A stretch of 64,000 nucleotides of DNA from Rhodopirellula bahusiensis. Lineage in GTDB: Bacteria; Planctomycetota; Planctomycetia; Pirellulales; Pirellulaceae. This document shows positions 1-64,000 of this stretch, piece by piece (the stretch's first letter is position 1; every line of letters starts with the position of its first letter). Under the pieces are notes generated by a model. The model made no database searches, had not been told where the DNA came from, and was given only the letters and a program-made list of their open reading frames with translations. The DNA lies in contig NZ_NIZW01000001.1 of the NCBI RefSeq assembly GCF_002727185.1, positions 372,001-436,000 of the forward strand. The letters are read 5' to 3'. Both the position numbers and the translations under genes were made by a program.

Positions 1-266
1 CAACCAGGGATCCAAACGTGGTCGGCATCAGCCAGCATTTGGCCGCACAAGATGACCACCATTGTCCCCAGCAATACGGGGACGCCCGGGATATCAGCGG
101 GGCCGGGCAACACCATGATCGCGCCCACGATCAGCAGCAACGACGCGAACGACTTTCGTCCAACAGCGTCCATGACCTGGCCGAATTTCACCTGTTCGTT
201 GTTCTCGGCGACTTCATCGATCTGATGGATGATCTGTTCAATGGGGGCGTTGTGATCGGTACTCAT
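1..266 (-). CDS. ExoD-family membrane protein (partial, N-terminal part)
   Basis: This gene runs off the left edge; only its first 88 or so codons are present. It starts at an ATG at 266 and reads MSTDHNAPIEQ, then a hydrophobic stretch (SLLLIVGAIMVLPGPADIPG and following) that includes the Pro/Gly-rich turn PGPADIPGVPVLLG. That turn between two hydrophobic segments is typical of the ExoD family of inner-membrane proteins, named for rhizobial exopolysaccharide synthesis, where the biochemical role is not settled. Its upstream neighbour, the CHAD gene, is on the same strand 125 bp away. The family call rests on remembered motif pattern and on an incomplete protein, so function stays open. Confidence 0.6.
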   Translation of the reverse strand, partial: MSTDHNAPIEQIIHQIDEVAENNEQVKFGQVMDAVGRKSFASLLLIVGAIMVLPGPADIPGVPVLLGTMVVILCGQMLADADHVWIPG

Positions 267-391
267 CTCCAATCCTTTGAAAGCAATTGAAATCGGTTGG
301 GCAATTCAGACAAACCGATATTAAGCAACTTTCGAACCAAGTCCGCGGCCGTTCTCCCGACACATCCGTGAACGAACGTTCGTTGGTCGAG

Positions 392-1312
392 TCAACGCGA
401 ATTTGAGTTGGAATCCTCTCGCCACAACGACCAATAGGCACCAATCCGATCGCTGAACGAATCTGTCGATTCCGCGAAAAACTTGCGTCCCAGCGTCAGC
501 GAAGAGCTCTGCAAGGTTTCCCGTCGATGATCGACCAGTTTGCCAAGCACACGCTGATGCTTCTTCGACACCTTGCCTTCTTTCTTTGATCGATCAAGCA
601 CGCTTTGTCGATACACCGCCAGGTCGTGATCATCACCCAGAAGTTCACCAAGGTCACTGGACCACCGCTCCATGGGGTGCAGCGCATCAGACCAGACGTT
701 GCGAAGCAAACGCAGATGGTACCCGTGGTACTTCACACGTTTCCGAAATTCGTGCAACGATTCTGTTGTCGGGTCCCGCATAACCTCCTGCAACATCTTC
801 TCCGCGCGTTTTCGCGTCTTGATCATTCCTTTCCGCACCGCGTCGTACTCCTTCTCATCCAACTTCCATTTCCCGACGCGACGCCTTGCATCTGAAAGCT
901 CTGATCGCACTTTGGCGAGTTCACGATCAATTTTTTGGTTGGGGATTTTCTGGACATTTCCCGCCAATCGAAGACGAGTGGATGCGAACGCGTTTCGGTC
1001 AATCTTCTTGTCAAACCGAGTCATCAGTCGGTCGTGACTGTCGACGGTCGTTTGGGCGTCACGGAGGTCCGAGATCCTCCTCGCCGCGTCTCGAATGGCT
1101 TTGTTTTCCTTTTGATAAGTCTTCCCGAGGGCGGGCCGAACCAGTCGCAACAGACCACGAAGTTTTTTGCATCTCTTCCGAACCTGATGAATGGCGTGGT
1201 TCCGATCTTTGGCCGCTTCGTCGATTTCACGAAGTGCCTTGTCGATTTGTTCCGTCGCGATTCGCCGTGTCGCGGCTTGAACAGATTCTTTTCGCTTGAT
1301 TCGGTAAGGCAT
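392..1312 (-). CDS. CHAD domain protein
   Basis: A 306-residue protein starting at an ATG at 1312. It is highly charged and helical, with histidines set in Arg/Lys-rich helices: HQVRKRCKKLRGLLRLVRP near residue 42, and later LHEFRKRVKYHGYHLRLLR and LGELLGDDHDLAVYR. These H-x-x-R-K-R-x-K-K-L-R signatures are the hallmark of the CHAD (conserved histidine alpha-helical) domain, which binds inorganic polyphosphate and often occurs with CYTH triphosphatase domains, fused or as a neighbour. There is no signal peptide, so it is cytoplasmic. A CYTH-like gene lies just upstream on the same strand across a 132-bp gap, which fits a CYTH/CHAD pairing in trans. The domain call is strong; the polyphosphate role is family knowledge. 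Confidence 0.85.
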   Translation of the reverse strand: MPYRIKRKESVQAATRRIATEQIDKALREIDEAAKDRNHAIHQVRKRCKKLRGLLRLVRPALGKTYQKENKAIRDAARRISDLRDAQTTVDSHDRLMTRFDKKIDRNAFASTRLRLAGNVQKIPNQKIDRELAKVRSELSDARRRVGKWKLDEKEYDAVRKGMIKTRKRAEKMLQEVMRDPTTESLHEFRKRVKYHGYHLRLLRNVWSDALHPMERWSSDLGELLGDDHDLAVYRQSVLDRSKKEGKVSKKHQRVLGKLVDHRRETLQSSSLTLGRKFFAESTDSFSDRIGAYWSLWREDSNSNSR

Positions 1313-1444
1313 GGTTCATCCGGCTTTCAGTATTCAATCGAGGTTTGGCTCGCGCGACCGTTTTCTTAAATTCTATTCCGAGTCGCAAACCGATTCCGTG
1401 TCGCAAAGTCGCAAATTCTATTACCAACATGGACATTTGACATT

Positions 1445-2056
1445 TCAGACCAACATCCTTGTTTGCAGCCACGATGGCCAGGATTGTTGCGGATTCCGAG
1501 TCATCACCTCGATCGGAGCGATCCCTGGTTGCCCCGAGTCACCTAGCCATCGGACCAAGTTCCCTGCGTTGAGCTTGGTTGGTGCTTCGATGCAATGCGT
1601 CCAATAGGTTCCGCCGAGAAGCTCAACCGTCGCGAATTCAATCTGTATCGAATCCTCGGTTTGATAGAGCAACCGTTCCTTGCGAACTGGCAACCAGTTC
1701 TCCGTGATCAACTGCCTGAGCTCAGCGTCCTCTTTCGCGGACGGATCCAAAGTTCTCAGGGTGTGTTTGACCCAGCGTTCGATCATCAACGATTGATCGT
1801 CAGCGATGGGATGGCAGTCGGTCGATTGCAAGATCTTTGACTCGATCGCAGGTGTCGCATCCACGTTCTCTTGTTGTCCTCGGCCGCGTTCTTCGGTCAC
1901 GCCTCGCAATTTGACGCTGGAGTTTCGGTCCGCAATCGGCGCGTACCAATCCGTGCGCACACTTCGCTCGGGCCGCCATGCAGACTCAGCGGCTTTGTCA
2001 AACCATTCAGGTCTTTCTTGAAAGAACCAACGCAGTTCGAGAGTCGCAACACTCAT
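1445..2056 (-). CDS. CYTH-like domain protein (uncharacterised)
   Basis: A 203-residue cytoplasmic protein. Its ATG at 2056 overlaps the acetate kinase stop codon by 4 nt (ATGA), so translation is coupled. I do not recognise a named family with certainty, but the order of motifs resembles CYTH domains: an N-terminal beta strand ending in LELRWFF, then RTDWY, VKLRG, IESKIL, then W-x-P-V-R-K-E-R-LLY, and a C-terminal QIEFATVELLGGTYWTHCIE. CYTH tunnels alternate K-x-R and E-x-K strands in this way to bind triphosphates and polyphosphate. The canonical N-terminal E-x-E-x-K is not intact (LELRW), so catalysis is doubtful. Together with the downstream CHAD gene it suggests polyphosphate binding. 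Confidence 0.6.
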   Translation of the reverse strand: MSVATLELRWFFQERPEWFDKAAESAWRPERSVRTDWYAPIADRNSSVKLRGVTEERGRGQQENVDATPAIESKILQSTDCHPIADDQSLMIERWVKHTLRTLDPSAKEDAELRQLITENWLPVRKERLLYQTEDSIQIEFATVELLGGTYWTHCIEAPTKLNAGNLVRWLGDSGQPGIAPIEVMTRNPQQSWPSWLQTRMLV

Positions 2057-3177
2057 CGCGTGACATCCGCAGGAGCTTGTGAAGCAACGACTTGCCGCGC
2101 CATTTGCAATTCTTCTTCCGCGGGCACAAATGCCACTGGCATGCGTGCGTCATCAGCCGAGAGAAGCGTCGGCTGCTGGAGCTCGTCGTCTCGGTCATTC
2201 CGATTCGCATCCAGCTTGATTCCAAAGCATTGCAAATCGCCAAGCAACCGACGGCGAAACTCGGCCGACTCTTTCACCAAAGCTCCTGACAGCAACAGCG
2301 CATCGCAACCACCCAAGACGGCAATCCCTGCCCCGATACATTCATGGACTCGAGCCGAATACATTTGCAGGGCCAGTTCAGCTCGTGAGTTGCCTGTTGC
2401 CGCGGCGGGCAACAAATCACGTGTGTCGTCGCTGATCCCGGATACGCCCAGCAGCCCGCTGTCTCGGTTGAGCATCTTATCCACTTCGTCGATCGAGCGA
2501 CCATCGCGAAGCAACGCCAGCACCAACGCGGGATCCAAACTGCCCGATCGCGAACTCATCATCAAACCGTCCAGTGGAGTCAGCCCCATCGTCGTCCAAA
2601 CGCTTTTGCCATCCAAGATCGCACATGCACTGGCACCACCGCCAAAGTGAAGTGACAAAACCTTCGATGACTCACGATCCCACGCGCCCCAAACCGACTC
2701 GTGTGCCAACCCGTGAAAACCGATTCGTCGATATCGCTCGCCGATGTCGTGCGGCAACGGATACCGCCAAACATGCTCCGGAAGTGTGCGATGAAACGCT
2801 GTGTCGAAAACCGCGTGCACCTTTAAACCCGTTTCACTGCGGATCGCCTTGGCAACGGCGATCGCGGTTGGTACATGCAACGGAGCCAGATGCCGGACCT
2901 CTTCGAGCGACTGCAGCACGTTCGCATCGATCTCCCGCGAACGTTGTTTCCAAAACGGGCCACCATGGACGAAACGAATCGCTACCGCGTCCAGCGAGTC
3001 GTTTCCGATTCGCCTGAACAGCTTGATTGCTTCTTCGGCGACCTTCTCTTTTCCCTTGATACGGTCGACCATTCCGCGCTCAAGATCCGGCGATGGCAAG
3101 TCAGATTCACATCGCTCCGTCTCCACCACTCGGTATCGCAGCGTTCCGCTTCCGGGATTCAAACAGAGCAATTTCAT
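2053..3177 (-). CDS. ackA: Acetate kinase (divergent)
   Basis: A 374-residue protein of the acetate/butyrate kinase (ASKHA) fold, which converts acetyl phosphate plus ADP to acetate plus ATP. The start chosen is the ATG at 3177: it overlaps the phosphoketolase stop codon by 4 nt and has an AAGGAG ribosome-binding site just upstream. Visible motifs are N-terminal NPGSGTLRY (family NAGSSSLK), RFVHGG, GFHGLAHES (family GFHGTSH), SLHFGGGASACAI, and TPLDGLMMSSRSG. Several positions differ from the E. coli consensus and the protein is somewhat short (the family is about 400 residues), so it is a divergent acetate kinase. Its position directly behind phosphoketolase makes acetyl phosphate the natural substrate. 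Confidence 0.88.
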   Translation of the reverse strand: MKLLCLNPGSGTLRYRVVETERCESDLPSPDLERGMVDRIKGKEKVAEEAIKLFRRIGNDSLDAVAIRFVHGGPFWKQRSREIDANVLQSLEEVRHLAPLHVPTAIAVAKAIRSETGLKVHAVFDTAFHRTLPEHVWRYPLPHDIGERYRRIGFHGLAHESVWGAWDRESSKVLSLHFGGGASACAILDGKSVWTTMGLTPLDGLMMSSRSGSLDPALVLALLRDGRSIDEVDKMLNRDSGLLGVSGISDDTRDLLPAAATGNSRAELALQMYSARVHECIGAGIAVLGGCDALLLSGALVKESAEFRRRLLGDLQCFGIKLDANRNDRDDELQQPTLLSADDARMPVAFVPAEEELQMARQVVASQAPADVTR

Positions 3178-5612
3178 ATTGGGTCTCCTTGCACGGCGTT
3201 GGCGAGCGGTTCGATTTCCCACTGCGTGAACGATGGCACGTCCTCGCCATTGTGTTGTGCGTGTCGAAGCATCTCCTCCCTCACGTCTTGGAAGTGAGTT
3301 CGCGTTTGGACGCATCGCTCACGCAATTCGGGACGCTCGATCGCACCGGCACAGAGGACTTGATCGACCAACGTGTAACGATCGATCCCGTTGGCGGCTA
3401 GCAAGCTGAATGGCGTCGTTGTCGTGCCTTCTTCGATGTAGCCATTGATGCGAAACCGCTCATGGCCTGGACGATTCCAAAGCAATTGTTTGATCGCCGA
3501 AGGGTAGCCGTGAAAGTTGAAGATGACCGGTGTGCCCGGTGGGAAGAAGTGATCGAACTGTTCGTTGTTCAGCCCATGCGGGTGAAACGACTGCTGCTCC
3601 AGAATCAATAAGTCGGTGATGTTCACCAATCGAATCCGCAAGTCTGGAATGGTTTGTCGCAACAGACGCGAGGCAACGACTGCTTCCGCGGTGGGATAGA
3701 CGCCGGCACACGCTAAAACGACATCAACGGTTTCGTCCGTTGGTGAACTGGCCCAATCCCAGATCGACAACCCGTTTCGACAATGCTCTTCGGCTTCCTC
3801 GGCGGACAACCATTGCGGCATCGGTTGCTTGGAGGCGATCACCAGATTGATCTTGCCCGTGCTTCGCATGCAATGATCGATCGTCGACAACAAACAATTG
3901 GCATCCGGCGGCAGGTAGACGCGGACGTTCTGGGCTTTTTTGTTGAGCAGCATGTTCAGAAAGCCCGGCATTTGATGGGAGTAGCCGTTGTGATCCTGTC
4001 GCCAACCTTCGCTGCTGAGCAGGTAGTTGAAGGAGCTCACTTGGTCTCGCCATTCGATCTCATCCGAACGCTTCAAGAATTTCGCGTACTGCCCCATCAT
4101 GCTATCGACGATCGAAACGAAAGCCTCGTAGCACGGAAAAATCGCGTGACGACCGGTCAGCAAGTATCCCTGCATGCAAGCTTGGCAGGTGTGTTCCGAC
4201 AGCATTTCAAAGACACTGCCTTGCATTCCGATGTTTGGATCGTCCGCTGGAGTGGGCCACACAAACTGTCGTTGGCTTGCATCCAACGTGGCTCCCAACC
4301 GGTTCGAATTCAACTCATCAGGGCAAAACAAACGAAACCGGCCTCGGTTGTTGTCGATAACGTCGCGAAGAAATTCTCCGGTGGTTTTCATGTCGCTCGC
4401 CGTTTCGCGGCCTCGATGGTTCCTATCGATGTCGAGTTCGTATTGCTTCCAATCGGGAATCGTCATCGGTTTGCGAATTGAACCTCCGTTCGCTTCGGGG
4501 ATCATCCCCAGACGCCGTGCACCTTTCGGCAACCAACGAATGATGGATGGCTTGGGCGATCCGTCTTCCTCAAACAAGGTCTCCGGTTGGTAGGAACGCA
4601 GCCAACGGTCCAGAGCGTCCAGGTGTTGCGGATCGTTTCGCGGATCTTCCACTGGAACTTGGTGAGACCGATGAGTCCCCTCGATTCGCTCGCCATCGAG
4701 TTCCTTCGTAACAGTCCAACCCTTCGGCGATCGGAGCAGAATCACCGGCCAACGAGGCCGAGGCTCTCCCTCGCCGTTTCGCCAACGACGCTGCAATTTT
4801 TGAATGCGATCGATCGCTTGATCGAACGCGTTTGCGACCTCACGATGATTGGCGACCGGGATCCTTTCATCCGCTGAATTCTCCGAGTCGTGGGCTTCAA
4901 TCAGGATCGGCTCGTACCCGTAGCCGTGAAAGAGATCTCGTAGCTCGTCATCGGACATCGCGCCGAAGATCGTACGGCTGGCGATCTTGTATTGATTCAA
5001 ATGAACGATCGGCAACACCGCACCATCGCGTTTCGGATTGAGGTACTTCGTCAAATGCCAAGCGGTGGCGGTCGGTCCTGTCTCCGCTTCACCATCGCCG
5101 ACAATGCAGGCCACCAATAAGTCAGGGTTGTCCATTGCCGCACCAAACGCGGTCGCCAACGCATAGCCCAACTCACCACCTTCGTGAATCGTCCCCGGCG
5201 TGGCTGGCGTCAGGTGACTTGGGAAACCGCCAGGCCAAGAAAAATCACGCACCAGATTTTTCGCTCCCTCTCCATCAAGCTTATATTCGCGATAGCGTTC
5301 ACCGAGCGAACCTTCCAAGAATAGATTGCTGAGCACGGCGGGAGCCCCATGCCCCGGTCCCGTGATCAGCAACGTTGGTTGGTCGTGGTTCACAATCAAC
5401 CGGTTCAAGTGCGCGGCGATGAGATTGATACCGGGACACGTCCCCCAGTGTCCTAGCAACCGAGGCTTGATGTGGTCCGGACGCAGCGGCTCTTGCAGCA
5501 AAGGATTCTCGCGCAGATAAATCTGCGCGGCGGACAGATAGTTGGTGGCCAACCAATACGAATTCAAATCAGCCAGGCTGGGTCGCTGGATCACGTGAGT
5601 GTTTCCTCTCAT
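3174..5612 (-). CDS. xfp: Xylulose-5-phosphate/fructose-6-phosphate phosphoketolase
   Basis: An 812-residue thiamine-diphosphate enzyme that cleaves xylulose 5-phosphate (and/or fructose 6-phosphate) with phosphate to acetyl phosphate and glyceraldehyde 3-phosphate (or erythrose 4-phosphate). Signatures are in the expected places: GHWGT at about 54-58, GPGHG at 85-89, EGGELGY at 144-150 and the cofactor motif GDGEAETGP at 172-180. The length matches the family. The frame extends upstream to a TTG at 5690, but the ATG at 5612 gives the usual N-terminus just before the conserved YW-x-A-NYLS-x-x-QIYL region. It is followed, with a 4-nt overlap, by acetate kinase, forming the phosphoketolase-acetate pathway. 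No signal peptide; cytoplasmic. Confidence 0.95.
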   Translation of the reverse strand: MRGNTHVIQRPSLADLNSYWLATNYLSAAQIYLRENPLLQEPLRPDHIKPRLLGHWGTCPGINLIAAHLNRLIVNHDQPTLLITGPGHGAPAVLSNLFLEGSLGERYREYKLDGEGAKNLVRDFSWPGGFPSHLTPATPGTIHEGGELGYALATAFGAAMDNPDLLVACIVGDGEAETGPTATAWHLTKYLNPKRDGAVLPIVHLNQYKIASRTIFGAMSDDELRDLFHGYGYEPILIEAHDSENSADERIPVANHREVANAFDQAIDRIQKLQRRWRNGEGEPRPRWPVILLRSPKGWTVTKELDGERIEGTHRSHQVPVEDPRNDPQHLDALDRWLRSYQPETLFEEDGSPKPSIIRWLPKGARRLGMIPEANGGSIRKPMTIPDWKQYELDIDRNHRGRETASDMKTTGEFLRDVIDNNRGRFRLFCPDELNSNRLGATLDASQRQFVWPTPADDPNIGMQGSVFEMLSEHTCQACMQGYLLTGRHAIFPCYEAFVSIVDSMMGQYAKFLKRSDEIEWRDQVSSFNYLLSSEGWRQDHNGYSHQMPGFLNMLLNKKAQNVRVYLPPDANCLLSTIDHCMRSTGKINLVIASKQPMPQWLSAEEAEEHCRNGLSIWDWASSPTDETVDVVLACAGVYPTAEAVVASRLLRQTIPDLRIRLVNITDLLILEQQSFHPHGLNNEQFDHFFPPGTPVIFNFHGYPSAIKQLLWNRPGHERFRINGYIEEGTTTTPFSLLAANGIDRYTLVDQVLCAGAIERPELRERCVQTRTHFQDVREEMLRHAQHNGEDVPSFTQWEIEPLANAVQGDPI

Positions 5613-5803
5613 CTTCGAGACAGCCGTGGAATGGATCTGGCCGATCGCGTTGCTATGGCTAACCAGCGGACCAGTTCCGTCGCCGCCCAAACCATTTCAA
5701 ACGTTCAAGCCTCCATCCAAGCACACCGCTTGGAGTTCGATGGACATCCACTCGGAGTGAATCAAATCGCATGCCGATGAGCTGATTTTTGACTTCCCTT
5801 GCG

Positions 5804-5839
5804 GGCGAAAAACGGAGCTGCAGGCGAAAAATGGAACTG
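5804..5839. repeat. Two 17-bp direct repeats, possible regulator-binding site
   Basis: GGCGAAAAACGGAGCTG (5804-5820) and GGCGAAAAATGGAACTG (5823-5839) match at 15 of 17 positions with a 19-bp period. They lie about 200 bp upstream of the xfp start and about 110 bp upstream of the small Cys-rich gene. The arrangement could be a regulator site, but it is only seen once here. Confidence 0.3.
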
Positions 5840-5894
5840 GCTCGAACCTGAACATCTGCTCGGCGCACAAATCGCTGTCATCGTCGAGTGAAAT

Positions 5895-5913
5895 CCGATC
5901 ACGCGATGATCGG
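5895..5913. promoter_or_regulatory. Operator-like inverted repeat
   Basis: CCGATCA - 5-nt spacer CGCGA - TGATCGG is a perfect 7-bp dyad, 31 bp upstream of the ATG of the small Cys-rich gene. It is in a place where a repressor or activator could bind; it could also be chance. Confidence 0.3.
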
Positions 5914-5944
5914 GATCGAAACCACTTCACAAAGGAGACCTCTC

Positions 5945-6112
5945 ATGTCTGTTTCAAAAGACTCACCTCAAGTCGGCGACATGTACCGATGCGTGAACTG
6001 CCAAATGGAGATTCATGTGACCAAAGGCTGCGACTGCGAGGGCTGCGAACCCGAATTTCGTTGTTGCGGCAAACCATTGGAAAAAGTCACCGAGCCACCG
6101 GCCAACAGTTGA
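5945..6112 (+). CDS. Small desulforedoxin-like Cys-rich protein
   Basis: A 55-residue protein. The ATG at 5945 has an AAAGGAG ribosome-binding site 7 nt upstream, which decides the start over longer upstream frames. The pattern G-D-M-Y-R-C16-x-x-C19 ... R-C40-C41-G-K-P-L-E-K-V resembles desulforedoxin and the N-terminal Fe(SCys)4 centre of desulfoferrodoxin (C-x-x-C ... C-C-G-x-x-M/L). An additional C29-D-C31-x-x-C34 cluster sits between the two pairs and is not part of the classic 36-residue domain, so it may bind a second metal or give a zinc-ribbon-like fold. No signal peptide. Electron transfer or metal binding is inferred from family resemblance only. Confidence 0.7.
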   Translation: MSVSKDSPQVGDMYRCVNCQMEIHVTKGCDCEGCEPEFRCCGKPLEKVTEPPANS

Positions 6113-6435
6113 GGTCGCCGCTCGAATGTTCACAGAAGCCGGTCGCAATCTGCAGCTGACAAAAAATCCAACGCAACGTCGCGAAGTCCCTCCTCAAAAG
6201 GTTTCGAAAACAACCACATCAGCCGTTTGGGCGTTAGTCCCGGTTGTCCACGAAAAATGCCAGAAACACCCAGGAGACTCGCTTTCCCGAATGAATCCCG
6301 CATGCTTGTCTCGCGTTCGCCCCTCAGTCTATGGACAAACGCAACCGCGGTAGTTTTAATCATTCGACACCGGCCTGTTCGACAACGCGTCTCAGGCGGG
6401 TTGTCTTTCCAATTCAGTCACATCAGAGAAACAAC
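6113..6435. other. Intergenic, no gene seen
   Basis: A stretch of 323 bp between the small Cys-rich gene and the DUF1080 gene. Short open frames on both strands lack ribosome-binding sites and family features. No strong hairpin or repeat was seen; it presumably holds the promoter of the DUF1080 gene. Confidence 0.4.
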
Positions 6436-7095
6436 ATGACGAACCTTGTTCATTCGCTCCGCTATCCGATGGGGCTCGCCCTCGCACTGTGCGTTTCATT
6501 TGCAGGCCTCAGTGTTTCAGGGGAAGACGACGCGAAAGGCGACGAGTCGGCCAAGTGGACAACTCTGTTCGACGGTGAAACGCTGGAAGGCTGGGAGAAA
6601 GTCGGACGAGACGACAGCAAATGGGAAGTTGTTGACGGCGTGATCAAAGGCACCGGTGGAGTGTCGATGTTGGTCAACACATCGGGACCGTACAAGAATT
6701 TCCGCTACCGCGCGGAAGTTAAAATCAACGACGGCGGCAACTCGGGCGTTTACTTTCGCACCACACGCAAACCCGGTTTCATGGACGGCTATGAAGCCCA
6801 AGTCGACAGCACCCATACCGATCCCATTCGCACCGGTTCGCTATACGGTTTCTGCCATGTGTACCCACAGTTGGTCAAACCAGACACCTGGTTCACCTAC
6901 GAGATCGAAGTCAAAGACGACAACTGGCGCGGACGCGACATGACTCGCATCAAGATCACCGTCGATGGCAACGAGTTGTACGAATACATGGACTTCGAAA
7001 AGACCTACGGCCCCGGCCACTTCGCATTCCAACAACACGACCCGGGCAGCATCGTGCACATCCGAAAATCGGAAGTCATGCCACTGGACGACTAG
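6436..7095 (+). CDS. Secreted DUF1080 (3-keto-disaccharide hydrolase-like) protein
   Basis: A 219-residue exported protein. The ATG at 6436 begins a clean signal peptide (hydrophobic core PMGLALALCVSFAGLSVSG). The mature part opens with WTTLFDGETLEGWE, followed by W-x-V-V-D-G-V-I-K-G, F-R-Y-R-A-E-V, N-S-G-V-Y-F-R and D-G-Y-E-A-Q-V-D, the standard order of motifs in DUF1080. This family has a concanavalin-like jelly-roll fold, and some members hydrolyse 3-keto-glycosides; it is heavily expanded in Planctomycetes. It is a stand-alone single-domain member. Convergent with the beta-helix gene, separated by a strong hairpin. Confidence 0.88.
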   Translation: MTNLVHSLRYPMGLALALCVSFAGLSVSGEDDAKGDESAKWTTLFDGETLEGWEKVGRDDSKWEVVDGVIKGTGGVSMLVNTSGPYKNFRYRAEVKINDGGNSGVYFRTTRKPGFMDGYEAQVDSTHTDPIRTGSLYGFCHVYPQLVKPDTWFTYEIEVKDDNWRGRDMTRIKITVDGNELYEYMDFEKTYGPGHFAFQQHDPGSIVHIRKSEVMPLDD

Positions 7096-7157
7096 TTCAT
7101 TCTTTGGACTACAAAAGAGCGCCGTCTTTCAAGGCAACCGCTCCAGCATCGTCTGAA

Positions 7158-7190
7158 TCCAACAGCGGCGATCACTCCGCCGCTGTTGGA
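7158..7190. terminator. 13-bp perfect hairpin between convergent genes
   Basis: The arm at 7158-7170 (TCCAACAGCGGCG) is exactly complementary to 7178-7190, with a 7-nt loop. It lies between the convergent DUF1080 and beta-helix genes. Neither strand has a U-tract after the stem, so it is not a canonical intrinsic terminator, but it could block transcription in both directions or protect 3' ends. Confidence 0.5.
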
Positions 7191-7215
7191 ACCATCGCTA
7201 GCGATCCAAATCGGA

Positions 7216-9249
7216 CTACGCGTAATAGATGGCGATGAAGCGTTGATCCTTGAACGTCGTGTTGGCATCCAAAACTAAAACGCCATCTTCGTCGTTGTAG
7301 ATCGCGGTTCCTTGGCGAGTGTAGATGGTCTCGTTTGCTTTGAAGAACGATTCGGAGATATCGATCAGGCCGGAACTGGCATTGAATATCGCGCCACCGT
7401 AAACGTTCGCTTGATTGAACATTAAGTTCGTATCAACGATGTTGGTCGATCCTTCGTTGTAGATGGCTCCTCCACTGGAGAGACTAACGTTGTTGTTGAG
7501 AACGGAATCAATGATGGTGGCCTGTCCGCCCAGGATCGCTAAACCTCCGCCATTTGCTCCAGAACTATTGCCGTCGAAACGGCTGTCCAACAGGTTGAGT
7601 GAGCTGCCGTCAAAGAAAATTCCGCCTCCCCTTGAAGCGGTGTCATTGTCGATGAATTTCGTGTCGGTGATCTGGGCGTTTGATCCACCCAAAATGCTGG
7701 TTCCGCCCCCATCGCCATACACCACCGTGTTTCGGACGAAGCGACTGTCCTCGATTTCCAGCGAACTGTCGTAGCTGAAGAGCCCGCCACCGGCGTAGAA
7801 CGTCGAATTTTCAGCGATCACACTGTCAGTGATTTCGACATTGGAATAGTTTTCGATGTAGATACCACCTCCGCCGCTTTGCGAAGTATTGTTCGCGATA
7901 TTGGAATCTTCGATTGAGGCAACACTATTGTTGATGATCATTCCCCCGGCATTGTTGGGTGCTTCGTTGTAGGCAACACTGCTGTCCGTCAGTTGAAGAG
8001 ACGAGCTCCCAAGGATAGCCAATCCACCTCCATCAGATTCCCAAACGGAGTTGTCCAAGATTCGGCTGTCGTCGATGCTGATGTCGACGGCATAAACAAA
8101 AATAGCGGCACCGATGTATCGCGTTCGATTGGATTTGATGACAGTATCTTGAATGTCCACTGTCGAGAGATCGTCCGCGTAGATCCCGCCGCCGGCGCTC
8201 CCGGACTCGTTCTCTTTGACTCGGCTGTCAGCGATGGTGACGCTGCTACCTTTCACATAGACCGCACCTCCATCGATCGAAGAAGTGTTGTTGGAGAGGT
8301 TGCTGTCGACAATCGATCCAGTGCTCTGGCCGAGCAAAGAGATCGCTCCACCACTACCTTCGATGGATTCATTTCCGGTCAGGGCCGAGTCGACGACCGA
8401 GATACTGCTTTCAAACACGAAGACTCCACCGCTCGCATACCTGGCTGAGTTATTGAGGATTTTTGAATCCAGGATGGACACATTGGAAGCTCGTTCGGCA
8501 TACACTCCCCCGCCACCACTGCCGGCGACGTTGTCTTTGATCTGAGTGTTACTGATCGACAGTAGGGCGTCTTCGACGAAGATTGCCCCAGCATTGGATG
8601 CTGCGGAATTGTTCTTCAGCGTTGAATCAACCACGTTGACCGAGGATTGCGGAGTCGTCCGGATTGCCCCGCCATCCCCCTGCGTCACCTCGTTGTCTTT
8701 TAGTACCGAGTCTCTGACCGTGAACGCACCAGTGTTGAACACTGCACCGCCGGCATAGACAGCGGAGTTGTCAGTTAAGATTGAATCCAAAATCTCCAAG
8801 CTGCCTTGGTTGAACACTGCACCACCGATTCCCGCAGATCCGCCGGTTAGCTTGAACCCTTGAACGGTAGCATCCGAGTCCGCAGACACGTCGATTGCAC
8901 GCTTGTCTGCACTGACTGCTTGACTGGCATCGAGAGTGGCCGTGCCATTGAGGCTTTGAATCAAGAGATGACCGCTGGCATCATTGATATACAACGGCGA
9001 ATTCAGCTCATAGTTGCCCGACGGAACACTGATGATGTCATCGCCGGGTGTATTCGCGGCGACGACGACTGCCTCGCGAATGCTGGTGACTCCATCGTTT
9101 GGATCGATGCTGTCGTTAAAAGTATCGACCATGACTGCCAGCAACCTTCGGTCTTCCATTGTCTCAAGCTGCAGTCTGCGACGTCGCTTGCTCGTTTGCT
9201 TTTTGCTCTGAGTGCTGAAAGGCCGCTTGATCATCTCGGAAATCTGCAT
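7216..9249 (-). CDS. Exported right-handed beta-helix surface protein
   Basis: A 677-residue protein starting at an ATG at 9249 (the frame reaches a TTG at 9327). The N-terminus is strongly basic (SKKQTSKRRRRLQ), followed by LETMEDRRLLAV, the planctomycete export-associated motif of the LE-x-x-x-x-R-x-LL type. From about residue 110 to the end it consists of roughly 22 short repeats of about 23-24 residues with the pattern I-x-D-S-x-L-x-x-N-x-A-x-x-x-G-G-A-I/V-Y/F, typical of parallel beta-helix and Pmp-like chlamydial outer-membrane repeats. The opening TFNDSIDPNDGVTSIREAV is the usual cap of such proteins. A structural or adhesive role is inferred; no catalytic residues are evident. Divergent from the 1138-residue surface protein. 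Confidence 0.8.
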   Translation of the reverse strand: MQISEMIKRPFSTQSKKQTSKRRRRLQLETMEDRRLLAVMVDTFNDSIDPNDGVTSIREAVVVAANTPGDDIISVPSGNYELNSPLYINDASGHLLIQSLNGTATLDASQAVSADKRAIDVSADSDATVQGFKLTGGSAGIGGAVFNQGSLEILDSILTDNSAVYAGGAVFNTGAFTVRDSVLKDNEVTQGDGGAIRTTPQSSVNVVDSTLKNNSAASNAGAIFVEDALLSISNTQIKDNVAGSGGGGVYAERASNVSILDSKILNNSARYASGGVFVFESSISVVDSALTGNESIEGSGGAISLLGQSTGSIVDSNLSNNTSSIDGGAVYVKGSSVTIADSRVKENESGSAGGGIYADDLSTVDIQDTVIKSNRTRYIGAAIFVYAVDISIDDSRILDNSVWESDGGGLAILGSSSLQLTDSSVAYNEAPNNAGGMIINNSVASIEDSNIANNTSQSGGGGIYIENYSNVEITDSVIAENSTFYAGGGLFSYDSSLEIEDSRFVRNTVVYGDGGGTSILGGSNAQITDTKFIDNDTASRGGGIFFDGSSLNLLDSRFDGNSSGANGGGLAILGGQATIIDSVLNNNVSLSSGGAIYNEGSTNIVDTNLMFNQANVYGGAIFNASSGLIDISESFFKANETIYTRQGTAIYNDEDGVLVLDANTTFKDQRFIAIYYA

Positions 9250-9685
9250 GTGAATCCGATCTCGTGCAAAGAGGGGTGTGGGGACAACCATCTGGACGAA
9301 CCTATCGGGCAAGGTTTCACAAGTCAAACAAAAATGCTCGATGTGAACACGTGGCCATCGAGCATGGCAGCGGATGTTCGATGGTCTCTTTTTGACGTGC
9401 GGCAGACCGGTGCGAACCTCAGTGTTTGCATCAAATACTGGCGAGAGTACTGACCCACTTCAGACGCCAGAAACTCACTGAACAACAAACCGATGCACCG
9501 ATTTCGAACGGCGCAAATCGCCATCTGATGGTTCAATCGCCTGCCCCATCTGACTCATTTAGATTCTTTGAGAAACCGTGAGGGGATCCTTGGGGTCTTC
9601 ACGCAGGTTCGTCTGTTCCGGGCTTTCGCTCATTGCGAATCAGGCCCTCCATCGCATCAGACCCTGGCTGTGAAAAGACGATCCC
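9250..9685. other. Divergent intergenic region between two surface-protein genes
   Basis: These 436 bp separate the two divergent genes that carry LE-x-x-x-x-R-x-LL-type N-termini. Promoters for both must lie here. I saw no open frame with a ribosome-binding site and no confident promoter boxes. Confidence 0.4.
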
Positions 9686-9820
9686 ATGACGAACTTCATC
9701 GCAACAAAACTGCGTGGCACGCCAAAAAACAAGAAGAATCGCCGCGGCAAGAAGAGCCGACGTCGTGAACGCGTGCTCTCGATGGAGGCACTGCAATCTC
9801 GCGAATTGATGGCGGCGGAC
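9686..9820 (+). other. Planctomycete LE-x-x-x-x-R-x-LL-type N-terminal export segment
   Basis: Codons 1-45 of the 1138-residue protein: an Arg/Lys-rich stretch followed by the short motif SMEALQSRELMA. The same arrangement (basic block, then LETMEDRRLLAV) opens the divergent beta-helix protein. The repeated design suggests that both use the same sorting route; the mechanism is not established from sequence. Confidence 0.5.
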
Positions 9821-12800
9821 TTTTCCTGGCTCGGTGACACGTTGCAAGTCCGAGGGACAGACGGCAACGATTTTATCGCCGTGCAAAACGACGTCACCGG
9901 AACCCGAGTCTTTGCCGGCGACACGATTCAATCTGAATTGGAAGGTCGCCCGTTCGCGGAGGCTTCTCGCATCAAAGTTGCGGGCGGCGACGGCGACGAT
10001 GTCTTGTTCAGCTATCAGTCCGAGATCCCTGTCAGCCTGTTTGGTGAGTCAGGAAACGACTTCTTGTTCTCCGACCAAGCAACCGCGGCGATGGATGGCG
10101 GTGAAGGTCTGGATTGGATCTACGATTCACAATTGGAAGGTGTCTGGGAAGACGCACTCGGGGTCGAAGGTTTCGACTTGGACCTGAGCGATCTGGATGC
10201 GGTGCCCCAGTTTGACTCCAACGACCGAATCAGCTTGCAAGTCGAACTGGACGGACGAACTGAAATCGCGGGTCAACTCATCGACGTCTCTGGCGCGGTT
10301 GAGGTCAGCGAATCAGGAGTCAACGTTCACGTCGCTGGATCCGTGGACTCTTGGTCAGATGCTTTTGGCGTCGCTGGATTGGAACTGAAAGACACGCAAA
10401 TCGTCCTCGACACCAGCTCGGATGAGTTGGCGGGAGATGCCTACCGCGTTCACGTCGATTCGCACCTGGATACCGACGGAACTTTGATCGGCATCGCCGG
10501 TACCGTTGATCTGGCTCCGGAAACCGTGGACGCATCGTTCACCGGAAGCATTGAAAACTGGGGCGATGCGTTTGGCATCGATGACTTGGATTTGCAACAA
10601 GCCGAGCTTTCGATCAGCGGATCCGTTGACGAGCAATCGGATTCCGAATTCAGCATTGAAATCGGCGCCGACATGTTGATCGATTCGACTCTCGTGGCGG
10701 TCGCCGGCGTTCTCCACATCTCCCCCGAACGCATCGACGCTCAACTGAGTGGCTCCGTCGAAAACTGGGCAAATGCTTTCGGAATCGAACAACTCTCGCT
10801 GAGCAACGCTCACCTGAACGTCGTCGCATCCACGGATCGCAAAGAGGACCATCGCGTTGCGGTTGGCATCCAGGCGGACATGCGAGTGGAAAACACGGAC
10901 GTTGAAGTGGCGGGAAGTGTCGAGATCACACCAGACAACATCGACGTGGTGATGACAGGCAACGTTCCCCACTGGGACGATGCCTTTGGGTTCGATGACC
11001 TTGATTTGGAGGATGCCAACTTGACCGTTCTGGCGTCGACCGATCGAGAGGGTTCGCAAGAACTGTATGTTGATGTCGACGCTGACATGGATCTGTTCGG
11101 TACCTATGTCGGCATCGGCGGCATGATTCAGCTCACACCCAACGGAGTCAGCACGAACTTGTCAGGGACCGTTGCGGGAGATTGGGCCGGGGCGTTTGGC
11201 ATCGATGCGTTGCAATTGAGAGACACTGAGTTGTCGATCGCACACGATCCCACCGACGGTGACGAGTCTGGATTCAACATTGAGCTGGACACGGACTTGG
11301 AGCTGTTTGGGAGCTACGTCGATGTGGTCGGAAACCTCGATTTCAGCTTGAGTGGCGTGTCGGTGAGCCTTTCTCCTCCGGGAGAATTGGAACTTGAGAA
11401 CCTGCTGGGTATCTCCGGATTTTCGCTCAGCAGTGCCGACGTCACGCTCGACGCTGGAACCGACGGGATGAGCCTGTCCTTGGACGCGACGATGGACATG
11501 GGAAGCGTGGACGTCGACTTCGAAGGCCTGTTCTCCATCAGCCAAGACGAAGTTTCCGCAAGTCTCACGGGCAGCATTGACCGGTGGGACGATGCGTTTG
11601 ATGTCTCCGGTTTGAATCTCGAAGACGTGGTCATGACCGTGGGTGCCGAAAAGAGTGCGGCTGGCGCGAGCATGTTCATCGGTTTGGGAGCCGGCATCAG
11701 CATCGGTGCCAAAGAGATCGAAGTCGCTGGGTTGGTCGGCGTCGGAACAACCGGATGGGAAGTCGCTTTCCGCGGCAGCATTGATGTGCTGGCGAGCACG
11801 GACCTGGTCGTCTTCGCCAACACGATGACCCGAGCAGGTGATCCGGATGCGAAGCCCATCCCAAGCGATGCCCTTGGCGATTTCGAAATGCAAGACGCGT
11901 ACATCAACTTCGCTCCTTATGGTGGCAACGAAGCTCTCGGCATCACCGACGGGTTTGGGATTGGTGGTGAGTTCTACAAGGATGGCGAACTGCTCGCCGC
12001 TGGTGAGTTCGTCGTCGACCTGGAAACGCTCTCGTTCGAAGTTGGCTTGAACATTCCCGAGATTGAACTGGGGCCGGTGGATCTAAGCGACGTCATCGTT
12101 GACATCCGCATCGCGACGGGCGACTCGTATTTTCGCGTTGCCGGGTCGGCTGAGATGATGGGAGCGGAAGTCAGTTTGGAAGGCATGATCCAATCGGATG
12201 GCGACTTCTCGCTGACCGGAACTGCGAACGTGGACGTTGCCGGCTTGGATGCTTCGGTGACATTCACCGTGGACAACTCCGGCATGCAGTTCGAAGCGAT
12301 CGTTCAAGGGACGCTGTTCAACAACGTCACCAATGCCGTCACCGGTGAGATGCTCGAAGCGGCGCAGAGTGTGCAAACGAAGATCGACAATGCTCAAGCG
12401 GTCGTTGCGACGGCAAAAAGCAACGTGGACAAACTGAACACAGAACTGGCCGAAGCGAAGGCAGAGGCACAGAAGGAGATCGACGAGATCCAATCGAAAC
12501 TGGATTCGGCCAAAAGCATCGTGGACAGTGCTCGAGCCAGCAAAGATTATTGGTACCGAGTCCGCAAGTCACGCTACAACGCATGGCGAAGTGCTCAGGC
12601 CGCGACCAAACGTGCGGCTTGGTACAACTACGCATCCTACAAAGCAAAGGAAGTTGCCAAGTACGCCAGCTACAAATACGCCGCAACGGTTTACTCCGCG
12701 AAAGTGGTGACGTATCACGCGACTTCGGCAACGTACAACACCATTCGCAACTCGGCGGGTTGGGTGCTGGACAACGTTGGTGTCGAAGCCAACCCCGAAG

Positions 12801-13102
12801 TGTTGCGAATCAAAGCTCTGCTGGCCGCCGGGAACTTGGCCGTCAATTCAGCGGAAGCGATTCTGAATGGAATCGAAGATGCCAACGCACACGTCCTGCG
12901 AGGCTTGGAGATCGCCAATAGCCTGGAGGTCAATCACGTTTTGCTCTCCGGCAATGTCTCCAACTACGTCAGCGCCGGAGTGCACGCGGAGATCGACTTC
13001 AGCTTCAACGGCTACAACCAAACGATCGGACTGAGCCTGAACACCGATCGTTTGGTGCAAGACCTGACGAAGAAGTTGGCTGGATCGGCCCTGGGTTTCT
13101 AA
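9686..13102 (+). CDS. Exported 69-residue-repeat surface protein with coiled-coil
   Basis: A 1138-residue protein from an ATG at 9686. The basic N-terminus (KNKKNRRGKKSRRR) and SMEALQSRELMAAD form the planctomycete export motif. Residues 55-140 have G-x-D-G-N-D and G-G-D-G-D-D stretches reminiscent of RTX/haemolysin calcium repeats. From about 150 to 700 there are about eight copies of a 69-residue unit, marked by W-x-D-A-F-G-[IV]-x-x-L-x-L with Trp at 154, 223, 292, 361, 430, 500 and 634 (a degenerate copy near 570). Residues 890-950 are a heptad-like coiled coil (TKIDNAQAVVATAKSNVDKL), then an unusual Tyr/Ala/Lys-rich helix at 954-1020. I do not recognise the repeat. Acidic, no cysteines apparent; most likely a cell-envelope structural protein. 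Confidence 0.75.
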   Translation: MTNFIATKLRGTPKNKKNRRGKKSRRRERVLSMEALQSRELMAADFSWLGDTLQVRGTDGNDFIAVQNDVTGTRVFAGDTIQSELEGRPFAEASRIKVAGGDGDDVLFSYQSEIPVSLFGESGNDFLFSDQATAAMDGGEGLDWIYDSQLEGVWEDALGVEGFDLDLSDLDAVPQFDSNDRISLQVELDGRTEIAGQLIDVSGAVEVSESGVNVHVAGSVDSWSDAFGVAGLELKDTQIVLDTSSDELAGDAYRVHVDSHLDTDGTLIGIAGTVDLAPETVDASFTGSIENWGDAFGIDDLDLQQAELSISGSVDEQSDSEFSIEIGADMLIDSTLVAVAGVLHISPERIDAQLSGSVENWANAFGIEQLSLSNAHLNVVASTDRKEDHRVAVGIQADMRVENTDVEVAGSVEITPDNIDVVMTGNVPHWDDAFGFDDLDLEDANLTVLASTDREGSQELYVDVDADMDLFGTYVGIGGMIQLTPNGVSTNLSGTVAGDWAGAFGIDALQLRDTELSIAHDPTDGDESGFNIELDTDLELFGSYVDVVGNLDFSLSGVSVSLSPPGELELENLLGISGFSLSSADVTLDAGTDGMSLSLDATMDMGSVDVDFEGLFSISQDEVSASLTGSIDRWDDAFDVSGLNLEDVVMTVGAEKSAAGASMFIGLGAGISIGAKEIEVAGLVGVGTTGWEVAFRGSIDVLASTDLVVFANTMTRAGDPDAKPIPSDALGDFEMQDAYINFAPYGGNEALGITDGFGIGGEFYKDGELLAAGEFVVDLETLSFEVGLNIPEIELGPVDLSDVIVDIRIATGDSYFRVAGSAEMMGAEVSLEGMIQSDGDFSLTGTANVDVAGLDASVTFTVDNSGMQFEAIVQGTLFNNVTNAVTGEMLEAAQSVQTKIDNAQAVVATAKSNVDKLNTELAEAKAEAQKEIDEIQSKLDSAKSIVDSARASKDYWYRVRKSRYNAWRSAQAATKRAAWYNYASYKAKEVAKYASYKYAATVYSAKVVTYHATSATYNTIRNSAGWVLDNVGVEANPEVLRIKALLAAGNLAVNSAEAILNGIEDANAHVLRGLEIANSLEVNHVLLSGNVSNYVSAGVHAEIDFSFNGYNQTIGLSLNTDRLVQDLTKKLAGSALGF

Positions 13103-13435
13103 GTGAAACGGGTTGCCAAAATCGGCCTGCCGCGGATGACGCTCGTTGCAGGCCGAGCGGTTTATTGGGGCCAGCATCTGAGAAAACTGAGCTCGGGGAC
13201 TTCGAAGTAGTCTCACGCAACGGGGAATGCGATCCTGATGGCCGCGAATAAGGGGCAATGCAGCCCCTTTCCGGGTGCATTAGACCGGCTGATCGAGTAG
13301 GATGGACCGCGAACTTTTGGTCGTGGGTGCGGTCGCTCCCTCGTCCCAAAAAACGGCGAGCAGATTGCATCCGACGACTCGCTGGTCATTCCTGTTCTCG
13401 TCTCATCCGCTTGGATCCTCCCCAAGAGAACTCCT
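13103..13435. other. Intergenic, no gene seen
   Basis: A stretch of 333 bp between the repeat protein and the glycosidase/cytochrome fusion. No open frame with a ribosome-binding site, no strong hairpin with a U-tract, and no repeat was recognised. Confidence 0.4.
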
Positions 13436-16400
13436 TTGCTTCGCCCCGCCTTTGTCTTTGCCGTCTTGTTGATTTTTGGGTTCGTTGAACCCTCGTTGGG
13501 TGACGATTCGAAGGACCAATCCGAGCCGATTCAAGCGGTCGATTGCAGCACGCTGAACGGCAAAGTGATGTGCGGCTACCAAGGATGGTTCAACTGCGAC
13601 GGAGACGGCGCTGGACTTGGTTGGCGACATTGGGGGCGCGACTCGCGCAAGCCCCTTGGTCCGGGCAATGTCACGGTCGACCTTTGGCCGGACATGTCGG
13701 AATACTCCCCGGAAGAACGCTTTGCCACCAAGTTCAAGCATTCCGACGGCAGCGTCGCGGAAGTGTTCAGCAGTGCCAATGAACAAACCGTTCGGCGTCA
13801 CTTCGAATGGATGCGAGAGTACGGAATCGATGGTGCGTTTGTCCAACGGTTCGCCACCTCGCTGCGATCTCCCGCCAGCCTCTCGAATCGAACGGCGATT
13901 TTGAATCACTGTCGTCGCGGCGCCGAAGAGAACGGGCGAGCCTTCGCCGTCATGTATGACTTGTCGGGGCTTCGAGAAGGAGAACTCGACATCGTTCGCA
14001 AGGACTGGGCTCGCTTGGTCAACGATGACGCGATCACCGACAGCGACTCTTACTTGCATCACAACGGCATGCCCCTCGTTGCGATTTGGGGTGTCGGTTT
14101 CGCCGAACGACACCAACCCGGTGCTTACACGCTGGATGATTGCAAATCGTTGATCGCTCAACTGAAACAAGCTGGCTGCAGCATCATGCTGGGTGTGCCG
14201 ACCGGATGGCGAGAACTTGAGCGAGACTGCGTGACCGACCCCGCCGTTCGAACGATCTTCGAGATGGCGGATGTGCTTAGCCCGTGGACACCTGGACGCT
14301 ATCGCAACCCAGAACAAGCCCAACGACATGCTGAGCAAACTTGGCAACCGGATCAACAGGAATGCGATGCCAACCGACAAGGCTACCTGCCCGTCGTCTT
14401 CCCCGGTTTCAGTTGGTTCAATCTTCGCAACGGGCAGGCTCCTCTGGATGACATCCCGCGATTGGAAGGCCAATTCCTTTGGTCGCAAATCGTGGCGGCG
14501 AAGAAAGCCGGAGCCAAGATGCTGTATGTCGCAATGTTTGACGAAGTCGATGAAGCGACGGCGATTTTCAAATGCACCAACGATCCACCGCAGGGACGCG
14601 ACGCAGAATTCTTGACATACGAAGGTTTGCCCAGCGATCACTACCTCAAGATTGTCGGCCGAGCGGCTCAGTTGCTACGCGACGAGATTGCTCCCACCGA
14701 GACTCTGCCCAAGGAATGGATGACCGCCCAAGTCGGCACGTCTGAGAGCGGTGATGCTGCGAGCGATCCCGTTCAACCGACTGCATTGAAAGAGAAACAG
14801 CTGGTCTCGGACGATCTTTCTGCGATTCGCGAATTTGTTTCCGATCAGTGCTTGGATTGTCACACAGGAAACGATGCCGAAGCGGGATTGGATTTGCATG
14901 CGTTTGATTTCGGTGCCGATCAGTTCACGCAACCTGACTTCGCGACGGCTGAATGGGAACAGATTCTTCGACGCGTCAACACACGCCAGATGCCGCCGCC
15001 GGATTACGGCCAACCCGACGAGACAACCTACTCTCAAGTAACAGCCTCGTTGGTTTCGATTCTCGATCATCACGCCCAGCAGTTCCCACGACCGGGCCGA
15101 GTGGGAGCGATGCGGCGGATGACCCGTGTGGAGTATCAAAACGCGATCCGTGATTTGCTGGCGGTGACCATTGATGCATCGGACTACCTTCCCAAAGACG
15201 AATCCAGTCACGGTTTTGATAACATCACCGTCGAGGAACTCTCTCCGACTCACTTGAACCGCTACGTGTCGGCCGCGCAAAAAATCGCTCGCGTGGCCGT
15301 CGGAGGCTTGGGCAACGGCCCCGCCGGAGTGACGATTCGGTTGCCGGCCGACCGTTCGCAAGAAAAGCATGTTGAAGGCTTGCCGTTTGGAACCCGCGGC
15401 GGCGTGTTGTTCGATCAACACTTCCCGCAAACGGGTGAGTACGAAATCGAATTGAAATTGACTCGCGACCGAGACGAACAAGTCGAGGGTTTGCATCGCG
15501 AACACGAAATCGATGTGCTGGTCGATCGTGCTCGAGTCCACCAGTTCAAGGTGTATCCACCCAAGAAGACCGGCAAGTACGGCGGTCCCGATTACACGCA
15601 TTCGGATTCTCACCTGAAACAGCGTCTGCACTTCGACGCCGGCCGGCATTCGATTGGCGTCACCTTTCCCAAGACGTTCTCGTCGCTGACCGAGGGCAAA
15701 CGACAGCCATTTGATGCCAACTTCAATCGGCACCGCCATCCACGCCTGACGCCGGCGATCTATCAGGTTTCGATCGTGGGCCCGTTTGCTCCGGAAGGTC
15801 CCGGCATCACCACCAGTCGCCAAGCAATCTTCGGCGAGAACTGGTCTGGTGAAAACGCCGACCGGGACGAAGCGGAAAAGATTCTCTCGCGGTTGGCTCG
15901 CCGAGCCTATCGCCGTCCCGCCACGGATGAGGAGCTGGCGTTGTTGATGGACTTCTTTGACGAAGGTTTCTCAGCCGGCAAGTTTGATGAGGGCATCGAG
16001 TCCGCTCTCACTGCGTTGTTGGTCAACCCAAACTTCCTGTTCCGGATTGAATCCGTTGATCCGGATGCCTCGGCAACACAAGAAAAGAATGTTGTCGCCG
16101 TCAATGATAATGAGTTGGCGTCTCGATTGGCGTCGTTCTTGTGGAGCAGTTTGCCCGACGAAGAATTGTTGGACCTCGCCGACGCCAAGCAATTGCGAAA
16201 CGATGACGTGCTGGCGGGACAAGTCGCAAGAATGCTGGACGATCCTCGTGCCAATTCGCTCGTCAGGAATTTCGCTTCGCAGTGGTTGCAGTTACGCAAC
16301 TTGGATTCGATCACGCCTGACCTGCGTTTGTTCCCCGACTTCGATGACAACCTTCGGCAGTCTTTTCAACGCGAGACGCAATTGTTGTTTCAGGACGTAT

Positions 16401-17143
16401 TGACGAACGATCGAAGCGTCACCGATCTGATCGCTTCGCAAGACACCTTTTTGAACGAACGTTTGGCCACGCATTACGGGATCCGAGGCGTCACCGGAAG
16501 TCATTTCCGCCGCGTCAAAGTTTCACCGGAGTCACATCGTGGCGGCATCTTGCGGCACGGCAGCATTCTGATGGTCACCTCGTACGCCACGCGAACTTCG
16601 CCAACGATTCGCGGCAACTGGGTGATGGAAAACATCTTCGGAACTCCGGCTCCTCCACCACCACCGAACGTTCCCAACTTGAAAGAGAAAGACACGCTCG
16701 CGGCGATGACAGTCCGCGAGCGGCTGGCCATGCACCGAGCCAATCCGACTTGTGCGAGTTGCCATGACTTGATCGATCCGCTTGGGTTCGCACTCGAAAA
16801 CTTTGACGCGGTCGGACGGTGGCGACAATTTGAAGGCACGCTGGATGTCGATTCGTCGGGCCAACTCCCAGATGGTACCGAGTTGCAATCGGTCGATGAA
16901 CTGGAAGCCGGCATCGTCGCTCGCCCGGACATCTTTGCTCAAACCGTCGCCGAAAAACTGATGACATACGCACTCGGACGAGCCGTCGAGCCACACGATG
17001 GACCGGCAATCCGCCGCATCGTTCGTGGTGCAGCGCAGTCCAACTACACGCTGGCTTCTTTGATCAACGGCATCGTTCTAAGCGAGCCGTTTCGGTACCG
17101 AGAAATCGCGTCTGAACCGAACAATCGCCACACATCCCGATGA
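13436..17143 (+). CDS. Secreted GH71/99-like glycosidase fused to planctomycete cytochrome (DUF1587/1595/1592/1588/1585)
   Basis: A 1235-residue exported fusion. Translation probably begins at a TTG at 13436, because the signal peptide (LRPAFVFAVLLIFGF...LG) starts immediately there. Residues about 37-425 resemble the GH71/99-like family of secreted glycosidases (MCGYQGWFNCDGDG, W-P-D-M-S-E-Y, H-F-E-W-M-R-E-Y-G-I-D-G, MLYVAMFDEVDEATAIF). Next comes the PSCyt1 c-type haem motif CLDCH near residue 473, then DUF1587 (about 555-620, MRRMTRVEYQNAIRDLL), DUF1595/1592 (about 817-1010), DUF1588 (about 1030-1130, with a second haem motif CASCH near 1105) and DUF1585 to the end. The cytochrome half usually stands alone and is paired with DUF1552, which follows here. 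The fusion suggests redox-linked polysaccharide attack in the periplasm or paryphoplasm; substrate unknown. Confidence 0.82.
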   Translation: MLRPAFVFAVLLIFGFVEPSLGDDSKDQSEPIQAVDCSTLNGKVMCGYQGWFNCDGDGAGLGWRHWGRDSRKPLGPGNVTVDLWPDMSEYSPEERFATKFKHSDGSVAEVFSSANEQTVRRHFEWMREYGIDGAFVQRFATSLRSPASLSNRTAILNHCRRGAEENGRAFAVMYDLSGLREGELDIVRKDWARLVNDDAITDSDSYLHHNGMPLVAIWGVGFAERHQPGAYTLDDCKSLIAQLKQAGCSIMLGVPTGWRELERDCVTDPAVRTIFEMADVLSPWTPGRYRNPEQAQRHAEQTWQPDQQECDANRQGYLPVVFPGFSWFNLRNGQAPLDDIPRLEGQFLWSQIVAAKKAGAKMLYVAMFDEVDEATAIFKCTNDPPQGRDAEFLTYEGLPSDHYLKIVGRAAQLLRDEIAPTETLPKEWMTAQVGTSESGDAASDPVQPTALKEKQLVSDDLSAIREFVSDQCLDCHTGNDAEAGLDLHAFDFGADQFTQPDFATAEWEQILRRVNTRQMPPPDYGQPDETTYSQVTASLVSILDHHAQQFPRPGRVGAMRRMTRVEYQNAIRDLLAVTIDASDYLPKDESSHGFDNITVEELSPTHLNRYVSAAQKIARVAVGGLGNGPAGVTIRLPADRSQEKHVEGLPFGTRGGVLFDQHFPQTGEYEIELKLTRDRDEQVEGLHREHEIDVLVDRARVHQFKVYPPKKTGKYGGPDYTHSDSHLKQRLHFDAGRHSIGVTFPKTFSSLTEGKRQPFDANFNRHRHPRLTPAIYQVSIVGPFAPEGPGITTSRQAIFGENWSGENADRDEAEKILSRLARRAYRRPATDEELALLMDFFDEGFSAGKFDEGIESALTALLVNPNFLFRIESVDPDASATQEKNVVAVNDNELASRLASFLWSSLPDEELLDLADAKQLRNDDVLAGQVARMLDDPRANSLVRNFASQWLQLRNLDSITPDLRLFPDFDDNLRQSFQRETQLLFQDVLTNDRSVTDLIASQDTFLNERLATHYGIRGVTGSHFRRVKVSPESHRGGILRHGSILMVTSYATRTSPTIRGNWVMENIFGTPAPPPPPNVPNLKEKDTLAAMTVRERLAMHRANPTCASCHDLIDPLGFALENFDAVGRWRQFEGTLDVDSSGQLPDGTELQSVDELEAGIVARPDIFAQTVAEKLMTYALGRAVEPHDGPAIRRIVRGAAQSNYTLASLINGIVLSEPFRYREIASEPNNRHTSR

Positions 17144-17178
17144 TCCGTCACGCTGCCCACTTCTAAACTGGAAGCTCG

Positions 17179-18519
17179 ATGAAACGATCCCATCTCTCTC
17201 GCCGAACCTTGCTCCGCGGCACCGGTGCCGCCGTCGCGTTGCCACTGCTGGACGCAATGATTCCCGCGATGACCGCATCAGCGGCGACCGCAGCCGCGCC
17301 CAGTCGCCTCAAACGGATTGGTTACATCTACATTCCGATGGGATTCAACCCAGCCGAATGGACTCCCGAAGGTGAAACGCTCGACGAATTGCCATCCAGT
17401 TTGTCGCCACTGGAAGACGTGAAGGATCACTTGACCGTGATTTCCAACACGGATTTGCAAAACGCTTACCCCGGTTCCCACGCGACTTCGAACTCGGCGT
17501 TTTTGAGTGCGGCGCGTGCCAAGCGAACCGAGAGCAGCGACTACTACAACGGCACCACGGTCGATCAAGTCGCGGCTCGAAAGATTGGTGCGACCACTCA
17601 GTTGCCATCGTTGGAACTTTCGATGGACCTGCTGTCCACCGTCGGGCAGTGCGACAATGGTTACGCGTGTGTGTACCAGAACAGTTTGTCTTGGGCTTCT
17701 CCGACGCAGCCGTTGCCATCCGAAGCTCACCCGCGAATCGTGTTTGAAAGCTTGTTTGGCGAAGGCGGGACTCCCGAGCAACGCCGAGCCGCGATGCAGA
17801 AACGAGCCAGCCTGCTGGATTCGATCAACTTGGAAATCAAGCGAATCAAGAATCGCGTGGGTGCCTCGGACCGCAACAAGATCGATGGCTACCTCGAAAG
17901 CATTCGCGAAGTCGAACGCCGGATCCAATTGGCGGAACAAAACAGCGAGGAGAATCCGCTGCCCGATTTGGACCGTCCCGTCGGTGTGCCGACCGCGTAC
18001 GCTGATCACGCGAAGCTGATGTTCGACCTGCAGTTGCTCGCTTTCCAAGGCGACATCACTCGAGTCGTTTCGTTCCAATTGGCTCGCGAAGCCAGCACGC
18101 GAACGTATCCTGAGATCGGCGTGCCTGACCCACACCACCCCGTGACGCACCACGGTCGCGATCCAGAAAAGCTGGCCAAGGTTGCCAAGATCAACCAGTT
18201 CCATGTTTCGTTGTTCGCTGACTTCCTCAAGCGGATGGATGAAGTCCCCGAAGGCGACGGGACATTGCTCGATCATTCGCTCTACATGTACGGCAGCGGC
18301 ATGGGCGATCCGGACGCGCACGACCACAGCAATCTGCCGATCTTGGTGGCTGGTGGTGCCGCCGAAAACATGCGTGGCAATCGTCACCTTCGGTTCAAAG
18401 ACCCTGAGCCACTGTCGAACTTGCACCTGACGTTGCTCAACAAAATCGGTGTGCCTTTGGAATCGTTCGCGGACAGCACGGGAACGGTCGACGACCTCTT
18501 TGATCCGGTGACACTGTGA
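17179..18519 (+). CDS. DUF1552 protein with Tat signal
   Basis: A 446-residue protein starting at an ATG at 17179. The twin-arginine signal is clear: LSRRTLLRGTGAAVALPLLDAM. The body contains I-G-Y-I-Y-I-P-M-G near 50-58 and later conserved blocks (SNTDLQNAYPGSHATSNSAF, SLELSMDLLSTVGQCDNGYACVY in pieces, MYGSGMGDPDAHDHSNLPIL) typical of DUF1552. This family is an almost constant partner of the DUF1592/1588 cytochromes in Planctomycetes, and its fold resembles the alkaline phosphatase/sulfatase-like DUF1501 group. Export in folded form through Tat implies a bound cofactor or metal. It lies 35 bp behind the fusion gene and overlaps the ankyrin gene by 1 nt, so the three are likely one transcript. 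Confidence 0.88.
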   Translation: MKRSHLSRRTLLRGTGAAVALPLLDAMIPAMTASAATAAAPSRLKRIGYIYIPMGFNPAEWTPEGETLDELPSSLSPLEDVKDHLTVISNTDLQNAYPGSHATSNSAFLSAARAKRTESSDYYNGTTVDQVAARKIGATTQLPSLELSMDLLSTVGQCDNGYACVYQNSLSWASPTQPLPSEAHPRIVFESLFGEGGTPEQRRAAMQKRASLLDSINLEIKRIKNRVGASDRNKIDGYLESIREVERRIQLAEQNSEENPLPDLDRPVGVPTAYADHAKLMFDLQLLAFQGDITRVVSFQLAREASTRTYPEIGVPDPHHPVTHHGRDPEKLAKVAKINQFHVSLFADFLKRMDEVPEGDGTLLDHSLYMYGSGMGDPDAHDHSNLPILVAGGAAENMRGNRHLRFKDPEPLSNLHLTLLNKIGVPLESFADSTGTVDDLFDPVTL

Positions 18520-20006
18520 TGCTGCGAATGATCTTGCCGATTACTGGATCGCTCCTGGTTTGTCTTGGCGTCGTCGCGGCGGATCCATCCGATCGGGAAT
18601 CGACCGAAGTCGCTGGCGCCGAGGTATCAGCATCCGATCACCAGTGGGTTGCCGCGGCGGAACAGCAACGTTGGGATTTGGTTCGAGAATCGTTGGCTGG
18701 CGATCGGGTGAACGTCGATGCATCTCAACCCGATGGGATGACGGCGTTGCACTGGGCGGCCTACCACAATCACGCTCGCAGTATCGCGGCACTGGTCGCT
18801 GCCGGTGCGGACGTGGATGCGAAAACGCTGTACGAGGTCACGCCACTGAGCCTGGCGTGTGAGTATGGCAATTTTAGAGCAGTGCGAGCCTTGTTGGACG
18901 CGGGTGCCGATGCAAACGCGGCTCGACACGGCGGCGAATCGCCGTTGATGTTTGCGGCACGGCAGGGCAACGCGAATGTGGTCCGTTCGCTGATCAAGTC
19001 CGGAGCCGACATGGAAGACAAAGAAGCTCGCGGCCAAACCGCGTTGATGTGGGCCTCCGCGGCCGGCAACCTGGATGCCGTCGACGCATTGATCGATGCG
19101 GGATGCAACGTTGAAACAACACTGAAGCAGTCCGGGTTGTCAGCACTGATGTTCGCGGCACGACACGGTCAATCCGCAGTGGTCATGCGTTTGCTCGACT
19201 CGGGTTTGGACGTCAACACGGTCGCGAACCCCAAACGCAGCGGCGGCCGAAACCCGCGGTCGGGAATGTCGGCGATGATGTTCGCGATTGAAAGCGGGCA
19301 CCTTCAGTTGGCCTGCGATTTGGTCCGTCGCGGTGCCGATCCGAACGATCAACGCAGCGGATACGCTCCTCTGCACGCGATCACTTGGGTTCGCAAAACG
19401 GAGCTGGGCGACAACCCGGAAGGAGACCCGGCACCTCGCATCACCGGATCGATTCACACCTTGGAATTCGTCCGTCAAATGGTGGACCTGGGAGCCGACG
19501 TGAATCTGCAGTTGGAGAACGGCAAATCGCGAGGCCAACGTCTCAACCCCAACGGTGCCACACCATTCTTCTTGGCGTCTCGAGGCGCTGACATTGAACT
19601 AATGAGTCTGCTTTTGGATTTCGGAGCCAACCCGCTGATTCCCAACGCCGACGGCACCACCGCATTGATGGCGGCGGCCGGTGTCGGCGTGATCGCGGTT
19701 GGCGAAGAACCGGGCACGCCCGAAGAAGTTGACAAAGCGATCGAGATGTTGGTTGATCTCGGGATCGATCCCAATGTCGTCGATCGCAACCGAGAAACCG
19801 CGATGCACGGCGCCGCGCTGCGAACGTTTCCGACTGCGGTTCGAAAGCTAACTTCGGTCGGCGCTGATCCCAAGATTTGGAACCACAAGAACAAACGTGG
19901 ATGGACGCCGCTGGACATCGCCGGTGGCAAACGTCCCGGCAGTGTCAAACCGTCCCCGCCAACGATTGAAGCTTTGAAAGAAGCGATTGAAGCTTCTAGC
20001 TTCTAG
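18519..20006 (+). CDS. Secreted ankyrin-repeat protein
   Basis: A 495-residue protein whose ATG at 18519 shares its first base with the DUF1552 stop (TGATG). It has a signal peptide (MLRMILPITGSLLVCLGVVAA) and then about ten ankyrin repeats from residue 40 onward, with repeated signatures such as DGMTALHWAAYHNHARSIAA, GGESPLMFAARQGNANVV and TALMWASAAGNLDAVDALID. One repeat region is expanded (about 280-330). Exported ankyrin proteins with the DUF1552/DUF1592 pair are a recurring planctomycete arrangement, probably as a scaffold in the envelope. The TAG stop at 20004-20006 lies at the edge of a palindromic element, so the C-terminus may have been changed by its insertion. Confidence 0.88.
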   Translation: MLRMILPITGSLLVCLGVVAADPSDRESTEVAGAEVSASDHQWVAAAEQQRWDLVRESLAGDRVNVDASQPDGMTALHWAAYHNHARSIAALVAAGADVDAKTLYEVTPLSLACEYGNFRAVRALLDAGADANAARHGGESPLMFAARQGNANVVRSLIKSGADMEDKEARGQTALMWASAAGNLDAVDALIDAGCNVETTLKQSGLSALMFAARHGQSAVVMRLLDSGLDVNTVANPKRSGGRNPRSGMSAMMFAIESGHLQLACDLVRRGADPNDQRSGYAPLHAITWVRKTELGDNPEGDPAPRITGSIHTLEFVRQMVDLGADVNLQLENGKSRGQRLNPNGATPFFLASRGADIELMSLLLDFGANPLIPNADGTTALMAAAGVGVIAVGEEPGTPEEVDKAIEMLVDLGIDPNVVDRNRETAMHGAALRTFPTAVRKLTSVGADPKIWNHKNKRGWTPLDIAGGKRPGSVKPSPPTIEALKEAIEASSF

Positions 20007-20132
20007 TGGTCCGTCAAAGTTAAAAGTTAGGGTTGATCGTAGTGGACGAGGCCACGAGTCCTTGGATTTGACGCCGGTTCAGGACTCGTGGCCTCGTCCA
20101 CTACCCTAAAAACAAGTCCTGACAGACCACTA
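20004..20132. mobile_element. MITE-like palindromic element
   Basis: A 129-bp element with nested inverted repeats. The outer ends TAGTGGTCCGTCA (20004-20016) and TGACAGACCACTA (20120-20132) are complementary at 12 of 13 positions. The inner arms at 20040-20062 and 20081-20103 are perfectly complementary over 23 bp around an 18-nt loop, and TTAGGG/CCCTAA lies between. It carries no gene. It may be flanked by a duplicated TA (IS630/mariner-type habit) or by GCTTC (19999-20003 and 20133-20137). The inner arm is far too long for a typical terminator and lacks a U-tract. A non-autonomous transposon relic is the best reading; a transposase parent is not in the window. Confidence 0.6.
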
Positions 20133-20135
20133 GCT

Positions 20136-20156
20136 TCTCGCCTCTCGCCTCTCGCC
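20136..20156 (+). repeat. Three exact 7-bp tandem repeats
   Basis: TCTCGCC is repeated three times in a row immediately after the palindromic element and 10 bp before the GTG start of the sulfatase. It could change copy number by slippage and alter the spacing to the start codon. Confidence 0.45.
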
Positions 20157-20166
20157 TACCAATTTC

Positions 20167-21606
20167 GTGAATCGCTCTATTCTTTCGCTTTCGTTTGCAT
20201 TCTTTGCATCAGTACTCTTCGCTGCCGAACGTCCCAATGTCGTTCTGATTTTGGTGGACGACATGGGATATGGAGACCCGGGATGTTTCAATCCCGACTC
20301 CAAGATCGAAACGCCGAACATCGATTCGCTTGCTCGCGATGGGATGCGATTCACCAACGCCCACGCACCCGGACCTCTGTGTCACATGTCGCGGTATGGG
20401 CTGATGACGGGACGCTATCCGTTTCGGACCAACGTCAGCGTTTGGCCACGTGAACCTTTGATCGAGCCCGATCAAGCCACGCTGGCTTCGCTTGCCAAAT
20501 CGCAGGGTTATCGTTCCACGATGATTGGAAAGTGGCACTTGGGATTTGAAGAGCGTGCCAACGAAACCTACGACCGTCCGTTGTTGGGTGGCCCCGTGGA
20601 CCGCGGCTTTGACCACTTCTTTGGCATCCGAGCCTCCACCGACATTCCGCCTTACTTCTACATCAACGATCGGAAAGCGGTCCATCCGCCAACGGATCGC
20701 ATCGAAGCCAACGCGAGTGAAGGATGGTCGCCGATTCAAGGTGCGTTCTGGCGAGCCGGCGGCATTGCTCCGGATCTGGAACTGTCCGATGTTTTGCCAC
20801 ACTTCACGGACTTGGCAATCGACACGATCGAAGCTCATCCAAACGCTGACGATGCGACGCCATTGATGCTGTATCTCGCTTATCCCGCTCCCCACACACC
20901 TTGGTTGCCCAGTCCTGAATTTGCTGGCAAGAGCCAAGTCGACTCGTACGGTGATTTTGTGATGATGGTCGATCACGAAATTGGACGCGTGCTGGGTGCT
21001 CTGAAACAGCAGGACATGGAACGAGACACAATCGTCGTCTTCACCTCAGACAATGGTCCGGTCTGGTACGAGAACGACACAGAGCGATTCCAGCATGACT
21101 CGGCCGGCGGTTTTCGAGGGATGAAAGCCGACGCCTGGGAGGCTGGGCACCGGATGCCGTTCATCGTTCGCTGGCCAGGTCGCGCCAACGCATCCAGCAG
21201 CACGGATCATCTGGTTTGCTTCACGGATTTGATGGCCACGTTTGCCGACATTTGGGAAACGGAGCTTCCCCAAAACGCTGGACCGGACAGCCACAGTTTT
21301 TTGCCGGCGTTGCTTCAACAGCCATTCCAGCCAGACTCAAAGAGAACCGAATTCGTGATGCGGGCCGGAAGCAAATCCACGATGACGATCCGAGAAGGCG
21401 ATTGGAAATTGATCACCGAACTGGGTTCTGGCGGTTTTTCCAAACCATCACGCATCCCGCCGAAACCCGGTGGCCCGACCGGACAACTTTACAACTTGAA
21501 GAACGATCCCGCCGAAGCCAACAACCTCTACCAAGACCATCCTGACATCGTTCAACGGCTTCAGAAACGCATGAAACAAATCGTCGACGATGGCCGCAGT
21601 CGCTGA
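20167..21606 (+). CDS. Secreted sulfatase with atypical C-H-M-S-R active-site motif
   Basis: A 479-residue exported arylsulfatase-family protein starting at a GTG at 20167 directly before a signal peptide (NRSILSLSFAFFASVLFAA). Metal-binding N-terminus: RPNVVLILVDDMGYGDPGC. The formylglycine motif region reads GPLCHMSRYGLMTGRYPFRT; the family consensus is C/S-x-P-x-R, and here Pro is replaced by Met. GKWHLGF and later F-T-S-D-N-G-P are present. The missing Pro may affect recognition by formylglycine-generating enzyme, so activity is uncertain. No ribosome-binding site precedes the GTG, which hints at former coupling with the ankyrin gene, now separated by the palindromic element. A second sulfatase follows 55 bp downstream. 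Confidence 0.88.
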   Translation: MNRSILSLSFAFFASVLFAAERPNVVLILVDDMGYGDPGCFNPDSKIETPNIDSLARDGMRFTNAHAPGPLCHMSRYGLMTGRYPFRTNVSVWPREPLIEPDQATLASLAKSQGYRSTMIGKWHLGFEERANETYDRPLLGGPVDRGFDHFFGIRASTDIPPYFYINDRKAVHPPTDRIEANASEGWSPIQGAFWRAGGIAPDLELSDVLPHFTDLAIDTIEAHPNADDATPLMLYLAYPAPHTPWLPSPEFAGKSQVDSYGDFVMMVDHEIGRVLGALKQQDMERDTIVVFTSDNGPVWYENDTERFQHDSAGGFRGMKADAWEAGHRMPFIVRWPGRANASSSTDHLVCFTDLMATFADIWETELPQNAGPDSHSFLPALLQQPFQPDSKRTEFVMRAGSKSTMTIREGDWKLITELGSGGFSKPSRIPPKPGGPTGQLYNLKNDPAEANNLYQDHPDIVQRLQKRMKQIVDDGRSR

Positions 21607-21661
21607 ACTCGCCGCTCTTCTGAACAACGCATCCCACCTTTGATTTCCACCTGGTTCCCAC

Positions 21662-23458
21662 ATGAAAACCTTCTCTCTCTTTGCCTCCGCAAGCATTCTG
21701 TTGTTGGCTTGCTCGGTCCTGTCTTCTCCGTCGGTTTCAGCGGCTGAAACCAACGAGGCGGGTCGTCCCAACGTGATCGTGATCATGAGCGACGATCAAG
21801 GCGTCGGCGACTACGGCTTCATGGGCAATCCGCTCATCCGCACGCCTTCGCTGGATCAAATGCGAACGCAGAGCGGATACCTGAGCCGGTTCTATGTCAG
21901 CAACGTGTGTGCCCCGACTCGAGCCAGCCTGATGACGGGGCGATACAACTACCGAACGCGTTGCATCGACACGTATGTTGGTCGAGCGATGATGGATCCG
22001 GACGAAGTCACGCTGGCAGAACGGCTTAGCGAAGCGGGCTACCAAACCGGCATCTTTGGCAAATGGCATCTGGGCGACAACTACCCCATGCGTCCCATGG
22101 ACCAAGGTTTCGACGAGAGCTTGATTCACCGTGGCGGCGGTATCGGGCAGCCTTCGGATCCGATTGGAGCCGAAGGCAAGTACACCGACCCGACACTTTT
22201 TCACAACGGTGACGAAGTGGCCATGGAAGGTTACTGCACCGACATCTTCTTTGACGCGGCAATTGATTTCGCTCGCAAGCAAACCGAATCGGGAAAACCG
22301 TTCTTCAGCTACATCGCCACCAATGCCCCTCACGGTCCGTTCGACGATGTACCAAACGAACTCTATGAGGAATACAAACAGGTCGATTTCTCGCCGATTT
22401 TGGTGAACGATCTTCCCGCCAAAAGACGCAGCGCCGAGTTTGACAAACTGGCTCGGATCTCCGCGATGATCACCAACATCGATGAAAACGTCGGCAAACT
22501 TTTCGCATCACTCGACAAACTCGGAATTCGCGAAAATACGATTGTGCTTTACCTCAATGACAACGGTCCCAATTCGCGTCGCTTTGTCGGCAACATGCGA
22601 GGCAACAAAACACAGGTGGATGACGGCGGCATTCGTTCTCCATTGTTGTTTCATTGGCCTGCGAAAATCGATGCAAGCGACACCACGGATGTGATGCTGG
22701 CTCACATCGATTTGATGCCGACGTTGCTCGATGCTTGTGGAGTCGCGGTTCCGGAATCGCCCGCACTCGATGGCAAGAGTTTCCTGCCACTGCTGACCGG
22801 CGAAATGGACGACTCCCAGTGGGAAACGCGATCGATTGCCTTTCAAACTCACCGAGGCAACGTTCCTCAGAAATTCCATCATTTCGCGATGCACGAACAT
22901 CCTTGGAAACTGGTTCATCCCAGTGGCTTTGGCAAAGAACGTTTTGAGGGCGAGCCCAAACTTGAACTGTATAACCTGGAAGAGGATCCCAAGCAGCAAA
23001 ATGATCTTGCTGACAAACATCCTGAGATCGTTCAGCGGCTCAAAGAGGCTTATTCCAAGTGGTTCGATGATGTTTCCTCGACTCGTCCTGACAACTACGC
23101 ACCACCTCGGATCGTCATCGGCACCGAGCATGAACCGCAAACGGTTTTGACACGGCAAGATTGGCGGCACTCCAGCGGCCGTCCCTGGGCGAAGAACTCC
23201 ACTGGCTTCTGGTTGTTGGACGCTCCGGAAGAGAAACGCTACGAGATCGAATTGATCCTGACCGACAAAGATCATCGTGGAGGAACCGCAACACTTCACT
23301 TGAATGATGAGACGCACACATTCGATGTCGCACCGGGCGAACGGCGTGGTCATTTCTTGGAAGCAACGATTCCGGCGGGGCCGCATACTCTCTCGGTGAC
23401 CTTGTCCGATTCCATCAGCGCTGGCGTCCATCAAGTCTTCCTGACGACGCGGGATTAA
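21662..23458 (+). CDS. Secreted sulfatase (canonical C-A-P-T-R)
   Basis: A 598-residue exported sulfatase from an ATG at 21662 with a signal peptide (LFASASILLLACSVLSSPSVSAA). It contains RPNVIVIMSDDQGVGDYGF (metal-binding Asp residues), the intact motif VCAPTRASLMTGRYNYRT, which would be converted to formylglycine, and FGKWHLGDN. The catalytic domain ends near residue 460, and about 120 extra residues form a beta-rich C-terminal domain (RYEIELILTDKDHRGGTATL and following), possibly carbohydrate binding. It hydrolyses sulfate esters, probably on sulfated polysaccharides. Together with the previous gene and the glycosidase fusion it points to degradation of a sulfated algal glycan. Confidence 0.92.
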   Translation: MKTFSLFASASILLLACSVLSSPSVSAAETNEAGRPNVIVIMSDDQGVGDYGFMGNPLIRTPSLDQMRTQSGYLSRFYVSNVCAPTRASLMTGRYNYRTRCIDTYVGRAMMDPDEVTLAERLSEAGYQTGIFGKWHLGDNYPMRPMDQGFDESLIHRGGGIGQPSDPIGAEGKYTDPTLFHNGDEVAMEGYCTDIFFDAAIDFARKQTESGKPFFSYIATNAPHGPFDDVPNELYEEYKQVDFSPILVNDLPAKRRSAEFDKLARISAMITNIDENVGKLFASLDKLGIRENTIVLYLNDNGPNSRRFVGNMRGNKTQVDDGGIRSPLLFHWPAKIDASDTTDVMLAHIDLMPTLLDACGVAVPESPALDGKSFLPLLTGEMDDSQWETRSIAFQTHRGNVPQKFHHFAMHEHPWKLVHPSGFGKERFEGEPKLELYNLEEDPKQQNDLADKHPEIVQRLKEAYSKWFDDVSSTRPDNYAPPRIVIGTEHEPQTVLTRQDWRHSSGRPWAKNSTGFWLLDAPEEKRYEIELILTDKDHRGGTATLHLNDETHTFDVAPGERRGHFLEATIPAGPHTLSVTLSDSISAGVHQVFLTTRD

Positions 23459-23496
23459 TCGCAAGAGAGTTCTGTTGGCGTTCGCTCAGTCAACCA

Positions 23497-25647
23497 TCAG
23501 GGAGCGACACACCATTGGACCAATTCCAAAAGATCGGTTGCCTCCGTTTCAACACGCAACCGATCTTTCGCGTGTTGCTGGACGAAGCCCAGTGATGATG
23601 CGATCTGATTGCTTGTGGCCGTTTCTTGCTGGTGCGTTCGCAGCTGCACAACCGCGACGCGTCGTGGCGTGATGCTCGCCAGTAAATCGGGCAAGTCGTA
23701 GGCGGTCAAAGCTCCAGCGACCAACGAGTTGGCGTTCACGTCATACAGTTCATGATTGACGATGCTCTGGTAGTCGAGCAGAGAGTCGACGAGCACCAAC
23801 CACTGGATTTGCTGTTCCATCGCAGTCGCGTGTAACAAGGCTGGCCCAACATCGCCAATCGCGATGGCACCGATCTGGTCTGGTTTTACATCGTCTCGGT
23901 TCTGCAAAAAATTCATGACACGAACGGCGTCTCCCGCGTTGATTCCCGCCACGCTTCGTCCTGACATCAACGCATTGAAAAATGGTTGCACGGGAGAGTG
24001 CCCTTGCCGGAACTTGTACGTTGTCTCGCCGTATCCGAGCAGGTCCGGTGCCGCGACCACGTACCCGCGTCGCACCAATTCTTCGATCTTTCCACCCGCA
24101 GCGGCATCCGTCGTCTTGCCCTCGCCGTGCACGTAGATGATGGCCGGTCGAGTGCCGGGTTCATCGGGAGCAAACACCAACGTCGGAATGATGGTTTCGC
24201 CTTCACCCGGCACTCCCCATTTCTCAACCCGGTAACCTTCGCGTTGGTATTGGCCGCGGAAGACCGGAGCCACTGCCGCCTCGGGGTTGCGATAGCCGGA
24301 CAACCTTGTCGCTTCGCTCAACACCTGCGGAAGATGCTGGTCCAAATCTCGCCGGCTCTCTTCCAGTCTCTCCAGCAGCGGTTTGGCCTCCCGCCGATTG
24401 ATGCTGAAAACGTTCTCACTTTCGAACGCTGTGGAAACCTGACCGGTTTCCGTGACGGTCAATTCCGCTTCGGTCAAAAACGGGTGGGGCTGCTCTTCCG
24501 CGTCTCCTGGCAATTCCAAAAACGTCTGGAAGAACTCGTAGGTGGATTCGTTGTTCTGCTTCGTGAATCCGTGTCCGAAGTCATCTTCCACTTGATCAAA
24601 CCGCTCGGGATGACCAAGGATTTGAAAGGCACGATGCACTTCGGCGGCCGTTTCACGAGCCCCCTGAATACTGAAGAAGTCTCGCGTCGTGGTGACTTGC
24701 AACGTCGGTTTGGGAGCCCGGACTTCCAGCAAGTCCGCATGATCGATTCCCAGCATCGGCCCGTGGTAGAAGACTTGCTCGGCATCTTGTGGCCCGATCG
24801 ATCCCAACAGGCGACTGATGCTGGTGATGAATCCGGTCGGTGCGACGGCGAGAACCCGTTCGTCCACCGCCCCGATGTAACTGCTTTGCGTGCCACCTCC
24901 CGACAATCCCGTGACACCGATGCGATTGGGATCGACTTCGGGCCGAGTTGTCAGGTAGTCGATCGCACGGATGCCATCCCAAATGAAGTAGCGAGCAATC
25001 GATCGTCCCGTCAAGAAACACTGCACGCCTGCGTGCGAGTGTTCTCTGGTGGCGGAACCGACCGTCGACTTCCCGGTCTTAGGATCAAAGTATTGCAGCC
25101 GTTCGCCTTGTCCTAGCGGATCGATCGCGAAGACCACAAACCCTTTATGGACCAGGTTCAAGATGACGTTCTGGTAAAGGTCTCTCCGGAACGCTTGCGC
25201 AGAGTGTCCGATGACTTTCAGGATGGCGGGGCCAGGCTCCTTGTGTCCTTCCGGAATGAAGAGTGCTCCCGTCACGTAAAAATTGGGCATCGACTCAAAG
25301 ACGATCTTTTCAACTCGGTAGCCGTCTTTCTGCAGTGTGCCTGTGACTCGAGGATTCAGTGGCGATCGATCGGGCCAAGGTCCGAGGATTTGATCAAGCG
25401 TCTGCCGAACCTTGAGCTGGCGAGCCTTCCATTCCTCCGCTGTTTTCAGTTTGCCAACTTCGTCTTCACGCGATGCCAAACATTCGCGGGTCATGTCATT
25501 GAGATGGTGCACCAGCATCAAACCCGGGTCGCTCCAATCGATCCAAGTCGGACCGTTGGGGTTGCCGCTGTCCAGAACGTTCAGATCCTCCACGACGGGC
25601 GGGCCAACAACATTGAGTGTCAGCAAAAAACAGAATGTTTGGATCAT
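23497..25647 (-). CDS. Tandem alpha/beta-hydrolase, acetyl-xylan-esterase-like, secreted
   Basis: A 716-residue protein. The ATG at 25647 is chosen because it starts a signal peptide (MIQTFCFLLTLNVVGPP); the open frame itself reaches a non-ATG codon at 25935. It has two alpha/beta-hydrolase halves. The first has I-G-V-T-G-L-S-G-G-G-T, with Ser in a G-x-S-x-G nucleophile elbow, and DDFGHGF near the expected His. The second (about residue 440 onward) has AIIYVHGEGK and VVAAPDLLGYGET, but the elbow reads IGAIAIGDVGPA, with Asp where Ser should be, so it is probably inactive. The family includes acetyl-xylan and other carbohydrate esterases. It converges on the second sulfatase (38 bp apart) and is divergent from the PQQ-propeller gene. 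Confidence 0.8.
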   Translation of the reverse strand: MIQTFCFLLTLNVVGPPVVEDLNVLDSGNPNGPTWIDWSDPGLMLVHHLNDMTRECLASREDEVGKLKTAEEWKARQLKVRQTLDQILGPWPDRSPLNPRVTGTLQKDGYRVEKIVFESMPNFYVTGALFIPEGHKEPGPAILKVIGHSAQAFRRDLYQNVILNLVHKGFVVFAIDPLGQGERLQYFDPKTGKSTVGSATREHSHAGVQCFLTGRSIARYFIWDGIRAIDYLTTRPEVDPNRIGVTGLSGGGTQSSYIGAVDERVLAVAPTGFITSISRLLGSIGPQDAEQVFYHGPMLGIDHADLLEVRAPKPTLQVTTTRDFFSIQGARETAAEVHRAFQILGHPERFDQVEDDFGHGFTKQNNESTYEFFQTFLELPGDAEEQPHPFLTEAELTVTETGQVSTAFESENVFSINRREAKPLLERLEESRRDLDQHLPQVLSEATRLSGYRNPEAAVAPVFRGQYQREGYRVEKWGVPGEGETIIPTLVFAPDEPGTRPAIIYVHGEGKTTDAAAGGKIEELVRRGYVVAAPDLLGYGETTYKFRQGHSPVQPFFNALMSGRSVAGINAGDAVRVMNFLQNRDDVKPDQIGAIAIGDVGPALLHATAMEQQIQWLVLVDSLLDYQSIVNHELYDVNANSLVAGALTAYDLPDLLASITPRRVAVVQLRTHQQETATSNQIASSLGFVQQHAKDRLRVETEATDLLELVQWCVAP

Positions 25648-25822
25648 CAAGGTGGCTCGCTGTTGGCAGGTCAAATCGTGTTGCGAACGAATTTTATCAG
25701 AACCGAACATCGCAGAAACGAATCGCTGCCGCTTGACGACCAATCCATGCGGAACGTCAATTACAATGCTGTCCTTGAGACTCCCTCCCCACTGCCCACC
25801 GTGTTTCGTGCAAGCGATCGTC

Positions 25823-27139
25823 ATGACTCGATTGATTTTGAACTCTCTATGCGTCGCCGTTTTCCTCGCGTCGTTGACCAATGCTGCACCGCGTGGATTT
25901 GCGCAGTGGCCGGATCGACATGGGCCGAATCTCAACGGCGTGGTCGCTGACGCTGATGCCGAGCAACTGCCGATTCACTGGACGGATACCAAGAACGTTG
26001 CCTGGAAGGCTCCTTTGCACGATGAAGGTCACTCGACGCCAGTGATCAGCGACGGAAAGGTTTGGCTGACGACAGCAACCAAGGATGGAAAGCAGCAATT
26101 TGTCATCGCGATCGATGAGCAAACTGGCGAGATCCTTCACGACAAATTGCTGTTTGAAAACGAGGAAGTCGAAGAACTCGGCGGTGCTCGCGGATTCAAC
26201 AACTACGCGGCACCAAGTTGTGTGCTGGGACCAGGGGCCGTTTACGTTCACTTCGGCAGCTATGGAACCGCGAAGCTGGATGCGAAGACTGCTGAAGTGA
26301 TTTGGCAACGACGCGATTTGCCGTGCCAGCATTTTCGAGGACCAGGTTCCTCGCCTGTTTTGTACGACGACAAGTTGGTGCTGACCTTTGACGGCGTTGA
26401 CCAGCAATACACCACTGCACTCGATGCCGAAACCGGCAAGGCTCTCTGGCGAACCGATCGCAGCACCGACTACGAAGACCTGGGTGACGACGGAAAACCA
26501 CTGCGTGACGGGGATATGCGGAAAGCCTACTGCACACCCGCGATCGTCCAAGTTGGCGAGCAAACGCAAGTTCTCTCCGTCGGTGCTCGAGCGATGCAGA
26601 GCTACGATCTTGAAACCGGCAAAGAACTTTGGACGCTGCGACACAACAGCTACAACGCTGGCATTCGGCCGCTGTGGTTGCCAGAAAAGAAGCTCGCGAT
26701 CATCAACACTGGTTCCCGTGGTGCACAGCTTGTCGCGGTTCGCCTAGACGAGTCCACCCAAGGCGACGTCACCGACTCGCACGTCGAATGGGTGCGTGAA
26801 CGCGGCAACCCTCGTTTCGCCAAACCGATCGAGCACAACGGACTGATCTTCCAAGTCACCGACAACGGTGTGTTGTCGTGCATTGATGTGAACAACGGTG
26901 AGGAACTTTGGAAGAAACGTATTTCCGGCGACTACTTGGCGTCGCCGATTCTCGCTGGCGATCGGTTGTACTTCTTCAATCAAAGTGGACTCGGAACAGT
27001 CGTGAAGGCTCAGCGAGAACCCGAGATCATCGCGACCAACGACGTGCCAGGGATGGCGACCTCCGCATGCCCTGCCGTCTCCAACAGCGCAATCTTCGTT
27101 CGTGGAAAAGAGTTCCTGTTCAAGATCCAAGCCCCCTGA
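25823..27139 (+). CDS. Secreted PQQ-like beta-propeller protein
   Basis: A 438-residue exported protein from an ATG at 25823 with a signal peptide (TRLILNSLCVAVFLASLTNAA). After FAQWPDRHGPNLNG it consists of repeating blades such as VIAIDEQTGEILHD, KLDAKTAEVIWQRRD, TTALDAETGKALWRTD, SYDLETGKELWTLR and CIDVNNGEELWKKR: the A-x-D-x-x-T-G-x-x-x-W pattern of quinoprotein-type and BamB-like propellers. The residues needed to bind PQQ in true dehydrogenases are not evident, so a structural or binding role is more likely. It starts 175 bp from the divergent esterase, so the two may share control. Confidence 0.85.
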   Translation: MTRLILNSLCVAVFLASLTNAAPRGFAQWPDRHGPNLNGVVADADAEQLPIHWTDTKNVAWKAPLHDEGHSTPVISDGKVWLTTATKDGKQQFVIAIDEQTGEILHDKLLFENEEVEELGGARGFNNYAAPSCVLGPGAVYVHFGSYGTAKLDAKTAEVIWQRRDLPCQHFRGPGSSPVLYDDKLVLTFDGVDQQYTTALDAETGKALWRTDRSTDYEDLGDDGKPLRDGDMRKAYCTPAIVQVGEQTQVLSVGARAMQSYDLETGKELWTLRHNSYNAGIRPLWLPEKKLAIINTGSRGAQLVAVRLDESTQGDVTDSHVEWVRERGNPRFAKPIEHNGLIFQVTDNGVLSCIDVNNGEELWKKRISGDYLASPILAGDRLYFFNQSGLGTVVKAQREPEIIATNDVPGMATSACPAVSNSAIFVRGKEFLFKIQAP

Positions 27140-27440
27140 ACAACAACGTAGCCGACGGAGGCCCTCTGTCGGCAAAACAGTTCTGCCATGCGATCACATT
27201 CGGATGCTCGTGGACTTGTGTCCGCCGGGGAGATCAATCGCTTGCTGCGATTGGTGCGTTCAGGCCGACTGAGAGCCTCAGTCGGCTACATGGTTGCTGG
27301 TCGGTGGTTGGCGAGGGTTTGTGGATGGTTGCAGCGGGATGGGGGCCTCACAAGGCGTTGACTTGATCGGCGACGTTACTGAACTGCCATTCGGTGTGTC
27401 AGTCGATTCAGGGCGGGCCTCCGCACGATGAGCAACTACG
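27140..27440. other. Intergenic island, left side of the group II intron
   Basis: These 301 bp contain one hairpin-doublet repeat (27149-27290) and the 3' exon flank of the intron. No gene is supported. The sequence next to the intron end, CGTAGTTGCTC read on the minus strand, completes the ...GGCTA of the 5' exon to GGCTAC, the same bases that follow intact hairpins nearby. Confidence 0.6.
27149..27290. repeat. Hairpin-doublet repeat, copy A
   Basis: Two hairpins facing each other: 27151-27173 (GCCGACGGAG / CTCTGTCGGC, one G-U) and 27264-27286 (GCCGACTGAG / CTCAGTCGGC, 3-nt loop). They are joined by a spacer containing CTGCGATTGGTGCG, which is similar to the spacer of the two copies right of the intron. 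It is the most diverged of the three copies. REP/BIME-like in architecture. Confidence 0.65.
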
Positions 27441-27482
27441 ATAGGGGTAGGGAAGTCCGGTTGAGCCGGACTCCCCTCCCTC

Positions 27483-27516
27483 AGAACCGTACGTGCGGTT
27501 CTCCCGCATACGGCTC
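27483..27516 (-). ncRNA. Group II intron domain V
   Basis: A 34-nt hairpin on the minus strand beginning GAGCCGTATGCG and closing with GCACGTACGGTTCT. The length, the near-terminal pairing and the position just before the 3' end match catalytic domain V. The maturase stop codon is only 5 nt upstream, so the reading frame fills domain IV completely. Confidence 0.88.
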
Positions 27517-27521
27517 GCCAG

Positions 27522-28901
27522 TCAGTGGGTCCCGTCGAGGGATTGAACGTAAGCTGAGTGGGCTAAACGCAGACTTCGATAACCTCGCTCGCTGAAGTAG
27601 GCATTGGGCCAACGATGAGTGCGACAGAGCCGCTTGGGGTTGCGTCGATGACGCTTCAAGAGCTGACGTCGCAGTCGTTTGCGGACCATCCCGTCGTACT
27701 TGTCGAAGATGTTCCACGTACAGTGACGAAAGTAACTGAACCAACCCACCGTCACGCGATTGATCTGTGCGATCGTCGCTTCCATGGATTGGCCGCTCTT
27801 CCGGGGCGTTAACCGTCGAATCGTGTCGACCATCTTCTGGTGACTCTTCGCGCGAGGAAACCGGAGCTTCCCGCGGAACGAGTACCCAAGAAAGTCAAAA
27901 CTCTTGACCCGACTGTCAACGATGTGCGTCTTCTCGGGGTGCAACGTCAAACCGGCTTCACAGACGAAGCGTTTGACTTCCTCAAGGGCCAACTCCGCTT
28001 GCTCCTGACTACGACACAGGATCACAAAGTCGTCAGCGTAGCGAACCATTTCATAGCCCAGATCGGCCATCCGGTGGTCCAGCTCGTTGAGGTACAGATT
28101 GGATAACAGCGGGGAAAGCACAGCCCCTTGCGGCACGCCACTCTCAGGCGTCCACTCGCGAAGTTCCTCCAGGACCGATTGGTCCAAGAATAGCTTCACC
28201 AGATCCAATACCCGGCGATCCGAAATCTTCTCGCTGACCAAAGCCAGCAAGCGGTCTTTCGGAATCGTGTCGAAGTAACCTTGCAGGTCAGCATCGACCA
28301 CAAAGACATGACCGGTCTCCAGTAACCCTTCGACCACTCGCAGTGCATCATGACAGCTGCGGCCATGGCGGAAGCCGAAGCTTCTTTCATGGAACTCGTT
28401 GTCGAAGATCGGTTCGATGACGTTGACCAATGCCGTTTGCACGACGCGGTCTCGAACCGTTGGAATTCCCAAAGGCCGCGTTTGTTTGCTGCCCGGTTTG
28501 GGAATTTGCACCCGACGTACCGCCTGTGGGCGATAGGTGTCGGTTCGCAACTGTTCATACAGTTGCTTGATCTCAGCGATCTCCTGTTCGCTGAAATCCT
28601 CGGTGCTTTGCCGATCCACTCCCGCTGCTCCCTTCTTGCCGACAACCTTGCGGGCCGACACGAACAGGTTCAGCTCACGGTACACCTTGTCAATCAAGGC
28701 ATGCCATTTACCTCCTCGCACTCCTACGGACAGTGCGTTCAACATACGATCCGTCCAGACACTGCGATTCGCCCACGAAGAAATCTCAATTGCTGACTTC
28801 TTCTCAGGTTCTCCAGCACGGCTAGCCTTGGCCGACGGGGATTCCGCCGAAAACGGCACTGTCACCGGGATGTAGTCTTTCGATTTACGTTTCGCTGGCA
28901 T
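27522..28901 (-). CDS. ltrA: Group II intron reverse transcriptase/maturase
   Basis: A 459-residue intron-encoded protein from an ATG at 28901. RT blocks are in order: R-x-V-x-I-P-K-P-G-S-K-Q-T-R-P-L-G-I-P (RT1/2), SFGFRHGRSCHDAL (RT2a/3), VDADLQGYFDTIP (RT3), SGVPQGAVLSPLLSNLYL (RT4) and the polymerase catalytic RYADDF with YADD at about 288-291 (RT5). Domain X (maturase) follows: RVTVGWFSYFRH and YDGMVRKRLRRQLLKR. There is no HNH endonuclease domain at the C-terminus, as in several bacterial classes that enter single-stranded or hairpin-adjacent targets. It helps the intron RNA to splice and copies it into new DNA sites. No frameshift is seen, so the element may be active. Confidence 0.95.
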   Translation of the reverse strand: MPAKRKSKDYIPVTVPFSAESPSAKASRAGEPEKKSAIEISSWANRSVWTDRMLNALSVGVRGGKWHALIDKVYRELNLFVSARKVVGKKGAAGVDRQSTEDFSEQEIAEIKQLYEQLRTDTYRPQAVRRVQIPKPGSKQTRPLGIPTVRDRVVQTALVNVIEPIFDNEFHERSFGFRHGRSCHDALRVVEGLLETGHVFVVDADLQGYFDTIPKDRLLALVSEKISDRRVLDLVKLFLDQSVLEELREWTPESGVPQGAVLSPLLSNLYLNELDHRMADLGYEMVRYADDFVILCRSQEQAELALEEVKRFVCEAGLTLHPEKTHIVDSRVKSFDFLGYSFRGKLRFPRAKSHQKMVDTIRRLTPRKSGQSMEATIAQINRVTVGWFSYFRHCTWNIFDKYDGMVRKRLRRQLLKRHRRNPKRLCRTHRWPNAYFSERGYRSLRLAHSAYVQSLDGTH

Positions 28902-29403
28902 GGTCTTCTCGTATCCACTTCCCTGCCTCCCTTCGCTCGCACCGGGTTTGGTTCCCAGTGGTCGACACTACTATGAAGGCTCTGACTTCTCGGCTGAGCT
29001 TCAGCGGTCTGCTGCTCGCCGAGATCTCCCTGCTTCTCTCGATTGAACTTCCGAACATTCCGTCTCCAACCACCGCATCGCCATTTCGCCACGCTCGATT
29101 TCTCACGTTACCGAGTTCGTTCATCGTCGCGGCTGCTGCACCGACCGCCCGCACAGTCGTCGGGCTGACCTAGACCGGTCATCGCTGGGCCGATTGCGTG
29201 CAGTCAAGGGTTCGCTCATTGCTAGAAGGCTCCCCGACAGGCTTGGCCGAATCGAGTTCACAATACAGTTACGGACTGCTCATTCGCTTTTGGTTGCTCT
29301 CCACCCTTTCTGTTGAAAACGCAGTTACCATCAGCTACGGGGCGGTAACGAATTCCCCGGTCAGGACTTTCACCTGACAATTCAATCGCCTTTGCAGGCG
29401 CAC

Positions 29404-29554
29404 TAGCCGACTGAGGCCTCTCAGTCGGCAAAACCCCACCAGAAACGCACCAACCCCGCGAAGGCTCATCACCTCATTCCCCGCAGCCCCAACACGAACT
29501 GCGATTGATTGCGCTCAAGCCGACGGAGAGCCTCCGTCGGCTACAGGTTGGTGG
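29404..29554. repeat. Hairpin-doublet repeat, copy B (split by the intron)
   Basis: Hairpin 29406-29429 (GCCGACTGAG / CTCAGTCGGC, loop GCCT, perfect 10 bp) and hairpin 29519-29541 (GCCGACGGAG / CTCCGTCGGC, loop AGC, perfect), joined by a spacer of about 90 bp with CATTCCCCGCAGCCC. The group II intron abuts the left hairpin, separated from its stem by TA. Nearly the same sequence recurs as copy C about 178 bp to the right. Confidence 0.75.
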
Positions 29555-29581
29555 CACCATCCAATTCCGATCCAGCACCCG

Positions 29582-29732
29582 TAGCCGACTGAGGCCTCTC
29601 AGTCGGCAAACCACACCTGAAACGCACCATCCCCCCGAAGACTCGTCCCCTCATTCCCCGCAGCCCCCCAACACTAACTGCGATCGGTTGCGCTCGAGCC
29701 GACGGAGGGCCTCCGTCGGCTACAGGTTGGCT
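29582..29732. repeat. Hairpin-doublet repeat, copy C
   Basis: Hairpins 29584-29607 (GCCGACTGAG / CTCAGTCGGC, loop GCCT) and 29698-29720 (GCCGACGGAG / CTCCGTCGGC, loop GGC), with the same spacer words as copy B (CATTCCCCGCAGCCCC, AACTGCGAT, GGTTGCGCTCGA). Copies B and C are close to identical in layout, so they probably arose by tandem duplication. Confidence 0.75.
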
Positions 29733-29886
29733 GGCACCTTGCATTTTGCTCCGTGAAACTCTTCCACGTCGCTCCGCGACGATCGCACGTCGAGTGGAAA
29801 CAAGGGATCCCCAGTGGTCGCAAATTGAGATTGGAGCTATGGTAGCGGAACAAAGAGGCTCGTCTCAAAACAGGATTTGCAACGAA

Positions 29887-30312
29887 ATGACCATGTGCCG
29901 GGGAGTTCGCGGGGCCACCACCGTCGAGCAGGATGACCGCGAAGAGATTCTCAAAGCAACGACGCAGTTGCTGGCGCTGATGATCCGCCGCAACGAGATT
30001 GATTCCGCCGATTTGGCCAGCGCGACGTTCACCGTCACCAAGGATTTGCACAGTGAGTTTCCGGCTCTCGCGGCACGCCAGCTCGGTTGGCTCGAAGTCC
30101 CGTTGCTGTGCGGTTACGAAGTTTCGGTCGAAGGCTCGCTGCCGCAGTGCATCCGAGTGCTGCTGCATTGGAACACGACCAAGTCTCAATCTGAAATTCA
30201 GCACGTCTACATTCGTGACGCGGTAAAGCTGCGTCCGGACTTGTCGAAGGTCCCTGCGGTGGACATCGAGGAATTGGAACGATGGATCGCGGAACACCTC
30301 AAAGAGGACTGA
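29887..30312 (+). CDS. aroH: Chorismate mutase, AroH type
   Basis: A 141-residue monofunctional chorismate mutase, converting chorismate to prephenate for phenylalanine and tyrosine. The start is set at the ATG at 29887 ([15 protein letters not shown]); an ATG two codons later at 29893 is equally possible. The AroH pattern is clear: [18 protein letters not shown] with the active-site Arg, [28 protein letters not shown]-x-V-x-G-S-L, C-I-R-V-L-L-H with the second Arg, and [15 protein letters not shown]. Length and order match the Bacillus subtilis AroH trimer enzyme. It opens a six-gene plus-strand operon with spacings of 4 nt or overlaps. Confidence 0.93.
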
Positions 30313-30316
30313 CACC

Positions 30317-31300
30317 GTGAAATTGCAGTGGATCCCCTCCACAACCCTCAGCCTCTTGCGCACGGTCCAGTGGGTCGGTCGGCAACGCGACTTGAAGGAT
30401 GTGTCGCTCCAAAAAGCGATTCAGCCAACGGTCCAGTCTGTCTCGACACGATTGATCAATGCGTCCATTGATCCGGCAATCATCTGGGAACACCTGATAG
30501 ACGAAGTCATCGCGCAAGACAACGATGTTGACCTCTCACCCGCACTCTGCGAGATCGCACTGATTCGCAGCGGGCATTCCGATTTGCAATCCGATCAAAT
30601 TGCGATGGCCATTCATCGTGGCTTGGAAACTTGTCAACGAGCCATCTCGACGCGTTCGCCTCGTTTGGCTGATCAGCTTCGACTGCGTTACGCTCCGCTC
30701 AAACAAGCGTACGAATCTTACGGTCCCGGACTGATTCGCTCAGTCGGTAAATCGATTTGGAATGGCAGTCCGCCGACCGATTGGTGGCCTTCGCGGGTCA
30801 GCGTTCACGCCGTGCAGCCAATCGCCAATGGTGCCGCGGGTGCCAGTTCGCAACAAGCCAGCGTGTGGATCGAAGCGGTGCTGACCGACATGGATCCCGA
30901 CGTTCCCGAATGGCTTCGTTTGGTCTACCAGTTGACCTGCATGTCCATCAGCTCTCACACGCGAACCCACAACAGCAGCAGCGGGACTCGATCGAGCACC
31001 GACACTGCGACGGGTGACACGGCCAACTCGTCCGAGCTTCCTTGGACGACCGCGATCGTTCCTCTGATTTTGTCGAAAGCAGCCGATGCTGGCATGATTC
31101 CCGGCGGTCGTTTCCCGTTGACCAAAGCGTTGTCGATGTGGCAGCCCGAACTTCCTTCGGCAAAGGCTCCCGTGGTCGAACGTTGGTGGAATGAAGTGGG
31201 GCTGAACAATCAACCGACCCCCATCGCACTCAAACAACTTGCGGCCGCGTTGTCCGCGAGCAGCTCATCCGATCCATCCACACACTTCCACACGGCTTGA
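30317..31300 (+). CDS. Uncharacterised protein (operon member)
   Basis: A 327-residue protein that I do not recognise. It begins at a GTG at 30317, 4 nt after the aroH stop, with AAAGAGG nearby as a ribosome-binding site. There is no signal peptide or membrane segment. The N-terminal half is helical and charged (LRTVQWVGRQRDLKDVSLQK, LADQLRLRYAPLKQAYESYG); a Ser/Thr-rich low-complexity linker lies near 215-240 (HTRTHNSSSGTRSS), and the C-terminus has P-L-I-L-S-K-A-A-D-A-G-M-I-P-G-G and WWNEVGL. It ends 4 nt before the FHA/sigma-54 regulator, so the two may work together, for example as a partner of that regulator. Function unknown. Confidence 0.75.
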   Translation: MKLQWIPSTTLSLLRTVQWVGRQRDLKDVSLQKAIQPTVQSVSTRLINASIDPAIIWEHLIDEVIAQDNDVDLSPALCEIALIRSGHSDLQSDQIAMAIHRGLETCQRAISTRSPRLADQLRLRYAPLKQAYESYGPGLIRSVGKSIWNGSPPTDWWPSRVSVHAVQPIANGAAGASSQQASVWIEAVLTDMDPDVPEWLRLVYQLTCMSISSHTRTHNSSSGTRSSTDTATGDTANSSELPWTTAIVPLILSKAADAGMIPGGRFPLTKALSMWQPELPSAKAPVVERWWNEVGLNNQPTPIALKQLAAALSASSSSDPSTHFHTA

Positions 31301-31304
31301 ATCG

Positions 31305-33110
31305 ATGGTCGCCTACCTCGCCATCCAAGACGGCAACGAAAAGGGAACCCAATTCCCTCTGGACCCTGAACGCCCGATGCACATCGGCCGCGCCGCAGGA
31401 TGTGAAATCATGCTGACGGATCCCAACAGCAGTCGCTTTCATGCGGTGATTTATTTTGAAGACCACAACTGGCAACTTCGTGACACCGAGAGTCGCAACG
31501 GAACACTGGTCAACGGCAAGAAAGTCAGCACCGCACGGCTGAACAATGACACCCAAGTCGTCATCGGAAAGACGATCATGCAAATGATCAATCTGGATGA
31601 GGACTCGATGAGCGAAGACGCACTGTCGCAAACCGTCTACGAGGAACTTGAGTCCTACCGAACTCGCCAACCCGATCGAGTTCGCGAACCAGGACAACTG
31701 GTCGATCACCCGGACGATCTGCTGGACCTGTACCAACTCAGCCTTTCATTGTTGGGTGGCAAGCGAGCCGACGAAGTCATCAACACGACGCTTGAGCTGC
31801 TGCTTGATCGCACCGCGTCGGAAACCGTGACACTCGTTGCTGACTTGGGAGACGGACGCTGGAAGATTCGCCGGCAATTCCCGAAGGAATCTCAACCGAT
31901 CAAAGTCGACCGAGCTCGCCTTCGCCACATCTGCAGCGAACAAAAACCGTTTGTCAGTGACCATCCCGAGAACAACGGCAAATCTGGCAATGACGCCTGC
32001 ATGATCGTTCCGATCCTCGATGGCGTGACGCCTTTGGGAGCCTTGGTGCTGCATCGCAGTGGTGCACCCTATGACGAACGATTGCTGGATCTCACAGTTG
32101 GCGCCGGCAGCTTGCTAACCAAGGGGATCGCTCAATCAACGCTGACCGAAAACCTGCGTTTGGAAAACCAACGCATCGCCGATCGCAACGCCGACCAAGG
32201 CGAACTGATCGGCAGCAGCAAATCCATGTTGCGTCTCAAAGAACGAATCTCCCGAGTGGGCGCTGCGAACGGTTCGGTGCTGGTCCGTGGCGAGAGCGGG
32301 TCGGGCAAAGAGCTGGTCGCCCGCGCCGTCCATCGATCGTCGACCCGAACCGATCGCCCAATGTTGACGGTCAACTGTGCCGCGATTCCGCGTGACTTGC
32401 TGGAAAGCCAACTGTTTGGTCACAAGAAAGGCTCGTTCACCGGCGCGGACAACGACCACGATGGTCTGTTTCAACAAGCCAATGAGGGAACGCTGTTTCT
32501 CGATGAAATCGGTGAATTAAGCCTCGAAGGTCAAGCCAAACTGCTTCGGATTTTGGAAGGTCACCCGTTCCTTCCGGTCGGGGCAACCAAACAAGTCAGC
32601 GTCGATGTTCGCGTGATCGCGGCCACTAACCGAGACCTGACCGAGTTCGTTCGCGACGGCCGTTTTCGCGAAGACCTTTACTATCGTCTCAGCGTGTTCG
32701 AATTGGCGGTGCCACCGCTTCGAGAACGAGGCGAAGACATCGACATTCTGATCGATCACTTCCTGGATCATTTCCTTCGTCAACATGGACGGCCCAAGTT
32801 ATCGCTCGGCGATTCCGCTCGACAGCGGATGCGGAATTACGCGTGGCCGGGCAACGTTCGTCAACTTCGCAACGTGATCGACAGTGCCGTGGTGATGGCG
32901 GACGAGCCCATGATTCAAGAAGACGATCTCGGTCTTCGTGACGCGGGCCTGACTCAGATTGACACGCTGCGAATCGATGTCTGGGAAAAACGCTTGATTG
33001 AAAAGGCGCTCAATCGATGCGACGGCAGCGTCCCCGAAGCCGCGAAATTGCTAGGCATCAGCCGAGCGACCGCTTACCGCAAGATCACCGAATATGAGAT
33101 CGAACGATGA
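31305..33110 (+). CDS. Sigma-54-dependent activator with FHA and GAF sensor domains
   Basis: A 601-residue regulator from an ATG at 31305. Domain order: FHA (about 5-95; HIGRAAGCEIMLTDPNSSRFHA and SRNGTLVNGK, which bind phosphothreonine), GAF-like sensor (about 145-290), AAA+ sigma-54 activation domain (about 300-530) with Walker A GESGSGKE near 329, GSFTGA near 376 (the sigma-54-contacting loop), FLDEIGEL (Walker B) and the sensor R-finger region FREDLYYRLSVFEL, and a Fis-type HTH at the end (SVPEAAKLLGISRATAYRKI). It lacks a response-regulator receiver domain; FHA suggests input from a Ser/Thr kinase, which Planctomycetes have in number. The stop overlaps the TerB-like gene by 4 nt. Confidence 0.92.
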   Translation: MVAYLAIQDGNEKGTQFPLDPERPMHIGRAAGCEIMLTDPNSSRFHAVIYFEDHNWQLRDTESRNGTLVNGKKVSTARLNNDTQVVIGKTIMQMINLDEDSMSEDALSQTVYEELESYRTRQPDRVREPGQLVDHPDDLLDLYQLSLSLLGGKRADEVINTTLELLLDRTASETVTLVADLGDGRWKIRRQFPKESQPIKVDRARLRHICSEQKPFVSDHPENNGKSGNDACMIVPILDGVTPLGALVLHRSGAPYDERLLDLTVGAGSLLTKGIAQSTLTENLRLENQRIADRNADQGELIGSSKSMLRLKERISRVGAANGSVLVRGESGSGKELVARAVHRSSTRTDRPMLTVNCAAIPRDLLESQLFGHKKGSFTGADNDHDGLFQQANEGTLFLDEIGELSLEGQAKLLRILEGHPFLPVGATKQVSVDVRVIAATNRDLTEFVRDGRFREDLYYRLSVFELAVPPLRERGEDIDILIDHFLDHFLRQHGRPKLSLGDSARQRMRNYAWPGNVRQLRNVIDSAVVMADEPMIQEDDLGLRDAGLTQIDTLRIDVWEKRLIEKALNRCDGSVPEAAKLLGISRATAYRKITEYEIER

Positions 33111-33547
33111 GCGATTCATCTTCTGCTCCGGACCCGATGGAATCTAAGTCAAAGGATGTAGTCGTTTCCGATCACGATCGAATCTCTGCCCAGCGAAAGC
33201 AACACCTTCGCAATTTGGTCGTGATGGCGTTTGCCGATGGATCACTCAGCCACCGCGAAGTCCAACTGGTCGCCGAGCGTTGCGAAGAACTTGGATTGCA
33301 CGAATCTGAACTGGAGGCCGCCTTGGCGTTCGGGATCAGCGACAGTGCCAAACTTCAACTGCCCACCGAGCCCGATGTCCGCGAGTCATTGCTGAAAGAT
33401 TTGATCCGAATGATGGCCGCCGACGGTCAATTCGTCGAAGCCGAAAAGAGACTGTTTGCTTTGGCGGCTGCCAAGATGGGACTGACCGGGCAACGACTGC
33501 AAACCTTGATTCAATCCGTCCAGCTCGAACTGGGTCGCACTCCGTGA
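33107..33547 (+). CDS. TerB-like domain protein
   Basis: A 146-residue cytoplasmic all-helical protein whose ATG at 33107 overlaps the regulator stop (ATGA). It holds two copies of the TerB-type pattern: LVVMAFADGSLSHREVQLVAERCEELGL near 40-65 and LIRMMAADGQFVEAEKRLFALAAAKMGL near 100-128 (each quoted as its core). The D-G-x-[LF]-x-x-x-E motif is the metal-coordinating signature of TerB/DjlA-N domains. Such domains act as small scaffold or calcium-linked modules, not only in tellurite resistance; no ter cluster is seen here. It overlaps coaB by 4 nt and so is translationally coupled to it. Confidence 0.8.
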   Translation: MSDSSSAPDPMESKSKDVVVSDHDRISAQRKQHLRNLVVMAFADGSLSHREVQLVAERCEELGLHESELEAALAFGISDSAKLQLPTEPDVRESLLKDLIRMMAADGQFVEAEKRLFALAAAKMGLTGQRLQTLIQSVQLELGRTP

Positions 33548-34200
33548 CAGATGCAACCACCTCGTCCCGTCGTCGCATCTTGATCACATCCGGACCGACT
33601 CGGCAGTACCTCGATCCGGTTCGTTACCTCACCAACGCGTCGAGCGGACGCATGGGCGCAGCCCTGGCCGGTGCCGCACTCGCTCTCGGACATGACGTGG
33701 TCATGGTCTCGGGCCCCGTGTCGGTCGATTACCCCGAGGGCGTCGAACTGATCAACGTGCTGACCACTCAAGAGATGCTGCAAGCAGCGGGCGAAGCTTT
33801 CCAAAGCTGCGACGGTGCCATCGGTGCGGCTGCTCCGTGCGATTACATGCCCCGGCACGTTTCGACGCAAAAGCTGTCCAAGACCGGTGAACCGTTGCAA
33901 CTGGAATTGATCGAAACCCCCGACGTCATCGCCACTCTCGGCCAAAGCAAACGCGAGAACCAATGGGTCGTTGGCTTCGCCCTCGAAACAAATGACCGCC
34001 GATTTCGAGCCACCGTCAAACTGGAACGCAAGCACTGCGATTTGATGGTCAGCAACGGCCCCGAAGCGATCAACTCCAGCGAAAATCAAGTTGAACTGTT
34101 GGATCCGTCTGGCGACGTGATCGAACAAATTCGCGGGACCAAAGAACACGTCGCCGAGCGACTTCTACACCAAATTCATCACCGCCTGCTTTCTTCCTGA
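33544..34200 (+). CDS. coaB: Phosphopantothenate-cysteine ligase (stand-alone CoaB)
   Basis: A 218-residue enzyme starting at a GTG at 33544 that overlaps the TerB-like stop (GTGA). It joins 4'-phosphopantothenate with cysteine in coenzyme A synthesis. Motifs of the CoaB half of CoaBC are visible: ITSGPTRQYLDPVRYLTNAS followed by SGRMG, AAAPCDYMP, QLELIETPDVIATLG, VGFALET and the late C-D-L-M-V-S-N-G. The flavin-dependent CoaC decarboxylase half is absent, so the decarboxylase must be encoded elsewhere; split CoaB and CoaC are known in some bacteria. PyrD follows 6 nt downstream. Confidence 0.9.
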   Translation: MTDATTSSRRRILITSGPTRQYLDPVRYLTNASSGRMGAALAGAALALGHDVVMVSGPVSVDYPEGVELINVLTTQEMLQAAGEAFQSCDGAIGAAAPCDYMPRHVSTQKLSKTGEPLQLELIETPDVIATLGQSKRENQWVVGFALETNDRRFRATVKLERKHCDLMVSNGPEAINSSENQVELLDPSGDVIEQIRGTKEHVAERLLHQIHHRLLSS

Positions 34201-34206
34201 TCCTTC

Positions 34207-35124
34207 ATGACCACCACGCAAACTGACCTGCAAACCAAACTCGGTCGCCTGACGCTTCCCAATCCAATTTTGGTGGCATCGGGAACCTTCGGTTACGCTC
34301 GCGAAATGGAAGGCATCGTCGACCTTCCTCGACTCGGCGGGATCCTGCCCAAAACCATCACCGCCGAACCGCGAATCGGCAACGCACCGTGGCGAACCGT
34401 TGAAACCTCAGCTGGTTTACTCAATGCGATCGGGCTCGATAACGATGGCGTCGACGCGTTTCTCGAACATCACCTGCCGTATCTCGCCGGACTCGGAACG
34501 CCCATCGTCGTCAGCGTCGCCGGACGAACCGTCGAAGACTTCACCGAACTTGCTCGCCGGGTCGGCCAGTGCGATGGCGTGTCGGCGGTCGAGCTGAATC
34601 TGTCCTGTCCCAACGTCAGCGGCGGAATCGACTTCGGCACCAACGCGGAGTCCTGTCGCGAAGTTGTTGCTTCCGCACGAAACGCTTGTGACGTACCGAT
34701 TTTGGCCAAGCTCACGCCCAATGTGACTCGCATCGCCGACATCGCTCAAGGCGCCGCGGATGGCGGTGCCGATGCAGTTTGCTTGATCAACACGGTCTTG
34801 GGCATGGCCGTCGATTGGAAGAAACGCCGGCCAATTCTCGGCAACGGCATGGGCGGCCTCAGTGGCCCCGCTATCAAACCCATTGCGTTGCGATGCGTGC
34901 ACCAAGTTCGCCAAGCGGTCGACATCCCGATCATCGGAATCGGCGGCGTCGCGAACATCGACGATGTGATGCAGTTCCTCGTGACAGGAGCCTCTGCCGT
35001 GCAGATCGGAACAGCAAACTACTACGACCCAACGGTCTCCATGCGTCTGATCGACCAACTCCCCGCGGCACTCGACGAGATCAACGCGACCAGCGTCTCC
35101 GAAATCATCGGCACCCTCTCGTAA
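34207..35124 (+). CDS. pyrD: Dihydroorotate dehydrogenase, class 1B catalytic subunit
   Basis: A 305-residue FMN enzyme for the fourth step of pyrimidine synthesis. Start ATG at 34207. Conserved blocks: [11 protein letters not shown] near 20-30, [11 protein letters not shown] (FMN/substrate lysine), [20 protein letters not shown] with the catalytic Cys at about 134 (Cys rather than Ser marks class 1), [25 protein letters not shown] and IPIIGIGGV. Length and pattern fit class 1B, which normally works with the iron-sulfur/FAD subunit PyrK; no pyrK is in the window. It is the last gene of the aroH operon, convergent with and 6 bp from the pentapeptide-repeat gene. Confidence 0.95.
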
Positions 35125-35130
35125 ACCTCT

Positions 35131-35781
35131 TCAGTCAATTGGCTCGATGACGACGCCCAACAGAGGTGCAAAATCGACGATTTGGTGGGCGTCGACCTTG
35201 GTGCCACGCAGTTCATTGGCATCGACTTGGATTCCTGCAATTTGTGCCCCCCGCAGATCCAGATCGGTCAGCGTTGCTCCTCCCAACCGAATGCCACGAA
35301 GATCGCAATCACGGAACACGACTTGCTTCAGTGTCGCACGCTGAAAGTCTGCTTCACGCAAATCGCAGTCTTCAAACCGGCAATGGGTGAGCTGGGCGTC
35401 TTGAAAGATCGAAAGATCGATCTTACAGGCACTGAAACAAACGTTCCGAAGTCTTGCGTCGGAAAAGTTCAGCCCCGTGGCTCGTGCCCGCAGAAACTCG
35501 GCGTTTGTCAATCTTGCCGCGGAACAATCGAGGTTCGACAACGCGCATTGATTGAAAAGCACCTCGGTGAAATCAGCGGCCGTCCACATTCCACCCGAGA
35601 GATTCACTTTCTCGAAGAGCGAATGCTCAACAACAAGATCTGAAATTCGAGACTGGCTGAGCTCCGCGTCCTGCAACACAACGGAATGGTAGGACTGATC
35701 AGGCTGCAGTTCATCGCCAAGCGTTGGAACCAATCGAGCCCTGGAAAACTTATCGACAAGCGAGCGACGTTTGGCATTCAT
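35131..35781 (-). CDS. Pentapeptide-repeat protein
   Basis: A 216-residue protein beginning at the ATG at 35781. From about residue 40 to 190 it consists of A-[DN]-[LF]-x-x five-residue repeats (for example LTNAEFLRARATGLNFSDAR, CDLREADFQRATLKQVVFRD), forming a right-handed quadrilateral beta-helix. No signal peptide. Some family members mimic DNA and protect gyrase, but most have unknown roles and nothing here points to one. Convergent with pyrD. Confidence 0.88.
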   Translation of the reverse strand: MNAKRRSLVDKFSRARLVPTLGDELQPDQSYHSVVLQDAELSQSRISDLVVEHSLFEKVNLSGGMWTAADFTEVLFNQCALSNLDCSAARLTNAEFLRARATGLNFSDARLRNVCFSACKIDLSIFQDAQLTHCRFEDCDLREADFQRATLKQVVFRDCDLRGIRLGGATLTDLDLRGAQIAGIQVDANELRGTKVDAHQIVDFAPLLGVVIEPID

Positions 35782-35909
35782 GCAATGGAGCGTCAACGGA
35801 GGAGCACGGAACGCACGGAGCCAACCGCGCGGTTCCCGAGCAACTTAGAGATAGCTTCACACACTTAAAAGGTCACCTGAAATCGGTTTAGCAGGCAGAC
35901 GGCGATTCC

Positions 35910-37004
35910 TCAATCGACACGTTCGAGTGTCAACAGAATTCGCCCGTCGTTCTCCAGCGTTTCCAGCTTGTTCGGAGCAGGTGTGCCAGGCGGAAGTGAC
36001 AGGCACAAAATCAGCTGATCACCTTCGATCGAAAAGTTGCCATTGACGGGTTCCTTTGCTCCGACAGTCAATGATGACATCACGAAGCCTTTGGGTTCGG
36101 ACTCGACGTTCAGCGAATAGTCCACTTCGGTCAATTCATTCTGAATCAAAAATGAAACGTTGCCGCCATCAAAATTGAACTCGGTGATTGGACTCTCGGG
36201 TAAATCTCCCCCGCTTGCTCGAGTGCTCACCACATCCCATGAGCCAGCCAGTTTCTGACGCTGCAAATAGCCAGGGTCTTGGCGTTCTTTGGGTGTCAAT
36301 TCACGGATGCGAAAGAAGTCAAACTGAGCTTCAATCTCGTTGCCTTGCAAAGGTCCATTGCAGGCGACAATCCCAAGATGCTGCGGGCTACCATCACCCC
36401 AAACAGCTTCTCCCATTATTTCGTAGGTCTTGCCGTCAGTGCTGTAGGCACGCTCATAGACATTGCCGCGTTTGATCAACCGAATCCAAAGTTGTTCCGG
36501 TGGCTCCATGAAGTCGTGGGTGTCAACTAAACGGTAGGTGTCCTTTTCTCGCATGTGCTTGAAACCAGCCTCATGTCCGCTGTGCTCGAAATCAAACTTG
36601 AGATAGTTGTCGTCATCGTCATAGATCATCAAACCTGCTTGTTGGTACAGCTTGACGGGACGAAAAGCCTCAACACAGGTCGTGACAACAAAATCGCCAC
36701 CATCTTTCGCTGGGTTGGGAACCATGTACAGATTCCGGGTCAGCGGCATTCGCCGGTTTCGAGCGTTGCCACCGATACCACCGAAATGCGTTTTCAACGT
36801 GAGTTTGCCAGGATGGCTGGTGAGTGAAACGCGATTGGGATCAGGACGAATCGGATCCCATCGAGCGTCGACTTTTCCATCGAATCCATCGAAGAACAAT
36901 GCATCGGACTCTTGAGCGACCACGTGCGGACTGGACATCCCAGCCAAAGTTACAAACGAGGCAACAAGGAACCCGCATCCGAAACTCAACCGTCCGCACA
37001 ACAT
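35910..37004 (-). CDS. Secreted DUF1349-like / TIGR03067-like protein
   Basis: A 364-residue exported protein. The ATG at 37004 starts a signal peptide (MLCGRLSFGCGFLVASFVTL). Residues about 35-225 match the DUF1349-type concanavalin-like fold found at the C-terminus of some beta-xylosidases (GKLTLKTHFGG, QQAGLMIYDDDDNYLKFDFE, RAYSTDGKTYEIMG, LGIVACNGP). Residues about 250-364 (LAGSWDVVSTRASGGDLPES ... LILCLSLPPG) resemble the planctomycete lipocalin-like TIGR03067 domain. Binding of a carbohydrate or small ligand is inferred; no active site is apparent. It is separated by 94 bp from the downstream end of the Bat operon on the same strand and could be its last gene. Confidence 0.7.
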   Translation of the reverse strand: MLCGRLSFGCGFLVASFVTLAGMSSPHVVAQESDALFFDGFDGKVDARWDPIRPDPNRVSLTSHPGKLTLKTHFGGIGGNARNRRMPLTRNLYMVPNPAKDGGDFVVTTCVEAFRPVKLYQQAGLMIYDDDDNYLKFDFEHSGHEAGFKHMREKDTYRLVDTHDFMEPPEQLWIRLIKRGNVYERAYSTDGKTYEIMGEAVWGDGSPQHLGIVACNGPLQGNEIEAQFDFFRIRELTPKERQDPGYLQRQKLAGSWDVVSTRASGGDLPESPITEFNFDGGNVSFLIQNELTEVDYSLNVESEPKGFVMSSLTVGAKEPVNGNFSIEGDQLILCLSLPPGTPAPNKLETLENDGRILLTLERVD

Positions 37005-37098
37005 TCGAATCACCCGCCACAAGGAAACAGAACCGTTCCCTTCAATATACCCGACTCACCCCCCTGATTTGGCAATCGGTCCGAAACAAATTGGCAGT

Positions 37099-39978
37099 TC
37101 ACCCTTCTGCGATGACTTGAAGATTGGCCTGGGGGATCCAGCCTTTGGTGGATGCCGTCCTAATGAGTGACCAGTTGCCTCGCGACTGGATGACATGGAC
37201 CTGCCTACCATCCGCGTTGTTCCATTCGATGAGAGCGGGGAAGGACTCGGAATCGCCAGCCCGAACAGTGACTTGGTCAGCAACAATGAAACCGGTCGAT
37301 TGCTTCGATATCGCTGCAGTTGACAACCACCAAATCGCGCCGCCACAAACGGCGATCACGGCGATCAATGACACCATCGAATGTGCAACCCGGCGTGCTT
37401 CTGGTGTCCACCGACCAATCCGAAGCGAGATCAAAACCGCCCAAAAAGCGAACGCCAAAGAGATGACACTCCATCGCAAGCGACTCGAACTCCAATGGCG
37501 GAACAAGATTGGTGCGATCGCTCGCTGTGCTTGCTGCTTCCATGACACATCCAGATCGCTTGACTCGTTGACTTGATCACGAGCCAACCACAAACGAGTG
37601 CGAATGGAATCGTTTTCTGGGTGAAACTTCAGCGCTCGTTCATAGGCCACAATCGCTCGTCCGATTTGGCCAGACTGCAAACAAGCATTGCCCAAGTTCG
37701 CATACAACTGCGGGTTCTCAACTCCGGCATCAACCAGCGTTTGATAGCGGGTGGCCGCCAGCGCAAACTCCGCCTTCGCGTCGGCCTGTCCCGAGGCAAC
37801 CTCGCCGACCAGGTCATTCGCCGATGCGGCATCGGATCCAGACCGTTTGAGCATCGCCATCCCACGCTCGTAGGATTGATTGGCCTCTTGGAACAAAACC
37901 GACATCGATGTTTGATCCAGGGTCACGCCTTCCATTGGTTCGCCCGCTGAGACGTCACTCGCAAACACGAAAGAACATCCGGCCAGCACCCAACCCAAAA
38001 TCCTTGCAACGCTTCGCGATTGAAACGCGGGCACATCCTTCGCCTGAGTTCGCCGCGAGGGTCGTTGGTGGCGACAAAAGATCTCTAGCTGTTCAATCAA
38101 CTCCGCTCCTCGAGAACGCAATTCGCTGATCTCAGTTGTCGACTCGGAAGAGATCGCTGTCTCTTCTCGCTGGCAACTCTCGAGGAACGATTCCACTTCA
38201 GCAGCCAATCCATAGCCACCCGCAGCCCGCAATCCACCGACGCCTGACAACCAGCTCGATGATTCGCGTTTGCTCCCAAATTGCCGCTGCAAATAAGTCG
38301 CCATGGCTTGGCCGATCGCAGACTCGTCGGACGCCGATTCTAACTCCGCGAGCGCTCTTTGGGCCGGCGACTTCCATTCAGGAAGCCAAGTCATCCAGCG
38401 GCTTCGTGACTGCCAAACAACCAGGCTCAACCAAACCAATCCCGGCGCAACAGCCAACCACCACGAATAGGAATGTTGGACTGGAATGTTTTTGAGGGAA
38501 CGAGGCGACGAATGAATTTGCCAAAGCGAAGACGCCCAGGAATCTTTAGCGTTTTGACCGCCCTGCCCTGCCCCATTCGTCGAGCCTTGACTTTCTGGCG
38601 GATCGCTATTGGAAACAATCGAATTCAACTGAAGAGTCTCCGACGCTCGGACTCGCAACGAAATTGGCTTGCTTCGAGCGACTTCGAATGATTCCGTTTC
38701 GGGGTTAAAAAAGTGAAACTCGATCGGCGGAATTTTGGTCACTCCTTCATGCTTCGGACGGATCGTCGGAGCAAACACCTTCATGTTGTCTTGAACGAAA
38801 CCGGGTAGCGGCTGATCGGAGACTTTGAAATCGGTGGTCAGTTCTGGCATGGTCGACAACCGAGGACAACGCACCAATTCCATCGGGCCATCGCCGGTGA
38901 TGCCAATCTTCAGCTTGACGGGATCGCCTGCCTCAACCGAATCGGGTGTCGCTTGCGTGACGATCTCGTATTTCCCCACGGCGCCGTTGTACCCCGCCGG
39001 CCTGCCTTCGGTGGGAATGGGAAGAACATCAATCGAATTGAACTTAGCCTTCGCCCGAATTGGCCGAGACTTTTGAATCGCGAGCTGAGGTCGATCGAAG
39101 GGAGACCGAAAGAAGTCATCGTCAAACACGGATCCCATCCCCAAAGGATCGCGGCGCCTGGCTGGCCCGATTTTGACGGGATAGTTGAAGACGATCTCCA
39201 CATCACCAACGTCGACTTTGCCGGGTTTCTTTGGGTAGATCTCCGTGTCGATCTCATACAAATAGTATTCGTGGGATTGGCCATTTTGATCTTCGCGCAA
39301 CACAGACCGGCCACCTGGACGTTGGTTGCGTCCTCGCATCTCTTCTAACGCCTTCCCAAACTCCCCCCACTCGACTTGCGAAGAACGCAACGACCACATG
39401 TCACCATCTGAAAGTGTCACGTCATAGTCGGCCAACCGAAAGGGGCGCAACCAAATCTTCAAGGTCAAGCGAATGGGTTCGCCGACGTAGACCGATGACT
39501 CCTCGCCTTCGATTTCTACGAATAACAAGTCACCCGTTTCGCTCACCGTCGCAACGAAGTTCAATGGCTCGGTCTCGACCACGTCCCCATCCACACGGAT
39601 GCCGATCGGAGGAATCTCATAGGTCCCCGGTACCGCGGGAGTCACTTTGTAGAGAAACGTGACACTCTGCTCCTGAATCATCCGCCCACTGATGACCACG
39701 ATGTTCCTGCTCTGTTGTGGCGATCCTTCGCGAACGATCTGCACACCATCGATCTGTGGCAATTCCGGAAGCTCATAGTCCTGAGCATTCTCAATCCGAA
39801 TTTGCAGCGTCAATGAGGCCCCGACATAAGCCTCCATGGACGACAACTTGGCGGAGACATCGGCCGCGTTGGTTTCGCCACCGATGACGAACGCCACACA
39901 ACAAATCACAACGCACAGCAGCCAAATCACAGGAGATGCGCATTGCCTCTTCAGCTTGGTCACTTCGATGGATTGCAT
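37099..39978 (-). CDS. batD: BatD/BatE fusion (aerotolerance operon)
   Basis: A 959-residue membrane protein from the ATG at 39978, with GAGG just upstream. The signal peptide (VIWLLCVVICCVAFVIGG) is followed by BatD-type beta-sandwich repeats (LSSMEAYVGASLTLQIRIEN, VTPAVPGTYEIPPIGIRVDG, TPDSVEAGDPVKLKIGI) and a membrane segment near 500. Residues about 725-790 form TPR units (RYQTLVDAGVENPQLYANLG, AIVAYERALKFHPEND), then two membrane segments and a C-terminal SH3-like domain (VTVRAGDSESFPALIEW). TPR plus SH3 is the layout of BatE, so BatD and BatE are one polypeptide here. The Bat complex acts in the envelope; its exact function is unclear. Its start overlaps nothing; the gap to batB/C is 8 bp. 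Confidence 0.85.
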   Translation of the reverse strand: MQSIEVTKLKRQCASPVIWLLCVVICCVAFVIGGETNAADVSAKLSSMEAYVGASLTLQIRIENAQDYELPELPQIDGVQIVREGSPQQSRNIVVISGRMIQEQSVTFLYKVTPAVPGTYEIPPIGIRVDGDVVETEPLNFVATVSETGDLLFVEIEGEESSVYVGEPIRLTLKIWLRPFRLADYDVTLSDGDMWSLRSSQVEWGEFGKALEEMRGRNQRPGGRSVLREDQNGQSHEYYLYEIDTEIYPKKPGKVDVGDVEIVFNYPVKIGPARRRDPLGMGSVFDDDFFRSPFDRPQLAIQKSRPIRAKAKFNSIDVLPIPTEGRPAGYNGAVGKYEIVTQATPDSVEAGDPVKLKIGITGDGPMELVRCPRLSTMPELTTDFKVSDQPLPGFVQDNMKVFAPTIRPKHEGVTKIPPIEFHFFNPETESFEVARSKPISLRVRASETLQLNSIVSNSDPPESQGSTNGAGQGGQNAKDSWASSLWQIHSSPRSLKNIPVQHSYSWWLAVAPGLVWLSLVVWQSRSRWMTWLPEWKSPAQRALAELESASDESAIGQAMATYLQRQFGSKRESSSWLSGVGGLRAAGGYGLAAEVESFLESCQREETAISSESTTEISELRSRGAELIEQLEIFCRHQRPSRRTQAKDVPAFQSRSVARILGWVLAGCSFVFASDVSAGEPMEGVTLDQTSMSVLFQEANQSYERGMAMLKRSGSDAASANDLVGEVASGQADAKAEFALAATRYQTLVDAGVENPQLYANLGNACLQSGQIGRAIVAYERALKFHPENDSIRTRLWLARDQVNESSDLDVSWKQQAQRAIAPILFRHWSSSRLRWSVISLAFAFWAVLISLRIGRWTPEARRVAHSMVSLIAVIAVCGGAIWWLSTAAISKQSTGFIVADQVTVRAGDSESFPALIEWNNADGRQVHVIQSRGNWSLIRTASTKGWIPQANLQVIAEG

Positions 39979-39986
39979 GATTGACC

Positions 39987-42131
39987 TCACCAATCTCTTT
40001 CCACTGGAATCTGACGTGATCGCTCTCTTTGTTCCTTTCCAAATCGCCGCAGCATGTCTCGGTCGCGAACGGACTGCAGCATTTTGAGAGCCTCCTCGCG
40101 TGTCATCGATTGCGACATCGCTTGCTGAGCCATCGCCCCGGCCTGACCCTCCTGGTTCTTCGACTCGTCGGACCCTTCCATTTGAGATTGCAGTTGGCCC
40201 TCGGGAGCAGCCCCGCTTGATTCATCCGATGGCTGTTCAGCGGCGTCTGAGCCACCCTGCTCTTCAGAACTGTCTTGCGATGGATTCTGTTGCGAGGATT
40301 GGTTCGGATTCATACTAGACTCGGATTGCGACTGGCCAGATTCTCCCGCCTCTCCTTCGTTTCCATTCTCACCGTCCTGTTGCTCACCGCCGGACGAAGA
40401 CTCCGAATCATCCCCCTGCGATTGACCACCGTCATTCTCAGATTCGCTTTCGTTCTGGTCGCCCGATGCCGATTGATCTTCTCCACTTTGATCCTGTTGC
40501 TCTTCCGATGAATCATCTTCTGAAGGCTTGGATTCGTCGTCGGAAGGCTGGTCCTCGGACTGCGAAGACTGTTCTTCTTCCTGTTGTTCCAATTCCTTCT
40601 TCAGTCGGAGAGCCAACTCCAAATTGGTTCGAGCCCGCCGCACCAGATCGCCGGCCGCCTCGTCGCTCGACTCCGAAGCGTCATTTTTCGACCGAGCCAC
40701 CCGAATTGCCGACCGAAAATTCGCGATCGCCGCCGTCAACGACTCTTCTGCAACAGCAGGTTCGGTTTGCAATCCCGCGATCGCGCGTGCGTACTGGCAG
40801 TTGCCAAGGTTGTACCGAGCCCGCAGGGCGAGCGACGAGTCCGGTGATGTCGCTGTTTCGGCAAAGATTGCTTCCGCAGCTTCCAGCTCCTGCGATTGAT
40901 ATTGCAGCACGCCTTCGTTGAATTGCTCACGCCCAGCTCGATCAACAAAAGAGGTCAATCCATCGGGCGACTCAATTCCTTCTTGAGCATGGATCCGATC
41001 AGCCGCACCCCACGTCCCGATCAGAAACACCATCGCCACTTTCGCAGCTTGCCGCGACACGGATTCGATTGAGCGGGCTGGCATGTCGTCCGTAGCCGCC
41101 GGTCGTTTCGCAGGCCATCCGCGAAGCAAAACTTCCAGGCTGAGCAACACCATCGCCGGGATCAAGAACCAATGAAAGCGAGGGACATAAGTGTTGATCT
41201 TGGCCGTTTGCAAGTCCGCTTCGCCAACATTCGCGATGTATCCATGAACGACGTCGGACATGTCCACTCGTTTGGTTCCGGCGGGGATGTAAGCCCCGTC
41301 GGATTGTGCAGCAACCTCTTTCAAAATGGCTCCGTTCATCTTTGAGATCACCGTCTGCCCTTTGTGCTTCACGTAGCGTCCGCTCTGCCGACGAGGCAAC
41401 TCAGGATCCACATCCGGAATTCGCGAACCTTCGGTCACATCCCCCAATCCGATCGTGAAGATGCGAATACCCTGCTCTTCATAGGCCCGCTTCGCCTCAG
41501 AAACCGGATCGCTCTCTTGGTCTTCTCCATCGGTCAAGATTACCATGGCTTTGTGGTCGGTGGTCTTGTCCAAGAAAGCGTCGGAAGCGACTCGAATTGC
41601 ATCCCCCAACCGCGAACCGCCACGACGCACCGAATGCATGCCGACGGCGTCCAATGTCTGTTTAAAATCTTCCACATGACGGGTCAACGGCAGCGTTTGC
41701 CGAGTCTCACCCGCAAAAACGATCAACCCGACACGGTCACCCGGCATCTCGTCGACCATGTCCTTGATCTGCTGCTTGGCTCGTTCCAATCGATTTGGCG
41801 AAACATCTTCCGCCAACATACTGCGTGAGACATCCAGCACGAAAACAGCTTCGATCCCACGTTGAGGAACTTCTTCCCAGGCCTTGCCCCAGCGCAAATC
41901 CGACAGTGCGAAGACCAACATCACAAACGCTCCCAATGACAGCAGCGCCCGAGCAGGCCGATTCCACCACGTTGGATTCAAGGAACGATTTGCCAAGCCG
42001 GTCCCCAGGAATCGTCGCCACGCGACTCGCCGTGAGATTCCCGCATAGACCATCACCAAGGCAATGCACGCGACAGCGACCAACCAAATCAGTGCACCAG
42101 GATTGCCCCATTGAATTTCGGACGTGTTCAC
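39987..42131 (-). CDS. batB: BatB/BatC fusion: VWA domain plus TPR and acidic tail
   Basis: A 714-residue membrane protein. The start is a GTG at 42131, which overlaps the batA stop (GTGA) and has AAGGAG 5 nt upstream; the open frame itself runs to a TTG at 42233. Two N-terminal membrane segments are followed by a von Willebrand A domain (about 80-280) with the MIDAS motif VLDVSRSM and LTDGEDQESDP. After a membrane segment near 305 there are TPR-like helices (FNEGVLQYQSQELEAAEAIF), then about 150 residues extremely rich in Ser, Glu, Gln and Asp (SSQSEDQPSDDESK type). VWA plus TPR equals BatB joined to BatC. Confidence 0.87.
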   Translation of the reverse strand: MNTSEIQWGNPGALIWLVAVACIALVMVYAGISRRVAWRRFLGTGLANRSLNPTWWNRPARALLSLGAFVMLVFALSDLRWGKAWEEVPQRGIEAVFVLDVSRSMLAEDVSPNRLERAKQQIKDMVDEMPGDRVGLIVFAGETRQTLPLTRHVEDFKQTLDAVGMHSVRRGGSRLGDAIRVASDAFLDKTTDHKAMVILTDGEDQESDPVSEAKRAYEEQGIRIFTIGLGDVTEGSRIPDVDPELPRRQSGRYVKHKGQTVISKMNGAILKEVAAQSDGAYIPAGTKRVDMSDVVHGYIANVGEADLQTAKINTYVPRFHWFLIPAMVLLSLEVLLRGWPAKRPAATDDMPARSIESVSRQAAKVAMVFLIGTWGAADRIHAQEGIESPDGLTSFVDRAGREQFNEGVLQYQSQELEAAEAIFAETATSPDSSLALRARYNLGNCQYARAIAGLQTEPAVAEESLTAAIANFRSAIRVARSKNDASESSDEAAGDLVRRARTNLELALRLKKELEQQEEEQSSQSEDQPSDDESKPSEDDSSEEQQDQSGEDQSASGDQNESESENDGGQSQGDDSESSSGGEQQDGENGNEGEAGESGQSQSESSMNPNQSSQQNPSQDSSEEQGGSDAAEQPSDESSGAAPEGQLQSQMEGSDESKNQEGQAGAMAQQAMSQSMTREEALKMLQSVRDRDMLRRFGKEQRERSRQIPVERDW

Positions 42132-43201
42132 ACCAACTCCTTCAGCCAGAGGTTTTCCAACACCGAGCCAAGGACCAGCACGCCAAACGCTAACGCGATC
42201 ACGGGCGGAACAAAGATCGATCCCCAGTGCCAAGGCTGAACCGCTAACTCTCGATAGCTGACGTACTGCTGAGTTTCGACCTCCGTCTTTTCCAATTGAT
42301 CGATCTCGCGATAAATCGCATCGAGCGAATCGGTGTCGGTCGCTCGAAAGTACTTGCCCTCGGTCAACTCCGCGACCTTCTGCAACGTTTCTTCGTCGAT
42401 GTTCACCTCCATGTAGTGCAAACGCTGGCGACCGGTGAACGGATCTCGGACGGGCACGGGAGCCTTGCCTTTCGTCCCCACGCCGATCGCGTAGATTTTG
42501 ATTCCCATCGTCTCGGCAAGCTCAGCGGCTTGGACCGGATCGAGCTCCCCGGCGGTGTTCTCACCATCAGTCAACAAGATCAAGATTTTGCTTTGCACTT
42601 TGCGTTTCTGACGTGCGTCCAGTGCGTTCAATTTTTCAACCGACAATGCGATCGCATCTCCAATTGCGGTCCCGTCTTCGTCCCTGCGATTGACGATTTG
42701 GGTTTGGTTCAATCGAGACACAACGAACGAATGATCCAGCGTCGGCGGCGTCTCGGCATCGGCGTATGCCGCAAAGGTGATCAAACCGACCAAGTCACTG
42801 AAGCGACCTTCCAAGTCTTCTCCACCAGTGATGAATTTGCTGGCCACGTTCTTAACCGCGGTCAACCGATCGACCGGCTGGCCCTCGATTTCAAAGTCCA
42901 TCGCCTGCATGCTGCCACTTCGGTCGATCACCATCTCGATCGCGATCCCTTCGGTTTCCGAAACCGTTTGCTCGCGTCCTTCGCGTGGCCTTGCCAAGGC
43001 AACCACCAACAACGCAAACGCGACCAACGCGAGTGCCTTCGGCAACCACATCCAACGCTGTCGAAAACTGCGCGGAAGCTCGTCCACCGCGGCCAGCGAA
43101 CTGAACGCGACGGTGGCAACACCCCGACGACGCCACATCCACCAAGCCATCAGGGGCGTCAACGCCAGCAACCAAAACGCGTGAGGCCAAGCGAAATTCA
43201 T
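42128..43201 (-). CDS. batA: BatA: membrane-anchored VWA protein
   Basis: A 357-residue protein from the ATG at 43201, which overlaps the upstream stop by 4 nt and has AGGAGG 7 nt before it. It has two N-terminal membrane segments (FWLLALTPLMAWWMW; WLPKALALVAFALLVVALAR), a VWA domain with MIDAS VIDRSGSM and later D-G-T-A-I-G-D-A-I and LLTDGENTAGE, and a C-terminal membrane segment (FVPPVIALAFGVLVLGSVLE). This is the standard BatA layout, with the VWA domain in the periplasm-side compartment. It is coupled to batB/C by GTGA. Confidence 0.9.
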   Translation of the reverse strand: MNFAWPHAFWLLALTPLMAWWMWRRRGVATVAFSSLAAVDELPRSFRQRWMWLPKALALVAFALLVVALARPREGREQTVSETEGIAIEMVIDRSGSMQAMDFEIEGQPVDRLTAVKNVASKFITGGEDLEGRFSDLVGLITFAAYADAETPPTLDHSFVVSRLNQTQIVNRRDEDGTAIGDAIALSVEKLNALDARQKRKVQSKILILLTDGENTAGELDPVQAAELAETMGIKIYAIGVGTKGKAPVPVRDPFTGRQRLHYMEVNIDEETLQKVAELTEGKYFRATDTDSLDAIYREIDQLEKTEVETQQYVSYRELAVQPWHWGSIFVPPVIALAFGVLVLGSVLENLWLKELV

Positions 43202-44247
43202 GCTTTTGCCTCCTGTTCGAGTTGGATTTGCAATCTTTCCATCTGGTCCATCCAATCACTTGACTGATTCAGCCAAGCGTCGGCTTCCGTTGGTGGTGCC
43301 GAAATCCCAGCAAACGATACTTCGTCCGCTCGGGTGAGCGTTGGCCGCAGGTTCTCCGCAATCGCCGGCTCCGAATCCTGCAACCACGCCAAAGCCTCTT
43401 CCGATGAGACCGCCGATTCGCGTCCCATCATCGAGCCAATCCAAACGCGGTGGATTTGGGACAGCTCACAAACGCACTCGTCCGCGGAGAGCTTTTGTTT
43501 CTGCCACTGCGACTGAAGATCTGCTACACGCCGACGAGCCCAGACCGAATCGGAGATTCCCCGGCGTGATCGGATTCGAAGCAGCCCGATTGCTCCCGCA
43601 ACAAGCATCACAACCAATCCAACAACGACGGCGGGCAGCCACGAACGGGAAGGAGCCGAGTCGACAGGAATTGCGATCGCGTCGGCAATGGGCTCCGGTT
43701 TCATCGGGTCCGCCGATTCGGAGAGAACGCTGAGCACGCCAATCGAAATCGGCTGCGTCACGAGGGATCCAGCCTGGTCCCAATCAATCGCAACGTCCTC
43801 CGAACGACTTTCCGATTGCCTTGGCAAGGTTTGCACCTCGATGCTTGGAATTTCGAATTCGCCAGTTTGCAAACACTCCAGCGTCAACCGCATCCACCAA
43901 CGACGTGAATTGGAGCCATCGGTGACGGCGTGGGGCAAGTCCTCTCGGACCTCTTTCGCAATGATCTCCCAATCGCCCAAGGAATCCTCAAGAGCAGGCA
44001 GAACGACCTGCAACTCACTTGGAACGATGACCTCGATCTCCACCTGCAGCGGCTCCGCGATCAACGTTTCCGAATCGGACACACGCAGGATGAAATCAAT
44101 TGAGCCATCGGTTTGACGCTGGACGATCGCGTCCGCTTTCACACCAGGGGAAATCACAAGGCACAGCAAAACTGCCATGCAACCACTGAGCATCATCCGC
44201 TCGCTAGGCAACCACTGACGTCTATTCATATTCCTCTTGATTTTCAT
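43198..44247 (-). CDS. BatD-like / DUF4381-like membrane protein of the Bat operon
   Basis: A 349-residue protein from the ATG at 44247, which overlaps the DUF58 stop (ATGA) and has GGGAG 8 nt upstream. Signal peptide (MLSGCMAVLLCLVISPGVKA), a beta-sandwich region with LIAEPLQVEIEVIVPSELQV resembling BatD Ig-like repeats, one membrane segment near 205-225 (WLPAVVVGLVVMLVAGAIGL), then a cytoplasmic helical tail with VCELSQIHRVWIG. In many Bat operons a small protein with this topology sits between DUF58 and batA. The exact family name is uncertain. It starts and ends in 4-nt overlaps, so its synthesis is tied to its neighbours. Confidence 0.75.
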   Translation of the reverse strand: MKIKRNMNRRQWLPSERMMLSGCMAVLLCLVISPGVKADAIVQRQTDGSIDFILRVSDSETLIAEPLQVEIEVIVPSELQVVLPALEDSLGDWEIIAKEVREDLPHAVTDGSNSRRWWMRLTLECLQTGEFEIPSIEVQTLPRQSESRSEDVAIDWDQAGSLVTQPISIGVLSVLSESADPMKPEPIADAIAIPVDSAPSRSWLPAVVVGLVVMLVAGAIGLLRIRSRRGISDSVWARRRVADLQSQWQKQKLSADECVCELSQIHRVWIGSMMGRESAVSSEEALAWLQDSEPAIAENLRPTLTRADEVSFAGISAPPTEADAWLNQSSDWMDQMERLQIQLEQEAKA

Positions 44248-45119
44248 CGTCGATTCTCCCGCCGATGGAAGTAACGACGCAAGGGTTCGCCCAAATCTTC
44301 TCCGGTCTGCAAATGCAACGGTTCCATGCGATAACGTCGAAACAGAGCATCCCGTTGTTCCTCGCGCTGCTGAACTGCCTGCACGTATCGTTCGCGATGC
44401 AGGCGGCTGGAAGTGTCGATCCAGCGGACGTCTCCGGTTTCATTGTCGCGAAGCGGAACCAAACCCGCCGCGGGCATCTCCGCTTCCCGGGCATCGGTGA
44501 CCACGACCGGAATGAGATCATGTTTTCGAGAAGCGATCCGCAACGATTTCTCGTAGTCCTTGGATTGGAAATCACTGATCAGAAACACAACCGTTCTTCG
44601 TTTCGCAGTCCGCTGCAAGTGATCCAGTGCGGAACCGACATCGGTTCCGGTGCCACTGGACGGATGAGTCAAGAGCTCACGTATCAATCGCAGCACGTGA
44701 CGTGAGCCTTGGCGTGGTGGCAAACTCTTGTCGACGCCTTCGCTGAACAAAGTCAAACCCACACGATCGTTGTTTTTGATAGCCGACATCGCCAACGTTG
44801 CCCCCAGCTCGGTCACTAGCTCACGCTTGGTTTGCGACTGGGTCCCAAAGTCCAGTGATGCCGAACAATCAACCATCAGCATCACCGCCAATTCACGTTC
44901 CTCTCGGAACAGCTTGACGAATGGGGCGTCTTGGCGCGCGGTCACATTCCAGTCGATCGTGCGAACATCGTCACCGACTTGGTAAGGCCGAACCTCCTCG
45001 AACTCGATGCCTCGACCCTTGAAGGCCGAATGCCATGTCCCCGCCAACATCTCATCGACGCGGTGGCTGGTTCGAATCTGAATCCGACGAATCTTGCGAA
45101 GGATTTCGCTGGGAGTCAT
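44244..45119 (-). CDS. DUF58 (VWA-like) protein
   Basis: A 291-residue cytoplasmic protein from an ATG at 45119. The DUF58 core motif is clear: G-R-G-I-E-F-E-E then VRPYQVGDDVRTIDW and N-V-T-A-R. This is followed by a VWA-like domain with MLMVDCSASLDFG (D-x-S-x-S) and VVFLISDF. DUF58 proteins are the usual partner of MoxR ATPases, which remodel or activate VWA-containing clients. It lies 3 bp behind moxR. Confidence 0.92.
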   Translation of the reverse strand: MTPSEILRKIRRIQIRTSHRVDEMLAGTWHSAFKGRGIEFEEVRPYQVGDDVRTIDWNVTARQDAPFVKLFREERELAVMLMVDCSASLDFGTQSQTKRELVTELGATLAMSAIKNNDRVGLTLFSEGVDKSLPPRQGSRHVLRLIRELLTHPSSGTGTDVGSALDHLQRTAKRRTVVFLISDFQSKDYEKSLRIASRKHDLIPVVVTDAREAEMPAAGLVPLRDNETGDVRWIDTSSRLHRERYVQAVQQREEQRDALFRRYRMEPLHLQTGEDLGEPLRRYFHRRENRR

Positions 45120-45122
45120 CGC

Positions 45123-46178
45123 TTAAGGAGCCGGGATGTGATCGAGAATTTGCTGCACAATGGATTCGCTGGTCAGCTCTTCCGCCTCGGCTTCGTAAGT
45201 GATCATCACACGATGCCGCAACACGTCCAAAGCGATCGAACGCACATCGGCCGGAAGGACGTAGGCACGTCCGGCGAGGAAGGCAGCTGCCCTCGCGGCG
45301 AGCGTCAGGTTGATGGTGGCTCGTGGAGAACCGCCAAACTGAATCAATCCGTCCAACTGCAACCCGTAGGCTTCCGGCCGACGCGTCGCCATCACCAAAT
45401 CGACGATGTAGCCCTCCACCTTTTCGTCGACGCGAATTTCATCGATCAAGGCTCGTGCCGCCAAGATGTCTTCTGGCGAAGCGACCGCGTCGACTTCCAA
45501 TTTTGTACCCGTCTTTCCCATTCGACGAAGAATCAACAACTCCTCTTCGCGATTGGGATAATCGACGATGACCTTCAGCATGAAACGGTCCGTCTGTGCT
45601 TCCGGCAACGCGTACGTGCCTTCTTGCTCGACGGGGTTCTGGGTCGCCATCACCAAAAACGGTTCGGGAAGAGGAAACGTTTCGCTGCCGATCGTGACTT
45701 GGTGTTCCTGCATCGCCTCCAGCAACGCACTCTGCACTTTCGCAGGAGCCCGGTTGATCTCATCAGCGAGAACCAAGTTCGAAAAGATCGGCCCTTTCTG
45801 GACGACAAACGTTTGATCCTGAGGACGGTAAACCTGGGTCCCGATCAAGTCAGCGGGCAGTAGATCTGGTGTGAACTGCAAACGCTGGAACCCGGTGTTG
45901 ATCGCCTTGGCCAAACTCGCCACCGCCGTGGTCTTGGCCAAACCCGGAACGCCTTCGATCAGCAAATGCCCACCGGTCAACAAACCAATCAGCATGCGAT
46001 CGACCAGATGAGATTGCCCCACCAGGACGTGGTTGATTTGCGACACTATTTCGAGAAAGGGGCTGCTGGCGTGAGCGATCCGTTCCGTTAAATGCCGTTG
46101 CTGTTTCGCAGCATCAGAAAGCTCAATGTCAGACGAAAGCTCAGCGTGTTCGTTCAGTTCGTTCATCGAAACTAGCAT
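45123..46178 (-). CDS. moxR: MoxR-family AAA+ ATPase
   Basis: A 351-residue ATPase. The ATG at 46178 is taken as start (MLVSMNELNEH), with ATG 46166 as an alternative; the frame itself is open further upstream to a TTG. Motifs: Walker A EGVPGLAKTT, RLQFTPDLLPADLIG, Walker B LVLADEINRAPAKVQSALLE, sensor ATQNPVEQEGTYALPEAQTD and R-F-M-L-K-V. MoxR proteins act as chaperone-like activators of VWA proteins. It is the first gene of the Bat operon; the promoter should lie between 46179 and the terminator at 46376-46403. Confidence 0.93.
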   Translation of the reverse strand: MLVSMNELNEHAELSSDIELSDAAKQQRHLTERIAHASSPFLEIVSQINHVLVGQSHLVDRMLIGLLTGGHLLIEGVPGLAKTTAVASLAKAINTGFQRLQFTPDLLPADLIGTQVYRPQDQTFVVQKGPIFSNLVLADEINRAPAKVQSALLEAMQEHQVTIGSETFPLPEPFLVMATQNPVEQEGTYALPEAQTDRFMLKVIVDYPNREEELLILRRMGKTGTKLEVDAVASPEDILAARALIDEIRVDEKVEGYIVDLVMATRRPEAYGLQLDGLIQFGGSPRATINLTLAARAAAFLAGRAYVLPADVRSIALDVLRHRVMITYEAEAEELTSESIVQQILDHIPAP

Positions 46179-46375
46179 GAAAGGACGACGTGAAATGTGC
46201 CCGATCGGCGAGGTCTCGCTACGCACTCGGGCATCCGATCCAAACGAAGATACCCATCTCATCCGGTCGGTCCACAGCAGTACGCGGCCAAACCGCAATT
46301 GGTGCGGTTGGACCAACACGCGATTCAGCCACCACGACGCGGCCGAAATCAGCGAGAAGTGTTTGTTCCAGCAAC

Positions 46376-46403
46376 GAAAAAAAGCGGAGACCAAAGTCTC
46401 CGC
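46376..46403 (-). terminator. Intrinsic terminator after the SPFH operon
   Basis: On the minus strand the stem GCGGAGAC - TTTG - GTCTCCGC (8 perfect base pairs, 46403-46384) is followed by seven T residues (46383-46377). It lies 38 bp past the stop of the second SPFH gene and separates that operon from moxR. Confidence 0.9.
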
Positions 46404-46441
46404 CTTGATAAATCAATGGGCGTCAGGTTTTTGACCAGCCG

Positions 46442-48034
46442 CTACTTGGTGGCTGCTTTCAACGGCAGCGTTGGCTGGACACTTTCCAGGTCGGTCCAAA
46501 GCGTGCCTTCACCGGCGTAGAACATTTTCAGGTCCAGCGAGGTCGGCAGTTGCTCGGCGAATTCCCATTTATTGAACGCTCCTGGCGATCCGAATGCCTG
46601 AACCGCCAAACGGAATTTGTCAGCCGTTGCTTCCGCCGCCATTTGCTTGGCTTCCGCCGAGGCACGCCCCAGCAGAACAGAACGTTGAGCGTCCAACTCT
46701 GCCGTTTCGCGGTCGATTTGTGCAATCAAACGCTCCGTTTCCGCAGCAATTTCTTTCGCCTTCTTCCCACCCTCGGCCAGCACGCCAGCTCGCATTCGCT
46801 CGGTTTCCACCTGAACGCGTTCCGCTTCCAAGTCGACCTTGCGTTCCGCTTCTCGCAAATCGGCCTCGATCCGCGCGGTCTTCGTTTCTTCGTCACGAGT
46901 CAACTTCAACTCGTCGCTGACATATCCCTTCTGGATCGGTTCACGAACGTTCTTCGGGATGTAAATGTGCCGCACCAAACCGTACAGCATTGAGATTTCT
47001 TTCTCTGACAGCACGCTTTGGAAATCTTCGCTGACATCGGTTTGGAATTGCTCCCGAGTCTCACCGATCAGCAATTCAATCGCCCCCATCTTGGAACCAT
47101 TGTTGCGACAAATGCTTTCACTCTGCGGCTCGATGACCTTCTGCTCGACAGCGTCCAAGTTGCCAAACACGCGAACAATCTGTGCCGCATTCTCGGGCAT
47201 CACACCCCAGATCGCCGAGAAGTCGAGCTGAATGTCGAAACCATCGTTGCTGGGGAAGTTGATCCCGGTGTCTTGCGTCGCGAGGGGTTCACCATGCTCG
47301 TCATGCATTGGATTGCCTTGAGTATCGACTTGCTTGCGGACTTCGATGCTGGATTCGTTGTAGCCAACATTGATGACGTCGATCTGCTGCTCGTTCGGAT
47401 TGATCGGATACAGTCCCGGTTGCAAAACCTTTGACTGAACCCCCTTCACCAAACCGGCTTCGTCGTTGTTCGTTTGCAGCGTCACAACACCCACGTAGCC
47501 CGTTGGGATTTCAACCCAACCGCTGTTCTTTTCTTGGTTGCCGTACCGCTTCACTTCACGCTTCACGACTTTGAATTCAAACGCATAGGGATTGGCACGA
47601 TAGCGACCGGGACCAAACACCTTTCGTAGGATGCCACGCTGAGTCGCTTGGTTGGGGCCGTCCAAATCACCTTCGACTAAGAACTCTCCCTTGGGCAAAC
47701 TGTCGCCAACCTTGCAGGTCACAACTCCAATTTCGCCCGGCAGAATCACGGAGTCCGGCACAATGTTTCGTTGCCAATAGATTGGGTTGTAGAAGTGCCG
47801 ACCGGGCCCTCGCATTTTCGCACGAACACCAATCTCGCCCTCACCCGCCAATCGATTGGTCTCCGCTTCGGAAGCCGACAACACTAGCGGCCCTTTGTAG
47901 CGGAGCTGCAAACTATGCCCCTCAGGGACATAAACACGGCAAAAGAACCAAAGAAACGCGAGGTACAAACCGCCCAGGATCCACAGACCGCTGAACGCCA
48001 AACCAATCCAAGATTTATGACGTCGAAGGCTCAT
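46442..48034 (-). CDS. SPFH/band-7 membrane protein 2
   Basis: A 530-residue protein whose ATG at 48034 overlaps the upstream SPFH stop (ATGA). One N-terminal membrane segment (IGLAFSGLWILGGLYLAFLW) is followed by a duplicated region of prohibitin-like character (GEIGVVTCKVGDSLPKGEFL; GYVGVVTLQTNNDEAG; LQPGLYPINPNEQQIDVINV), a core SPFH part (FDIQLDFSAIWGVMPENAAQ), and a long Ala/Glu-rich coiled coil (about 385-480; EADLREAERKVDLEAERVQV). SPFH proteins form ring scaffolds at membranes. The two-gene tandem implies a hetero-oligomer. It ends just before a strong terminator. Confidence 0.85.
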   Translation of the reverse strand: MSLRRHKSWIGLAFSGLWILGGLYLAFLWFFCRVYVPEGHSLQLRYKGPLVLSASEAETNRLAGEGEIGVRAKMRGPGRHFYNPIYWQRNIVPDSVILPGEIGVVTCKVGDSLPKGEFLVEGDLDGPNQATQRGILRKVFGPGRYRANPYAFEFKVVKREVKRYGNQEKNSGWVEIPTGYVGVVTLQTNNDEAGLVKGVQSKVLQPGLYPINPNEQQIDVINVGYNESSIEVRKQVDTQGNPMHDEHGEPLATQDTGINFPSNDGFDIQLDFSAIWGVMPENAAQIVRVFGNLDAVEQKVIEPQSESICRNNGSKMGAIELLIGETREQFQTDVSEDFQSVLSEKEISMLYGLVRHIYIPKNVREPIQKGYVSDELKLTRDEETKTARIEADLREAERKVDLEAERVQVETERMRAGVLAEGGKKAKEIAAETERLIAQIDRETAELDAQRSVLLGRASAEAKQMAAEATADKFRLAVQAFGSPGAFNKWEFAEQLPTSLDLKMFYAGEGTLWTDLESVQPTLPLKAATK

Positions 48035-49695
48035 TCTGTTTCTCCCGAGTTGTCTTGATTCGTTGCGTCGGCTTGCTCAGCCGCTGGCTGAGGCTTTTCT
48101 TTGGTTGTCTCACCGCTGAATTCGGTGAAGATGTTCATCAGCGAACTGTCCGCTGTGTTGACCATCATTTGTCGATAACTCGGGGCCAGTTTGCGAAGCA
48201 TTACCCAGCGGGCGAACGCGTCACCATCGCCGTCGTAGGCTTCGACCGACTTCACCCATCCAGCCGCTTCGGCTTCATTCTCGAAACCGATGACTTCGGC
48301 TTCGGCCTTGCCTTGGGCCAAGATCGCCTCGGACTGATCCTTGGCCGCGGCCAATTCGACTTCGGCGACTTTTTTCCTTTGTTCCGCTTCGATCACCGCG
48401 ACTTCTTGTTGCCGCATGGCTTCGGTGGTCAGCTTGATCACCTCTCGATCGACTTCGACCAACGCCTCTTTGCGTTTGACCATCTCTTGTTCGATCTTCA
48501 GTTGCTGCTCACTGGCTTGCTGCTCAATTTCTTTGACATATTGCTGAGCTTGCTGAGTCGCGATTTGACGATCACGAACCGGTGACGCGATTTGCTGAGG
48601 TGGCGAGATACGAGTCACGAGGGCCTGAATGATTTCGATGCCCTGCTGGCGACAGGTTTCACCCAACGTTTGTTGGAAGTCCTTTTGAAACGCCAAGCGT
48701 TTCTCACCCAAAATGAAATCACGACCAGAGTTGTCACTCCCGCGAAGACGACAGAAAGATCGTGCGTTGGGCAGGATGATCTTTTCAATGATCTCTTGCT
48801 CGACCCGTGCGTCGGCACCGTCATCGTTGCCTGAATCGTTGTAGGTCACGAAGACCTCTGCGGCTCGCTCTGGATCCACCCGGAACTCGATTCGGCCATC
48901 CAAACGAACCCAGAACCCATCGCGACTTGGGAAACCCATTTCGCCACCAGTCGAAAGATTGAACCGCTGGCTGCGACAATCAACCAAGTTCACACGTTGG
49001 ACATAGGGATTGATGTAGTAAACGCCGGGGTCCAACGTTTTCTCTTGGACGCCACGCTTGCCTTCTTCCACTAGCAGTTGATTTGGATCATCGGCGGGAG
49101 GAGCGGACAACAGCGTCACGACACCTTTGAAGCCGGCGGGGATCACGATTGGTTCGTGCAACTCCACCAACTCGATGAAGTTGTCTCGGTAGCGAGGGAC
49201 ATCTTCTCCCGCTTCGTAGACAACCGCGTTCAACTGGTGACGACCAGGACGCAACACCTCGGCGGCGATTCCTTTTTGATTGGCTTCGTAAGCAATCAAA
49301 TTCCCGTAGCCCAGATCGTCTCCATACAAACGAATGCGGACGCCCAAACGGTTCTCGGGAATTTCAACCTGCGGAACGATGTCCCATTCCCACTTCCATG
49401 GGTTGTAGAAGTACCGACCCTCGGTCAGAACCTTTTCTTGCAAACCTTTGAAACTGTCGAAGTCACCTTCCGCAACGACTTCCGTCGAATTCTCAATTTC
49501 GCCACCTGTTTTTCGAAGCAGCACCGCGATGTGACCGCTGGGCACCTCGATTCGGCAGAACATGTAGAACCAAATCAGCCCCAACAGTCCGGCGGCAAGC
49601 AGGCCGAGACCAGCTGTGCCAATCAGACCTTGTCGCAACAGGCGACGCATCGCCGGCGAATCGAGTGGGGATTTGGAATTCGAGGAAGTTTCCAT
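48031..49695 (-). CDS. SPFH/band-7 membrane protein 1
   Basis: A 554-residue protein starting at the ATG at 49695 (METSSNSKSP). A membrane segment (GTAGLGLLAAGLLGLIWFYM) precedes a short CRIEVPSGHIAVLLRKTGGE and repeated prohibitin-like blocks (VLRPGRHQLNAVVYEAGEDV; IPAGFKGVVTLLSAPPADD; FWVRLDGRIEFRVDPERAAE). A coiled coil with the pattern of flotillin/HflK tails covers about 375-495 (QQYVKEIEQQASEQQLKIEQ). The C-terminus is polar and acidic. The gene is 35% longer than typical HflK, mainly from the duplicated N-terminal part. Coupled to SPFH protein 2 by a 4-nt overlap; its promoter should lie in 49696-49900. Confidence 0.85.
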   Translation of the reverse strand: METSSNSKSPLDSPAMRRLLRQGLIGTAGLGLLAAGLLGLIWFYMFCRIEVPSGHIAVLLRKTGGEIENSTEVVAEGDFDSFKGLQEKVLTEGRYFYNPWKWEWDIVPQVEIPENRLGVRIRLYGDDLGYGNLIAYEANQKGIAAEVLRPGRHQLNAVVYEAGEDVPRYRDNFIELVELHEPIVIPAGFKGVVTLLSAPPADDPNQLLVEEGKRGVQEKTLDPGVYYINPYVQRVNLVDCRSQRFNLSTGGEMGFPSRDGFWVRLDGRIEFRVDPERAAEVFVTYNDSGNDDGADARVEQEIIEKIILPNARSFCRLRGSDNSGRDFILGEKRLAFQKDFQQTLGETCRQQGIEIIQALVTRISPPQQIASPVRDRQIATQQAQQYVKEIEQQASEQQLKIEQEMVKRKEALVEVDREVIKLTTEAMRQQEVAVIEAEQRKKVAEVELAAAKDQSEAILAQGKAEAEVIGFENEAEAAGWVKSVEAYDGDGDAFARWVMLRKLAPSYRQMMVNTADSSLMNIFTEFSGETTKEKPQPAAEQADATNQDNSGETE

Positions 49696-50492
49696 AGGAA
49701 AACCTGAAACGATGTGAACAAATGGCCTACCAGAGGGCCCAGGCAGCCAAAAGCTAGCACGGCGGGCGCGCGTCACCCCGAAAAGCGATCAAAAACACCC
49801 CACCTTTCGCATTTCACGCCCCAGGAGCACGCCGACCACTCGTATTTCGCCCAAAACCGGGGCGTCTTGATGGTTCCACCGTGGCAGCGGAGTGAAACTC
49901 ACTTGACACAGCCTCAATTCAGCCTATAGTTCGGTCGAAAGTTGGGTGGTTCAGACATCGAAACGCTGATGTCGCAAATGTTCCCCCTTCCTCAGGCCCC
50001 CCAATGACTCGACGTGGTGCGAGGCCGGTTTCTCCCGCGTTGTGGTGCATTCGCCGTGACTCAGGTAAACCCTCGTGCAACTGAATCACGACCATTGGGT
50101 CGCCATCCGCAATCGGGCATGAAGTGAATTTGACCTCGCGTCAGATTTGTTTTGAATCGCTCAAGTCGGTGATGTTTCATGGCGGGTCAAGGACTCGTCC
50201 AACGGGAATCTCCCCACGGCAAGGAATTGCCTGTCGCGATGAGTTTGACTCAGACGCAGTTTGACTCACATGCAATGTCCAACGGTCGCGTTGTTGGTGT
50301 TACCGCAACCCTCGACGCACAAGACCTCGTATTTCAAACGCGGTTACTCTTGATTGGTTGTCAAAGCGAGTTGGTGCTTGGATGCCACCACGGGCTTCTG
50401 CCCAGTGGTTCCGATCGTTTTCGATCTGTCCAAGCGTGACAAACCAAGCTGATCCCTTTTGGGATTCTGGTGAACGACAACAGGAATAACAG
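49696..50492. other. Divergent intergenic region and rho leader
   Basis: These 797 bp separate the leftward SPFH operon from rho. The right two thirds appear to be an untranslated rho leader, since a strong promoter lies at 49903-49930. One open frame (50179-50439, 86 codons, ATG) is present in the leader but lacks a good ribosome-binding site and family features. No clear riboswitch was recognised. Confidence 0.5.
49903..49930 (+). promoter_or_regulatory. rho: Sigma-70-type promoter for rho
   Basis: A perfect -35 box TTGACA (49903-49908) and -10 box TATAGT (49925-49930), one base from TATAAT, with a 16-bp spacer. Transcription would start near 49937, giving a leader of about 555 nt before the rho ATG. 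Confidence 0.7.
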
Positions 50493-51824
50493 ATGGCGAA
50501 GAAAAAACGTGCCCCGCGTGGTCGAGGTGGTTTTGGTTCCCAAAATGGCGGTCAGGGCCAAGGCCAAGGTGGCGGCGGCCAGGGCGGCGGTGGAAAATCA
50601 CGCTCACGACGTCGGCGCCGCGGTGGCGGTGGTGGCGGAGGCGGAAATGGTGGTGGCAACAATGGCGAACCAGCCGATTTCGTAAGTGATGCACCTCTCG
50701 AAGAGTGGGACGGCATCCTGGAATTGCACCCCAATGGCTACGGCTTTCTTCGAAGCCCAAAAAACAACTACTCACGCGAACGCACCGATCCGTTTGTGCC
50801 TGGCACAATGATCGAGAAATTTGGGCTTCGACAGGGCCTGATTCTCAAGACGATGGTGCAACAAGCCAAACGACAACAAGGACCTCGCGTTCGAGAGATC
50901 CTCGACGTCGATGGCATGTCACCCGATTCTTACGCCGAGGTGTCCAAGTTCGATGAACTGACGCCGATCAACCCCGAGCAATCGCTGAAGCTCGAACACG
51001 GCAAAATGCCTCTGACCAACCGGGTCATCGACCTGCTGGCTCCCCTGGGCAAAGGCCAACGTGCCTTGATCGTCGCACCGCCACGCAGCGGGAAAACGAT
51101 CATGCTTCAACACATCGCCGAAGGCATCTCAACGAACCATCCCGAACTGACGATGATGGTTCTGTTGATCGACGAACGGCCCGAAGAAGTCACCGACATG
51201 CGTCGCAGCATCAAAGGCGGCGAAGTCATTGCCAGCAGCTTGGACATGGACATCGAAAGCCACGTTCGACTCAGCCAACTGGTCATCGACCGAGCCAAAC
51301 GCTTGGCCGAGATGGGACAGGACGTCTTCTTGATGCTCGACTCCATCACTCGTTTGGCTCGTGCCTTCAACAAATGGGTTGGTAAATCCGGCCGCGGCGG
51401 TGCGACGGGAACCGGTGGTTTGGACATCCGAGCCATGGACGTTCCCAAGAAACTCTTCGCAACCGCACGTGCGTTCCAAGAAGGTGGCTCGCTCACCATC
51501 GTCGGCACCTGCTTGGTCGACACGAATTCGCGAATGGATGAGGCGATTTTCCAAGAGTTCAAGGGCACCGGTAACATGGAAGTCGTGCTGGACCGACGTT
51601 TGGCTGACCGCCGCGTCTATCCCGCGATCGACATCTCGCAATCCGGCACCCGCCGCGAAGAACTTTTGCTCGACGAAGAAACCTACGAAACGGTTTCCAT
51701 GTTGCGTCGCACGCTCAGTGAAATGCACCCCGTCGATGCCATGGAACAATTGACCAAGCAACTTGGCCGATTTGATGACAATGAAGGCTTCCTGAAACTG
51801 ATCTCCGGTGCGAAACTCGCCTGA
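50493..51824 (+). CDS. rho: Transcription termination factor Rho
   Basis: A 443-residue hexameric RNA helicase/ATPase that ends transcription. ATG at 50493 with AGGA upstream. The N-terminus (about 1-60) is an unusual Gly/Arg/Gln-rich low-complexity extension (GGQGQGQGGGGQGGGG, then SRRRRRGGGGGGGG). It is followed by the cold-shock-like RNA-binding domain (GILELHPNGYGFLRSPKNNY), the ATPase with Walker A PPRSGKT near 196-202, LIDERPEEVTDMRR, the Q-loop region KSGRGGATGTGGLD, the R-loop, and the conserved end region. The full catalytic set is intact. Long Gly/Arg-rich insertions near the N-terminus are known in Rho of other GC-rich phyla and may aid RNA binding or condensation. tRNA-Ser follows 52 bp downstream. 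Confidence 0.97.
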   Translation: MAKKKRAPRGRGGFGSQNGGQGQGQGGGGQGGGGKSRSRRRRRGGGGGGGGNGGGNNGEPADFVSDAPLEEWDGILELHPNGYGFLRSPKNNYSRERTDPFVPGTMIEKFGLRQGLILKTMVQQAKRQQGPRVREILDVDGMSPDSYAEVSKFDELTPINPEQSLKLEHGKMPLTNRVIDLLAPLGKGQRALIVAPPRSGKTIMLQHIAEGISTNHPELTMMVLLIDERPEEVTDMRRSIKGGEVIASSLDMDIESHVRLSQLVIDRAKRLAEMGQDVFLMLDSITRLARAFNKWVGKSGRGGATGTGGLDIRAMDVPKKLFATARAFQEGGSLTIVGTCLVDTNSRMDEAIFQEFKGTGNMEVVLDRRLADRRVYPAIDISQSGTRREELLLDEETYETVSMLRRTLSEMHPVDAMEQLTKQLGRFDDNEGFLKLISGAKLA

Positions 51825-51876
51825 TCAGGCACGGTTGCCAAACCCAAGCGGATCAACCAAACTGTTGAATCGCTAC

Positions 51877-51959
51877 GGAGGATAAGCGAATTGGCGAGCG
51901 GCCTCACTGGAACTGAGGTACCCCGTAAGGGGCTGCGGGTTCGAATCCCGTGTCCTCCG
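51877..51959 (+). tRNA. tRNA-Ser (anticodon GGA)
   Basis: A class II tRNA. Acceptor GGAGGAT (51877-51883) pairs with GTCCTCC (one T-G) and the discriminator is G at 51959, as required for serine. Anticodon stem CCTCA/TGAGG holds loop CTGGAAC, anticodon GGA. The long variable arm is CCCC-GTAA-GGGG, and the T arm is GCGGG-TTCGAAT-CCCGT. The CCA end is not encoded (CTG follows). The D arm is weak: position 8 is A instead of the near-universal T, and only about two D-stem pairs form, so I place moderate trust in the exact fold but high trust in identity. Confidence 0.88.
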
Positions 51960-51968
51960 CTGAGCTGA

Positions 51969-52006
51969 AAAGCCCCGTCAGAACATGGTTTTGACGGGGC
52001 TTTTTT
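51969..52006 (+). terminator. Intrinsic terminator after tRNA-Ser
   Basis: The stem AAAGCCCCGTCA / TGACGGGGCTTT (loop of about 11 nt) is followed by a run of T. It lies about 10 bp after the tRNA and probably ends the rho - tRNA transcript. The next gene begins 72 bp later. Confidence 0.9.
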
Positions 52007-52078
52007 CATGCCTGATTTTCGCTGCCATTCCACTTCTCTGTGCTCGGATCGCATTCTTCGGACAGGAAAATCTGCCCC

Positions 52079-53497
52079 GTGAGTCACACCAATGAATCAG
52101 AGGAGACCGTCGTTCCGTACTTCGGTGTCTTCGACCTGTTCAAAATTGGGATCGGCCCCTCCAGCTCACATTCGGTCGGTCCGATGCGAGCCGCGGAAGC
52201 GTTCCTGAACGAACTGCAAGAAGCCGACCTGCTGCAGCAAGTCTCGCGGGTCCAGATCGATCTTTATGGCTCCCTCGCACTGACCGGCCTGGGCCACCAA
52301 ACCGATGTGGCGTTGCTGATGGGACTGCTCGGTGAAACTCCCGACCAAATCGACACCGAAACCGTTCCGGCAAAGCTCGCCTCGATTCGCGAATCCCAAA
52401 AGCTGTCACTCAACGGCGACCATCCAATCGCATTCTGCGAATCGACTGACCTGATCATGCATCGTCGAGCGGTCAAAGGAATGCATCCTAACACGATGCG
52501 TTTTTCTGCGTTCAAGGAAGGCGATCTTGAAACGCCTGCCATCGAAGCAACTTACCTATCGATCGGTGGCGGCTTCATCGTTCGCGAAGGACAAACCCGA
52601 ACATCGCAGGCGAGGTGCTCTTCCGAAGTGCCCTACCCTTTCACATCTGCCAGCGAGCTGCTGCAACACTGCGAACAGCATCGCATCTCGATCAATGAAC
52701 TGGCGTTGGCGAACGAGTTGACCTTTCGATCCCGCGAAGAAATTCGTGAGGGGCTTCAGCGGATTTGGAAGGTCATGCGGGAGTGCGTTGAAAAGGGATG
52801 CCAAACCAAGGGCATCTTGCCCGGCGGATTAAATGTCGAGCGCCGCGCACCAGACCTGTATCGGAAATTGACCGAGCGCGGCGATCCAGTCAACCAAGAC
52901 CCTTTGTGTGTTCTGGACTGGGTCGACTTGTACGCACTGGCAGTCAACGAAGAAAACGCGGCAGGCGGGCGTGTCGTGACCGCGCCCACCAACGGTGCCG
53001 CCGGAATCATTCCCGCCGTGCTGCATTACCTTCAACGTTTCTGCCCCGATGTCACCGACGAAACGATCGAACGCTTCCTGCTAACGGCCGCCGTGATTGG
53101 ATCGCTCTACAAACGAAACGCGTCCATCTCCGGTGCAGAAGTTGGTTGCCAAGGCGAAGTCGGCGTGGCCTGCTCGATGGCCGCGGGAGCTCTCACCGAT
53201 GTGCTGGGCGGAACACCCCATCAAGTCGAAGAGGCCGCCGAGATCGGGATGGAGCACAACCTCGGCCTGACCTGCGATCCCATCAAAGGACTGGTCCAAG
53301 TCCCCTGCATCGAACGCAACGCGATGGGTGCGGTGAAAGCCATCAACGCGAGCCGATTGGCGATGGGTGGTGATGGCAAACATTTCGTTTCCCTGGACCG
53401 TGTCATCCGCGTGATGAAACGCACCGGAGCCGACATGTCCGCTCGCTACAAAGAAACCTCGCGAGGCGGCCTGGCCGTGAACATCAGCGAATGCTAG
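52079..53497 (+). CDS. sdaA: L-serine ammonia-lyase (iron-sulfur type, single chain)
   Basis: A 472-residue enzyme that deaminates L-serine to pyruvate. The start is the GTG at 52079, which has AGGA at a suitable distance; the frame continues upstream without similarity. N-terminal SDH-beta domain: [22 protein letters not shown]-terminal SDH-alpha domain: [34 protein letters not shown] near 355-370, and [18 protein letters not shown] near 398-413; these Cys residues hold the 4Fe-4S cluster. It matches the E. coli SdaA/SdaB layout in length and order. Its position next to tRNA-Ser(GGA) is notable but a terminator separates them. Confidence 0.95.
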
Positions 53498-53613
53498 TCA
53501 AATATCACAACCGCGATTCTTTATTTCACATAGAATCGGAACACCTTCTCTTTATACTGACGGTCGATTTCAGCTCCTCCAGATAGATTCGACGGCAAAG
53601 GAACACCCTTTCG

Positions 53614-54729
53614 ATGAGTGATGGCAAAGTGAAGATGGCAATGGTCGGCTTGGGCTTCGGGTCGGAGTTCATTTCGATCTATCAAGCTCACCCGGACGCT
53701 GACGTCGTGGCGATTTGCCGACGCAACGAAACGGAGCTGAACAAAGCGGGCGATCAGTTTGGAATCGATCGCCGCTACACCGACTACGACGCGGTATTGG
53801 CCGATCCCGAAGTCGAATGCGTGCACATCAACAGCCCCATCGCGGACCACGCGTGGATGTCGCTGAAGGCCCTCGATGCCGGAAAGCACGTGATGTGCAC
53901 CGTGCCGATGGCAACAACCATCGAAGAGTGCCAACAGATCTGCGAGAAAGTCAAAGAGACCGGCTTGAAGTACATGATGGCGGAAACCGTCGTCTACAGC
54001 CGCGAATTCCTCTTCATCAAAGAGATGTATGAGAAAGGTGAACTCGGAAAAATCCAACACCTCGCCGCATCGCACCCACAAGACATGGACGGATGGCCGA
54101 GCTACTGGGAAGAAATGATCCCAATGCATTACGCCACCCACGTGGTCAGCCCTTGCCTCGGACTGACGAACGCTTTGGCTGAATCGGTCAGTTGCTTCGG
54201 ATCCGGAACCGTTCGCGAAGACATCGCCGAGAAGTCAGGCAGCCCTTTCGCCGTGGAAAGCTGCCACATCAAACTCAAGGACAGCGACATCACGGCTCAC
54301 ATCTGGCGATTCCTGTACGACGTCGCCCGCCAATACCGCGAGAGCTTCGATGTTTACGGAACCAAACGCAGCTTTGAGTGGACGTTGATTGAAGACGAAC
54401 CTCACGTCTTGCACACGGCCAAGAAACCTGAGAACGAAATCCCTGAGAAGATCGAGATCCCTGACTTCGCTCACCTGTTGCCGGAACCGATCCAACGCTT
54501 CACGTTGCCTGCTGAAATCCACGACGCCGATCACCTGTCGTTTGTCCAGGGCGGCGGTCACGGCGGATCACACCCACACATGGTGCACGAATTCGTCTCC
54601 GCTGTGAAAGAAGGCCGCGACCCGTGGCCAAACGCTCCAACCGCGGCCAACTGGACCTGCACTGGCTTGTGTGCCCATCAATCAGCCATGAAGGGCGGCG
54701 AACTGGTTCGCCTCCCCGACTTCAGCTGA
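53614..54729 (+). CDS. Gfo/Idh/MocA-family oxidoreductase
   Basis: A 371-residue NAD(P)-dependent oxidoreductase. ATG at 53614 with AAAGGA upstream. Rossmann start M-A-M-V-G-L-G-F-G-S-E-F, D-A-D-V-V-A-I-C-R-R, then E-C-V-H-I-N-S-P-I-A-D-H, G-K-H-V-M-C-T-V-P-M-A-T-T (family E-K-P) and the C-terminal alpha/beta domain with HYATHVVSPCLG. The usual E-K-P Lys position reads T-V-P-M here, so the catalytic Lys is not in its typical place. Substrate (sugar, inositol or related) unknown. No signal peptide. An intrinsic terminator follows. Confidence 0.88.
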   Translation: MSDGKVKMAMVGLGFGSEFISIYQAHPDADVVAICRRNETELNKAGDQFGIDRRYTDYDAVLADPEVECVHINSPIADHAWMSLKALDAGKHVMCTVPMATTIEECQQICEKVKETGLKYMMAETVVYSREFLFIKEMYEKGELGKIQHLAASHPQDMDGWPSYWEEMIPMHYATHVVSPCLGLTNALAESVSCFGSGTVREDIAEKSGSPFAVESCHIKLKDSDITAHIWRFLYDVARQYRESFDVYGTKRSFEWTLIEDEPHVLHTAKKPENEIPEKIEIPDFAHLLPEPIQRFTLPAEIHDADHLSFVQGGGHGGSHPHMVHEFVSAVKEGRDPWPNAPTAANWTCTGLCAHQSAMKGGELVRLPDFS

Positions 54730-54757
54730 TTCGAACTGACGAACTCAAAAGTGTTTC

Positions 54758-54787
54758 AAAGCCCACTCTCTCCGAGCGGGCTTTTTT
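54758..54787 (+). terminator. Intrinsic terminator after the oxidoreductase gene
   Basis: AAAGCCCACTC - TCTCC - GAGCGGGCTT with one mismatch, followed by a run of six T (54782-54787). It lies about 28 bp past the stop codon and faces the convergent EEP gene. Confidence 0.85.
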
Positions 54788-54813
54788 GATGTCCCTACAA
54801 TCGCGAGCCCGCT

Positions 54814-55704
54814 CTACTTCAAGTCAACCTGAATGGCGATTGGCAAGTGATCGCTCGCGAATCGGCCGGCCTCCGTCCGCGGGTCCAGCGTTTCGTACTT
54901 CTGAACGATCACTCGATCGTCGACCAGCACGTGATCGATTCGTCGATCAGGCTGAATGGATTTGAATCCGTTCCACGTTCCGGTGGGTCCTGTTGGCTTC
55001 CCTTCGACCGTGTCACGAGCGTCCAGTAGCGACACCGATTTCCCAGATCGCATCGCTTTCAATGGTGCGGACTCGGTCGTCGCATTGAAGTCGCCCATCA
55101 CGATCACGGGCAAATTCTTCGCTCGCTGATCCACCTCCGCGGCGACTAAAGCACCGGATTCTTCCCGAGCACGCTGGCCTCGGTGATCGAAGTGCGAGTT
55201 GATAACCAAGAACTCGGCTCGATCCGATTTGCGACGCAGCACCATCCAAGTCATTGTTCGAGGCAGCGCCGCGTCCCAACCTTTCGAACCCGCGACCGTG
55301 GGTGTGTCCGACAGCCAAAGCGTGCCGTGGTCCATCGCTTCGAATCGACCGTGCCGGTATCCAATGGGAGCGAACTCACCGCCTTCCTTTCCATCGTCAC
55401 GTCCAACGCCGTACCAAGTCCAATCGGATGTGCCTTCTTGGATGTCGTGCAACTGCTGCACTGTGACTTCTTGAAGTCCAACCACATCCGCAGACGCGAT
55501 GGTCTCGACCACTTTTGAACGCCGCATCGACCAAAGATCTTCGCGATCATGAGCATTCAAATAGCGAACGTTGTACGTCATCGCAGCAAACGATTCAGCA
55601 GCTTTCGCGGATCTAGCATCAAGGCTTCCCAGCAGAAGCAATCCGAGAAACAGGCCAAGCGAAGCAGTCACTCGCTTTTTGAAAACTGTCGGTTGAATGG
55701 TCAT
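54814..55704 (-). CDS. Secreted endonuclease/exonuclease/phosphatase (EEP) family protein
   Basis: A 296-residue exported hydrolase from an ATG at 55704 with GGAGG upstream and a signal peptide (ASLGLFLGLLLLGSLDARSA). EEP metal/catalytic motifs are all present: AMTYNVRYLN, V-V-G-L-Q-E-V, H-F-D-H-R-G, VIVMGDFNATT (D-x-N) and GRFASDHLPI (S-D-H). The family includes nucleases and sphingomyelin or inositol phosphatases. Export suggests it scavenges phosphate from outside substrates. It is a monocistronic-looking gene on the minus strand. Confidence 0.9.
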   Translation of the reverse strand: MTIQPTVFKKRVTASLGLFLGLLLLGSLDARSAKAAESFAAMTYNVRYLNAHDREDLWSMRRSKVVETIASADVVGLQEVTVQQLHDIQEGTSDWTWYGVGRDDGKEGGEFAPIGYRHGRFEAMDHGTLWLSDTPTVAGSKGWDAALPRTMTWMVLRRKSDRAEFLVINSHFDHRGQRAREESGALVAAEVDQRAKNLPVIVMGDFNATTESAPLKAMRSGKSVSLLDARDTVEGKPTGPTGTWNGFKSIQPDRRIDHVLVDDRVIVQKYETLDPRTEAGRFASDHLPIAIQVDLK

Positions 55705-55807
55705 TTCAAGCCTCCGGTTTTAGGGGACATCCCCGGATTGAGTCAGCAAGTTAGATGGATTGAGAAACGGTTCTTTTGGTCGGCACCTGCCGCCCAGCGT
55801 TCTAAAG

Positions 55808-57421
55808 TCAGTGAGCGTCTGGACGAACGCCGCAATAGCTGACAACCATGCCGAGTTGATTGGCAACGGAGGCCTTTGTCCTCATCGCCAGATCGGCTTC
55901 CTCCGCCGAATTGGCGTAAGCGACCTGGATATGGTTCGCCTTGTGACGTGCCATCATCTCATCGCGAGAAGCACCATGGAGAACCGCGTGCATGATTGGC
56001 CACTGTGGCGTCGTCGAATCCCAGCGTCGCTGCGTTTCTTCGGCTGGCAATTCAATCGACGTCGCTCGCCCCACATCCATGTGCAACCGATCGTCGGCAA
56101 CAAAAATTCGCGACCAAACGACTTCACCTGGCTTGGAGACCCCTCGAATCGTGCTTCCGCCCGAGGGGAAATACATCGGTGGTTGCCGGAACCCTTCGGC
56201 ATCCGCCCAACCATTTTTGAAGTGAGAGGCGGGGACCGCACCGCTGATTTCTAGCACCCAAACTTCTTCGTCCGTCGTGCCACTCGCATCGCGATCTGAC
56301 CAACGCAAATCATGCAGTGTGTTCTCGACCGGTTGCCCAAGTGCTTGGTGAACCCGATTGGTGATCAGCCCGTCCAGTCCTGCGCACTCATCGACTTCGT
56401 TGAAGTGAGTCAATGGACCGCCCGCATACAACTCTCGCGAACCATCGCGTGACAAAACCGGCGGACGAACCGAATCATTGAGCATGCCTTCGACCAAGTC
56501 ACTGGCGGGAAGCAAGTCTTTCAGTCCTTGCTGGTACTGGATTCCGATCGCATCGCACCCAAAGTCATCCGCGATTCGCATCGCTGCGATATAAACACGG
56601 CATTGCCCAAGGATCTGTGCGTCGGTGAGATCGGTTTCGTGGTTGGGGCCCGTATGAAACTTCATGCCCGCTTGATCCAACCAATCTCGCACGGCCTGGG
56701 CTTCTTCATCACTCACTTGCTGCGACTCGTGGTACAGCGCCGATTGGCTAAGGCGTTCTTTGAAGACTCCCGTCGCATGCAGCAAGTGATCAGGGATGAT
56801 GGCGTTGAACATTCCCATGCATCCTTCGTCGAACACACCCAAGATCGCTTTTTCTCGCTGCAGCGTCTCTGCAATCCCAAGCGAGATGGCTCGCGTGTTC
56901 GCATCACAGCTGGCAATCTCAAATGGCGTCACGTGCCCCATGTCATGAGCAACGGACCCTGTGTCCAACCAACTCTTCAGTTTCTTCAAGAACAACTCAT
57001 CCGCGAATTCCTCACTCCATAGCGAACTGTACTGGATTCCCGCTTTGGTGAGCGATCCGTTGAGATTCAACAGTCCCACCAAACCAGGCCATTGCCCCGA
57101 CCAATTCGCCACGGTCAAAATCGGCCCGCGATGAGTGGTCAATCCGGCCAGGATATGATGTGAGTATTGCCAAACCGCTTCGGCAACAACCAGAGGAGCA
57201 TCCGGATCAATGGATCGGAAGACATCCATGCCTTGTCGTTGCGACCGGATGAAACCATGGCCGCGAGCTTCATCAAACTCATGCCCGCGAATGACTTGGT
57301 GGTCCAACGATTCAATTGCCGCGATCAACCGCGACTCCATGTCTTTTTGAGCCTCCCAACAAACTTGGTTCGCGGAATCTCGTAGGTCACCGGAGGCAAT
57401 CAATGTGATGGTTGCAGGCAT
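55808..57421 (-). CDS. L-fucose isomerase-like (FucI-family) protein
   Basis: A 537-residue cytoplasmic protein from the ATG at 57421. FucI-like blocks are visible: [51 protein letters not shown] and [13 protein letters not shown]. coli FucI has D-E-G-C-M-G-M-Y-N-A-I-I-D-D and K-E-R-L-S-Q-S-A-L at the same place. It should isomerise an aldose to its ketose (L-fucose, L-arabinose or similar). It is 36 bp behind an AraB-like kinase gene, so the pair converts a sugar to a phosphorylated ketose. The true substrate cannot be told from sequence. Confidence 0.8.
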
Positions 57422-57457
57422 CGTTTGGTCAGCCAATGAAGGAGTAGGAAAAGAGGT

Positions 57458-59101
57458 TTAGATTCGTTGTTGAGCGACCGCGTCGGCCAACTGCCGATAG
57501 CGATCGTACAGCGGTTCGTAAGCTTGCGTTCGTTCCGACCGGTGCAAAATCAGATCGCATTGATCTTCGGGCACGGCCGCCATCGCAGATGCAGCTTCGG
57601 CGATGCTGGCAAAGGGTGTCTTCTCAGGTCCCGCCGCGACCATTCCCAAGACAGCCGCCCCGACCGCAGGCCCTTGTGTCGAAGGATGAATCTCAATCGG
57701 CATCCCCAGCACATCCGCATACACTTCGACGAAGGCTCGGTTGTGATGCGGCAGCCCGCCCGTCGCGATGATACGGTCAATGGGAACTCCCGCGTCGACG
57801 GAACTCGACGATGATTGGTCAGCGGAACCATGACGTAGCATTTCCACGATCCAACGCACACCGAATGCGGACGCTTCCATCAACGCCAGGTACAAGTGAG
57901 CGGGCCCGTGCTGCATCCCCAGCCCTGTGAACGCCCCGCGAACGGAACCATCCATCAACGGCGTTCGGCAACCATTCAGCCAATCCAAGCACGCGACGCC
58001 CTCCGCACCGGGCGGCAGACTCATCGCGTCCTTCGCCAAGTCGTCGAACGATTCGCGGTTCAGCAGTTTCAACAACCAAGCGAACGCATCACCAACCGCC
58101 GCTTGCCCCGTTTCATATCCGAACAGCCCCGGCAAAATCCCGCCTTCCACGACTCCAGCCACCCCGGGCATTTCCACCATTTTTGTGGCGTTGAGCATGT
58201 GACAACTGCTGGTCCCCAGCACCATCACCAACGTCCCTGGTTCCGCGGCACCCACACCCGGCACACCCGCATGTGCATCGATGATCGCGGCCGAAACAGG
58301 AACGCCCGTTGGCAATCCAAACTGCGTTGCCATCGCGTCCGTCAATTGCCCCGCAACCTGCCCCGGTGAAAGCATTTCGCCGGGCATTCGATGAGCAACC
58401 GCTTCGGCCAGTTTCGGATGAACAGCATCGAAATAGTCTTGCGAGGGATAGCCTTCGTCCGCCGACCACATCGCTTTGTAACCGGCCTGGCAAGTCGATC
58501 GAACCAAGGACTTGCTGTCACCACCGACAAGCTGCCAAACGAGCCAGTCACCCGCTTCCAACCAAACCTCGGCGGCTTCCGCTACCTCCGGATCTTGTTC
58601 GATCGTCTCCAGCATCTTAGGAAAGAACCATTCCAAACCAATCACGCCGCCATAACGCTTCAAGAACGACTCGTCCCGCTCTTTCGCGATCGCCGTCATC
58701 CGATCCGCTTGATCCAAAGCGCCGTGATGCTTCCATAATTTTGGCCAAGCCAATGGACGCGACTTCAACGAATCCAATTCACACAGCGGAGTTCCATCAT
58801 GTTTGGCCGGCAACATCGTGCAACTTGTGAAGTCGACACCAATGCCAACGATCTCGTCGCCATTCAGTCCCGCAGCGGCCAACGCCTGTTTGGTTGCAAT
58901 TGCCGCTGATTCAATCCAGTCGGCCGGGCACTGCAATGCAAAACGCTCCGGCAGAGATTCGGTACTGCCGGGCAAAGCGTCCAGGATTTGCCCGTGCTCA
59001 AACGCATGGACCGCGGAACCCACCTCGCGTCCATCCGAATCCACCAGGATGGCACGAACGGATTCCGTTCCGAAATCGAGACCTAGAGCGATGACAGGCA
59101 T
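57458..59101 (-). CDS. araB: Ribulokinase-like FGGY sugar kinase
   Basis: A 547-residue kinase from an ATG at 59101 (MPVIALGLDFGTESVRAILV). Features of AraB-type FGGY kinases: L-D-F-G-T-E-S-V-R-A near 6-15, VGIGVDFTSCTMLP near 90, AIIDAHAGVPGVGA, VLGTSSCHML, and ATGGLPHHNRAFVEVYADVL. The length matches ribulokinase (about 560). It phosphorylates L-ribulose or a similar ketose at C5. With the FucI-like isomerase downstream it completes entry of an aldose to the pentose-phosphate pool, which could in turn feed xfp. It lacks neighbouring araD in this window. Confidence 0.85.
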   Translation of the reverse strand: MPVIALGLDFGTESVRAILVDSDGREVGSAVHAFEHGQILDALPGSTESLPERFALQCPADWIESAAIATKQALAAAGLNGDEIVGIGVDFTSCTMLPAKHDGTPLCELDSLKSRPLAWPKLWKHHGALDQADRMTAIAKERDESFLKRYGGVIGLEWFFPKMLETIEQDPEVAEAAEVWLEAGDWLVWQLVGGDSKSLVRSTCQAGYKAMWSADEGYPSQDYFDAVHPKLAEAVAHRMPGEMLSPGQVAGQLTDAMATQFGLPTGVPVSAAIIDAHAGVPGVGAAEPGTLVMVLGTSSCHMLNATKMVEMPGVAGVVEGGILPGLFGYETGQAAVGDAFAWLLKLLNRESFDDLAKDAMSLPPGAEGVACLDWLNGCRTPLMDGSVRGAFTGLGMQHGPAHLYLALMEASAFGVRWIVEMLRHGSADQSSSSSVDAGVPIDRIIATGGLPHHNRAFVEVYADVLGMPIEIHPSTQGPAVGAAVLGMVAAGPEKTPFASIAEAASAMAAVPEDQCDLILHRSERTQAYEPLYDRYRQLADAVAQQRI

Positions 59102-59220
59102 GGATTGTATGAAATCGTTGAGAAAACAAACTAGCAGACGAAAAGAACCAACCACCAAAGGGTTTCGAAACCCAAAACCCTTTGACAGCGGTCATACACA
59201 AACGTGATCACCAGTGGTGA

Positions 59221-61566
59221 TCATTTCGCATCGCGAAAAGAACGCCCTCGATCGTAACTGATCTTCGAAACCGTTTGCGACTTGCCATCGGCCCGAGCGC
59301 GAAACGTCAACACGATTCGGTCGTCTTCGCTACTCTCGTCGAACCGCAATTTCGAACACTCGGCTTTCCCTGACGCGGTTGGCTCCCAAAGAACCGTGAT
59401 TGGGCCGGACCATTTGATGCCGTCATGATAGCGATATCGCACCAGGTCAGGCTTCGCCGAATCTTTGTTCGGCTCGATCCAAGCAGCAATGCGTCCTCGG
59501 GTGGAATCAAACGTGATCGCATCGTCGCGATCGACTTTGGGATCAACCGGTTTGGCCGGCGATGCTTGTCGAAACTGAACATTCCCAGCCAACTCCGCAT
59601 CCGAAAACGAAATGCAATCGTCATGAAAGATGTGGTAGATGCGACCATTCTCGCTGCCGACAATCAGATCCAACTTCCCATCTCGATTGAAGTCGCAAAT
59701 CGCGGGACTGGCGGTGTGACCGGCAACATTGCGGCGAGCCAAATTGCCGATGCGTTTCAGCACCACTTTGCCGTCCTGGTCGGCCACGTTGCGGTACCAA
59801 GTCACGTTTTCAGAATTGATCAGGATGTCCAATCGTCCATCGGAATCCCAGTCACCGACAGCGACCTTGACGCGTCCAGATCGCCCCGCGGTCCCCGCCG
59901 CCAATCGAATTGGATGCCCGGATTCATCGACAAATAATCGCTCGGCCTCACCGACCGACCGACGAAGTGTCAGATAGCCTTCTTGGTCCATCAGCACCAA
60001 ATCGAGTTCGTCGTCGCCATCAAAATCAACCGCAACAGGTGTTGTTCGCCACTGGGTCAACGAACTCTTTGTGGCAGACTTCCACGGGTACCAAGCGGGC
60101 GGACTTTCGACCGGAGCCGAGCTCAACTCCTGCTCTACCAGAGTGCCTGATTCATTCAGCAGCACACCCACTTCAGCCAAAATCGAGTTGTAAACGATGT
60201 CGTCGTCACCATCACCATCCCAATCCGCGAGCGACAACGTCGTGTAGCCCCACTTGGCTTCGCACGGCCCTTGAATGGAACCATTGTCGCCGGCCAAGAT
60301 TCGAAAAGGCTCTTCCGTTCCGTCCGAGTTCCGAACGTTCAGCAAAACGGGTTCCGCCCACTTCGGCAATCCATCCGCTCCATCGCCCAGGTTTTCAAAC
60401 CAACCGATGTTGCCAGCGGTGTTGCCGCAAACGATGTCGTCATCACCGTCTTGATCCCAGTCCGAGATATAGGGCGTTGCGAGAGCGCCAAACTTCAACG
60501 TGTCCGCTTTCTGACGGAAGTAAACCGGGTCTTCAAACACAGGCCGCCCATCGCGAAGTTCGCCTGTGTTTTCGATGAATGCCACGCGACCGTCTTCATC
60601 ACCGACGATCAAGTCAGCATCGCCATCGCGATCCCAATCAATCGCCGTGGGCGTGATCATCTGCAAATGCATCGTCAGCCGTTCGCCATCAGCATTCTGC
60701 AGCTCTTTGCCGGTTTGATAGCGAGGCTTCTCTCGGGAGCCAACGTTCTCGAAGTACGTGAAGTAGTCCAAGAAATTACCGACAACGATGTCCAGGTCAT
60801 CGTCGCCATCGAAGTCAACAAAACTTGCACAAGGCCAGCCATAAACGTCGATGGCTTCGTCACCAGCGAGAATCATTTCGGGATCGTCGTAGTCGGGATC
60901 GGAATCGTTCCCGGCATTGCTCATCAAAAACAGATAGCCATGCAACGGTCCATTGTGCCACGCGCCGGTTTCGTCGTAGGCGTGATCCCAACCCAGACCG
61001 GCCCAATCCCCGACGCCGGCCACCAAGTCGTGATCACCGTCACCGTCGTAGTCGACGTACCGCCACATGTTGCCGCGAATACGGGTTCCCGGCGTCGTCA
61101 GTGGTTTCTTAGGAGCGGGGATGCCCGTGGGCTTGTCAAAATCAAACTTCCCGGTCGACGGATCCTGAGCGAAGTACCTGCCGGGCGTCAAAATCCTGGC
61201 CTCTCCGTTGACTTCACTCGCCAACATATTGTGGAACCCAAGACCAAGACGAACAGGTGCTTCAAACACCGGCATTGTGACGTTTGGATCCTGAGTTGAA
61301 TTCTCGAAGAAGTACGTGCCGTTGGAAGGTTTGTCTGGGCAACCGACCAACAAATCCAAATCGCCATCGCCGTCATAATCCATCGGCAGCGGATACGCCC
61401 AAAGCCCAACTCCCAAGTCCACTTCCAAGCCCGCATGGTTGTAGTTCAGCGGAACCAACTTGGGACTCTCTTCGGCGTGAAGTTGTTGGCCAGCATGAGC
61501 CAACAACATGCTTCCCAATCCAAATGCCAACGCAATCGGTTTCGACGTCCGTCTGTAAATACTCAT
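59221..61566 (-). CDS. Secreted FG-GAP/VCBS-repeat protein
   Basis: A 781-residue exported protein. ATG at 61566 with GAGGGAG upstream and signal peptide (KPIALAFGLGSMLLAHAGQQ). It carries about eight FG-GAP/VCBS repeats with calcium-binding D-x-D-x-D-G-D-x-D motifs, for example DYDGDGDLDLLVG, DYDGDGDHDLVAG, DFDGDDDLDIVVG, DWDGDGDDDIVYN and DFNRDGKLDLIVG. Overall an integrin-like beta-propeller; the last 130 residues form a separate exo-sialidase-like or BNR-type region (SYDRGRSFRD). Its role is binding, probably of glycans; no catalytic site is evident. It lies between the kinase and the YidR-like gene on the same strand. Confidence 0.85.
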   Translation of the reverse strand: MSIYRRTSKPIALAFGLGSMLLAHAGQQLHAEESPKLVPLNYNHAGLEVDLGVGLWAYPLPMDYDGDGDLDLLVGCPDKPSNGTYFFENSTQDPNVTMPVFEAPVRLGLGFHNMLASEVNGEARILTPGRYFAQDPSTGKFDFDKPTGIPAPKKPLTTPGTRIRGNMWRYVDYDGDGDHDLVAGVGDWAGLGWDHAYDETGAWHNGPLHGYLFLMSNAGNDSDPDYDDPEMILAGDEAIDVYGWPCASFVDFDGDDDLDIVVGNFLDYFTYFENVGSREKPRYQTGKELQNADGERLTMHLQMITPTAIDWDRDGDADLIVGDEDGRVAFIENTGELRDGRPVFEDPVYFRQKADTLKFGALATPYISDWDQDGDDDIVCGNTAGNIGWFENLGDGADGLPKWAEPVLLNVRNSDGTEEPFRILAGDNGSIQGPCEAKWGYTTLSLADWDGDGDDDIVYNSILAEVGVLLNESGTLVEQELSSAPVESPPAWYPWKSATKSSLTQWRTTPVAVDFDGDDELDLVLMDQEGYLTLRRSVGEAERLFVDESGHPIRLAAGTAGRSGRVKVAVGDWDSDGRLDILINSENVTWYRNVADQDGKVVLKRIGNLARRNVAGHTASPAICDFNRDGKLDLIVGSENGRIYHIFHDDCISFSDAELAGNVQFRQASPAKPVDPKVDRDDAITFDSTRGRIAAWIEPNKDSAKPDLVRYRYHDGIKWSGPITVLWEPTASGKAECSKLRFDESSEDDRIVLTFRARADGKSQTVSKISYDRGRSFRDAK

Positions 61567-61620
61567 GGTTGCTCCCTCTCTATTGATGTAGTTGCTGTCC
61601 AACACACTTCATGGATCGAT

Positions 61621-62979
61621 CTAGCTTGTCTGCTTCGAGTCCGTCAGAAAAATCTGGTTGAATGATCGCTCGCCATCTTCAACGGCTCCCCCAAATGCAA
61701 TCTTGTTTCCATCAGGCGAGTAAACCACGGCGAAAGAAAGACACCGAAACAAACCATCGCCTTTCGCCACCGTCTCCACATGACCGTCGTTCAAATTGAC
61801 TTCGCAAACGGAGTTACCCATCACACACGCGGCAAACTCTCCGCCCGGATGAATCGAAAAGGCCGAAGCAACCGATTCGTTACCATCGGTGACTTGCCGA
61901 AGCGATCCGCCGTTGGGTGAAACCGCACCAAGCTGAATCACTCCGTTGTCATCTCGAATCAAGAAAACGATTTCACTGCCGTCCGGTTTGCTTCTCGGCC
62001 AATGACGCACGTCGGTGGCCAGACCTGGAAAAACGCGGTCGGCGGTTCGAGTCAAACGCCTCTGAACGGTTCCGGCGGGAGGCACAGGACGAGTCGTCGC
62101 TGTGCCTTGCAATGGTTCGGCTCCCGCGACCGTGCAGTCCCGCGGCAAGTCCACGATGAACAACTCGGGAACTGTTTTGAATTGCTGCTTCGAAGATTCC
62201 GACCCGGCTCCGTTGCTACTTTCTTGGTCGCCACTTTCTTCGTTGCGAATCAACACGTCGCCGATAAATGCCAATGCCTTGTCCTGAGTTGTCCCATCGG
62301 GACGCTGATAACCTTTCATTCCCACCCAGGCATCTTCATAGGCTTTGCTGATTTGGTCGGTGCCAATTTCCGGACGATCGTGCGTTTGCGTCACCAGCAC
62401 GTTAAAGCAATCCCCATCATGATTGCGGCGATGACTCTTCGGTACCGACACACTTTGAACCGGGATCGAGACACCGACATTGCGTTGGTTCAGTTGCCCG
62501 TTTGCCAAATTTGTCGCCAACACGTGATCTTCGTAGGTGAAACTGATCCATTCGCCCTTGGCATCAAACACATGCACGTGACTTCCGCCGCGAAGTGCTC
62601 CCGGAGTGAATGGGTCCACCACATCACGAGCGTCCAGGTTTCGCATCGATGACTCGTCACCAGGACACACCGAGACACCACGGCGGTGATAGGCGCAGTA
62701 GCTCCAATCAGGAGTCGGCTCTTCCGGACCGTGAATGAAAGCGATTTTGTTCTCGGTGGGACTGGCCGTCACAACACCGACGGATGCGCCGCGCGGAGCC
62801 TGATATACAACCTCGACTTCACCCGTCTTCGTGTGCGCTCGCTCGATTCGCGAACCATCAAACACGGATCCGTTCTCATCACTGCGAATGTCGTAGTAGA
62901 TCCAGCATCCGTCCCACGACCACACGCCGGTGTTGGTGAGATGATGTTGTTGCTGTCGAAAAGTGAGCTGGCGTGTCAT
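61621..62979 (-). CDS. YidR-like (DUF3748) beta-propeller protein
   Basis: A 452-residue protein with no signal peptide, starting at the ATG at 62979 (MTRQLTFRQQQHHLTNTGVW); a GTG four codons upstream (62991) is an alternative. It is built from TolB-type propeller blades (TASPTENKIAFIHGPE, DGSEIVFLIRDDNGVIQLGA, VSPNGGSLRQVTDGNES, VVYSPDGNKIAFGG). The opening and the S-H-V-H-V-F-D-A-K-G region resemble E. coli YidR (DUF3748) and, more distantly, oligogalacturonate lyase. Function is not established. It is the first gene of the minus-strand cluster, divergent from the GntR regulator by 215 bp. Confidence 0.65.
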   Translation of the reverse strand: MTRQLTFRQQQHHLTNTGVWSWDGCWIYYDIRSDENGSVFDGSRIERAHTKTGEVEVVYQAPRGASVGVVTASPTENKIAFIHGPEEPTPDWSYCAYHRRGVSVCPGDESSMRNLDARDVVDPFTPGALRGGSHVHVFDAKGEWISFTYEDHVLATNLANGQLNQRNVGVSIPVQSVSVPKSHRRNHDGDCFNVLVTQTHDRPEIGTDQISKAYEDAWVGMKGYQRPDGTTQDKALAFIGDVLIRNEESGDQESSNGAGSESSKQQFKTVPELFIVDLPRDCTVAGAEPLQGTATTRPVPPAGTVQRRLTRTADRVFPGLATDVRHWPRSKPDGSEIVFLIRDDNGVIQLGAVSPNGGSLRQVTDGNESVASAFSIHPGGEFAACVMGNSVCEVNLNDGHVETVAKGDGLFRCLSFAVVYSPDGNKIAFGGAVEDGERSFNQIFLTDSKQTS

Positions 62980-63194
62980 GCAGCCACCCACGGACGGTGA
63001 GCAACCAAACCTGCATGGCGCGAACGTTTCTGTTCAGCAACCACTGCATAGACTTCGTCGCTGTGCGTTTGGACCGCTGCATCTATAGACGCATAGGATC
63101 GGAGTTGCGTGACTGGTAGACTGACTGGCCCGATTGCGTTGCATCGCGTCGGCCCCGGATCCATCTCGTCCCTCCCCACACCCACTTCACGACA

Positions 63195-63890
63195 ATGACT
63201 CCAGGGCGTCACCAAGTCGAAACGCACGCGAGCCGTGCCTATCACCATCTGCGTCAAAAACTGATCTCGGGCGAATTCAAGCCCGGCACCAGATTGCTGT
63301 ATGGTCCCATCGGCAAAGAAATCGGCGTCTCGGCCACACCCGTTCGCGAAGCTGCCGGTCAACTCGCGACCGAAGGAATGGTCGAACTCGTTCCGCAAAT
63401 CGGTGCGGTCGTGCGATCGATCAACGAACCAGAAATTCAAGAGCTTTACGAGGTTCGCAACCTGATCGAATCCTTCGCCTCCGCTCGTGCCTCCGAGCGA
63501 TCGACGTCGGAAGACATTCAGCTGATCGCGAAAGAATACAACACCATGCGGGAGTTGGTGGAGCGTCAAAAGCAAACCAATTCGCCGGAAGAAAGCCAAG
63601 AGATCGCCTACCAATTCAATCAGGCGGACCACAACTTTCACTTGCGAATCGTCGAAGCGACCGGCAATCACACGCTCGTGCGAACCTCCACCCAGTCCAA
63701 CATTTTGACTCGCGTGTTTGGAATCTGGATGCACCGACAAGGTGCCGACGTGATGGAAAACACCTGCAACGAGCACGAGAAGATCTTCACCGCCATTCAG
63801 AACGGGAATGCCGAGGCGGCGCACGAAGCGGCTTCGAATCACATTCTGAAGGGCCTTCAACTCTCGCTCCAATCTTTTCGCGAAGCCTGA
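63195..63890 (+). CDS. GntR-family regulator with FCD domain
   Basis: A 231-residue transcription factor from an ATG at 63195. N-terminal winged helix of the GntR type: R-A-Y-H-H-L-R-Q-K-L-I-S-G-E-F-K-P-G-T-R-L and I-G-V-S-A-T-P-V-R-E-A (recognition helix). The C-terminal FCD domain (about 80-231) has L-Y-E-V-R-N-L-I-E, the D-H-N-F-H-L (metal His) motif near 155, N-E-H-E-K-I (second His) and H-I-L-K-G-L. FCD regulators respond to sugar acids and organic acids. Divergent from the YidR/FG-GAP/kinase/isomerase cluster; the likely operator is in 62980-63194. Confidence 0.92.
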   Translation: MTPGRHQVETHASRAYHHLRQKLISGEFKPGTRLLYGPIGKEIGVSATPVREAAGQLATEGMVELVPQIGAVVRSINEPEIQELYEVRNLIESFASARASERSTSEDIQLIAKEYNTMRELVERQKQTNSPEESQEIAYQFNQADHNFHLRIVEATGNHTLVRTSTQSNILTRVFGIWMHRQGADVMENTCNEHEKIFTAIQNGNAEAAHEAASNHILKGLQLSLQSFREA

Positions 63891-64000
63891 TCGCCACCCA
63901 ATCCTGCCGCAGCGAAGATTGATCCAATCGCAATCATCAAACACGGTCCGACAACGATCGTCATGAACTTATCCATCGGATTGGCGTAAGTTTCCCAGGC
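63857..64000 (-). CDS. Possible membrane protein (partial, C-terminal end)
   Basis: An open frame entering from the right edge on the minus strand and stopping at 63857. It reads AWETYANPMDKFMTIVVGPC, then a hydrophobic stretch (LMIAIGSIFAAAGLGG) and a short polar tail. The hydrophobic helix and normal codon choice suggest a real permease-like C-terminus. It overlaps the 3' end of the GntR gene by 34 bp, tail to tail. Only 47 residues are visible, so the family cannot be named. Confidence 0.4.
   Translation of the reverse strand, partial: AWETYANPMDKFMTIVVGPCLMIAIGSIFAAAGLGGDQASRKDWSES

Follow-up and report, generated by a model that had tools for sequence, protein, structure and literature searches.

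A group II intron of Rhodopirellula bahusiensis, placed outside class C by its protein and seated in GTAG-tagged REP-like hairpins

The stretch of DNA analysed here (the window) comprises 64,000 nucleotides of Rhodopirellula bahusiensis (contig NZ_NIZW01000001.1, positions 372,001 to 436,000). Its minus strand carries a group II intron that runs from GTGCG at the 5′-end (29403) to CCCCTAT at the 3′-end (27441) and that meets the definition of such an element: a GUGYG end, a domain V, a bulged A in domain VI and an RT/maturase encoded in domain IV. The domain V–VI unit (27441–27518) matches the Rfam family Intron_gpII with 55.1 bits (gathering threshold 40). No endonuclease domain is called in the RT/maturase ORF, since Pfam at an E value of 0.001 returns RVT_1 and the maturase domain GIIM alone. 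In the predicted fold, intron positions 180–183, which form EBS1, are part of a short apical loop, and EBS3, the partner of IBS3, was not located in the intron. A structure prediction from a 5-row alignment reached a mean pLDDT of 44.3, and no conclusion was drawn from it. The first-pass annotation had described the GTGCG end, a bulged A eight bases from the 3′-end, a full RT/maturase and a 5′ exon made up of a perfect 10-bp hairpin (29406–29429) plus TA, with GGCTAC restored when the exons are joined. These features are all borne out (GGCTA plus C gives GGCTAC), but domain V, given there as 34 nt, counts 33 nt.

Table 1. Coordinates of the intron, its parts and the surrounding REPs in the window.
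Feature	Position	Strand	Remarks
Group II intron, 1963 nt	27441..29403	−	ends set by 10 other 5′ and 10 other 3′ genomic junctions
Intron-encoded RT/maturase, 459 aa, RT + X	27522..28901	−	TIGR04416, 376 bits
Domain V, 33 nt (8 bp, 2-nt bulge, 5 bp)	27484..27516	−	
Domain VI bulged A, presumed branch point	27448	−	from the fold; function inferred
Domain I region, Rfam group-II-D1D4-4	29264..29379	−	44.6 bits, under the cut-off of 49
EBS1 (UAGC), apical loop	29221..29224	−	co-varies with IBS1 lineage-wide
IBS1 (GCTA), 5′ exon; its GC is also the hairpin stem base	29404..29407	−	
IBS3 (C), first 3′ exon base	27440..27440	−	C in 11/11 readable 3′ exons of this genome
Interrupted REP, 10-bp hairpin, CTA|C tag split by the intron	29406..29429	−	
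Intact REP, hairpin + CTAC	27148..27172	−	
Intact REP, hairpin + CTAC	27265..27289	+	
Intact REP, hairpin + CTAC	29520..29544	+	
Intact REP, hairpin + CTAC	29581..29606	−	hairpin identical to the interrupted one
Intact REP, hairpin + CTAC	29699..29723	+	

The intron is positioned within an array of hairpins that alternate in orientation (27148–29723). A unit of about 178 nt occurs twice in this array, with 29431–29490 and 29608–29667 (60 nt) being 88% alike. Matching arrays with intact REPs are present in genomes G130 and G186; next to neither of them was the 3′ flank of the window locus located, and no clean orthologous empty site was obtained.

The R. bahusiensis assembly (G000; 7,784,569 bases in 63 contigs) contains one complete intron copy and many junction pieces, mostly at contig ends, as is expected when an assembly breaks inside a repeat. 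Eleven 5′ junctions (loci L001–L010 and L021) and eleven 3′ junctions (L001 and L011–L020) are readable, and 10 of 11 copies are known solely as pieces at or near contig ends. All 11 of the 5′ junctions read hairpin-GCTA|intron and every readable 3′ exon starts with C, a site rule that is observed directly. The hairpins at these sites are of three kinds: CCGAC..GTCGG (six sites), CTCGG..CCGAG (three) and GCGTCTC..GAGACGC (two). The first-pass annotation had proposed as target a chromosomal repeat hairpin lying about 2 nt from the intron, and had named copies at hairpin-less sites as what would refute it; no such copy turned up among the 11 readable 5′ junctions, and most readable relatives agree with the proposal as well. 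Further matches in the assembly include a 40-nt match to the intron 3′-end (98%) away from a contig end (C24:33136–33180; L022, L023), which is also seen in inverse at 85%; two domain V-like matches at the family cut-off (C1:230096–230208, L025, 40.1 bits; C8:46913–47025, L026, 40 bits); and a partial second RT (C1:292805–293296, L038) with 43% identity over query residues 256–418.

Because CTAC complements GTAG, the target hairpins look like GTAG-tagged REPs, palindromes that are linked to RAYT transposases. One superfamily of repetitive extragenic palindromes bears GTAG as its tag; it occurs in the PVC superphylum with the Planctomycetes named and is hypothesised to be mobilised by RAYTs; the criteria given are a GTAG tag, a palindrome of 5–13 bp, many copies and a RAYT in the genome (PMC3733652, in the parts available). 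REP-associated transposases recognise single-stranded REPs through the tag and the palindrome, according to the accessible text of PMC8266576. The target in the R. bahusiensis genome meets these GTAG-REP criteria. Stricter patterns of the three hairpin kinds followed by CTAC gave 28, 27 and 8 uninterrupted matches in this genome, where the same three patterns read backwards gave none each. The Y1 transposase family has 10 matches in the genome, nine of them above the cut-off; a hairpin with CTAC abuts five of the 10 loci (L027, L028, L031, L032 and L036), lies at a distance from one more (L029) and is absent from the other four. At L031 the hairpin of the interrupted REP occurs four times, on both sides of the transposase gene. 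With a model for REP-associated transposases, the L031 ORF scores 66.5 bits (below the cut-off of 80) and the L032 ORF 181 bits. The identification as GTAG-REPs thus rests on the tag, the palindrome, the copy number and neighbouring RAYT-like genes. As several sequence kinds of REP are used, the cue is a hairpin plus the tag complement and not one sequence; this cue, together with the placement of the protein outside class C described below, goes beyond the earlier reading of the target.

Related introns obey a similar site rule, spelled with different letters. RT matches at an E value of 1e-60 are found in 39 of 199 genomes of the host family, including other intron lineages at 35–42% identity. 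A scan of named genomes gave seven loci, among them Rhodopirellula rubra (95%), Neorhodopirellula pilleata (90%, frameshifted) and an Opitutales MAG (75%), and beta-proteobacterial plasmids hold relatives at about 50% identity. The presence of the lineage outside the Planctomycetota (L039 in the Opitutales MAG; L145 and L146 on Burkholderiales plasmids) suggests horizontal transfer. For junction reading, the 5′-end pattern admitted GGTGC, found among others in the R. rubra copy, besides GGTGA, and a hairpin was scored when at least six net pairs formed within 8 nt of the insertion site. Non-tandem 5′ junctions of the lineage were readable in 54 cases (17 in genome G117), and 46 of these satisfy the rule. 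When 56 flanks (the 54 of the lineage and two of other introns) are dinucleotide-shuffled, the rule is met in 3.5% of 11,200 sequences, and the hairpins at the sites are not put down to chance. The 54 remain from 58 rows after removal of the tandem copies L059 and L159 and the references L152 (class C) and L153 (another class); the class C loci L149 and L160 had no row. Also absent are loci without a readable 5′ junction, such as L107 (one of 18 G117 copies), L057, L060, L066 and the 5′-truncated G130 copy (L046/L143). The rule failed at eight of the 54 junctions (L040, L063, L065, L113, L116, L121, L145 and L146). These include the frameshifted copy L040, whose IBS1 fails too; the G117 sites L113, L116 and L121, which have mismatched stems; and the beta-proteobacterial L145 and L146, which have a 5-bp stem.

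Head-to-tail tandem copies, in which the 3′-end of a neighbouring copy serves as the 5′ exon, were seen at L059/L126 (G021), at L159/L164 (Paraburkholderia plasmid pBN3) and at L206 (G105). A third intron lineage of the host family (L219/L220, G028) has the 5′ exons CGTAGCCGAA.TCGCGC, and no hairpin was seen at its two copies.

In genome G117, 14 of the 17 readable 5′ junctions satisfy the hairpin rule, all 17 of the 3′ exons start with C, and 14 of these 17 start with CGTAG or CGTGG (seven each). In the stretches fetched from this genome, its two hairpins occur uninterrupted and with CTAC or CCAC 11 times in all, beside introns and not at its RAYT loci. Taken with the 3′ exons, these copies indicate that the G117 intron tends to sit where two inverted REPs meet. 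For G072 and G109, the sequence covered consisted of fetched stretches and not of whole genomes, and it held no uninterrupted copy of either site hairpin; for most relatives, evidence that the hairpin is a REP is lacking. The first base of the 3′ exon is A, G or T in some relatives other than G117. A hairpin alone may suffice for the wider lineage.

EBS1 was located through its match to IBS1 in the R. bahusiensis intron and then read at a fixed offset in the other copies. The pairs recovered include UAGC/GCTA, UAGG/CCTA, GAGC/GCTC, GUGC/GCAC, UGGC/GCCA, GUGG/CCAC, CCCC/GGGG and ACUA/TAGT, and IBS1 in relatives can be GGGG, GCAC, GAAG or TAGT. With G-U pairs allowed, all four nucleotides of IBS1 pair with the copy's own EBS1 at 40 of 44 junctions with a readable EBS1, and pairing is incomplete at the other four (L039, L040, L052 and L065). 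The 44 do not include nine R. bahusiensis copies that are cut off short of EBS1, to which a permutation analysis assigned the full copy's EBS1. Across 14 lineages, 13 were fully paired when 4.1 were expected, and none of 20,000 permutations reached 13, a figure that serves only as a guide, some of the 14 lineages being close kin. EBS1 and IBS1 are thus observed to covary. The G117 EBS1, UGGC, reads GCCA by Watson-Crick pairing and GCTA through a G-U pair, and we infer that EBS1 follows the REP tag.

Judged from sequence alone, the lineage is not class C by its protein, whereas its RNA gives a mixed picture and the RNA class is unsettled. In a 37-row protein tree the lineage forms a clade (98/99) separate from class C plus L073 (97/96), and in a 39-row tree the lineage and class C are separate clades with 100/100 for both. 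The class C clade is composed of GsI-IIC, the E.r. IIC protein, GsI-like plasmid introns and, in the 39-row tree, two integron-borne introns. Deep branches are unresolved in these trees, long branches are flagged in the 39-row tree, and the lineage is possibly a sister of class C, a relation that the trees do not exclude. Among the reference entries, we take 7uim to be E.r. and 6me0 to be TeI4h, and L163 is only presumed to belong to class D. The Sinorhizobium meliloti pSymB locus L147 was considered as RmInt1 (class D) and rejected, the tree having placed it in class C. Classes D, E, F and g1–g4 are those defined in PMC3552965, as far as its available text goes. With regard to the RNA, the best D1–D4 match of the window intron is RF02003, below the cut-off; this family is also weakly matched by the relatives L123 (31.2 bits) and L054 (28.9 bits), and the relatives L117, L129, L144 and L145 match none of the D1–D4 models. 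RF02001, the class C family, is matched by four of six class C references, L147 and L151 being without any group II match.

These placements bear on whether the element is simply an ordinary class C (IIC) intron whose hairpins are transcription terminators, which we regard as improbable. Exon recognition is indeed class-C-like, in that class C introns use an upstream hairpin, a 4-nt IBS1 and a single-base IBS3 (PMC10190682 and PMC7923331, from the parts seen of each), and all three are met here. Moreover, GsI-IIC is the best solved-structure match, one relative, from Paraburkholderia (L146), matches RF02001 over D1–D4 with 41.8 bits, and the sister relation remains possible. Against this stand the separation of the two clades in both trees and the upper stem of domain V, which has 5 bp in four planctomycete members (L001, L117, L129 and L144) and 3–4 bp in four class C references; it has 4 bp in L145. 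The terminator part of this explanation can be compared with class-C-type copies from the same host family (G105, G006 and G097), in which a run of 5–7 T precedes the intron in 15 of 16 cases, a hairpin preceding the T run by eye; the remaining copy follows another intron's end instead. In the protein trees the G097 intron lies within class C and the G006 intron beside it, the G105 protein being unplaced, and RF02001 was met in all four of the 16 controls tested. In none of the 11 R. bahusiensis 5′ exons do the final 14 nt contain a T run longer than 1. The missing T runs refute terminator hairpins as the target, and the two intron lineages of one host family therefore use two kinds of hairpin.

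A closer competitor holds that only a hairpin and a matching IBS1 are needed and that REPs are the commonest such sites. This overlaps with REP targeting, so that the odds of the two are not exclusive; as a full account we find it unlikely, though it deserves serious consideration. It accommodates the distinct kinds of hairpin at the R. bahusiensis sites and the relatives that use other IBS1s and hairpins not shown to be REPs. The window has 60 GCTA|C sites; six of them come with a hairpin, five of the six being REPs, so that the two readings predict nearly the same sites. What a hairpin alone would not require is that most G117 sites lie where two inverted REPs meet. It could also be supposed that the copies were spread by REP/RAYT transposition or by recombination, with the intron as a passenger and without retrohoming, all R. 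bahusiensis copies with a readable junction being in RAYT-type repeats. We give this very little credence and have rejected spread as a RAYT passenger: past the repeat, the flanks differ between the R. bahusiensis copies except for L003 and L009, which have one repeat in common, three hairpin kinds are used, and a passenger would have no need of an EBS1 that co-varies with IBS1.

The explanation that we favour, and hold to be highly probable, is that of a mobile group II intron whose lineage lies outside class C and whose insertion sites are GTAG-tagged REPs, recognised through the hairpin, a 4-nt EBS1–IBS1 pairing and IBS3; in this host the lineage would be a REP specialist. The mobility itself is inferred, as is splicing of the transcripts. 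The RNP, composed of the intron lariat and the RT/maturase, is predicted to dock on the REP hairpin as it folds in the strand reading hairpin-CTAC, where both the formation of the hairpin in single-stranded DNA and a contact between its stem and the protein are inferences. EBS1 (UAGC) would pair with GCTA, the four bases directly 5′ of the site, and one further intron base with the C directly 3′ of it, with reverse splicing then expected between CTA and C. In the absence of an endonuclease domain, cDNA synthesis would be primed from the replication fork. The hairpin may replace the IBS2–EBS2 contact, with IBS1 abutting or overlapping the stem. Docking, reverse splicing and fork priming are drawn from group II intron biology and from the E.r. 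IIC structure (PMC10190682, consulted in part). With its GTAG tag split by the insertion, that REP is predicted to be disabled for the RAYT.

The closest known systems are the group IIC introns at intrinsic terminators (GsI-IIC and E.r. IIC), which likewise are without an endonuclease domain, have a hairpin upstream of the site, an IBS1 of about 4 nt and a single-base IBS3, with no IBS2 seen. The window lineage differs from these in its separate protein clade, in the longer upper stem of domain V and in the R. bahusiensis hairpins, which are GTAG-REPs without a T run; the stem ends 0–5 nt from the insertion site in this lineage versus about 6 nt or more in the E.r. complex (PMC10190682, same partial text). 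Group IIC-attC introns of integrons are similarly specialised on the folded strand of a recombination hairpin belonging to another mobile system, but they use attC instead of a REP, with a TTGT/T site (PMC7923331, available portion), and the 39-row tree places the two integron-borne introns within class C, unlike the window lineage. A 2015 review credits terminator and attC specificity to class C alone and site-directed homing to all other lineages (PMC4424553, available extract). IIB introns near attC sites have been described in an integron study, the halophile cases being, like the window lineage, non-class-C introns near hairpin-forming sites; they are few and belong to classes CL1 and E, and that study states that a role of upstream secondary structure had not been reported for IIB introns and speculates on one, while its available part contains no multi-copy site rule or EBS1–IBS1 covariation (PMC7923331). 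REPs are known as specific landing sites of the insertion sequences ISPpu9, ISPpu10, ISPa11 and ISRm22, which differ in being DNA transposons; the one group II intron entry there (two of nine copies, P. putida KT2440) is not among the elements listed as type 1 in the excerpt available (PMC1525189). We found no description of a REP-specific group II intron in the open-licence literature.

Whether the lineage is a distinct group II class, sister to or apart from class C and specialised on RAYT-linked REPs with an EBS1 that tracks the local REP tag, is a question on which we find the case evenly balanced. The inferred matches would be UAGC for GTAG, UGGC for both GTAG and GTGG, and GUGG for GTGG. 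If this is true, the evolution of one mobile element keeps track of another's recognition tag, which is broken up when the first element inserts, and hairpin recognition is either older than class C or evolved twice. With a second hairpin-targeting lineage, natural EBS1–IBS1 covariation and dozens of readable sites, the origin of hairpin targeting becomes testable. The intron may need only about five bases and a hairpin. The finding ties retro-introns to RAYT/REP biology and may represent a separate way of choosing safe landing sites, beside small repeated hairpins that are themselves thought to be mobile.
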